This document shows positions 1-36,145 of a DNA stretch of 36,145 nucleotides, in pieces. The DNA is from Bacillota bacterium (GTDB lineage: Bacteria; Sysuimicrobiota; Sysuimicrobiia; Sysuimicrobiales; Segetimicrobiaceae). The notes under the pieces are model-generated. The model did not search any database. It was not told the DNA's origin and was given only the letters and a program-made list of their open reading frames with translations. Made by a program: the position numbers and the translations under genes. Where the stretch lies: the NCBI GenBank assembly GCA_021324255.1, contig JAJPJL010000028.1, forward strand, positions 1 through 36,145, given 5' to 3'. Positions within the stretch are counted from its first letter, which is position 1; each line of letters opens with the position of its first letter.

Positions 1-315
1 CCCCCCCGCACCGATGTTCGTAAAGCCGAAATCTTCACATGTGCCGGAAACTGCCGCTCTTGATTCATCCCAGTCGGGCCGACACCGCCCATTCCGAAAT
101 TCCTGCGCGGCGAGGACTTCCCTGTACGGCCGGTACGGCTCCAGCACCGCTTGAAAGCGCATGACGCGAAAATCGCGCAGGAACTCCGCTTCGTCCACGC
201 CGTCCATGCTGAGGCGCGCTCCGAGAATGCGGCGCGTCGCGCCGTCGAGGTCAAAGTCGATCAAGGTTCCGTAGCAATCGAACGTGATGAGGTTGCGGTG
301 TCTCTCCTCACGCAA
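1..315 (-). CDS. haloacid dehalogenase-like hydrolase (HAD, type II), partial
   Basis: Reading the minus strand from about 315 to the window edge gives an open frame with the HAD motif I nucleophile segment ITFDCYGTLIDF, as in (S)-2-haloacid dehalogenases, and then a cap-like stretch with PYRPYREVLAA. The C-terminal half with motifs II-IV lies outside the window. No ATG fits. The best start is TTG at 315, overlapping the stop of the binding-protein gene by 8 nt, which would be coupled translation as the last gene of the operon. Oddity: between REVLAA and TCEDFGFT there are about 20 residues I do not recognise from the family, where relatives run directly from one motif to the other, so an insertion or damage is possible. 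The family is clear; the substrate cannot be told, and HAD enzymes act on haloacids or phosphates. Confidence 0.72.
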   Translation of the reverse strand, partial: MREERHRNLITFDCYGTLIDFDLDGATRRILGARLSMDGVDEAEFLRDFRVMRFQAVLEPYRPYREVLAAQEFRNGRCRPDWDESRAAVSGTCEDFGFTNIGAGG

Positions 316-1978
316 GATGTGTTTTCCAGAACCGTAGCAACTGCGAGGGGTGGAGACTAAATCCCGTGAACTTCGTCGACAATCCGGCGGTATCAATCTG
401 CGTATCCACGTATACGTTTGGCATGTCGTTGTACACGATGTCTTGCAATCGATACATCAGCGCGGCTTGTTTGCTCTTGTCGATCGTCGCGAAGAACTGC
501 TTCAGCAGGCCATCGACGCTCGGATTGCAATAGTAACCCGGATTGTATCCCTTCGGGGATACCGCCTCGCACGTGAGGTCGAGTTTCGCATCGTTCTGCG
601 CGTCGCTCGTGAACCAGCTCATTTCCGCCATCCCGACGTCATCGGGCATGCCCTTGGAGTACTGGTTCAGGTAGGCGCCCCACTCGAAGACCTGGAGCTG
701 GGCTCGAATGCCGACCTGCTGCAACATTGCCTGGATCGCCTCGCCCATGGGCTTTGGCGACTGCATCCCGGATCCCGACTCCGGCACCCAGAATTTGGTT
801 GAGAACCCGTTCGGGTATCCGGCTTCCCGCAGGAGCTGCTTGGCTTTGTCCGGATTGTACTCGGAAGGTTCTTTCTTGTAGGCGTAGGCGATGACCGACG
901 GCACCGGACCGGTCGCCGGCACACCCGTGCCCTTGAGAATGTCTTTAATGAGCGCGCCCTTGTCGATGGCGGTCGCGATCGCATGCCGTACCTTGACGTT
1001 CTTCGTTGGTCCCGCCTTGGTATTCAGCGCCACGAACCATACGTGCCCCAACGGCGTTTGAAGAAATTCGATCCGCGAATTCGCCTTGACCTGCGCGACG
1101 TTATCCGGCGGCAGATCGTACGCAAAATCGATGTTGCCGGCGAGCAATTCGGTCACGCGGGTTTGCTCTTCGATAATGGGGCGAAAAACCAGTTGATCCA
1201 GCGACGCGCTTCCCACACCCGGCACTTGCGCGCCCCAGTATCGATCGTTGCGCGTGAAGGTGACCTTTTGATTGTGCACCCACGACACGAATTTGAACGG
1301 CCCCGTGCCGACGGCGTGCTCGCGAAAAGCCCCTCGATACTTCTTCACGGCGGTCGGGCTTACGATCCCCGCGGCCGGCCACGCGAGGTAGCCCTCGAGC
1401 GGAGAGAACGGGTATTTGAGCCGCAGGGTCACCGTATACTTGTCATGGACAATCGTGCGCGTTGGATCGATCGCCCCGTACCAAAAATCGATCAGCGGGA
1501 AGGGTTGACCGAGCTTGTAGTATTCGTTGGAGGGATCCAGGATGCGCGAGTACGTGAAGCGCACGGCCTCGGCGTCCATCTCGGTCCCGTCATGAAACAG
1601 GACGCCCTTGCGCAGCTTGAACGTCCACGCCAGCCCGTCGTTCGACACTTCATAGCTTTCGGCGAGCCCGTTTTTGATTCCGAAGTCCTTGTCGTCCCAA
1701 TACAGCAGGTTTTCGAACACGTTGCTCATGATCGCGTAGTTGTGCTGGCCGGCCCCGGACGCGATGTCCATCGAGGTCGGTTCCGCGACCACCATCGACA
1801 CAAGCGTGCCGCCTCGGCGGCCGGCCGCCGGAGCCGCCGATGCCCGATTGGCTCCTGAGCGCGGCAGACCGGCAAGAGGGGCGAGGCCTATGGCGCCCGC
1901 GGCGCCGATGGTGTGACGAAGCAGGCGCCGCCTTCCGATTCGCACCCCAGCCCAGCCGTGACCGTGAGGATGACCCAT
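308..1978 (-). CDS. ABC transporter substrate-binding protein, dipeptide/oligopeptide family 5
   Basis: A 556-residue periplasmic or surface solute receptor for the importer encoded just upstream. I chose the ATG at 1978 because GGAAGGAGG lies just upstream and it leaves only 19 nt after the permease stop; an ATG at 2023 would overlap the permease. The N-terminus has a twin-arginine signal (GRRRLLRHTIGAAGA, about residues 16-30), suggesting Tat export of a folded protein. The mature part has the SBP_bac_5 layout: the EPTSMDIASGAGQHN segment, then NVFENLLYWDDKDFGIKNGL, then LRKGVLFHDGTEMDAEAVRFTY. The family binds peptides, nickel, glutathione or other amides. The amidase in the same operon suggests an amide-containing ligand, but this is inference. 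Confidence 0.93.
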   Translation of the reverse strand: MGHPHGHGWAGVRIGRRRLLRHTIGAAGAIGLAPLAGLPRSGANRASAAPAAGRRGGTLVSMVVAEPTSMDIASGAGQHNYAIMSNVFENLLYWDDKDFGIKNGLAESYEVSNDGLAWTFKLRKGVLFHDGTEMDAEAVRFTYSRILDPSNEYYKLGQPFPLIDFWYGAIDPTRTIVHDKYTVTLRLKYPFSPLEGYLAWPAAGIVSPTAVKKYRGAFREHAVGTGPFKFVSWVHNQKVTFTRNDRYWGAQVPGVGSASLDQLVFRPIIEEQTRVTELLAGNIDFAYDLPPDNVAQVKANSRIEFLQTPLGHVWFVALNTKAGPTKNVKVRHAIATAIDKGALIKDILKGTGVPATGPVPSVIAYAYKKEPSEYNPDKAKQLLREAGYPNGFSTKFWVPESGSGMQSPKPMGEAIQAMLQQVGIRAQLQVFEWGAYLNQYSKGMPDDVGMAEMSWFTSDAQNDAKLDLTCEAVSPKGYNPGYYCNPSVDGLLKQFFATIDKSKQAALMYRLQDIVYNDMPNVYVDTQIDTAGLSTKFTGFSLHPSQLLRFWKTHLA

Positions 1979-1997
1979 TGCCTCCGCCTCCTTCCGC

Positions 1998-2876
1998 CTA
2001 CCTGCCCCGTAATCGGGGGTCAAGGAGATCCCTGAGGGCGTCCCCCAGGATATTGAGGGCGAGCACCAACAGGAGAATTGCGACGCCGGGGATCAGGGTA
2101 ACGTAGGGATCCACCGTGACAAACTGCCGCCCGTCGCCGAGCATGGATCCCCAGTCTGCCTGCGGCGGTTGCGCGCCGAGCCCTAGAAACGACAACCCGG
2201 CCGTCTCGGTGATCATCCATCCGATGTTCATGGAAACGAGCACCAGGAGCGGCGGGACGAGGTTCGGGAGGACATGCCGCAGGAGCAGGCGCCCCGTGCC
2301 GGCGCCAATGGCCCTGGAGGCTTCGACATACCCCTGCCCCAACAGGGTGAGGACGTTGCCGCGGATGTTGCGTGCAAAGTAGGAAACATTGGCCACCGCG
2401 ATCGCGATCATGGCATTGAACAGCCCCGGCCCGAGCACCGCGACCAGCGCGATGGCGAGAATCACGTACGGGAACGACAGCATCAAGTCGATGAGCCGCA
2501 TGAGCACGTTGTCGAGCTTGCCCCCGGCCAAACCGGCGATCATCCCCACCATGGAGCCGCAGGTCGACGCGATGAGCGACGCCGCGGCTCCGACCACCAA
2601 CGAGACACGCGCGCCCCAGACCAGGCGCGAGAGTACGTCGCGGCCGAGCTGATCCGTGCCGAGCACAAATCCGCTGGCCAACGGGGCCAGTAGACGCTCA
2701 CCAAAGTGCGGGGTATCCGGATTCGCGAGTGGCAAGAGGGGAGCGCTGACCGCCGCAGCCGTGATGCCGGCGAGGATCCCGATCGCGACGACCGCGACCG
2801 GGTCGCGCCGCAGCCATCTGCGCCACGCTCCGGTTGGAGCCGGCGCCCCGGGGCGGATCCGCTGGGCGACGTCCAT
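1998..2876 (-). CDS. ABC transporter permease, DppC type
   Basis: A 292-residue inner-membrane permease with the DppC/OppC hallmark GTDQLGRDVLSRL at about residues 73-85 and a cytoplasmic EAA loop near ASRAIGAGTGRLLLRHVLPN, which docks the ATPase. It has five to six hydrophobic segments. The start at 2876 is preceded by GGTGGAGG at good spacing and lies 19 nt after the partner permease stop. A longer frame from 2930 would overlap that gene and adds a non-conserved Cys/Gly-rich tail. No ATPase gene is visible in this operon, so it must use a subunit encoded beyond the window or elsewhere. Confidence 0.93.
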   Translation of the reverse strand: MDVAQRIRPGAPAPTGAWRRWLRRDPVAVVAIGILAGITAAAVSAPLLPLANPDTPHFGERLLAPLASGFVLGTDQLGRDVLSRLVWGARVSLVVGAAASLIASTCGSMVGMIAGLAGGKLDNVLMRLIDLMLSFPYVILAIALVAVLGPGLFNAMIAIAVANVSYFARNIRGNVLTLLGQGYVEASRAIGAGTGRLLLRHVLPNLVPPLLVLVSMNIGWMITETAGLSFLGLGAQPPQADWGSMLGDGRQFVTVDPYVTLIPGVAILLLVLALNILGDALRDLLDPRLRGR

Positions 2877-2895
2877 CACGTTGCCTCCACCGCCG

Positions 2896-3846
2896 TCATG
2901 ACAGGCGCACGCGCGGGTCGAAGTAGACATACGCGATGTCCGTGATCACGTTGATCACAACGTACGTGGTGGCGACGATCAAGACGCCGCCCTGCACCAG
3001 CGGAAAGTCTCTGGTCAAGATACCGTTCACGAGCATCTGGCCGATCCCCGGCCACGAAAACACATTCTCGATGTACACGGCGCCTGCCAGGAGGAAGCCG
3101 GTTTGAAGCCCGAGCATCGTGATCAACACGACCAGCGTGTTCTTGAACGCGTGGTGCACCGTGACCACTCGTTCCGGAAGCCCTTTGGCCCGAGCCGTCC
3201 GGACGTAGTCCTGGTTGCTTACTTCCAGCATGGCCGACCGCGTATACCGCGCAATCACCGCGAGTGGGATCACGGCCAGGGCGACGGCCGGGAGCACGAG
3301 ATGGCGCAAGATATCCAACACGCCTCCGCCATTGACCGCCGACGCCATACCGGTACCGGGCAGCCATCGAAGCTTAAGCGAAAAGACGACGATCAGCACG
3401 AGCGCGAACCAAAAGGACGGCAAGCTCAGCCCGCCGGTAGCCAAGAGAATCGCGGTCCGATCGAAGAGCGACCCTCGCCGAATCGCGGAAACGACGCCGA
3501 TCGCGATCCCGCCTGCGAACGACACGACAATCGCCGCCAGCGCCAACAACAGCGTGTGATCAAATCGCTGCATGACCTCCCCGAACACGGAGCGGCGCAA
3601 CACGATGGACGTCCCGAGGTCCCCCCGCATGAGATTCCGCAGCCACCGAACGTACTGGACATACACGGGTTGATCCAGACCGAGCTCGTGGCGAAGCGCC
3701 TGCAACGCGTGCGCATCGGCTTCCGGACCGAGCATGATTTGCGCGGGATCACCCGGCACCGCGTGCAACATCCCAAACACCACGATGGAGACACCAAGGA
3801 GCGTCAGCACCATCGCCAGCATCCGGCGTACCAGAAAGGCGATCAT
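2896..3846 (-). CDS. ABC transporter permease, DppB type
   Basis: A 316-residue membrane permease, heterodimer partner of the DppC-type protein. The N-terminus RRMLAMVLTLLGVSIVVF followed by HAVPGDPA (residues 29-35) is typical of DppB/OppB. The EAA loop NQDYVRTARAKGLPE lies at about 211-225. It has six hydrophobic segments. Its ATG overlaps the amidase stop as ATGA (3843-3846), indicating translational coupling. Together with the two downstream genes it forms the membrane and receptor parts of a peptide-type importer. Confidence 0.94.
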   Translation of the reverse strand: MIAFLVRRMLAMVLTLLGVSIVVFGMLHAVPGDPAQIMLGPEADAHALQALRHELGLDQPVYVQYVRWLRNLMRGDLGTSIVLRRSVFGEVMQRFDHTLLLALAAIVVSFAGGIAIGVVSAIRRGSLFDRTAILLATGGLSLPSFWFALVLIVVFSLKLRWLPGTGMASAVNGGGVLDILRHLVLPAVALAVIPLAVIARYTRSAMLEVSNQDYVRTARAKGLPERVVTVHHAFKNTLVVLITMLGLQTGFLLAGAVYIENVFSWPGIGQMLVNGILTRDFPLVQGGVLIVATTYVVINVITDIAYVYFDPRVRLS

Positions 3847-5255
3847 CGGCGAAGATGCTCGCCGAGGGGAGGCAGCCGCAGCGGCGCGGCGCGGCGTTCT
3901 TCAAACGCGCGCGCGGCCGCGAGGACAACGTGGTCCGCATGCCACGGGCCCGCGAGCTGCAGGCCCACCGGCAGCCCGTCCGGCGCGCAGCCGCATGGGA
4001 CCGATATTGCCGGGGTTCCCGTGAGGTTGAAGGGACCGGTGATCCGGATCAAGCCCCGAAAGATGTCGACCGGAGCCCCATTGATGGAGAGCGACGTCTC
4101 GTCCAGACGGATGGCGGTCGTCGGCGCGCTCGGCAACGCCACCAGGTCGACGTTGCGGAAGACATCCCGGAACGCTCCAACGATGGCCTCGCGCGCCCGT
4201 AACGCGTTGATGTAGTGAACAGCCGGAATGGCAATGCCCGCTTCGAGGCGATCACGGGTGAGCGGCGCGTAATCTTCCGCGCGCTCACGCAGCCACCGGA
4301 TGTGAAACGCGGACGCCTCCGCAAAGAGGATCGTGAGTTCCGCCGCCAAGATGTCGTCCGCATCGCCCAGCGAAACGTCCTCTACTGCCATGCCGCACTC
4401 AGCCAAATCCGACAGAGCGTCCTCAACGACCCGGCGGACGGCATCGTCGACGCCGGTATCAAGGAGTTGTCGCGGCACACCGATGCGAAGATGAGGGACA
4501 TCCACGTCATCGAGCGCGGCCGCCTGAAACCCGCGCCCTCGGTCACGTATGCCGTCCGGCCGCTCGGCCATCGCTTCGAGCATGAGCGCCGCGTCGTAGG
4601 CGGTTCGCGTCAGCGGGCCTACGTGATCAAGCGACCAAGACAACGGCACGACGCCGGCGCGGCTCACCAGATCGTACGTCGGCTTGAACCCGACGACGCC
4701 ACACCAGGCGGCGGGCATCCGAATCGAGCCGCCGGTATCGCTCCCCAGGGCTGCCAGGCACAGGCCGGCCGCAACCGCCACGGCGGACCCGCTCGACGAT
4801 CCGCCCGATGATCGCTCCAAGTTCCACGGGTTGCGGGCGGGGCCGTAGTCGGGATGGACGACGCCGTAGGCAAACTCGAGCATGTTCAATTTGCCCATCG
4901 GGACAACCCCGGCATTCGAGAGCGCGCGCACCACCTCGGCATCCCGATCCGGCACCCGGTGCGCGTAGATCCGTGAGGCAGCGGTGGTTCTCACCCCGGC
5001 TGTGTCAAAGAGGTCCTTGTACGCGACCGGGATTCCGTGGAGCGGCCCACGGTCGATGCCGCGCGCCAGTTCTTCCGCCGCACGCTCGGCTGCGGACAGC
5101 GCGGCGTCTGATGTCACCGTCAGGTAGCTGTTGAGCGCACCGTCGAGCTCGCGCACGCGCTTGAGGTACGTCTCGGCGAGGTCGCGCGGGGAAAAACGCC
5201 CCGCCCGGAATGCAGCCGCGGCCCGCGCCACGGTCATGGCCGACACATCGATCAC
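3843..5255 (-). CDS. amidase-signature hydrolase (AtzE/GatA-like)
   Basis: A 470-residue amidase-signature enzyme that hydrolyses carboxamides to acid plus ammonia or amine. The Ser-cisSer-Lys triad is present: Lys80 in HGIPVAYKD, the cis-Ser in the Ser-rich GGSSSGSA segment (about 151-158), and nucleophile Ser177 in GSDTGGSIR. Full length for the family. The start is GTG at 5255, overlapping the stop of the preceding small gene as GTGA, so the two are translationally coupled. That partner resembles AtzG/GatC small subunits, pointing to an AtzE-like enzyme. Coupling to an importer suggests it acts on the imported amide; a role in tRNA amidation is unlikely since no GatB is present. Confidence 0.92.
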   Translation of the reverse strand: MIDVSAMTVARAAAAFRAGRFSPRDLAETYLKRVRELDGALNSYLTVTSDAALSAAERAAEELARGIDRGPLHGIPVAYKDLFDTAGVRTTAASRIYAHRVPDRDAEVVRALSNAGVVPMGKLNMLEFAYGVVHPDYGPARNPWNLERSSGGSSSGSAVAVAAGLCLAALGSDTGGSIRMPAAWCGVVGFKPTYDLVSRAGVVPLSWSLDHVGPLTRTAYDAALMLEAMAERPDGIRDRGRGFQAAALDDVDVPHLRIGVPRQLLDTGVDDAVRRVVEDALSDLAECGMAVEDVSLGDADDILAAELTILFAEASAFHIRWLRERAEDYAPLTRDRLEAGIAIPAVHYINALRAREAIVGAFRDVFRNVDLVALPSAPTTAIRLDETSLSINGAPVDIFRGLIRITGPFNLTGTPAISVPCGCAPDGLPVGLQLAGPWHADHVVLAAARAFEERRAAPLRLPPLGEHLRR

Positions 5256-5443
5256 GGGGATGACCCCGCGGCTCCGAGTTGACCGATCTGGGTGAACGGC
5301 TGCGCGTCGAGGTCGACGCGCGCTGTGAGGCGCTCGCCATCAGCCCGCAGGGCTGCCACGAGTACCTCGACGCGTGCGATATCGGGATCCGTGACCCTGA
5401 TCCCGGTTGCCGCCAGCACGGCCGCGAGGGCTTGCCGGGTCAT
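5252..5443 (-). CDS. small AtzG/GatC-like amidase partner (DUF4089-like)
   Basis: A 63-residue protein preceded by AGGAGG 10 nt before its ATG and ending in a 4-nt overlap with the amidase start. It has two amphipathic helices (MTRQALAAVLAATGI and DIARVEVLVAALRADGERL) and a C-terminal tail with LDAQPF, the size and plan of AtzG and GatC, which wrap around their amidase subunit. Established knowledge: AtzG forms a complex with the amidase AtzE in cyanuric acid catabolism. The assignment rests on size, position and general pattern rather than a diagnostic motif; it could be an unrelated small protein. Confidence 0.55.
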   Translation of the reverse strand: MTRQALAAVLAATGIRVTDPDIARVEVLVAALRADGERLTARVDLDAQPFTQIGQLGAAGSSP

Positions 5444-5738
5444 GCGACGGGATCCTCCTGAATCCCTATCGGAGAACGTTCACCTCGGGGTTCCTAGGTC
5501 GGAGTATTCGAGGATGTCAGGAGAAATCATGCCGATGCCCGCGTCTTGCCGCCGGTAGACCTCAAAGGGTCGTTCACAAGCCGAGACACGGGTTTGCCCA
5601 TTGCAGCGTTTCCACTACAGGGTGTCCACAGCAAGAGCCCGAAACGTGCGCGGGGGGCTGAGATCTCAGGATGAAGATGAACCGCACAGTTCAGTCCGCC
5701 GGCTGCCCGGCCCGCGCTCCGCTTGCCGCGGTAGCGCG
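5444..5738. other. divergent intergenic region between amidase operon and hydrolase
   Basis: This gap must hold the promoters of the minus-strand amidase/ABC operon and of the plus-strand hydrolase. I see no clear -35/-10 pair for either. A minus-strand open frame without a recognised start runs from about 5620 to its stop at 5480-5482 and ends ...MISPDILEYSDLGTPR. It could be the tail of a lost gene or chance. No convincing RNA or repeat is visible. Confidence 0.4.
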
Positions 5739-6752
5739 ATGGTGAGGCGGCAACGATCTCGCTCCCGCGCGCGCGGCGGCGAGGCGCCGCCGATCCGGAT
5801 CGCGCGCCGGGGGTTCCTGCGCGTTGCCGGCGGTATGGCGACGACGCTCGCGTTGCCCCCCGCGGCGTCGGCTCGCTCGTCCGAGTTGCGCCTGGTCACC
5901 ACCACGGGCGTCATCCACGGCACGTTGGACGTTCCGTCGCGGACACCGGTGCCGGTCGTGTTGATCATCCCCGGCTCGGGGCCGACGGATCGCAACGGCA
6001 ACAGCAGTCAGGTCCGCGCCAATGCGTACGAACTGCTGGCCGCGGCATTGGCGGCCAACTCCATCGCCTCGGTCCGCTACGACAAGCGCGGCGTCGGCGC
6101 GAGCGCCGCGGCCATGGCGGCGGAGCGCGATCTGCGCTTCGAGACGTATGTCAACGACGCCGCCGCGTGGTTGCGCCGATTGCGGTCCGACGGACGATTT
6201 TCCAGGATCGTCGTCGCCGGGCACAGCGAAGGATCACTGGTCGGCATGATCGCCGTGCAGCGAGGACCGGCCGACGGGTTCGTCAGCCTGGAGGGCGCCG
6301 GGCGCCCGGCGGCAGCGGTCTTGCGGGAGCAACTCAAACCCAAGCTGCCGCCGGCGTTGTATGCGCAGGCCGACGGCATCATCGCGCAGTTGGACCAGGG
6401 GCATGCCGTGGCTCACGTGCCGGCGGAACTCGTCCCCCTGTTTCGGCCGTCGGTCCAGCCGTATCTCATCTCGTGGTTCCGATTCGATCCGGCCGTGGAG
6501 ATCGCGAAGGTCGGCCCGCCCGTAACCATCGTCCAAGGCACGGCAGACGTACAGGTCAGCGTCGCCGACGCGGAGGCGTTGGCGCGCGCCAGGCCGTCCG
6601 CCCGGCTCGTCATCGTCGGCGGGATGAACCACGTCTTGAAGTACGCGCCCGACACAACGTCGCAGGCCGCGATCCTACGGGGTTACGAGGATCCCTCGCT
6701 CCCCATCGATCCTCGCGCGGTGGACGCGGTTGTCTCGTTGGCCCGGCCGTAA
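5739..6752 (+). CDS. alpha/beta hydrolase with Tat signal
   Basis: A 337-residue serine hydrolase. A twin-arginine signal (ARRGFLRVAGGMATTLALP, about residues 22-40) with an AxA-type cleavage region predicts export. The fold shows the oxyanion segment PGSGPTDRNG (78-87), nucleophile elbow GHSEGS with Ser163, acid Asp270 in QGTADVQV, and His298 in GGMNHVLK: a complete triad of the S9/DLH-like esterase group. I chose ATG 5739; a frame from 5601 adds an Arg-rich stretch before the signal and is unlikely. No strong ribosome site is seen. Substrate unknown; esters or peptides are typical. Confidence 0.85.
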   Translation: MVRRQRSRSRARGGEAPPIRIARRGFLRVAGGMATTLALPPAASARSSELRLVTTTGVIHGTLDVPSRTPVPVVLIIPGSGPTDRNGNSSQVRANAYELLAAALAANSIASVRYDKRGVGASAAAMAAERDLRFETYVNDAAAWLRRLRSDGRFSRIVVAGHSEGSLVGMIAVQRGPADGFVSLEGAGRPAAAVLREQLKPKLPPALYAQADGIIAQLDQGHAVAHVPAELVPLFRPSVQPYLISWFRFDPAVEIAKVGPPVTIVQGTADVQVSVADAEALARARPSARLVIVGGMNHVLKYAPDTTSQAAILRGYEDPSLPIDPRAVDAVVSLARP

Positions 6753-6874
6753 ATGCGATCAACTACCGGCGCGGCGTCGACTACCCGCGCAAGCGGCGGC
6801 GCACGCCCCGCGCCGAACCCGGCGGCAGAGGCGTCCGCCCCGGCGCCGGGAACGACAACGAGACGGCGGACTTC

Positions 6875-7810
6875 TCAGACGGGCGCAGCCACGACGTACA
6901 CGAGGGCGGACCCTTCGACGGTGCAGATCTGCGGCCGCATCAGCATCATGGCTGTCCGCGCAAAGGGCGCGGTGAAGATCTGCAACTCGGCGAGCGTGTG
7001 AAGGTCGAGGATCTTTCCCATTTCCGCGCCCCCAGGCACAATCGTACCGACCGCATCCTCGCGAAGCGTGGGAACGAAAATCCCGCCGACCTTCGCACGC
7101 AGGGGCGTGGTCGGGCCCACGTCGACGGCCGTGTCGGCCGGCGCCGGTGGCGTGTCCAGCGCGAGGACGCCACAGTTGTGTAAGGCGCGTTTGAGCCCCG
7201 CCACGTTGCGCTCCGTCCAGTACATCTCCCGGCTGGACCGACCGCCTACCTCGACGTTCACGACCTTGATGCCGAGCGAGCGGGCGTAGGTTGTCAGGCC
7301 CCCGCGCTTGTCCGGGGCCTCCCGGATGAAGGGGGCGCCGAGGTCGGCGGCCAGCTGTTCCGAGCCGGCGAAGCGCTTGACGAACGCGTTGATGCACCAC
7401 GTCCCGCCGCCGTGAAGATCGATCACGACATCGCTGTCGGCGATCAGCGGCGCAAGCGCGGCGGCGAGCCGCTCGGTATGCGACCCCTCCTGATTGCCGG
7501 GAAACACGCCGTCCAGGTCGATCGCGTTGGGCGAATCGATCCACGAGTTGCGGCGCTCGACCTCCGCGGCCAGCGCATTGGCCGTGAAGATCACGCGGAG
7601 GCGCCCGACGAGATCGTTGGCCGGCAGCAGGCACAGCATCTTGATCGCCAGCGCCGACCACGGGCCCTCGTCGCCGTGCGTGCCGGCCACGAGTGTTGCC
7701 CGCGGCCCGGCGGTCCCGGCTTCGCTGTACTTCAGCGGGATGTGTTGGGCCGCCGCGTGGCCGGTAATCCGCAACGCACGCCATTCCAACGCCCCGTAGA
7801 TCGTGTCCAC
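6875..7810 (-). CDS. aspartoacylase/succinylglutamate desuccinylase-family deacylase
   Basis: A 311-residue zinc carboxypeptidase-fold enzyme (AstE/AspA family) that removes N-acyl groups or cleaves related amides. Zinc ligands are seen as His45 and Glu48 in GTHGDEG and His133 in DLHGGG, with catalytic Glu187 in NVEVGG. The start is GTG 7810, preceded by AGGAGG with a 4-nt spacer and 25 nt after the SDR stop. The frame is open upstream to 8059, but that stretch is the SDR gene in another frame. It is convergent with the alpha/beta hydrolase, 122 nt apart. A second member of this family lies at 14578-15567. Confidence 0.87.
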   Translation of the reverse strand: MDTIYGALEWRALRITGHAAAQHIPLKYSEAGTAGPRATLVAGTHGDEGPWSALAIKMLCLLPANDLVGRLRVIFTANALAAEVERRNSWIDSPNAIDLDGVFPGNQEGSHTERLAAALAPLIADSDVVIDLHGGGTWCINAFVKRFAGSEQLAADLGAPFIREAPDKRGGLTTYARSLGIKVVNVEVGGRSSREMYWTERNVAGLKRALHNCGVLALDTPPAPADTAVDVGPTTPLRAKVGGIFVPTLREDAVGTIVPGGAEMGKILDLHTLAELQIFTAPFARTAMMLMRPQICTVEGSALVYVVAAPV

Positions 7811-7835
7811 GTATCCTCCTGGCCGCTCGCGCAGG

Positions 7836-8672
7836 TTAGTCCAGGTAGCGGCGGTACCACTCCTGGCGCGCGCGAAAATCCTCCGGGTAGAGGGTGACCT
7901 TCTCGGGCCGGAACTCGAAGGTGTCGCCCTCACGCGCGATCGTCTCGACGATCCTTCCGGCGTCGAACCGGTATCCGCTGAAGCGGCGCGGAGGTTGCCC
8001 GGCGAGCCACACCCAGCCCCTGCCGAGCTCCACGGGATCCGCCCACTGCGCCCGCACATCCGCCGGCGCCCGGTCGTACTCCTCCCACGTCATGCGCGTC
8101 GGCTTAATGCGCGCACCCGGTCCCATCGTGTTCACGGCGATGTTGTGCTCGGCGGCCTCGAGCGAGAGCGCCTTGACGAAGCCTTCGACTCCGTGCTTGA
8201 TCGCACAGTAGGCAACCTCCTTCTTGTAGCCGCGGATGCTCGAGCCGCTGGCAACGCCGATGATGTGGCCGCCGCCCTGCGCTTTCATCTGGCTCCACGC
8301 GGCGTGGGTACAGTTGAACAGTCCCCCGATGCCGACGTCGAGCTGCCGGGACCACTCGCCCGGCGTGGTCTCGTCGAAGGTGAGCAGCGGCATGTAGATC
8401 GCGTTGTGCACCACGACGTCGAGACGCCCCCAGCGGTCGACGATCTCCCGCACCACGCGCTCGCACTCGTGGAGATTCGCGACGTCCGAACGGCCCGTGT
8501 GGAACACCGCGCCGTCCGCGGCGAGGTCGCGTTCGCACCGTGCAAGGTCATCGCCGTTGATGTCCACGGCGCACACCGCGGCTCCGGCGAGCCCGAAGGC
8601 GCGCGCGATGCCCCACCCGAGGCCCCGCGCTGCGCCGGTCACCAGCACCACTCGATTCGGAAGCCGCATCAC
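7836..8672 (-). CDS. short-chain dehydrogenase/reductase
   Basis: A 278-residue SDR oxidoreductase. The nucleotide-binding TGAARGLG is at residues 12-19. The adenine-ring Asp in VDIN favours NAD. The catalytic Ser lies near 142-145, with Tyr155 and Lys159 in YCAIK. The usual NNAG motif is replaced by HNAIY. The C-terminal extension (FEFRPEKVTLYPEDFRARQEWYRRY) is longer than in a minimal SDR. It starts with tandem GTG-ATG (8672/8669) after GAAAGGA. It is followed closely by the deacylase gene, so the pair is probably one transcript. Substrate not predictable. Confidence 0.92.
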   Translation of the reverse strand: MMRLPNRVVLVTGAARGLGWGIARAFGLAGAAVCAVDINGDDLARCERDLAADGAVFHTGRSDVANLHECERVVREIVDRWGRLDVVVHNAIYMPLLTFDETTPGEWSRQLDVGIGGLFNCTHAAWSQMKAQGGGHIIGVASGSSIRGYKKEVAYCAIKHGVEGFVKALSLEAAEHNIAVNTMGPGARIKPTRMTWEEYDRAPADVRAQWADPVELGRGWVWLAGQPPRRFSGYRFDAGRIVETIAREGDTFEFRPEKVTLYPEDFRARQEWYRRYLD

Positions 8673-8860
8673 GATCGTGTCCTTTCACCCCAGCCGGGTG
8701 CGCGTCAGAGGGCGTGCCGGTTGTCCTGGCGACCTGCGGCCGGGTGCGGGATGCCGGCGCGCACGGCGCTTGCTTCCGAGTTCCCTCACGACAGGACCGG
8801 CATCCTGCTTGGGCCGCCGGGGTGCCGTTAAGGCGTGGCGGGCTGAATCGTTATCGACCC

Positions 8861-8890
8861 TTGACATATTCCCATATCGGTATATATAAT
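8861..8890 (+). promoter_or_regulatory. near-consensus promoter of the arsR-type gene with embedded palindrome
   Basis: TTGACA at 8861-8866, an 18-nt spacer, and TATAAT at 8885-8890. An imperfect palindrome, ATAT-T-CC-C-ATAT-C-GG-T-ATAT, spans 8866-8885, exactly between the two boxes, and fits an ArsR-type operator for autorepression. The ATG lies 6 nt after the -10 box, so the transcript should begin at or next to the start codon. No ribosome site precedes it. Confidence 0.85.
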
Positions 8891-8896
8891 CCGGTC

Positions 8897-9232
8897 ATGC
8901 CGCGTGCCGCGACGACCTCGGATGTCTTCAATGCGATCGCGGAGCCGCGGCGGCGGGCGATCGTCGATGCGCTCGTAGACGGCAGGGCCCACACGGTCGG
9001 CGAGGTCGCCGAGCGGCTCCGCATTCCACAGCCGGCCGCGTCAAAGCATCTTCGGGTGCTCCGCAGCGTTGGGATCGTGACCGTGAGCCGGCGCGGGCGC
9101 CATCGCTTGTACCGGCTCAACGCGAAGGAACTGAAGCCGGTGCACGACTGGGTCAAGACCTTTGACCGCTTCTGGACGCATCACCTCAGTCGCGTCAAAG
9201 AACGGGCGGAACGCAAGATGACGGCACGATGA
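8897..9232 (+). CDS. ArsR-family winged-helix repressor
   Basis: A 111-residue ArsR/SmtB-type regulator. The N-terminus DVFNAIAEPRRRAIVDALVD, then the HTH TVGEVAERLRIPQPAASKHLRVLR and a wing with VSRRGRHRLYRLN. It has no Cys-x-Cys metal-binding pair, so it is not a metal sensor of the classic kind. The C-terminal FDRFWTHHLSRVKE helix is typical of the subgroup found beside SRPBCC proteins. The ATG at 8897 is chosen because it lies at the predicted transcription start of the strong promoter; the frame upstream has no support. The SRPBCC gene follows by 43 nt. Confidence 0.93.
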   Translation: MPRAATTSDVFNAIAEPRRRAIVDALVDGRAHTVGEVAERLRIPQPAASKHLRVLRSVGIVTVSRRGRHRLYRLNAKELKPVHDWVKTFDRFWTHHLSRVKERAERKMTAR

Positions 9233-9275
9233 GCTCCACCGCACGAGGCAGAGACCAGCACAGGGAGGAGTCGCG

Positions 9276-9755
9276 ATGGTGACAAGCACGCCTGACCAGA
9301 CTGACCGCACGCTAGAGGTGGTGAAGGAGGAGAAGATTTCGGCCCCGATCGGGGTCGTATTCGAGGCGCTCCTGGAGCAACTGGGGCCGCACTTCGACAC
9401 CCCCGAGGGGTCCGCGTTCCCGATGAAACTGGAACCGTGGCCGGGAGGCCGCTGGTACCGAGATCTCGGGGACAATGCGGGCCACCTGTGGGGGCATGTG
9501 CAGGTGATCAAACCTCCCGCGCTCCTGGAGATCTACGGGCCGATGTTCATGTCGTATCCGGTCGCCCAGCACGTGCAGTGGCGGTTGACGGCGGACGGCG
9601 GCGCGACGCGTCTCACCGTGACGCATCGGGCGTTTGGGCCGATCGCTCCGGAGCATCGCGACGGCGTGGGACGGGGATGGAGCCACATTCTCAGCAGGAT
9701 CCGCGAGGCCACAGGGCGCCGCGCGGCGGCGCAGGAGCGGAAGGTCGAGCGATAA
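9276..9755 (+). CDS. SRPBCC (AHSA1-like) domain protein
   Basis: A 159-residue START/Bet v1-like domain protein with the AHSA1 pattern: an early strand (VVKEEKISAPIGVVFEALLE), a middle segment with WPGGRWYRDLG and a VQVIKPPALLEIYGP strand, and a C-terminal helix (RDGVGRGWSHILSRIRE). Such proteins bind hydrophobic ligands in a helix-grip cavity. GGGAGGAG lies 5 nt before the ATG. It is co-transcribed with the ArsR-type repressor, a very common pair in which the SRPBCC protein may bind or process the inducer; the ligand is unknown. Confidence 0.9.
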   Translation: MVTSTPDQTDRTLEVVKEEKISAPIGVVFEALLEQLGPHFDTPEGSAFPMKLEPWPGGRWYRDLGDNAGHLWGHVQVIKPPALLEIYGPMFMSYPVAQHVQWRLTADGGATRLTVTHRAFGPIAPEHRDGVGRGWSHILSRIREATGRRAAAQERKVER

Positions 9756-9900
9756 CCCGCGCGTCGACGGACGCCAGCGTCCCGCACGAGTTCAGATCCG
9801 ACGTCCGCTCGGAAACATCACGTCGCTGCGCGCGCTGCTCGGCACACTCCGACTCTTTGGATAGTCACGGGGAAGCCGCAGCCGTCGCCACGTTCTTACC

Positions 9901-9935
9901 CGGCCCCGACCGGCCAATCCGGCCGGCCGGGGCCG
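9901..9935 (+). terminator. strong GC hairpin after the SRPBCC gene
   Basis: CGGCCCCG (9901-9908) pairs with CGGGGCCG (9928-9935), and CCGGCC (9910-9915) with GGCCGG (9921-9926), around a 5-nt AATCC loop with one A/C mismatch. The 14-bp stem is strong, but no U-run follows, so termination is inferred from position only. Confidence 0.45.
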
Positions 9936-10018
9936 CGCTTTGCGGACCCCGGGACGGCGAGGCGGGCGAGTACTGACCGTACGCAGTTTTCGCCGCGGCA
10001 CCGCGGCGCATCGTTGAA

Positions 10019-10048
10019 TTGACAGCCTCGCGGCTGGGTTGGTACTAT
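10019..10048 (+). promoter_or_regulatory. promoter of the 10.5-15.6 kb transport operon
   Basis: TTGACA (10019-10024), an 18-nt spacer and TACTAT (10043-10048), followed at once by the palindromic operator. The geometry and the TTGACAGCC start match the regulator promoter at 21804-21775 on the other strand. Confidence 0.7.
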
Positions 10049-10068
10049 GCTACTCACCGATGATTAGC
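10049..10068 (+). promoter_or_regulatory. operator for the FCD regulator (copy 1)
   Basis: GCTACTCA, spacer CCGA, then TGATTAGC: an 8-4-8 inverted repeat with one mismatch, lying over the predicted transcription start. Over 25 nt (10047-10071) it is identical at 23 positions to the operator in front of the regulator gene at 21752-21776. A dimeric winged-helix repressor bound here would block initiation. Confidence 0.75.
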
Positions 10069-10472
10069 TATTCCGGCGTTTCGCTGACTTCCGCGTGCGG
10101 CGCCGGCGGCCAGACGGGCGCGGCCCCGGGCCCGCGGCGCGCCGCGGGGGAGGCGGTTCCTCGCGGCGGCCGATGAGACCGCAGGCGCCCGGCGCGCATG
10201 GCTCCACGAGTGTCTCCCCGTCTGACCCGATCGCGGCGCGCACCGATGTGGCGCGAAGCAAGCCCGCGCCGGTCGCCTGCCCTCATGGGCGACGCGCCAC
10301 CGTGTCCTACCTCAGCGCCGGCGCACTTCGGCCCGGCTGCGACGAGCCGGGCCGTCCGGGCTTGTCCGCCCCCGAGATGAGCTGCACCTACCATTGGTAC
10401 TGGTCGTACACGGGGGCCGTGCTGGAGCGGGGCATGGTCGTGAACGTCGAGGTACCCTACTATATGCTGTAA
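10060..10472 (+). pseudogene. probable collapsed regulator-M24 peptidase copy
   Basis: Downstream of the copied promoter an ATG at 10060 begins MISY, the same four residues that open the regulator at 21763, and then diverges. Near the other end, in a frame that stops at 10470-10472, the residues AVLERGMVVNVEVPYYML resemble the C-terminal metal-ligand region of M24 peptidases, normally continued by a G-rich turn and an HVED motif, but the frame stops here. The order (regulator start, then M24 end) is that of the intact genes at 21763-19698. I infer a duplicated unit that lost its middle. The M24 match is only about 20 residues. It now forms the roughly 500-nt leader of the transport operon. 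Confidence 0.4.
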
Positions 10473-10565
10473 CCTGAGACCACGATCGGACGGGGACCGG
10501 AGGGGCGGCGGCCGCGGCGCTCGAAACGCCGCGGCTCGTCAGCAGGACGGAAAGGGGGCGGGACG

Positions 10566-11714
10566 ATGGAACGGGGACGGCGGCACGGCATGACCCGGAG
10601 AGAGCTCCTGCGGCGGGGAGGCGCGGCCGGCGCCGCGATCGGCCTGGGCGCGTGGGGAGGGGTCGCGCTCGGCGCCCCGGGCCGGGCCGCGGCGGCGCCG
10701 GTCGCGGGGGGGCGCAAGGTGCAGCTCACGGAGTTCATCTGGATCGGGGGCGGCCAGGGGGTGGTGCCGAGGGAGGTCAAGGCGTCCTACGAGAAGGCGA
10801 ACCCCAACGTCAACATCGAGCTGTACGAAGGCACGAACGCGGTCACCTACCCGAAGATCGTGGCGCAACGGCAGGTGGATCCCAACAAACCGCTCATCAA
10901 CTTCGGCTTCTTCAACGTCGACGCCCAGACGAAGGGCGAACTCGACGACATCTGGATGAGCCTCGACCCCGCGAAGATCCCCAACATGGCGAACGTCCAC
11001 CCGAGCTACCACCGGCCGCACGACACCGGCATCGGATGGGGCTTCAGCGCCGTGGGGATCCTCTACAACAAGAAACTCGTCAAGGAACCCCCGACCAGCT
11101 GGAACGACCTGTTTGCGCCCCGCTTCAAGGGCAAGGTCATGCTCTTCGACTACGCCTGGGGGTTCAACGGACTGCTGGGGGTCGCCTACGCGAACGGCGG
11201 CGACGCCAAGCACATCGACGCGACGTTCGAGAAGTTCAGCAAGGCGGCGCAGGACGGGCAGTTCCTCGCCCTCTTCACCACCAACGAGCAGGTCAAGGAC
11301 GCCCTGGCGCGCGGCGAGGCCCTGATCGCGCCGTACTTCACCAGTTTTGCGATCACCTGGAACCAGGAGACCCCGGGCGGCAACGGCCCCTTCGCCTACG
11401 CGATCCCCAAGGAGGGCGTCGTGGCTTTCACCTACTACTTCGATATCATCAAGGGCTCCACGCCCGACCAGGTGGCGGTCGCATCGGAGGTGATCAACAC
11501 CTACCTCTCCAAGCCCACGATCGAGCGGTACTGCAACCTCACCGCGACGATCCCCGCGGTGAAAGGCGTCTCGCTGAAGCCCGAACTGCAGCAGGAGGCG
11601 GTCTTCCAGCCGAGCGTGGTGGAGAAGGCGATCCAGCCGGACTGGGTCACCACGAACACGCAGAACAACGCCTGGAAACAGCGGTGGGACCGCGAGGTCA
11701 AGGCCAAGATGTAG
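10566..11714 (+). CDS. ABC transporter substrate-binding protein, spermidine/putrescine type
   Basis: A 382-residue receptor of the family 1 / PotD-like group. The Tat-type signal TRRELLRRGGAAGAAIG (about residues 11-27) is followed by an Ala-rich cleavage region. In the mature part VPREVKASYEKANPNVNIEL, NTGIGWGFSAVGILYN-like and PTSWNDLFAPRFKGKVMLFD segments are typical of polyamine/iron/thiamine-type receptors. GGAAAGGGGG precedes the ATG. It is first in an operon with an ATPase, two permeases and a deacylase. The ligand is unknown; family membership alone does not prove polyamines. Confidence 0.92.
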   Translation: MERGRRHGMTRRELLRRGGAAGAAIGLGAWGGVALGAPGRAAAAPVAGGRKVQLTEFIWIGGGQGVVPREVKASYEKANPNVNIELYEGTNAVTYPKIVAQRQVDPNKPLINFGFFNVDAQTKGELDDIWMSLDPAKIPNMANVHPSYHRPHDTGIGWGFSAVGILYNKKLVKEPPTSWNDLFAPRFKGKVMLFDYAWGFNGLLGVAYANGGDAKHIDATFEKFSKAAQDGQFLALFTTNEQVKDALARGEALIAPYFTSFAITWNQETPGGNGPFAYAIPKEGVVAFTYYFDIIKGSTPDQVAVASEVINTYLSKPTIERYCNLTATIPAVKGVSLKPELQQEAVFQPSVVEKAIQPDWVTTNTQNNAWKQRWDREVKAKM

Positions 11715-11745
11715 CGCCGGCTCCGGCGCGCCCCCGGGCCGTGGC

Positions 11746-12840
11746 ATGACAGCCGCGTCCGCGCCGCCGGCGGTCGACCTGCAGCGCGTCCACAAGCGGT
11801 ACGGACCGGTCCATGCCGTCCGCGACGTGTCGCTCTGCATCCGCGAGGGCGAATTTTTCTCGCTGCTCGGCCCGAGCGGCTGCGGCAAGACCACGGTGCT
11901 GCGCATGATCAGCGGCTTCGAGACGCCCACGGAGGGGCACGTGTATCTGCAGGGGCGGCTCGCGGACACGATCCCACCGTACCGCCGGGACACGAACCTC
12001 ATCTTCCAGCACCTCGCGCTGTTTCCGCACCTCGACGTCTACGACAACATCGCGTTCGGGCTGCGGTTGCGGCGGCTGCCCCGCGACGAGATCGGCCGCA
12101 AGGTGCGCGGCGCCCTGGAGCTCGTGGATCTCGCCGGGTACGAGTCCCGCCGGATCCACCAGCTCAGCGGCGGACAGAAGCAGCGCATCGCGATCGCCCG
12201 CGCGCTCGTCAACGAACCCGGGGTGCTCCTGCTCGACGAGCCGCTGGGGGCGCTCGACCTCCGCCTGCGGATGCAAATGCAGGTGGAGCTGAAGCAGATC
12301 CAGCACCGGGTAGGGACCACGTTCGTCTACGTCACGCACGACCAGACCGAGGCCCTGACGATGTCCGACCGGATCGCGGTCATGAACCACGGCACGGTGG
12401 AGCAGATCGGGACCGGCCGCGAGGTCTACGAGCGGCCGCGCACGCGGTTCGTGGCGACGTTCCTCGGCGACAGCAACCTGTTCGAGGCGCGCGTCGAAGC
12501 GCGCGGCCCCGGCGAGACCCTGCTCCGCGCCGCCGGCCAGCGTCTGGTCGCGCCGCCCGCCGCGGCGGGCGCCGGGGACGCGGTGGTGCTGTGCGTGCGG
12601 CCGGAGCGCGTGCGGCTCCTGGCGCCCACCGGCCCGGCGCCCGCCGGCTACGAGAACCGGATCGACGCCCGGGTCCAGGACGTGATCTTCAAGGGAGCCT
12701 TCATCGAGTACCGGCTCGCGGCCGCCTGGGGCGCGCCCCTCATCGCGCAGGTCCACGCGGACGGGGCTGCGGCCATCGAGCGCGGCGCCGCGGTGATCGT
12801 CGCGTGGCGCCGGGACGACGGGGTGGTCCTCACCGAATGA
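11746..12840 (+). CDS. ABC transporter ATPase, PotA type
   Basis: A 364-residue ATPase driving the importer. Walker A GPSGCGKTT (42-50), Q-loop Gln88 in FQHLALFPHL, signature LSGGQ (140-144), Walker B LLLDE (Asp164, Glu165) and switch His198 in YVTHDQTEA are all present. The C-terminal third (about 250-360) is a TOBE regulatory domain typical of PotA/UgpC-type subunits. It lies 31 nt after the receptor gene, with no obvious ribosome site. Its stop overlaps the next start as ATGA (12837-12840). Confidence 0.95.
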   Translation: MTAASAPPAVDLQRVHKRYGPVHAVRDVSLCIREGEFFSLLGPSGCGKTTVLRMISGFETPTEGHVYLQGRLADTIPPYRRDTNLIFQHLALFPHLDVYDNIAFGLRLRRLPRDEIGRKVRGALELVDLAGYESRRIHQLSGGQKQRIAIARALVNEPGVLLLDEPLGALDLRLRMQMQVELKQIQHRVGTTFVYVTHDQTEALTMSDRIAVMNHGTVEQIGTGREVYERPRTRFVATFLGDSNLFEARVEARGPGETLLRAAGQRLVAPPAAAGAGDAVVLCVRPERVRLLAPTGPAPAGYENRIDARVQDVIFKGAFIEYRLAAAWGAPLIAQVHADGAAAIERGAAVIVAWRRDDGVVLTE

Positions 12841-13733
12841 ACGCCGCGGCCGCGCCGGGGCGCACCGGCTGGGCGCGCGGCCGCGCGCTCGTCGTGCCCG
12901 GGCTCCTCGGCCCCGCGGTGGTGTTCATCGCGGGCCTCCTGCTGACCGCGCTCGGCATCCTGCTCGTCAACAGCGCCTACCACTTCACCGGCACCCGCAT
13001 CGAGCCGCGGGCCACGTTCGAGGCTTACCGGCGGTTCTTCACCGACCCTTTCTACGCCGGGGTGGTCTGGGAAGAGATCCGTCTCGCCGTCACCACCACC
13101 GCGATCTGCCTGGCCATCGGCTACCCGACCGCGTACGCCATCGCCAAGATCCGGCGGCCCAACTGGGTGATCGCCGCCTACATCCTGGTCTTCTCCCCGC
13201 TGCTCACGAGCAGCATCGTCCGCGCGTACGGATGGCTGGTGATCCTCTCCCGCGGCGGGCTCGTGAACTGGCTGCTGACCGTGACGCACCTCGTCGCGGG
13301 GCCGGTGCGCCTGGTCTTCAACTTCACGGGGGTGGCGATCGCGCTCGTCCACGTGCTGCTGCCGTTCACCGTGTTTCCGATCCTCAGCATCCTGCTGCGC
13401 ATGGATCCCGCGCTGCGGGAGGCGTCGGCCGACCTGGGCGCGACGCGAGCACAGACGTTCCTCCGGGTGACGTGGCCGCTGTCGTTCCCCGGGCTGTACG
13501 CGGCCGCGCAGCTCACGTTCGTGCTGGCGATGAACGCCTATGTCACCCCGCAACTGTTGGGCGGCGGGCGCGTCCAGGTCCTCCCGCTGCTCATCTACGA
13601 GAACATCTCGGACCTCAACTGGCCCCTCGCGGCCGTGGAGGCGATCGTCCTCATCACGCTGGTCTGGACCGCGATGTTCGCCTCCAACGTGCTCTTCCGC
13701 CGCCGCCTGGCCGCGGCCGGTGAGCGCGAATGA
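12837..13733 (+). CDS. ABC transporter permease, PotB type
   Basis: A 298-residue membrane permease with about six hydrophobic segments, beginning after a short Arg-containing tail (LVVPGLLGPAVVFIAGLLL). The EAA loop REASADLGATRAQTFLRVTW lies in the C-terminal half. The ATG at 12837 overlaps the ATPase stop by 4 nt, and its own stop overlaps the next start (13730-13733), so the three proteins are translationally coupled. An in-frame extension upstream to 12591 is antisense-free but lies inside the ATPase gene and is rejected. Confidence 0.94.
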   Translation: MNAAAAPGRTGWARGRALVVPGLLGPAVVFIAGLLLTALGILLVNSAYHFTGTRIEPRATFEAYRRFFTDPFYAGVVWEEIRLAVTTTAICLAIGYPTAYAIAKIRRPNWVIAAYILVFSPLLTSSIVRAYGWLVILSRGGLVNWLLTVTHLVAGPVRLVFNFTGVAIALVHVLLPFTVFPILSILLRMDPALREASADLGATRAQTFLRVTWPLSFPGLYAAAQLTFVLAMNAYVTPQLLGGGRVQVLPLLIYENISDLNWPLAAVEAIVLITLVWTAMFASNVLFRRRLAAAGERE

Positions 13734-14545
13734 CCGCCGCCAGGCGGGACCCCGTCACCCTGGCCCTGTGGGCCTTCCTGGGCGCGGTGGGGCTCTACAT
13801 GCTCGCACCGCTGATTTTCGTGACGATCGACTCGTTCAACCCGTCCACCTACGGGACGTTCCCGCTGCCGGGCGTGACACTGCGCTGGTACGCCAACGTG
13901 CTGCAGGTGCCGGAGTTCCGGGCGGGACTCGTCAACTCGCTGGTCGTGGCCGTCGGCGCCACCGCGGTCGCCGTCACGCTGGGCACGCTCGCCGCCTACG
14001 GGCTGACGCGCTACCGCTTCCGCCACCGCGAGCTCGCGCGCTCCTTCCTCCTCCTCCCCATCATCGTGCCGGCGATCGTCTTCGGGGCCGCGCTCTTCCT
14101 GCTCTACATCCGCATCGGCCTCTACGGCACCCGCACCGGGCTCGTGCTGGGCCACGCGCTGCTCGGCCTGCCGTTCGTGATGTCCATCACGGCCGCCAAC
14201 CTGCAGACCGCGGGCCGAGAGTACGAGGAGGCCGCGATGGATCTCGGGGCCAACCCGATCGTCACGTTCTTCCTGGTCACGCTCCCGACCATCCGGCCCG
14301 GCCTGATCGTGAGCGCGCTGTTCGCGTTCGTGACGTCGTGGGACCAGGTGGAGGTCTCGCTGTTCATCACGCGGCCCCGCAACAACACCCTGCCGATCGC
14401 GATGTTCAACTACGAGCAGAACTACCAGGACCCCACGCTGGCGGCGATCTCCGCGATCCTCATCGCGTTCGCCGTCGTCCTGGTCCTGGTGGCGGTCTCG
14501 ATCCTCAAGACGCACGAGTACCGGCGGCTCGTCGAGCGGGAGTAG
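13730..14545 (+). CDS. ABC transporter permease, PotC type
   Basis: A 271-residue permease, partner of the PotB-type subunit. It has six hydrophobic segments. The EAA loop EYEEAAMDLGANPIVTFF is present at roughly 165-182. LITPRN-like FITRPRNNTLPIAMF is typical of PotC/PhnV relatives. The ATG overlaps the previous stop as ATGA. The deacylase gene follows by 32 nt. Confidence 0.94.
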   Translation: MTAARRDPVTLALWAFLGAVGLYMLAPLIFVTIDSFNPSTYGTFPLPGVTLRWYANVLQVPEFRAGLVNSLVVAVGATAVAVTLGTLAAYGLTRYRFRHRELARSFLLLPIIVPAIVFGAALFLLYIRIGLYGTRTGLVLGHALLGLPFVMSITAANLQTAGREYEEAAMDLGANPIVTFFLVTLPTIRPGLIVSALFAFVTSWDQVEVSLFITRPRNNTLPIAMFNYEQNYQDPTLAAISAILIAFAVVLVLVAVSILKTHEYRRLVERE

Positions 14546-14577
14546 CGCCCGGCGCGCCGCGAGGAGGCCACGGACGC

Positions 14578-15567
14578 ATGAGCCAGCCGTTCGAGATCGG
14601 CACGGTCCGGGTCGGCCCGGGCAACCTCGGGACGGGGTACATCGACAGCGCCTACCTGCGCGACGGGACGCGCGTGCGCATCCCGCTCGTCGTCGCGCAC
14701 GGCGCCGCCCCCGGGCCCATGCTGTGGGTGGGGTCCGCCGTGCACGGCGACGAGATCCCTGGGTGCGAGGTCATCCGCCGCCTGATGCGGGAACGGCTGG
14801 ACCCGCGCGCGCTCCGCGGCACGGTCGTCGCGGCCCCGGTACAGCATCCGGTGGCGTTCCTCACCTGCGCCCGGCTCACGGTCCACGACGGCGTGAACAT
14901 CAACCGCGTGTTCCCCGGGGACGCCGCGGGCACGCTGACGCAGCGCGTCGCCCACGACCTCTTCCACCAGGGGGTCGCGCGCTCGGACGCGGTGCTCGAC
15001 ATCCACTCCAACGCCATCGGCGCCGTCTGCTTCAACATCGTCCGCACCGGCGGGTCCGGGCCGGCGTGGGACGGGCAATGGACGCTGGCCAACGCCTTCG
15101 GCATCAGCGTCTCGGTCGGGCCCGTCGGGCAACTGGGTCTCGCCGGCACCCTGCAGGACGCGGCGATCCAGGCCGGCAAGCCCGCGCTGACGGTCGAGTT
15201 GTCGGGCGGATACGTGTGGGAGGAACCGTCGGTCCGCGCGGGGCTCCTCGGCGTCCTCAACGTGATGAAGGCGCTCGGGATGCTCGATGGGGCCCCGGAG
15301 CCGCAGACGGAGGTCCCGGTCATCCCAGGGCGGCTCACGAACCGCCGCTACCTCGTCTGCGACAAGGGTGGCCTGGTCCGGCCGCTCCGGCCGCTCGGCT
15401 CCAAAGTGGCCGCGGGCGAGCCCGTCGCGGTGCTCTACGACGTGTTCGGGGAGGCGGTGGAAACGATCGCCAGCCCGATCGACGGGTGGGTCATCACCTA
15501 CCCGGTCGCCGGCAACCGCACCGCGGTGAGCGGCGACACCGTGGCGTTCGTGTTCGGGACGGCGTAG
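14578..15567 (+). CDS. succinylglutamate desuccinylase/aspartoacylase-family deacylase
   Basis: A 329-residue zinc hydrolase. Ligands His56 and Glu59 in VHGDEIPG, His143 in DIHSN, an arginine anchor in NINRVFPG (107-114) and catalytic Glu207 in VELSGG are all visible. The C-terminal part (about 250-329) resembles the biotinyl-lipoyl-like beta domain found after AstE-type catalytic domains (PLGSKVAAGEPVAVLYD). GAGGAGG lies upstream of the ATG. As the last gene of the importer operon it probably removes an acyl group from the imported compound. It is a distant paralogue of the 6875-7810 product. Confidence 0.9.
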   Translation: MSQPFEIGTVRVGPGNLGTGYIDSAYLRDGTRVRIPLVVAHGAAPGPMLWVGSAVHGDEIPGCEVIRRLMRERLDPRALRGTVVAAPVQHPVAFLTCARLTVHDGVNINRVFPGDAAGTLTQRVAHDLFHQGVARSDAVLDIHSNAIGAVCFNIVRTGGSGPAWDGQWTLANAFGISVSVGPVGQLGLAGTLQDAAIQAGKPALTVELSGGYVWEEPSVRAGLLGVLNVMKALGMLDGAPEPQTEVPVIPGRLTNRRYLVCDKGGLVRPLRPLGSKVAAGEPVAVLYDVFGEAVETIASPIDGWVITYPVAGNRTAVSGDTVAFVFGTA

Positions 15568-15570
15568 CCG

Positions 15571-15588
15571 CGGCCGGTCAGCCGGCCG
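15571..15588. terminator. GC hairpin between convergent operons
   Basis: CGGCCGG (15571-15577), loop TCAG, CCGGCCG (15582-15588). The 7-bp stem sits in the 33-nt gap between two converging operons and could stop transcription from both sides. There is no U-run, so this is tentative. Confidence 0.4.
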
Positions 15589-15600
15589 GCCCCGCCCGGG

Positions 15601-17619
15601 TCACGCGCGTCGGGACGGCGTGGCCGCGGGCGCGATGCGGTCGCGGGACGCCCCGGCCATGCCCTCGGCGAGCCCCCGCACGACCGCCGCCAGCTCCTCC
15701 GGCGCGGGGACGCGGCCCGTCGCGGCGCGCCGGTCCACGTCTGCCATCGCCCGCTGTTTGAGGTAGTTGCGCAGCGGGAGCGGACGCTCCATGAGCGCCC
15801 GGTTGAGAGCCGTCTGCATCGCGTCCGTCCACACGGCCTCGAAGGCGTCCCGCTCCGGACCGAAGACGAACGGCGTCCGCCGGGGCGGCCGGCTACGGCG
15901 GAGGACCTCGGTCCCGGCCGGGTCGACGCGGCCGGCGGCGACCGCCACGCCGTAGTCGCGTCGTGCCGCCTCGGGGGACACGAGGCCGCGCCGCACGTCC
16001 GCGGCCACTGCCTCGGGGTCGCGCTCGTAGGGGTCGCCGTACCCGCCCCCGCCCTGCGAGAGGAACGTGACCGTGTCCCCGGGCTGCAGCAGCAGTTCAT
16101 CGATGCGGCCGGTGGGCGCCGCCTCCGGCGTGCCCAGGTTCTTCACGGCGGTGCCGTTCTCGCCAGGCAGCCCGCCGAGCCGGCCCCACGGCCGGAACTG
16201 CATCCGCTCCATGCCGCGCGCGGTCATCACCGTGTCCGGCGCGAACACTCGCACCGTGAGCTCGATGCCGGTGCCCCCGCGGTACCGGCCAGCGCCGCCC
16301 GAGTCCGGGCGCAGCCCGTACCGCTCGATCAGGATCGGCATGTCGGTCTCCAGCGTTTCCGCGGGGACGTTCCGGAGGTAGCCCACGGAAAAGTCCATCC
16401 CGTCGATCCCGTCGCGCATCGGGCGCGCCCCCGAGCCCCCACAGATCGGCTGCACCACGCCGACCTGGCGCTTGCCGGTGCGCACGTCGTCCATCGCCAG
16501 CAGCACAATGCAGGCCTGGCCGGCGCCGACCGCCGGCAACCGGTCCGGCTGGGCCTGGCTCAGCGCGCCGATCACGACGTCCATGAGCCGGATGAACGTC
16601 GCGGCGCGCACGCCGCAGGCGGCCGGCGGCTCGGGGTTCAGGACGCTGCCGGCCGGCGCGCGGTTCCGGACCATCCGCACCATCCCGGTGTTCCACGGGC
16701 ATGCCGGGTCGAGGGTCCGGAAGTACCGCACCAGCGACGGGACGAGCATGTAGTGGCCCTGCTTGTCGCAGGACGGCAGGTTGAAGGCGGCGCGCACCTG
16801 GGGGTCGGTGCCCTCGAAGTCCATGAGGATCTCGTCACCGCGCACGACCAGCCGGCAGCGCAGCCGGATCGGGTAGCCGCCGGGGCCGCCCTCCAGATAG
16901 TCCCAGAACGTGTACGCTCCGTCCGGGATCTCCCGGATCATCGCCCGCACCCGGCGCTCCGCGTAGGCCAGCAGGTCCTGGATTCCCTGCTCGACCTCGG
17001 CGGCGCCGTAGCGGGCCACGAGCTCGTGCAGGCGGCGCTCGCCGGTGTGGAGCGACGCCATGAGCGCCCGCAGGTCACCCCAGTTCTGCTCCGGGATGCG
17101 GCAGTTGTCGAGAAAGATGCGCAGGATCTGCTCGTTGAGCCGCCCGCGCTCGTAGAGCTTCACGGGGGCGATCCGGACGCCCTCCTGGAAGATGTCGTAG
17201 CAGGTCGGCGAGATGCTGCCCGGTACCTTCCCGCCGACGTCCGAGCTGTGCACGAAGCAACAGCCGAACGCGATGATCCGCCCGTCCGCGAAGATCGGCT
17301 TGACGAGGAACACGTCCGCGAGGTGCGTGGACATCCCGGCCGTCGCGTACGGGTCGTTGGTGATGACGATGTCGCCCTCGTGCCACTCCGGGACCGCGGC
17401 CACGACACCCTCCCCGGGGATGCCGAGCGACAGGTTGACGCCGGTCACGACCGGCGACCCGAACGTCTCGCCGGCGGGCGAGAGCAGAAACGTCCCGAAG
17501 TCCGCCGTCTCCTTCACGAAGACGGTGAACCCCGTGCGCAGCACGACGTTTGCCATCTCCTCCGCGATCGCCTGGATCCGGTTCTTGAAGATCTCGAGGA
17601 ACACCGGGTCCGTGGTCAT
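15601..17619 (-). CDS. hydantoinase B / 5-oxoprolinase-type subunit
   Basis: A 672-residue HyuB-family protein. ATG 17619 overlaps the stop of the HyuA gene as ATGA (17616-17619). Family motifs: DPVFLEIFKNRIQAIAEEM at the N-terminus, NDPY (88-91), HLADV (99-103), HSSDVGG (124-130). The C-terminal region contains GGGGYGDPYERDP, typical of the family. HyuA and HyuB together hydrolyse cyclic imides or lactams (hydantoins, N-methylhydantoin, 5-oxoproline) with ATP, or carboxylate ketones in the acetone carboxylase branch. The open frame continues upstream to 18660, but that part is antisense-free shadow of HyuA in another frame. Confidence 0.93.
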   Translation of the reverse strand: MTTDPVFLEIFKNRIQAIAEEMANVVLRTGFTVFVKETADFGTFLLSPAGETFGSPVVTGVNLSLGIPGEGVVAAVPEWHEGDIVITNDPYATAGMSTHLADVFLVKPIFADGRIIAFGCCFVHSSDVGGKVPGSISPTCYDIFQEGVRIAPVKLYERGRLNEQILRIFLDNCRIPEQNWGDLRALMASLHTGERRLHELVARYGAAEVEQGIQDLLAYAERRVRAMIREIPDGAYTFWDYLEGGPGGYPIRLRCRLVVRGDEILMDFEGTDPQVRAAFNLPSCDKQGHYMLVPSLVRYFRTLDPACPWNTGMVRMVRNRAPAGSVLNPEPPAACGVRAATFIRLMDVVIGALSQAQPDRLPAVGAGQACIVLLAMDDVRTGKRQVGVVQPICGGSGARPMRDGIDGMDFSVGYLRNVPAETLETDMPILIERYGLRPDSGGAGRYRGGTGIELTVRVFAPDTVMTARGMERMQFRPWGRLGGLPGENGTAVKNLGTPEAAPTGRIDELLLQPGDTVTFLSQGGGGYGDPYERDPEAVAADVRRGLVSPEAARRDYGVAVAAGRVDPAGTEVLRRSRPPRRTPFVFGPERDAFEAVWTDAMQTALNRALMERPLPLRNYLKQRAMADVDRRAATGRVPAPEELAAVVRGLAEGMAGASRDRIAPAATPSRRA

Positions 17620-19667
17620 CGCGCGGCCTCCCCGACGAGGTTCCCGACGTCGTCCGCGCGTACCCGGAATCCCGGCGGCACGAACGTGGTGGTGTCGTAC
17701 TGCTCCACGACGAGCGGGCCCGGCGTCCACCCGTCCGGCCGGAGCGCGGCGCGCGGGAGCACGGCCACGTCCCGCATGCGCCCGTCGACGAACACGGACC
17801 GTGTCTCGCGGGCGCCGGCGGGCGCTGCGCCCGCCGGCGCCCGGAGGCGCGACACTTTTGCCGTCACGCCGACGACGGTCGCGCGCAAGTTGACGAAGGC
17901 GACCGGCGCCTCGTCGTCGCTCACCCCGAAGATCGCGTGGTAGGCTTGGTGGAACCGCCGGGCGATCGCGGCGCGGCGGCTCCGCTCCTCGCCGGCGACG
18001 GCGACCTCGATCTCGAACGCCTGCCCCTCGTAGCGCATGTCGGCGCTGTAGAGGACGAACGAGGAGGCGAGCGGAATCCCCTGCGCGCTCTCCTCCTCCA
18101 GCCACCGCCGGCCCTGCCGCTCCAGCTCCGCGTAGGCCTCCTCCAGCGCGGCGTCGCTCGTCTCGTAGTCGACGCGGTAGAGGGTGCGCACGAAGTCGTT
18201 CCGCAGGTCGGCGACGACGCACCCCAGCGCGCACAGCGTGCCCGGCGACGGCGGGATCAGCACGCGTCCGATGCCCACCTCCCGGGCCAGCAAAAACGCG
18301 TGCGTGGGCCCGGCCCCGCCGTACGCCAGCAGCGTGAAGTCGCGCGGGTCCACGCCCTTGCGCGCCATGAGCGGCGTGAACTGCGCGTACATGTTGGCGG
18401 TGGCGACGTCCAGGATGGCCTGCGCGGCCGCGCGCGAGTCGCGCCCGATCGACCGGCCGAGCGCCGTGAGAGCGGCCGCCGCCCGCTCCGGCTCCAGCGG
18501 CATCCGCCCCCCCAGGAACCGGTCCGGGGCGATGATCCCGAGGTGCACGTATGCGTCCGTCACGGTGGGCTGCGTCCCGCCGCGGCCGTAGCAAGCGGGC
18601 CCGGGGTCCGCGCCCGCGCTGCGCGGCCCCACCTTCAAGACGCCCGCCGCGTCGAGCCACGCGATCGAGCCGCCGCCGGCGCCGATCGAGGACACGTCCA
18701 CCGCCGGCATGATGACCGGGAAGTCCCCCACCTGGTTTTCGGTGGAGTAGGCGGCATGCCCGTCGACCACGATGGCCACGTCCGCGCTCGTCCCGCCCAT
18801 GTCGACCGTGACGATCCTGGTCGCCCCCGCGAGCCGGGCCACGTGGGCCGCGCCGATCACCCCGGAGGCCGGCCCGGAGAGCAGCGTCTGCACCGGCTCG
18901 TCCGCCGCGCGGGACGCGGTCATCACCCCGCCGTTGGACTTCGTCGACAGCGCCTGCGCGCGCAGGCCCCGCGCGGCGGCGCCGGCCTCCAGGCGGTGGA
19001 AGTAGCCCGCCATGCGCGCGCCGATGTACGCGTTCATCACCGCCACCAGGCAGCGCTCGTACTCACGCTGCTGCGGCCACAGGTCCGCGCTGGCGCATAC
19101 GAACAGCGAGGGGAACTCCGCGCGGACGAGGTCCCGAGCCTGCCGCTCGTGCGCGGGGTTCGTATAGGCGTGCATGAAGCAGACCGCCGCCGCGGTCACG
19201 CCTGCGCCGGCCAGGCGCCGCACGGCCTCCCGCACCTGGTCGAGGTCGAGCGGCCGGTGGACGCGGCCATCCGCGAGCAGCCGCTCGTCGATCTCCACCA
19301 CGAGGTCCCGGGGCACCAGCGGAAGCGACTTGTCCCCGTAGAAGTCCGTGGTGTTGTCCAGCCGGAGCCGCCGGATCTCCAGCACGTCGCGGAAGCCGCG
19401 GGTTACAAGCAGCCCCGTCGTCGCGCCGGTCCGCTCGATGAGGGTGTTCACGGCCAGCGTGGTGCCGTGCACGAACAGCGCCACATCCTCCGGCGCGACG
19501 CCCGACCGGCGCAGCTCGTCGAGCGCCGTGAAGATCGCCTCCTCCGGCGCGCCCGGCACGGACGGCGTCTTCAGCGTGGCGACGACCGATCCGGCGTCGT
19601 CGGCCACCATCACGTCCGTGAACGTTCCGCCGATGTCCACCCCGAGCCGGTAGCGCCCCGCCGTCAC
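17616..19667 (-). CDS. hydantoinase A / 5-oxoprolinase-type subunit
   Basis: A 683-residue HyuA-family ATP-binding subunit. The ASKHA phosphate-binding segment GVDIGGTFTDVMV (9-21), VHGTTLAVNTLIER, LLSGPASGVIGA, TVDMGGTSADVAI and LLAYGGAGPTHAF are all intact, as in hydantoinases/oxoprolinases. The start is GTG 19667 with GGGGGGAAGG upstream, 30 nt after the M24 gene. Co-encoded with HyuB by a 4-nt overlap. In this family ATP phosphorylates the ring carbonyl before hydrolysis. Which ring compound is used here is not visible. Confidence 0.94.
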   Translation of the reverse strand: MTAGRYRLGVDIGGTFTDVMVADDAGSVVATLKTPSVPGAPEEAIFTALDELRRSGVAPEDVALFVHGTTLAVNTLIERTGATTGLLVTRGFRDVLEIRRLRLDNTTDFYGDKSLPLVPRDLVVEIDERLLADGRVHRPLDLDQVREAVRRLAGAGVTAAAVCFMHAYTNPAHERQARDLVRAEFPSLFVCASADLWPQQREYERCLVAVMNAYIGARMAGYFHRLEAGAAARGLRAQALSTKSNGGVMTASRAADEPVQTLLSGPASGVIGAAHVARLAGATRIVTVDMGGTSADVAIVVDGHAAYSTENQVGDFPVIMPAVDVSSIGAGGGSIAWLDAAGVLKVGPRSAGADPGPACYGRGGTQPTVTDAYVHLGIIAPDRFLGGRMPLEPERAAAALTALGRSIGRDSRAAAQAILDVATANMYAQFTPLMARKGVDPRDFTLLAYGGAGPTHAFLLAREVGIGRVLIPPSPGTLCALGCVVADLRNDFVRTLYRVDYETSDAALEEAYAELERQGRRWLEEESAQGIPLASSFVLYSADMRYEGQAFEIEVAVAGEERSRRAAIARRFHQAYHAIFGVSDDEAPVAFVNLRATVVGVTAKVSRLRAPAGAAPAGARETRSVFVDGRMRDVAVLPRAALRPDGWTPGPLVVEQYDTTTFVPPGFRVRADDVGNLVGEAAR

Positions 19668-19697
19668 GCCCGCCTTCCCCCCGCGGATCCCATCGGG

Positions 19698-20825
19698 CTA
19701 CCGGCCGACCACGAGCATCTCGGTCGTGTCGATGTGGGTCGTCAGCCGCTCGCCGCCGCGGCCGGTCACGCGCACGAGGTCCTCGACGTGGAACCGGCCG
19801 AGGCCCGGAAAGGCGTGCGCGATCTCCACGCAGATCAGCATCTCGGGCGCGAGCGTCTCCGTCTCAAACCGGTTCAGAATCGGGTACTCGTGGAGCCGGA
19901 GGCCCAGGCTGTGGCCGATCGCGTCCATCTCGAAGTCCATGCCGAGCTCGCGGCCGATCTCCACCGACTCCTGGTAGAGGTCCCGCGCCCGCCGGCCCGG
20001 CGCCGCCCGCGTGATCATCTCGCGCTGCAGGGTGACGATCTTGCGGTAGGCGTCGCGCTGCGCCGGCGAAGGCTCGCCGATGATCGCCATCCGGCCGTAG
20101 TCGGTGTAGTAGCCGCAAAAGAAGCCCACCATGTCGAGCCGCATGATGCGGCCGGGCTCCACCGGGGTGTCGTCCGGGACGGAGTGCGCGATCAGCGTGC
20201 GCTCCGGGCCCGAGGCGAAGCTCACGAACGGCACCCAGTCCGCGCCGCGCTCTTGGAGCGTCCGCACCATCCGGCCGGCGATCGAGCGCTCGCTCTCGCC
20301 CGGTGCCGTCGCGGCGTAGGCATCCTGCACGGCCGTCTCCCACACGCGCGCGATCTCCGTCATGCGGCGGATCTCCTCCGGCGTCTTGACCATGCGCGAC
20401 CGGTTCAACACGCGCTCCGCGTCGAGGATCTCGAGGTGCGGCAGCGCCCCGCGCAGGGCGTCGCCGTCCCGCGCCGGCAGGTAGCCCGTCTCCAGCCAGA
20501 CGCGCCCCCGGTCGAGTCCGCGGTCCTGCAACGCCCCGACCAGACCGTCGACGGGCTGGACCGCGTGCTCGGTGTACGGCACGATCTCGTCGATCCACGA
20601 CTGGGTGCGCGCCGTGTACTCGACCACCGTGCTCACCACGAAGAACGGCGCGCCCTCCCGCGGGTAGACCGCGAAGGCGAGCCGGTCGGGAATCATGCGC
20701 TGGCTGATGATGAACACCCCCGCGAGGTGCTGCACGTTCTCCGGGGAGACGCCGATCACCGCGTCCACGCCCGCCGCGGCCATCTCGCGCCGCAGCGTGG
20801 CCTCGAGGTGCTGGCGTTTCGTCAT
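19698..20825 (-). CDS. M24-family metallopeptidase (Xaa-Pro dipeptidase/creatinase fold)
   Basis: A 375-residue pita-bread-fold enzyme. All five metal ligands can be read: Asp231 and Asp242 (LDMVGF and YYTDYGR), His305 (GHSLGL), Glu334 (CVEIAH) and Glu348 (HVEDL). The N-terminal half is the creatinase-like domain. Because the metal set is intact it should be a metallohydrolase cleaving a C-N amide bond, not a metal-free creatinase. ATG 20825 is chosen for GAGGAGGCGAGG just upstream; a frame from 20873 lacks a site. It is followed by HyuA and HyuB. The regulator gene ends 155 nt upstream, with no separate promoter seen. Confidence 0.93.
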   Translation of the reverse strand: MTKRQHLEATLRREMAAAGVDAVIGVSPENVQHLAGVFIISQRMIPDRLAFAVYPREGAPFFVVSTVVEYTARTQSWIDEIVPYTEHAVQPVDGLVGALQDRGLDRGRVWLETGYLPARDGDALRGALPHLEILDAERVLNRSRMVKTPEEIRRMTEIARVWETAVQDAYAATAPGESERSIAGRMVRTLQERGADWVPFVSFASGPERTLIAHSVPDDTPVEPGRIMRLDMVGFFCGYYTDYGRMAIIGEPSPAQRDAYRKIVTLQREMITRAAPGRRARDLYQESVEIGRELGMDFEMDAIGHSLGLRLHEYPILNRFETETLAPEMLICVEIAHAFPGLGRFHVEDLVRVTGRGGERLTTHIDTTEMLVVGR

Positions 20826-20980
20826 GCCTCGCCTCCTCGCGATGGGCCGGCCGGGACGCCCCGCCGCCGGCACTGCTGCCCGTGCTCGCGCGCGCCAGCG
20901 CGGACGCCGGTCACGGCCGCCCTCCGGAACCGAAGGCGGCGTCCACGCCGGCCACCGGGGTTACCGCGACCGCCTCCGCC

Positions 20981-21763
20981 TCAGCGGCCACCGAGGCCGC
21001 CCGTCACCCCGTCGCCCGCGGCGGCGCCGCCGCCGAGCCACCGCCTCCAGTACCGGTCCAGGTCCTCCGCGAGCTTCAGGAGGTGGTTCTCCATGGCCTT
21101 GCGCGCCGCCGCCGGGTCGTGCGCGCGGATCCCCGCCAGCACGGCGCGATGGTCGACGACGAGACGCCCGCCGACGGCGGCGCGCATCGACGTCATCAGC
21201 AGGTCGTACCGGCGATGCTGCCGGAGCAGCGACACGAGCGAGATCAGGACCTCGTTGCGCGAGGCGCGGGCGACCTCGAGGTGAAACGACACGTCCTCGT
21301 CGCGGCCGGACTCGCCCTTGCGGATGCTCTCGGACTGCCGCTCGATCAGCTCCTCCATCCGGCGGATCGCCTGCGGCGAGGCGTGCGCGGCCGCGAGCGC
21401 CGCCGTCTCTCCCTCGATCACCCGCCGGGCGGCGAGCAGTTCCAGCAGGTGCCTCCGGTCCCCGCGCCGCAGCGTGTCGAGCAACGCGTCGCCCGAGAGA
21501 CGCAGGCGCGCCTCTTCGTCGTACCGCCGCAGGGCCGCGACACCCCGTTCGGTGAGCACCCGTCCCTCCACGCTCACCTTGCGCACGAGGCCTTCCGCGT
21601 CCAGTTCCTGGAGCCTCCGCCCCACGGTGGGCACGCTGACGACGATCCCCTGCTTGCGGAGTTGCAGGTTGATGGCGCCCTGCCCGACGGGACCGGGGCT
21701 CGAGGCGATGACTCCCAGGATGGCCGCGTCGATGCCCGAGAGGGTTGGGGCATAGCTAATCAT
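20981..21763 (-). CDS. FCD-domain transcriptional regulator with NrpR/RNase R-type winged helix
   Basis: A 260-residue regulator. The C-terminal half is an FCD ligand-binding domain with the metal-site pattern Asp157-x3-His161 (DVSFH), His205 and His227, as in FadR-subfamily GntR proteins. The N-terminal 80 residues are not a standard GntR helix-turn-helix: AILGVIASSPGPVGQGAINLQ then VSVPTVGRRLQELDAEGLV and VLTERG resemble the HTH_12 winged helix seen in NrpR and RNase R. The start codon lies inside the palindromic operator and about 5 nt after the predicted transcript start, with no ribosome site. It probably represses its own operon and the convergent transport operon until an acid-type metabolite binds. 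Confidence 0.85.
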   Translation of the reverse strand: MISYAPTLSGIDAAILGVIASSPGPVGQGAINLQLRKQGIVVSVPTVGRRLQELDAEGLVRKVSVEGRVLTERGVAALRRYDEEARLRLSGDALLDTLRRGDRRHLLELLAARRVIEGETAALAAAHASPQAIRRMEELIERQSESIRKGESGRDEDVSFHLEVARASRNEVLISLVSLLRQHRRYDLLMTSMRAAVGGRLVVDHRAVLAGIRAHDPAAARKAMENHLLKLAEDLDRYWRRWLGGGAAAGDGVTGGLGGR

Positions 21764-21774
21764 CGCTGATTAGC
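21755..21774 (-). promoter_or_regulatory. operator for the FCD regulator (copy 2, autoregulation)
   Basis: A perfect 8-4-8 inverted repeat: GCTAATCA, spacer TCGC (plus strand), TGATTAGC. It covers the transcription start and the start codon of the regulator gene, so binding should shut off the regulator-M24-HyuA-HyuB operon. The second copy is at 10049-10068. Confidence 0.8.
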
Positions 21775-21804
21775 ATCATAGCAGTTTGCGCTTGCGGCTG
21801 TCAA
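21775..21804 (-). promoter_or_regulatory. promoter of the regulator-M24-hyuAB operon
   Basis: On the minus strand TTGACA (21804-21799), an 18-nt spacer and TATGAT (21780-21775), then the operator. The -35 to operator distance is 30 nt, identical to the promoter at 10019. Confidence 0.8.
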
Positions 21805-21944
21805 TTTGTCGCCGGCCGGACGTCGCTGCCGGCCGCGCGACCACGTCGAGCCGCCGTGCGGCGCAGCCGCATACGGGCCGTCGGGACCCGGCATGACGTT
21901 TGCGGCGGCGGCATGAAGGGAGGAACTCGAGCGTAGGATACCCG

Positions 21945-22664
21945 TCACGATCGATCGCGGAACGGCGGCGCGCTCGACCCCGCAGCCGACCGCTTCCTTG
22001 CCAGCGGCGTCCGCGGCTTGGTCCCCTCGGGCTCGGGATACAGGTTGAGAAAGGCCGCCGTAGCATCGCGCGCCCTTCGCGCGATCTCGCCGGCGCTCGG
22101 ACGATCGATCACACGAAGCAGCAACCCCAAGGTCAGATCACCCCGGAGCAATCCGTCGAACTGTTCCGTCATCTGCACGGGATCGCCGCCAAGGAGTCCC
22201 GATGACCGAGCCTTGGTCATGATCTCTGTCAAGGCGGCGCGCGTGATCCTGCGGGCGGCAGAGTCCAGGATCTGTGCGACCTCGGGCGCGCGCACGGCCT
22301 CGGCAATCGCGAGCCGGAACACGGCAATGACGACCGGATCGCCTATCTCGCTCAAGAGGCGCACCCCGAAGGCGGCAAGTCCTTGCGCCAAACTTTCCCG
22401 GTCACGCGGCTCGGGCAGCCCCGCGGGCGCGGTGAGGCGCTGCGCCCGCTCGTCGATACATGCGGCGAGCATTCTCCGCTTGTTGCCGACCAGCGCATAG
22501 AGCTCTCGCTTCGAAACGTGTGCACGCGCGGCGATCTCGCGCGTGCTCGTTTCCGCGTAGCCGTGCTTCATAAAAGCTGCGAAGGCTGCGGCCAGAATCC
22601 GCTGCCGGACCGAGCGTTCGTCACCGCGTGCCCGGCGCCGCTCCGACGCCCGCCGTGCCGCCAT
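21945..22664 (-). CDS. TetR-family transcriptional regulator
   Basis: A 239-residue TetR-type repressor. The HTH lies at about residues 38-62 (ETSTREIAARAHVSKRELYALVGNKRRML), with the preceding helix RQRILAAAFAAFMKHGYAE. The C-terminal ligand domain is of the AefR-like type. ATG 22664 is chosen for GGCGGAG just upstream; longer frames to 22865 would run through the operators. It is divergent from the membrane protein at 23010, whose promoter carries three identical 8-bp palindromes that are likely its binding sites. The C-terminal tail (KRSAAGSSAPPFRDRS) is poorly ordered. Confidence 0.9.
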   Translation of the reverse strand: MAARRASERRRARGDERSVRQRILAAAFAAFMKHGYAETSTREIAARAHVSKRELYALVGNKRRMLAACIDERAQRLTAPAGLPEPRDRESLAQGLAAFGVRLLSEIGDPVVIAVFRLAIAEAVRAPEVAQILDSAARRITRAALTEIMTKARSSGLLGGDPVQMTEQFDGLLRGDLTLGLLLRVIDRPSAGEIARRARDATAAFLNLYPEPEGTKPRTPLARKRSAAGSSAPPFRDRS

Positions 22665-22675
22665 CAAACTCCGCC

Positions 22676-22705
22676 TTGACGTGGTACCATCCGGCACCCT
22701 ATTAT
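22676..22705 (+). promoter_or_regulatory. promoter facing the 23-kb membrane protein gene
   Basis: TTGACG (22676-22681), an 18-nt spacer and TATTAT (22700-22705). A TGGTACCA site lies directly behind the -35 box and two more follow the start point. This is a classic repressed-promoter layout. Confidence 0.6.
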
Positions 22706-22732
22706 CTGCATCGATGGTACCATCTGGTACCA
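22682..22732. promoter_or_regulatory. triple TGGTACCA operator array
   Basis: Three perfect 8-bp palindromes TGGTACCA at 22682-22689, 22715-22722 and 22725-22732. Sites 2 and 3 are 10 bp apart, one helical turn, and site 1 is 33 bp (about three turns) from site 2, so all lie on one face of the DNA. They lie in the TetR/membrane protein divergent region and are the likely TetR operators. Confidence 0.65.
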
Positions 22733-22763
22733 TTCGACGATCAGTGTAGAGGAGGGAATCGTC

Positions 22764-22850
22764 ATGGTCAAGCCTATGCTCGTCGGCGAGTTTCCCGCCA
22801 CCGGCTCGTCTGCCGAGCGGCAAGCGCCCCGCTTGCCCGCGACCGTCTGA
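22764..22850 (+). CDS. 28-residue small ORF with strong ribosome site
   Basis: ATG 22764 is preceded by GAGGAGGG with 7-nt spacing, one of the best ribosome sites in the window. The frame encodes MVKPMLVGEFPATG and a further 14 residues before TGA. It lies on the TetR-controlled transcript, 160 nt before the membrane protein gene. It may be a genuine small protein, a leader peptide or the stump of a lost gene. I do not recognise the sequence. Confidence 0.35.
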   Translation: MVKPMLVGEFPATGSSAERQAPRLPATV

Positions 22851-23009
22851 CTGCCGCGGGGCCATCGTGAGAGCAGGCGCAGCATCACGTCGTACGGCGC
22901 GTCGGAGGGGACCGGCGGCACCACATCTGCAGGAGCTGCCCGCGGTCCAGACGCTGGCACGAGATTCGCAGGGAGTTTCGTAAGCGACGCAATACGAGGG
23001 AGGAGATCG

Positions 23010-23723
23010 ATGGTCGAGCTCATTGGGGCAATTGCGTATCCGGCACTGTATGTGGCGGTCGTCGGCGTTCTGTTGGTGTTTTCACGCGCACGCCGATTCG
23101 CGAAGATCGCGGCCGCCGCCGCCGCGGCGCTATGGAGTGTCATCGTCGTCGCGATCGCCCGCTCCGGCCTCGGGGCCGCCGGGCCGATCCCGGTTCCCGT
23201 GGTGGCGTTCGCAGTATTCTTCGCCCTGCTGTTCGGCGCGTGGGGTACACGCCCGCAATTTCGAGGCGCGTTGCTCTCCGTGCCGCTTCCGGTGCTCGTC
23301 GCTGTGAACGTCGGCCGGCTTGCGGGTATCTTGATGGCGATCTCGGCTGCGCAGGGGCGGATGTCTGCGCCGTTCGGACCGGCCGCAGGGTGGGGTGACG
23401 CGCTGACGGGTGCCCTGGCGATTCCGGTGGCGGTGATCGCTGCCAGGGGGCCGAAGAACCGGGGCTGGGTCTTTGCCTGGAATCTTCTCGGCGCCGCCGA
23501 TCTCATCGACGCGGTGACGCTCGGCGCGCTCTCAGCGCCCGGCACACCGTTTCGGGTCTTCACAGAAGGACCGGGCACAGAGGCGATGGGCACTCTTCCG
23601 TGGATCATCATCCCGACGATGCTCGTGCCGCTCTATTTCCTGATCCACGTTACGATCGTCGCGAAACTCCGATCCGAGGACCGCGCGCCGCAGGCCGTGC
23701 TGCCGGCACGCTACGCGGCCTGA
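23010..23723 (+). CDS. polytopic membrane protein of unknown function
   Basis: A 237-residue protein with six or seven hydrophobic segments (for example IAYPALYVAVVGVLLVFS, AAAAAAALWSVIVVAIA, VVAFAVFFALLFGAWG, IIIPTMLVPLYFLIHVTIVA). GGGAGGAG lies 4 nt before the ATG. No catalytic motif is visible. It sits downstream of a TetR-repressed promoter, a usual arrangement for stress or efflux-related membrane proteins, but the sequence does not match an exporter family I can name. Confidence 0.75.
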   Translation: MVELIGAIAYPALYVAVVGVLLVFSRARRFAKIAAAAAAALWSVIVVAIARSGLGAAGPIPVPVVAFAVFFALLFGAWGTRPQFRGALLSVPLPVLVAVNVGRLAGILMAISAAQGRMSAPFGPAAGWGDALTGALAIPVAVIAARGPKNRGWVFAWNLLGAADLIDAVTLGALSAPGTPFRVFTEGPGTEAMGTLPWIIIPTMLVPLYFLIHVTIVAKLRSEDRAPQAVLPARYAA

Positions 23724-23759
23724 ATGTCGCAGCACAGCCTGGCATCGCCCACGCATCTC

Positions 23760-23923
23760 AACACCGGCCGCCGCGCCGAGCTCCTCGCTCAGGGCCTCGG
23801 CGCGCCGGAATTGCCGCGCGGCTCGCGATCAGCCCCCACACCGTGGACACGCACGCGGAGCGCCCGATACCGAGCCTCGGGCTGCGCACGTTGCGCGAGA
23901 TCCCGCAATGCGCGTTGGAATGA
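23760..23923 (+). pseudogene. LuxR-type HTH remnant, frameshifted
   Basis: One frame reads RRAELLAQGLGAPE, like the first helix of LuxR/NarL HTH domains. After a frame change the sequence continues GIAARLAISPHTVDTHAERPIPSLGLRTLREI to a stop at 23923, which matches the recognition helix (SPHTVDTH) and the final LGLRTxxEI motif. The two parts need a frameshift to join, and nothing of a receiver or ligand domain remains. It is the decayed C-terminus of a LuxR-family regulator. Confidence 0.7.
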
Positions 23924-23977
23924 CGCCGACCCGGTCCCTGGCGCCATACACGAGGTGTTTCACCAGGAGCCGCGAGA

Positions 23978-24880
23978 TCATGAGGCCGGAGCCTCCATCC
24001 GGCGCTGGCCCGCTGGCAGCGCGCGCCGTAGCGCACGGTAGCGCGCGGGGGTCAGTCCGAACGCCGACCTGAACGCCCGCGTGAAGTGCGCCTGGTCGGC
24101 AAATCCCGCTTCGTACGCGACCTCGGCCAGCGGGTGGTCCCTGTGTATCCGCTCGCGGGCGAAGTCCAGCCGGCGCATGAGCAGATAACGGTAGGGGCTG
24201 GTCCCGAACATGATTCTGAACTGACGGGCCAGGTCATAGCGCGTCAATCCTGTGACCGACTCGAGTTCCATCGAACGCACGACGCGGGTCCTTTCCGTGT
24301 CCAGGAACTGCCGCGCCCGCTCCAGGGCTCGGACATCGACGCACCGAGACGTCCTCGGGCCGGCGCCTCCCTGCTCTCCGGCCAGCAGGCCTTCCGCCAG
24401 GTCGAGGACGACGCTGTCCATCGCCAGCGATTGCGTCCGGGCGCGAAAGGCTTCCTCGACCGCGCACCGGAGGCGCGGGTGTGCGGAGACGGCCTCGACA
24501 AACGGCAGCGGGCCGGGCTTTCCGCGGAGGACCCGGAGCGCCTCGGCCAGGAGCGATGGCTGGACATAGACGATCCGATACCCGAACCCCTCGCTGGTGC
24601 CGGCGCGTCCGTCGTGGACCTCGTCCGGATAGAGCGCGGTCACCTGCCCGGGAGTGCTCGCGTGGACCGAGCCGCGGTAGTTGAACACCTGCACGCCGCA
24701 GTCGGTCACGCAAACCGCGTACGCGTCGTGCCGGTGCCTTTGGTAGGCTTCACCCGCGAACCACGCGCTGAGGAGCTCGATGCCCTCGACCGGCCTCGTG
24801 CTGGTGATCCGGCCCGCGACCGTCCCCCGGCACGATCGTTCAAGACCCTCGCCGGCCCACCTGTTTTGCTGAAAGCGCAT
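23978..24880 (-). CDS. AraC-family transcriptional regulator
   Basis: A 300-residue regulator. The N-terminal cupin-type sensing domain shows YQRHRHDAYAVCVTDCGVQVF with paired His. The C-terminal double HTH contains YDLARQFRIMFGTSPYRYLLMRRLDFARERI and AEVAYEAGFADQAHFTRAFRSAFGLTPARYR, the full AraC/XylS signature. ATG 24880 follows GGAGGCGAGCC. It is divergent from the LysE-type exporter with only 44 nt between the starts, so it most likely controls that exporter. Confidence 0.94.
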   Translation of the reverse strand: MRFQQNRWAGEGLERSCRGTVAGRITSTRPVEGIELLSAWFAGEAYQRHRHDAYAVCVTDCGVQVFNYRGSVHASTPGQVTALYPDEVHDGRAGTSEGFGYRIVYVQPSLLAEALRVLRGKPGPLPFVEAVSAHPRLRCAVEEAFRARTQSLAMDSVVLDLAEGLLAGEQGGAGPRTSRCVDVRALERARQFLDTERTRVVRSMELESVTGLTRYDLARQFRIMFGTSPYRYLLMRRLDFARERIHRDHPLAEVAYEAGFADQAHFTRAFRSAFGLTPARYRALRRALPAGQRRMEAPAS

Positions 24881-24924
24881 GGCTCGCCTCCAGAAGAGGC
24901 CTGTCGATTCGATGGAGGTCGGGT

Positions 24925-25524
24925 ATAACGACGGAGCAGATCGTAGCATTTCTCCTGTTCGCCGTTGCCGCCGCCGGCACCCCCGGCCCGAGCAACACGA
25001 TGCTGGCCGCGGTGGGCTCGCAGGCAGGTCTCCTACGAGGCCTGCCCAGCCTGCTCGGCCAGGTGACCGGCATGGGGCTGATCATGTTCCTGGTGCCACT
25101 TGGGCTTGGGAGTCTCGTTCTCCACTATCCGCTGTTGCATTGGATGCTCAAGGGCGTCGGCGGCGCGTTCTTGCTTTGGCTCGCGTGGAAAATCGCGACG
25201 GCGTCCGGCCGGGCTGATTCGCAGGCCGACGGGAACCCGGTGGGGTTTCTCGGCGCCGCCGTCTTCCAATGGGGCAACCCGAAGGCATGGGTCATCGTGA
25301 GCGCGGCCGCGGGCACCTTTCTCAATACACAGACCGGTAGTGCGGTCGCGCAGGCGACCTCGCTCGCGGGCCTGTTCGTCCTCGCGGCGCTGCCGAGTTG
25401 CTTCCCGTGGCTCGCATTCGGCGCCGGCGTCCGGCGTGTCCTGAATGATCCTCGCCGACAGAGAATCTTCAATATCACCATGGGCACCCTGCTCGCACTG
25501 TCGATCGTGCTTGTCGTCCGGTAG
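24925..25524 (+). CDS. LysE/RhtB-family exporter, apparent ATA start
   Basis: A 199-residue amino-acid exporter. The family N-terminus TTEQIVAFLLFAVAAAGTPGPSNTM (given here in parts: TTEQIVAFLLFAV, then AGTPGPSNTM) is encoded upstream of the first ATG (25000). The only plausible start in frame is ATA at 24925, placed 5 nt after GGAGGT. The TPGP motif of the first membrane segment requires this extension. Further segments: GLIMFLVPLGLGSLVL, GGAFLLWLAWKI, QWGNPKAW (family motif) and LFVLAALPSCFPWLAFG. Divergent AraC regulator. It exports amino acids or analogues; the substrate is unknown. Confidence 0.85.
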   Translation: MTTEQIVAFLLFAVAAAGTPGPSNTMLAAVGSQAGLLRGLPSLLGQVTGMGLIMFLVPLGLGSLVLHYPLLHWMLKGVGGAFLLWLAWKIATASGRADSQADGNPVGFLGAAVFQWGNPKAWVIVSAAAGTFLNTQTGSAVAQATSLAGLFVLAALPSCFPWLAFGAGVRRVLNDPRRQRIFNITMGTLLALSIVLVVR

Positions 25525-25654
25525 CCGCGATGCCGCGGGATGAAATCGTCCTCCTGCCGGCGAGGTGGCGGAGCGCCACCGGGGGCCGCATGACGAGCGA
25601 TCCACCCGTCTTGGTTCAGCGGACTCGCATCGTGGCGGGACCAGGGAGGCAACG

Positions 25655-26362
25655 ATGGACGCTACGGGAGTGGCCTCGCTCTTCCGGGGCCTGACGACGG
25701 CTCACGTCGCGGATGCTTGTCTGCGCACCAAAGTAGACGTCCGCTGTGCGCCGTGTGATCTTCGCGCGCTGCGCCCATCCGACGTGGTTGTCGGCAGAGT
25801 GCGGCCGGCCCGGCACTATGGGAGCGTCGATATCTTTCTCGAAGCCCTGGAGGAGGGCTCGCCGGGCGAGGTTCTGGTTGTCGACAACGCCGGCCGGCGA
25901 GACGAAGCCTGCGTGGGGGACTTGATCGTCCTGGAGGCAAAACTCGCCGGCCTGGCAGGAATGGTCGTCTGGGGACTGCACCGGGACACGCAGGAACTCT
26001 TTGAGATCGGGCTTCCGGTGTTCAGCCTCGGCGAGTATCCTACCGGACCGCTCCGCCTCGACCCGCGGGACGCCCACGCATTGGCCTCGGCTCGCGTCGG
26101 TTCCTGGACTGTGGGAGCCGATGATGTGGCGATGGGTGATGCAGACGGGGTGGTGTTTTTGCCGGCGGCTCGGGCGGAAGAGATCGCAGAAGCCGCGCGC
26201 GCAATTCGAGATACGGAGCGCGCGCAGGCGGAGAAGATGCGCCACGGCACGTCGCTGCGCCGGCAGGTGCGCTTCTCCGATTTCCTCGCGCGGCGCGCCG
26301 CCGATCCCGCGTTGACCCTGCGCGAGCACCTGCGCCGGATCGGCGGTGCCATCGAAGAATAG
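25655..26362 (+). CDS. RraA-like / HMG-CHA aldolase-family protein
   Basis: A 235-residue member of the RraA/4-hydroxy-4-methyl-2-oxoglutarate aldolase family. The core DNAGRRDEACVGDLIVLEAKLAGLAGMVVWGLHRDT contains the conserved Gly-rich turn and the Arg and Asp that bind substrate and metal (listed here as NAGRRDEACVGD and GLHRDTQEL). ATG 25655 follows AGGGAGG. In this family aldolases split pyruvate from C4-hydroxy acids, while RraA itself inhibits RNase E; the C-terminal extension (about 165-235) is longer than in RraA and favours a metabolic role. The DinB-like gene follows by 10 nt. Confidence 0.87.
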   Translation: MDATGVASLFRGLTTAHVADACLRTKVDVRCAPCDLRALRPSDVVVGRVRPARHYGSVDIFLEALEEGSPGEVLVVDNAGRRDEACVGDLIVLEAKLAGLAGMVVWGLHRDTQELFEIGLPVFSLGEYPTGPLRLDPRDAHALASARVGSWTVGADDVAMGDADGVVFLPAARAEEIAEAARAIRDTERAQAEKMRHGTSLRRQVRFSDFLARRAADPALTLREHLRRIGGAIEE

Positions 26363-26372
26363 GAGCACCGAC

Positions 26373-26882
26373 ATGCTGACGTCGATTGCGGAGTTCGCGC
26401 GTTACTTCGAGGGAGTTCGCCGCCGGACGTGGGTGGCGGTGGACCATGTCACCCCGGAGATCCTGGAGTGGCGACCCTGGCCGCAAGCGCTCAGCTGCGG
26501 GGAGATCATTCGTCATCTTGCGGGCGCGGAGCGCTTCTTCGTCACCAAGGTCGCCGAGGATCGGTGGACCGACGCTCTCGATCCGGGACCGAGCCTCGAT
26601 CTCGCGGCGACGCGCGCGTTGCTCGCGGCCGCGCACGAAGAACAGGCGGCGCGTCTTCTCAGCGTCCCTGCCCGGCGGTTGCGCGAGCGTACGAAAGATC
26701 TCGCGGGCGGCGACGTTAGTGTCTGGCGCCTGCTCATGGCTATGGCGGAGCACGAGATCCATCACCGCAGCCAGCTCAACAGCCGGCTGTCGGCCGCAGG
26801 CATCGGCAGCCCACAGATCTTCGGCTACCGAATGGAAGAGGTGATCGCACGCACCCGCAGGGAGCCACCGGTGACGTCCTGA
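26373..26882 (+). CDS. DinB-family four-helix protein
   Basis: A 169-residue DinB/YfiT-like four-helix bundle. The metal-binding histidines are present: the first in EIIRHLAGAERFF, the other two in AEHEIHHRSQL. Such proteins are often thiol-S-transferases using bacillithiol or mycothiol, or are uncharacterised. AGGAG lies 7 nt before the ATG, and the gene is probably co-transcribed with the RraA-like gene. Function cannot be narrowed. Confidence 0.9.
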   Translation: MLTSIAEFARYFEGVRRRTWVAVDHVTPEILEWRPWPQALSCGEIIRHLAGAERFFVTKVAEDRWTDALDPGPSLDLAATRALLAAAHEEQAARLLSVPARRLRERTKDLAGGDVSVWRLLMAMAEHEIHHRSQLNSRLSAAGIGSPQIFGYRMEEVIARTRREPPVTS

Positions 26883-26930
26883 GGGTCTCGGTGCGGATGA
26901 GCGTCGCCGCGGCGATTACTTCATCTGTCC

Positions 26931-27262
26931 TTGGCTTTCCCGGACGTGCGGGATCCGCCGGCCGCGATGGCGAGCCGCGCAACGGACGGCGCCACGCGCC
27001 GGCCGTTCAACGTCAATCTGTTCGCCGGCGGGTACGAGCGCCCCGGACGTGTTGACCGGCGCCCATGCTTGACCTGCTCGCCGGCATCCATGCTACGCTG
27101 GAGCTACCTCCCCCGGCGCTGCCCGCGAGCCCGTCCGACCCGTTTCCGGAGCAGGTCGAGGCCGTGATGGAGTCGCCGACCGCCCATTTTCAGCTTCACC
27201 TTCGGCATCCCAGCCCCGATGTCATGAAGCGCCTCCGGTCAAGCGGCTGGTCGACGAGATGA
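26931..27262 (+). pseudogene. nitronate monooxygenase fragment, frameshifted
   Basis: One frame reads ATRRPFNVNLFAGGYERP, the RPFNVNLF motif of nitronate monooxygenases (2-nitropropane dioxygenase family). In another frame from 27065 it continues LLAGIHATLELPPPALPASP, DPFPEQVEAVMES and FQLHLRHPSPDVMKRLRSSG, again in family order (relatives have VFSFTFG here). It stops at 27262. The FMN-binding C-terminal half is missing. It is a truncated, frameshifted relic of about a third of the gene. Confidence 0.65.
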
Positions 27263-27277
27263 GTAACGCCCGTGGCT

Positions 27278-27295
27278 AACCTAAACCTAAACCTA
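27278..27295 (+). repeat. three tandem AACCTA units
   Basis: The hexamer AACCTA is repeated three times without error right after the nitronate monooxygenase relic. It resembles telomere-type or slippage repeats but is too short to mean more. Confidence 0.6.
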
Positions 27296-27434
27296 GGGGC
27301 GTAGCGTTTCCTGAGATCGGTGGTATCGATATCATTCTGAGCGATGTCGCATGCGGTCTCGCCCTGTTGGTGCCCAGAAGCGCTTCCTGGCTCGTTGTCC
27401 ACGCTGGCTGCGTGCGGTGAGTAGAAGAGCGTCA
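27296..27434. other. intergenic region without recognised content
   Basis: The AT content is higher than in the flanking genes. I see no conserved protein, hairpin with U-run or promoter here. It follows the relic and faces the end of the exporter gene on the minus strand. Confidence 0.4.
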
Positions 27435-28067
27435 TCACCGCGTGTCGTGACCCGCGAAGGCTGCGGTGGCGCCCAGCCCGACGTACACGGCGCCCCTCAC
27501 ATACCGTTCGCGCCGAGGAAATGCTGCGAGGCCCTGAAGCCAGTGTCCCGCCGCGCCGGCCAGCAGGACATAGGCGCCGTCAACGACCACCCCCAGCGCC
27601 ACGAACATAGTGCCGAGCAACCAGACCTGTGAGCCGATGCTGCCGCGAGCAGGATCCACGAATTGAGGCAGGAACGCGAAAAAGAAAAGCGCCATCTTGG
27701 GATTTGTGAGGTTGACGAGAAACCCTTGAATAAACAGCCGGCGGAAGCTCGCCCGGCCCGGTCGGGTCGCGCGCTGATCATCCGCTGACAAAAGGGCACG
27801 CACCCCCAAATAGATCAAATATGCCGCCCCCAGGTACTTTACGACGGTGAATGCAAGGACCGACGTCATCACCAATGCCGACAGCCCGAGTGTAGCTGCC
27901 GTTACGTGGGTTAGATCCCCGAGCTCGATGCCGAGCATTGACGCAAAACCCGCCTGCTTCCCCTGGGTCAGGCTGCGCGTCACGATGTAAATGGTGACCG
28001 GCCCGGGAATGGCGAGCAACACCGCCACCGTGATGAGAAAAGGCGTCACCGTAGACACTGGTGGCAC
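27435..28067 (-). CDS. LysE/RhtB-family exporter
   Basis: A 210-residue exporter with the family N-terminus TVTPFLITVAVLLAIPGPVTIYIVTRSLTQG, split by the PGP motif in the first membrane segment (LLAIPGPVTIYIV). Later motifs: GIELGDLTHV, KYLGAAYLIYLGVRAL and NLTNPKMALFFFAFLPQF, the typical NPKxxxFF segment. I chose GTG 28067, 7 nt after GGGAGG; the upstream ATG at 28136 adds a non-conserved stretch. It is not closely similar to the exporter at 24925. Substrate unknown, probably amino acids such as homoserine or threonine. Confidence 0.9.
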   Translation of the reverse strand: MPPVSTVTPFLITVAVLLAIPGPVTIYIVTRSLTQGKQAGFASMLGIELGDLTHVTAATLGLSALVMTSVLAFTVVKYLGAAYLIYLGVRALLSADDQRATRPGRASFRRLFIQGFLVNLTNPKMALFFFAFLPQFVDPARGSIGSQVWLLGTMFVALGVVVDGAYVLLAGAAGHWLQGLAAFPRRERYVRGAVYVGLGATAAFAGHDTR

Positions 28068-28421
28068 GGGCAAGCCTCCCTTCAACCAAGATGTGGATGT
28101 GATCGGCTCCGGGATCACGGAGTGGAAACATCTCAATGCCGCCTTCTCACGTTCGTGGTCTCAAGGAATTCTTACGTGCGTCGAGCAGCAGCAAACAGAT
28201 CGATTGTGCAAGCGAACGGGTATGGTCGAGGTCCGGAACTTAGTTTACTCGCCTCGGCCGTGCTGGTGGCTAATTCGGTCACGGCGCATAAGACGCCCTC
28301 AACGCCGCGGTCGTCTTGCGACGTACGTCTACCAGCGGCTCAATATCAGGCTCTCACGCTCTGTGCACAGTTCTCCGTGCCAAGCTCTTAAAACGTCAGT
28401 GCGCCTTTCAAGAATTGTGTT
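28068..28421. other. 354-nt intergenic region upstream of the LysE exporter
   Basis: It holds the exporter's upstream region on the minus strand and the end of the GNAT gene. A small dyad, CTCCG (28107-28111) and CGGAG (28118-28122), lies 40 nt before the exporter start and could be a regulator site. Otherwise I see no gene, RNA or clear promoter; all frames are broken or without family resemblance. Confidence 0.35.
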
Positions 28422-28907
28422 TCAGAGCTCGCGGTACATGATATGTAGGCTCACACGTCCCAGCGCCGGATGCATGAACGCGCCAGGAACCGTTCCAACC
28501 ACGGTGAAGCCGAGCCGTCTGTAGAGTTCCACGGCAGCTCGATTCGATTCAACCACCGCGTTGAACTGCATTCCTGCGTATCCGCGTTCCCGGGCCCAGT
28601 TCAACGCGAACTGACACAGTGCTGTGCCCACGCCTCGCCCCCGCGCATCGGACGCCACCATAAAACTCGCGGTCGACACATGTGAACCCGGCCCAGGCCG
28701 GTTTGGTCCCATCTGGGCCGTCCCCAGAACACGGTCACCCTCGACCGCCACAATCGTAAGCCCGGGTGGGACCTCAATCCAGATATCATGGGCCTGCGCG
28801 GCGCTCATCGATGGATCGTACGGAAATGTCTCCCCCGCGCGTACGATCTCTTGCACAATCGGCCATACGTTGGGCCAGTCAGTCTCAACAAACTCCCGGA
28901 TCCGCAT
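28422..28907 (-). CDS. GNAT-family N-acetyltransferase
   Basis: A 161-residue acetyltransferase. The acetyl-CoA loop VASDARGRGVGTALCQFAL carries the R-x-G-x-G/A motif, followed by GMQFNAVVESNRAAVELYRRLGF, the usual last motif with AVELYRRLGF. I chose ATG 28907 (MRIREF), after GAAGG; an ATG nine codons earlier (28934) is also possible, with a G-run upstream. The Tyr and Asn of the family are present. Substrate unknown; phosphinothricin or amino-group acetyltransferases are close by pattern. Confidence 0.9.
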   Translation of the reverse strand: MRIREFVETDWPNVWPIVQEIVRAGETFPYDPSMSAAQAHDIWIEVPPGLTIVAVEGDRVLGTAQMGPNRPGPGSHVSTASFMVASDARGRGVGTALCQFALNWARERGYAGMQFNAVVESNRAAVELYRRLGFTVVGTVPGAFMHPALGRVSLHIMYREL

Positions 28908-29181
28908 GGCGTTACCTTCGGTGAGCGGTGTCATGGCCCCCGAATCCTTGTCATTGAATAACGCTCATGCTGGATCCTTCTACTGAAAGCACGAACCACC
29001 AACAATCTGACGAGTCAGCTAGGTCGGCTCCTTAGCTTGGGCAGATTTCTAGCGTTCCCGACAGGTCCCATCTTCGGTTGGCACATGAGCCGCACCCAGC
29101 GGTCCGCCTAGTCTGGTCAAAGCCGCTCTCTCTTTCCAGTCGAAACCCGCGGAACCCGAGGTTCGGTCGCTCCGAAATGGC

Positions 29182-29213
29182 TTGACCTTGACCCTGGGTC
29201 AGGGTGCTAGCAT
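29182..29213 (+). promoter_or_regulatory. MerR-type long-spacer promoter with 21-bp palindrome
   Basis: TTGACC (29182-29187), a 20-nt spacer and TAGCAT (29208-29213). A 21-nt palindrome at 29185-29205 (ACC-T-TGACCC-T-GGGTCA-G-GGT) fills the spacer. Over-long spacers with a central dyad are the mark of MerR-activated promoters, and the MerR gene is second in the operon. Confidence 0.7.
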
Positions 29214-29314
29214 TTGTGCCCTAGACGTCTGTGACCGCCGCGCTCGCTGCGGGCGAAGGTCGCCACGAGCACCGAAGAAATCGGTCGCGACGAACACCGA
29301 AAGGGGATATTAGA

Positions 29315-30748
29315 GTGTCCCATGACACGCTGACCGATGTCGCAGCGCGCATACGCGAGCAGGCCATTGCCTATTGCGAGCCGAGCAAGGTCCCGGGCTA
29401 TCTCGCGGGCGTTTATCACGCTGGCGACCAGACCGTCGTGGTCCATGGGGTGGCGAATGTGGTCACGCGCGCGCCGATGTGCGAGGACACCGGATTCCTT
29501 TTCGGATCCGTCACGAAAGTCCTGACCGCGACTCTCGTTCTCCAACAGGTCGAGCGTGGTGTCGTTGATCTCGACGAACGCGTCATCACGTACTTGCCGG
29601 AGTTCACGCTCACGACGCCCGGGGCGGCGGAAGAGATCCGCGTCCGGCATCTTCTCACGCACACCAGTGGGATCGATGCGGACCTGTTCTTCCCGGATGC
29701 GGGGGGCCGTGCTGCTCTGCAGGTCTTCCTTGAGGAGCTCGGCAAGTTCTGTGGGGCACTTTTCAGGCCGAGTGAATACATTAGTTACTCGAATGCCGGA
29801 ATGATCGTCGCCGGACGCCTCCTCGAGGTCGCAACCGGCACATCGTATCACGACCTTCTTGAGCGGGAAGTGTACGCCCCGGTGGGCATGCAGGACTCGT
29901 GCACCTCGGTCGAGGAGGCCATCCTGCGGAGCACCGCCGTGGGCCACTTCCTCGATCCCGCCACCCAAGGCGCCCGGCGGACCGACATGTTTAAGCTGCC
30001 CGACTCCTATGCGCCCGCCGGAAGCACGCCGATCGGCACCATCCGCGATCTCCTGACCTTCGGGCGGCTCCATCTCGCTGACGGCGTCTCGCCCTCGGGG
30101 AAACGCGTCCTCTCGCGCGAGTCCACCGCACGCATGAAGTCGGTGGCGCACGATATGGGGACCCCGAACGTCCCACCCATCGGGCTCGGCTGGCCGCTCA
30201 TGCCAGTCGGGAAGACCACCGTGCTCGCCCATTCCGGGGCGTCGCCCGGCGGGGTGGCCCTGCTGGTGGTCGTGCCCGAGCACGACCTCGCGTTTGCCGC
30301 CTTTGGCAACGATCCGCGGGCGATGATGCTCCACGATCAGATCCTGCTGTCGCTCCTTCGGGAACACTTGAACGTCGAGGGTCCCGACTTCGTGGCGGAC
30401 CCGACCCTCGTCACGGATCTCGCCCCCTACGTGGGCACGTACCGCTCGAATCAGCTGCGCGTCAACGTTCGGCTCGTGGACGGCCAGCTCGAGGAGACGG
30501 TGACCTACGAACCGCAAGACGAGGTGCAGGAGCGAATCATGACCGAGTTTGCCGGCGGTACGTGGCCATTCCCCCCGCGGCGCTTCGTGCCTGTCGGGAA
30601 CAACCTGTTCGCCCCGACCGGGATGCCGGTCCAGACGTTCAGCGGCTATGGGCGCCAGTTTCTCGTCTCTTACCACGGTTTCATCGAAGGCCGCGCGACC
30701 TATCGCTGCGCGGGCGGTCGCATGACTCGACGGGAGCGTCTCGAATGA
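29315..30748 (+). CDS. serine beta-lactamase-like hydrolase
   Basis: A 477-residue enzyme of the class C beta-lactamase/esterase family (Beta-lactamase domain). Ser65-x-x-Lys68 (GSVTK), Tyr158-Ser-Asn160 (ISYSNAG) and HSG at 306-308 (AHSGASPGG) form the complete active site. The C-terminal 120 residues form a separate beta-rich domain as in many esterase EstB-like or peptidase relatives. It lacks a signal peptide, so it is cytoplasmic and not a classical resistance enzyme. GTG 29315 follows AAAGGGG; a GTG at 29231 gives an Arg-rich extension and is less likely. The MerR gene follows by 28 nt. Confidence 0.88.
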   Translation: MSHDTLTDVAARIREQAIAYCEPSKVPGYLAGVYHAGDQTVVVHGVANVVTRAPMCEDTGFLFGSVTKVLTATLVLQQVERGVVDLDERVITYLPEFTLTTPGAAEEIRVRHLLTHTSGIDADLFFPDAGGRAALQVFLEELGKFCGALFRPSEYISYSNAGMIVAGRLLEVATGTSYHDLLEREVYAPVGMQDSCTSVEEAILRSTAVGHFLDPATQGARRTDMFKLPDSYAPAGSTPIGTIRDLLTFGRLHLADGVSPSGKRVLSRESTARMKSVAHDMGTPNVPPIGLGWPLMPVGKTTVLAHSGASPGGVALLVVVPEHDLAFAAFGNDPRAMMLHDQILLSLLREHLNVEGPDFVADPTLVTDLAPYVGTYRSNQLRVNVRLVDGQLEETVTYEPQDEVQERIMTEFAGGTWPFPPRRFVPVGNNLFAPTGMPVQTFSGYGRQFLVSYHGFIEGRATYRCAGGRMTRRERLE

Positions 30749-30776
30749 GCGGCCGGGCGTCCACGGGGGCGGCGGG

Positions 30777-31523
30777 GTGAAGCAGCTGCTCACGATCGGC
30801 CAGCTCGCCGCCTACGCAGGCGTGACGGTCAAGGCTGTCCGCCACTACCACCGGCGCGGCCTGCTCGCGGAGCCGCCGCGCGACACGTCGGGCTACCGAC
30901 GGTACGGTGCCGAGCATGCCATTCAGCTGGTCAAGATCCGGACGCTCGCCGCGGCCGGCGTGCCGCTCGTCCGCGTCAAGGACCTGCTCGCCGCCAACCC
31001 CGATCGCTTCGCCGCGACGCTCGCGGAGATCGACCATCGCCTGCAGGAACGGGCCGAGGAGATCCGGCGCTCCCGCGAGCGGCTCGCCCAGCTTTGCGCC
31101 GGCGACCGGCTGTTTGTCTCCGCGGAGGTCGCCGACTTCCTCGACCGACTGTGCGAGCTCGGGGTGAGCCGGCGCACGGTGCAACTGGAGCGAAACATCT
31201 GGATCCTCGTGCAGGCGGTCTCGCCGCAGCAGGCAGCCAACTGGATCGCCGACAAGCGCGACGCGCTCGGCGATCCGGAGTTCCAGGCGCTCTATCTCGC
31301 GTTTGACGCGGCGTTCGATTGGTCCCCCGACGATCCGCGCCTCGCGGCTCTGGCCGAGCGCGCCCGGCGGTGGATGGTTGATCGGCCCGGCCGGTTGGAG
31401 GGCGGGGAACCGTCGGCCCCGGACCCGACGATCGCTCAGTTGGTCGCGGCGTGGGGCGGCGCGTCATCGCCGGCGTGGGACCGGCTCGCCCAGATCGCGA
31501 AGGAACGCATGGTGGGCCGCTAG
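30777..31523 (+). CDS. MerR-family transcriptional regulator
   Basis: A 248-residue regulator beginning at GTG 30777. The N-terminal winged helix LTIGQLAAYAGVTVKAVRHYHRRGLL followed by SGYRRYG and the dimerisation coiled coil (about residues 80-105, LQERAEEIRRSRERLAQL) are typical. The C-terminal domain (about 110-248) lacks Cys clusters, so it senses an organic ligand rather than a metal. It is downstream of the beta-lactamase-like gene and probably controls the shared promoter at 29182. Confidence 0.92.
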   Translation: MKQLLTIGQLAAYAGVTVKAVRHYHRRGLLAEPPRDTSGYRRYGAEHAIQLVKIRTLAAAGVPLVRVKDLLAANPDRFAATLAEIDHRLQERAEEIRRSRERLAQLCAGDRLFVSAEVADFLDRLCELGVSRRTVQLERNIWILVQAVSPQQAANWIADKRDALGDPEFQALYLAFDAAFDWSPDDPRLAALAERARRWMVDRPGRLEGGEPSAPDPTIAQLVAAWGGASSPAWDRLAQIAKERMVGR

Positions 31524-31567
31524 CCGTAGGTTTGGCCGATCACCCGTGACACATGACCTGGCGCAGG

Positions 31568-32077
31568 TCAATCGCTCGGTAGTGGCAGGCTCCGCAGTGG
31601 CACGGGAGAGGACTGTACGATCGACGTTGTGGTCTGCCCAAAGGCCAAGAACCTGTCGAGGGCTGATTCTAGGTGCGCTATGTCCGGGACGCACACTCGC
31701 AACAGAAAGCAGTCCTCCCCGGTGATACGGTGACACTCCACAACCTCGGGGGTCCGCTCCGCAAGTTCGGCGACCTTTGCCAGTTGGCCGGGTGCGGGTC
31801 GAATGCGCACGTACGCAGTCACGAGCAGGCCAAGCGCCTTCGGGGCAACTTCCATCCGATATCCAGCGATGACGCCTGCGTCCTCTAGGCGTCGGACGCG
31901 CTCCGTGACGGCTGGTCCCGACATCCGGACCCGCCGTGCGAGCGTGGCCATCGGCACGCGCGGGTCACGCTGCAGTTCGCGCAGCAGCCTGATATTGATC
32001 TGGTCGAGCAACGAGTTCTTGAATCGTAAGGTTCTCGTTGCGATTTTCTTATGTTTTTGAGGTGTTTTGCCGGACAT
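31568..32077 (-). CDS. Lrp/AsnC-family transcriptional regulator
   Basis: A 169-residue regulator. The HTH VPMATLARRVRMSGPAVTERVRRLEDAGVI (about 41-70) and RAM effector domain (80-150, with ECHRITGEDCFLLRVCVPD) are complete. It begins at ATG 32077, whose first base lies 6 nt after the -10 box TATAAT on the minus strand; there is no ribosome site, so the transcript is likely leaderless. It is divergent from the EamA exporter, which it may control in response to an amino acid. Confidence 0.92.
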   Translation of the reverse strand: MSGKTPQKHKKIATRTLRFKNSLLDQINIRLLRELQRDPRVPMATLARRVRMSGPAVTERVRRLEDAGVIAGYRMEVAPKALGLLVTAYVRIRPAPGQLAKVAELAERTPEVVECHRITGEDCFLLRVCVPDIAHLESALDRFLAFGQTTTSIVQSSPVPLRSLPLPSD

Positions 32078-32083
32078 GCCACA

Positions 32084-32092
32084 ATTATAGCA
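32084..32092 (-). promoter_or_regulatory. extended -10 promoter of the AsnC gene
   Basis: Minus strand TGC-TATAAT (TATAAT 32089-32084): an extended -10. No good -35 box is seen at the normal distance; TTGATG (32107-32102) is only 12 nt away. The start codon follows 6 nt later. Confidence 0.6.
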
Positions 32093-32127
32093 TGGACTTG
32101 CCATCAAGTACATGTGATTATATCAGC

Positions 32128-33189
32128 ATGGTTCACGACGCAACTGGTCTAGATCGGCTAGATTCAAGTCGTGCCTCAACAAGGCAGCCTGCAGCTGCTA
32201 GCGTCGCGCTCCTTTCGACAGGCGCGGGGCCGGTCGCTCGGCCGCGGCTGCTTGCCCTGCGGGCGGTTGGACAGCGGCTGCCGCCGCACACGTACTTCGT
32301 CGGTAGCGCGATCTTCCACTACCTCGGTCCGGCCTTCGCGGTGGAGCTCTTCGCCCGCGTCGATCCCCTGGGTGTTGCCTGGCTGCGCGTCGTCAGCGCC
32401 GCGGCCATCTTCGCAGTCTGGCGCAAGCCGTGGCGCCGGATCGCCGGGCTCGACCGGGAGACGCGGCGGCTGCTGCTCGGCCTCGGTGCCGTCTTCGCCG
32501 TTATGAACAGCTGCTTTTACATCGCGATCGCCCGGCTGCCGCTCGGCACCGTCGCCGCGATCGAGTTCCTGCCTGTGATCCTGCTCGCCGCGCTCGGCGT
32601 GCGCACGCTTCGCAACGGCGTCGCGCTCGCACTCGCCGTGCCCGGCGTCTATGTCCTCACCGACGTCCGGCTCGCCACTGAGCCGCTCGGGATCGTCTTC
32701 GCCTTCGCGAACGCTGCGCTGTTCGCACTCTACATCGTGCTCGCCCACCGCGTCTCGCGCAGCGCGGCCCTCAACCGGCTGGACGGGCTTGCCGGGGCGA
32801 TGCTGATCGCCGCGGCGGCGATCACGCCGATCGGTGGCTTCGGCGCTGCCAAAGCGATGCTGGATCCGGTCGCGATCGGTGCCGGCGTCGGCGTCGGTAT
32901 TACCTCCTCGGTCATCCCCTACGTGTGCGACCAGCTCGCGATGGCTCGACTCAAACGCGCCACCTACTCGCTGATGGTTTCGCTCTTACCCGCAACCGCC
33001 ACCGTGATCGGCATCCTCGTGCTCGCCCAGTTCCCCTCCTGGACCGAGCTGCTTGGTGTCGGGCTGATTGTCGCCGCGGTCGCCGTGCACTGCGACCACG
33101 CTGAACAGGATCGCCCACCCTCGACGATGAGCGACGCTGACGTGCGTCCGCACGCACATACCGCGCGACGGCCGAGGCTGGTCGACTAG
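32128..33189 (+). CDS. EamA/DMT-family exporter (RhtA-like)
   Basis: A roughly 353-residue drug/metabolite transporter with ten hydrophobic segments in two EamA halves, similar in plan to RhtA (threonine/homoserine exporter): FARVDPLGVAWLRVVSAAAIFA, MNSCFYIAIARLPLGTVAAIEF, then VIPYVCDQLAMARLKRATYSLMVSLLPATATVIG. The start is uncertain: ATG 32128 (MVHDATG) or ATG 32092 (MDLPSS); neither has a ribosome site. The stop is only 4 nt before the next ATG. AsnC divergent partner supports an amino-acid export role. Confidence 0.85.
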   Translation: MVHDATGLDRLDSSRASTRQPAAASVALLSTGAGPVARPRLLALRAVGQRLPPHTYFVGSAIFHYLGPAFAVELFARVDPLGVAWLRVVSAAAIFAVWRKPWRRIAGLDRETRRLLLGLGAVFAVMNSCFYIAIARLPLGTVAAIEFLPVILLAALGVRTLRNGVALALAVPGVYVLTDVRLATEPLGIVFAFANAALFALYIVLAHRVSRSAALNRLDGLAGAMLIAAAAITPIGGFGAAKAMLDPVAIGAGVGVGITSSVIPYVCDQLAMARLKRATYSLMVSLLPATATVIGILVLAQFPSWTELLGVGLIVAAVAVHCDHAEQDRPPSTMSDADVRPHAHTARRPRLVD

Positions 33190-33193
33190 TTTA

Positions 33194-34153
33194 ATGCCGG
33201 CGCGGTCTTCCGATCTCCGCGAGGCGGCCGAGGCGGCACTGGCTTGCCTGGGTGTGGGACCCCACGACAGCGTGCTGGTGCTCTGCAATCGCGCACAGCG
33301 CACAGTCGCGGCCGCGCTCGCGGGTGCGGCAGAGCATCGCGCGGAGACTGTCCGCGTGCTCGAGTACGCTGACGCGACCCGCCACGGACAAGAGCCGCCC
33401 GATTCGGTCAGGGACGCGATGCGGAAGGCGACGGTGATCTTTGCCGCGACCAGCTTCTCGATCAGCCACACGCAGGCGCGCCTGGACGCGACCGCGCGCG
33501 GTGCGCGAATCGCGACCCTGCCCGCGATCAGCGAGGAACTTTTTCGCCGCGGGCTTCCGGTCGACTATGCGGAATTGAAGCGCACCGGCGAGCGGATCGC
33601 CGCGGCACTGACCACCGCCGCGACCTGCCGCGTGACCTCGCCTTCGGGCACCGATCTCGTGCTCACCCTCAAGGGGCGCCGTGCGATCGTGGATGACGGC
33701 AACCTGTACACGCCCGGGGCGTTCGGGAACCTGCCGGCCGGCGAAGTCTACATCGCCCCGATCGAGGCACGTGCCGAAGGCTCAATCGTCTTCGACGGCT
33801 CGCTGGCCGGCTACGGACTGCTGCCCGAACCGCTCCACATCACTGTCGCCGAGGGGCGGGTGACCGCCGCCACCGGCCGTGCCGCGGGCTGGCTCCTCGA
33901 GACGCTCGATGCGGGCGGGCCCGGCGGCCGGCAGATCGCGGAGCTCGGGATCGGCACCAATCCGCTGGCGAAGTTGAGTGGCAACACCCTCGAGGACGAA
34001 AAGGTCGCCGGCACGGCGCATCTCGCCTTTGGGACCAACGCATCGTTCGGAGGCCATACCGTCTCGACCGTCCATATCGATGGGATACTGCTGCATCCGA
34101 CCCTCGCGCTCGACACGCACTTGATCCTTCGCGACGGGAGCCTTGTTGTCTAA
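33194..34153 (+). CDS. aminopeptidase of the M29-like (leucyl aminopeptidase/NicX) family
   Basis: A 319-residue enzyme. The N-terminal half is a Rossmann-like domain. The C-terminal half has the metal-site motifs GNLPAGEVYIAP (Glu184), ELGIGTNP (Glu250), GTAHLAFG (His276), GGHTVSTVHIDG (His288, His294, Asp296). This matches the M29-like leucyl aminopeptidases; the same fold also includes 2,5-dihydroxypyridine dioxygenase NicX, so the reaction is not certain. ATG 33194 lies 4 nt after the EamA stop with no ribosome site, suggesting coupled translation, so peptide cleavage and amino-acid export may cooperate. Confidence 0.85.
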   Translation: MPARSSDLREAAEAALACLGVGPHDSVLVLCNRAQRTVAAALAGAAEHRAETVRVLEYADATRHGQEPPDSVRDAMRKATVIFAATSFSISHTQARLDATARGARIATLPAISEELFRRGLPVDYAELKRTGERIAAALTTAATCRVTSPSGTDLVLTLKGRRAIVDDGNLYTPGAFGNLPAGEVYIAPIEARAEGSIVFDGSLAGYGLLPEPLHITVAEGRVTAATGRAAGWLLETLDAGGPGGRQIAELGIGTNPLAKLSGNTLEDEKVAGTAHLAFGTNASFGGHTVSTVHIDGILLHPTLALDTHLILRDGSLVV

Positions 34154-34331
34154 TCAGGCCGATGCAGCCGGCGGCGTCGTGGGCCGGGACGACAAGCGAC
34201 CCGCTCGATCTGTTCAATCGACGCCGTTAGTTGTCAAGAGGGGATCCGAGGCATATCTTCTCGGATGGAGTGTTGGATGGGCCTGACGGGAGAACTGCTT
34301 CACCGATCCTATGACTCGAGGAGCGCGAACG

Positions 34332-35240
34332 TTGAAGATCGGACTGATGGTCTTCCTGGCAAACGACCGAGAAACCTATCGCAAGCGTCCCTATGACACG
34401 ATCCGTGCCGTCGCGCAGCAGGCGGAGACAGACGGTTTCGACAGCATCTGGCTCGCCGACCACCTCTTGTATCGCAACCCCGGCGAGCCGACCCGGGGCA
34501 TTTGGGAATGCTGGACCATGCTGGCGGCGCTGGCCGAAGCGACCCGGCGCGTGGAGATCGGCACAATGGTATTGTGCAACTCCTTCCGCAACCCGGCGAT
34601 CCTGGCGAAGATGGCGACGGCCGCCGACGAGGTGAGCCGCGGGCGCTTGATCCTGGGCATCGGCGCGGGATGGAACGAGCCGGAGTATCAGGCGTTCGGA
34701 TTGCCCTTCGATCATCGGGTGGACCGCTTCGAGGAAGCCCTGCAGATCCTCACGCCGCTGTTGCGTGAAGGGTATGTCGACTTCGCCGGACGCTATTATC
34801 AAGCCCGCAACTGTGAGAACGTCCCGCGCGGTCCGCGGCCGGAGGGGCCGCCGATACTCGTGGGCACCCGAGGTCCGCGCATGCTCAGATTGACCGCACG
34901 GTATGCTGACCTCTGGAACGTCGGCTACATGGGCAAGCCCGACACCATGGCCGAACCGCTCGCCAAAATCACAGCCGCGTGCCGCGAGGTCGGACGCGAC
35001 CCGGCGACGATCGGTATCACGGCGTTGATCGGCCTTTGGTTTCCCGATCTCCAGGCACAGAAGCCGAGCTTCTTCGACCATCCGCTCACCGGTACGGCGC
35101 AGGAGCTCGCGGCAGCCATGCGCGGCTATGCGCAACTCGGCGTGCAGCACATCATGTTTCAATGTGAACCGTACACTGCCGAAGCGCTGCTGCGGTTGAC
35201 CGAGGCGCTCCAACTCTATCGCGGCACGGAGCCGCAATAA
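34332..35240 (+). CDS. LLM-class (luciferase-like, probably F420-dependent) oxidoreductase
   Basis: A 302-residue TIM-barrel flavin/F420 oxidoreductase. Typical segments: KIGLMVFLAN, GFDSIWLADHLLYRN, LAALAEATRRVEIGTMV, GRLILGIGAGWNEPEYQAFG, and the late PPILVGTRGPRMLRLTARYADLWN. I prefer the TTG start at 34332 because GAGGAG lies 8 nt before it; the ATG at 34311 has no site and adds MTRGART. Cofactor choice (F420 versus FMN) cannot be decided by eye. It lies about 180 nt after the M29-like gene. Confidence 0.92.
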   Translation: MKIGLMVFLANDRETYRKRPYDTIRAVAQQAETDGFDSIWLADHLLYRNPGEPTRGIWECWTMLAALAEATRRVEIGTMVLCNSFRNPAILAKMATAADEVSRGRLILGIGAGWNEPEYQAFGLPFDHRVDRFEEALQILTPLLREGYVDFAGRYYQARNCENVPRGPRPEGPPILVGTRGPRMLRLTARYADLWNVGYMGKPDTMAEPLAKITAACREVGRDPATIGITALIGLWFPDLQAQKPSFFDHPLTGTAQELAAAMRGYAQLGVQHIMFQCEPYTAEALLRLTEALQLYRGTEPQ

Positions 35241-35377
35241 CGAACGTCCAATTGGCGGTGTGTGGGTCACATTTCAAGGCGACGTTTACGTTCAGTGCGC
35301 TAGAATCATTGGCCTCTGAGAACAGCGGTCAGGGATCGCCAGATCAAGACCGGATCTTCGGGACAGGAGGTATTGTT

Positions 35378-36043
35378 GTGAAACTTCTTCGGATTGACTC
35401 CAGCCCTATGGGCGAAGCCGCCATATCACGTCAACTCACCATGGAATTCGTTCAGTGTTGGCTCAACGCAAATCCTCACAGCACGGTCATGAAACGGGAC
35501 CTCACCACTACGACCATTCCGGTCATAGATGCAGCGTGGGTCGCCGCAAACTACACACCAAAGGAATCGCGCACACATCAACAAGATGAACTTCTCAAAC
35601 TCTCGACAGAGTTCATTGCGGAATTGCTGGATGCTGACGAATACGTTATGGGAATGCCGATGCACAATTGGGGTCCGCCTTCCAGTTTCAAGCTATGGGT
35701 GGACCAAATCGTCACCGCATCGTCGAGCCCGGAACGCCCCCTCGCTGGAGGACGCGCCACACTCATTGGGAAGCGCGCTACCTTCATCATCGCGGCTGGC
35801 GCAGTCTACGCTCCCGGTTCGGCAAATGCGTCCAAGAATTATCTGGTACCCTGGCTCCGTACCCTGTTTGGATCTCTTGGCATCAAGGACATGCAATTCG
35901 TCCTCGCCGACAACACCAGAGAGACGAATAAGGGGAAGATTGACCGAGCGGCGTTCCTTGCGCCACATATTGAGGCGATTCACGCGCTATTCGAAAAAGA
36001 GCTGGCTGAGCAGACGCGTCATCGGGATGGTGCAAGTGCCTAG
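35378..36043 (+). CDS. FMN-dependent NADH-azoreductase / flavodoxin-fold oxidoreductase
   Basis: A 221-residue AzoR-type quinone/azo reductase. KLLRIDSSPMGEAAISRQLT is the FMN phosphate loop; MPMHNWGPPSSFKLWVDQIV is the family signature (MPMYNFxxPxxLKxWID in relatives), and FIIAAGAVY the third loop. The start is GTG 35378, 7 nt after AGGAGG. The gene has clearly lower GC and a wider use of A/T-ending codons than its neighbours, suggesting recent transfer. It reduces quinones, azo dyes or nitro compounds with NADH. Confidence 0.92.
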   Translation: MKLLRIDSSPMGEAAISRQLTMEFVQCWLNANPHSTVMKRDLTTTTIPVIDAAWVAANYTPKESRTHQQDELLKLSTEFIAELLDADEYVMGMPMHNWGPPSSFKLWVDQIVTASSSPERPLAGGRATLIGKRATFIIAAGAVYAPGSANASKNYLVPWLRTLFGSLGIKDMQFVLADNTRETNKGKIDRAAFLAPHIEAIHALFEKELAEQTRHRDGASA

Positions 36044-36145
36044 TGCCGCTCCAACTTGATGGATCGGAATCGGTACAAAGGGCAGTTGATGCTGCCCGCC
36101 CGTCGATCGCGCCACGTGAGGTACCGGCTGATGCGGCGGCGCCGA
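36044..36145 (+). other. window end, possible start of another gene
   Basis: A frame opens at ATG 36059 (MDRNRYKGQLMLPARRS and on to the edge) and is rich in Arg. It may be a gene start, but there is no ribosome site and the family cannot be told from about 29 residues. Confidence 0.2.

Follow-up and report, generated by a model that had tools for sequence, protein, structure and literature searches.

A shared palindromic promoter-operator points to probable joint control of convergent hydantoinase and importer operons by an HTH_12-FCD regulator

Two promoter-operators of nearly the same build flank a convergent gene unit in the window (the whole stretch of 36,145 nucleotides that was analysed), and one of them holds the start codon of a regulator gene whose product joins an HTH_12 winged helix to an FCD domain. 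We propose that this protein is a repressor that recognizes the palindrome common to both sites, controls both operons and is released by a ligand of its FCD domain, an explanation to which we assign a probability of roughly 0.8. The regulator very probably binds the two palindromes, and very probably it represses its own operon. We infer its action on these sites because the palindrome tracks orthologues and paralogues of the regulator, and because a related palindrome tracks the protein family in Bacillota and others.

Two matching promoter-operators flank a convergent gene unit

The near-identical promoter-operator pair of the original prediction is real and lies at the coordinates first given (Table 1). 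Both copies consist of TTGACA, an 18-nt spacer and TATGAT or TACTAT, followed directly by GCTA(A/C)TCA-N4-TGATTAGC. Direct reading of the sequence gave the predicted 30 nt from the -35 box to the operator at each site, as well as the predicted 23 identical bases among the 25 that make up T, the palindrome and TATx. Two 8-4-8 palindromes had been predicted and both are present, although only the one on the minus strand is perfect. A generic sigma-70 scan of positions 9700-22000 returned exactly these two promoters, where shuffles gave a mean of 0.5.

The likeness of the two sites might in principle stem from a recent duplication or from chance, with no regulatory role, and the bases just outside the palindrome (TAT) are also common to both. 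However, a window search allowing up to three mismatches found two matches where shuffles gave an expectation of 0.04, and relatives with diverged flanks retain the site. A simple recent duplication is also disfavoured by the spacers between the -35 and -10 boxes, which are unlike while the palindromes are alike. Taken with these observations, an origin without regulatory role is hardly credible, and we read the pair as operators of one regulator. When the genome (142 contigs, 3.74 Mb) was searched for the pattern with up to three mismatches, as the original prediction had proposed, only the two window sites were found and no scatter of unrelated palindromes; the reversed-pattern control gave one match. 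The relaxed core with one mismatch occurs at 17 places in the same genome and is thus too loose for target prediction.

The plus-strand operon (SBP-PotABC-AstE) ends at 15567 and the minus-strand operon (regulator-M24-hyuA-hyuB, 15601-21763) ends at 15601, which leaves 33 bp between them and bears out the convergent arrangement first proposed. The gene content also reads as the single catabolic unit of about 11.8 kb that had been suggested. As HyuA/HyuB, the M24 enzyme and the deacylase are nearest to CapA/CapB, PepQ/DoeA and DoeB, respectively (all under curated cut-offs), it is plausible that an imported amide is degraded by ring opening or de-acylation, and the substrate would be a cyclic amide or an N-acylated amino acid.

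Table 1. Features of the convergent unit and its flanking sites, with coordinates in the window.
Feature	Coordinates	Strand	Description
Promoter 1	10019..10048	+	TTGACA 10019-10024, 18-nt spacer, TACTAT 10043-10048; TG before -10
Operator 1	10049..10068	+	Palindrome GCTACTCACCGATGATTAGC; single base short of perfect symmetry
Second M24-family gene, remnant	10287..10469	+	Internal deletion of ~80 codons, then stop; intact before importer gene in G002
Solute-binding protein, ABC importer	10590..11714	+	SBP_bac_8/SBP_bac_6; spermidine/phosphonate type
ABC ATPase, PotA-like	11746..12840	+	With TOBE_2
ABC permease, PotB-like	12837..13733	+	
ABC permease, PotC-like	13730..14545	+	
AstE/AspA-type deacylase	14578..15567	+	Nearest NCBIfam model DoeB, far under cut-off
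Hydantoinase B/oxoprolinase subunit (HyuB)	15601..17619	-	CapB-like, under cut-off
Hydantoinase A/oxoprolinase subunit (HyuA)	17616..19667	-	CapA-like, under cut-off
M24/creatinase-type peptidase	19698..20825	-	Distant PepQ/DoeA-like; alternative start GTG at 20873
Regulator	20981..21763	-	HTH_12 winged helix, residues 14-77; FCD, residues 108-228
Operator 2	21755..21774	-	GCTAATCAGCGATGATTAGC; perfect palindrome GCTAATCA-N4-TGATTAGC; regulator ATG (21763) inside
Promoter 2	21775..21804	-	TTGACA 21804-21799, 18-nt spacer, TATGAT 21780-21775; TG before -10

The regulator joins an HTH_12 winged helix to an FCD domain

The regulator had been predicted to be of FCD type, and this stood for the effector domain; the DNA-binding domain, by Pfam, is HTH_12 and not GntR, and the operator is without the GT/AC core of GntR sites. 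Pfam matched the protein to HTH_12 (PF08461) and FCD (PF07729, E 1.5e-21) only, the GntR winged helix (PF00392) being absent. HTH_12 is a winged helix of the RNase R type. A structure model built from 11 relatives (mean pLDDT 80.5) shows an all-helical FCD domain connected by a long linker helix to a winged helix, and in a fold search the solved structures closest to the regulator were FCD proteins, in agreement with the FCD assignment.

Residues D157, H161, H205 and H227, the Asp-x3-His, His, His pattern of FCD metal ligands known from LldR and TM0439, are invariant in an alignment of eight sequences. The regulator fits the ligand set of metal-binding FCD domains, and metal binding is predicted for it. 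Zinc has been reported in NanR (PMC8012715).

The regulator ATG begins 12 nt past the end of the -10 box, within the palindrome, and assuming the usual start of transcription 6-8 nt after the -10 box, the mRNA would be nearly leaderless. The start codon also lies inside the operator in both same-genus relatives, where MISY is encoded across it.

The site accompanies the regulator within its own phylum

The own phylum was represented in our comparison set by 43 genomes. In both same-genus relatives, G001 and G002, the genes regulator-M24-hyuA-hyuB, plus a second hyuB, lie behind TTGACA-18-TATNAT and a perfect palindrome, and the promoter and palindrome of the regulator operon are thus kept in all three members of the genus. 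With both elements kept at the orthologues, the predicted control of the regulator over its own operon is very likely.

The site was found also at paralogous regulators. Three of these (G001:C75, G001:C119 and G006:C26) have it with three changes within ~120 nt of the gene, and in G002:C31 a promoter and site (five changes) stand ahead of a single gene run, SBP'-potABC'-M20-hyuA-hyuB-hyuB2-regulator'. In G009 an importer operon faces an M24-hyuB-hyuA group, and that genome yielded no close relative of the regulator, which indicates that the gene set stays together without the regulator.

Among other matches, a site in G001:C51 (L082 7255-7274) holds the start codon of an MmgE/PrpD-type gene with ABC-ATPase and hyuB homologues near it, and matches to the relaxed core occur in G001:C35, G002:C2, G000:C46 and G007:C33.

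Probable control of the importer operon

That the regulator also governs the importer/deacylase operon, the other half of the original prediction, has the matching site in its favour, while the decayed M24 gene in between and an importer operon without the site in G001 weigh against it; we consider such control likely. The distance from site 1 to the first importer gene is 521 nt. An Rfam scan of the window returned nothing at gathering scores, so this leader holds no known riboswitch. A generic scan found no other sigma-70-like promoter between site 1 and the importer gene, which argues against the alternative that the regulator acts on its own operon only, through site 2, while site 1 once drove the now decayed second M24 gene, the importer depending on a different promoter or on read-through only. 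The M24 remnant directly downstream of site 1 and the length of the leader would suit that alternative, as would the importer operon of G001 (C136), upstream of which no site was found; the importer operons of G003, G006 and G009 are likewise without one. In G002, however, the importer operon comes directly after an intact second M24 gene of like orientation, and both would be served by a promoter before that gene, and at G002:C31 a paralogous regulator shares one gene run with an importer behind a single site. Restriction of the regulator to its own operon is therefore unlikely, and control of both operons remains the reading that we favour.

Co-conservation of site and genes among relatives, a check that the original prediction had named, gave a divided result. 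G001 and G002 both have the site at their regulator operon, but the importer operon of G001 is without it and lies elsewhere, apart from the regulator operon. The importer operon of G002 lies on the same contig as the hydantoinase operon, convergent with it, and is cut on the 5′ side by the contig end. A site of the same promoter-operator build is found at G002:C50 (18029; L046 8030-8049), where it points outward ~180 nt from the contig end; this may be the missing site of the G002 importer operon, the join of C50 and C78 being putative.

Site 1 would start a nearly leaderless frame of 38 codons (10060-10176, MISYSGVSL...) whose first four codons are those of the regulator, and a similar short frame (MINYNALFP...) follows the G002:C50 site.

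A related operator at HTH_12-FCD genes of other phyla

Relatives that matched the regulator over most of its length were found in Bacillota, Chloroflexi and Acidobacteria records. HTH_12 followed by FCD, both above the Pfam cut-offs, was found in seven Bacillota proteins, and the N-terminal region was matched in 39 of 398 genomes of the phylum of Lucifera. A position matrix of nine sites from the own phylum, with zero Bacillota input, was scanned over 30 Bacillota regulator loci. Its best match fell in the flank of the regulator gene at 23 of the 30 loci, and at 20 with a score above 8; the corresponding means for column-permuted matrices were 5.4 and 0.31, and the highest values among 300 of them were 23 and 14 (some of the loci are mutually related, and permutation keeps this relatedness constant). 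The lone permuted matrix that reached 14 of 30 is probably a near-identical permutation. About a third of the Bacillota loci are without the site. In the reciprocal scan, a Bacillota matrix gave the two window sites the two highest ranks of any position in the window, a test that is not fully independent, as the 19 sites of this matrix were assembled by hand from matches of the own-phylum matrix.

In Bacillota the site typically reads aCtaCTCATCaATGATGAGc and is found immediately 3′ of the regulator, ahead of the gene that follows. The Bacillota consensus CTCATC-N3-GATGAG (CTCATC-n-ATGATGAG) is related to the window palindrome, with a half-site spacing that is not identical. The genome of Lucifera butyrica has 11 TCATCN3GATGA sites, of which 4 fall within 7.2 kb at the regulator locus. 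An adjoining palindrome of the TCAT-n-ATGA type appears to be a trait of HTH_12-FCD regulator genes. No site of the present type was found at L102 and L105 (Tissierellia and Enterocloster HTH_12-FCD relatives). Other palindromes, for example TCTATAGTACAATAACTATAGA, lie upstream there, so that DNA specificity may not be uniform within the family.

The Bacillota HTH_12-FCD operons (L179-L208) encode a B12-binding protein, an FAD protein, a RidA-looking protein or a KamB-like reactivase.

A different regulator might bind the palindrome while the FCD protein regulates something else, and two regulator-like genes are nearby, a TetR-like one at 21945-22865 and an AraC-like one at 23978-24949 (both judged by sequence only). 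We regard this as very improbable, since the palindrome tracks the HTH_12-FCD family through orthologues, paralogues and another phylum with different neighbour genes. Recognition of the palindrome by the HTH_12-FCD protein itself can be extended to a wider proposal, which we think has a good chance of being correct: HTH_12-FCD proteins would form a distinct family of ligand-responsive repressors with a conserved operator of their own (CTCATC-n-ATGATGAG in Bacillota, TAATCA-N4-TGATTA here), present in about a tenth of the sampled genomes of the phylum of Lucifera and in other phyla, which arose when a winged helix of the RNase R/NrpR type was joined to FCD and which spread to very different catabolic operons. 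No earlier description of HTH_12-FCD proteins or of their operator was found in the open literature searched, the coverage of which was incomplete.

Proposed mechanism and significance

The regulator would be a one-component, ligand-responsive HTH_12-FCD repressor, which as a dimer would occupy the 20-bp palindrome from just past the -10 box over the start of transcription. The position of the sites argues for repression and not activation. At its own gene the bound regulator would also cover the start codon of the nearly leaderless mRNA and so block initiation. Through site 2 it would repress the regulator-M24-hyuA-hyuB operon, and through the matching site 1 the facing SBP-PotABC-AstE operon. 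Release of the regulator would come about when its FCD domain binds a carboxylate or amide ligand, which the importer brings in or which is formed from the imported compound.

If this is true, a predicted DNA site becomes available for a family of regulators that has apparently not been described, and its regulons can be mapped with this site across phyla, poorly known ones among them. The hydantoinase and importer genes of the window could then be handled as a single pathway that answers to one inducer. In that event the locus would also show plainly how one stretch of DNA can serve both as operator and as the opening codons of a gene that is nearly leaderless.

Comparison with known systems

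The DNA-binding domain family (HTH_12, PF08461) is common to the regulator and to NrpR-type regulators. Domain searches found no match to the NrpR effector domain in the regulator, which has FCD in its place, and the NrpR operator, GGAA-N6-TTCC, differs from the present site. Members of the FadR subfamily of GntR (LldR/CGL2915, TM0439, NanR, DhdR and PdhR) likewise have an FCD domain with the Asp/His metal-ligand pattern, and a dimer is expected in both cases; palindromic operators over the promoter and catabolic targets are also common to both. Their N-terminal domain is GntR, whereas here it is HTH_12. Their operator has a GT...AC core, NyGTM-N0-1-KACNy or TKGT/ACMA (PMC4494728), and this core is absent from TAATCA-N4-TGATTA.

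Among enzymes, the HyuA and HyuB of the window are most like CapA and CapB of the caprolactamase CapAB, and the M24 and AstE-like enzymes resemble DoeA and DoeB of ectoine degradation, in each case far under the equivalog cut-offs. Compared with known hydantoinase/oxoprolinase and Doe operons, such genes are joined here by a PotABC-type importer and an HTH_12-FCD regulator. As a catabolic regulon the convergent unit is ordinary apart from its shared operator, and the shared operator of the HTH_12-FCD family seems to be the new part.
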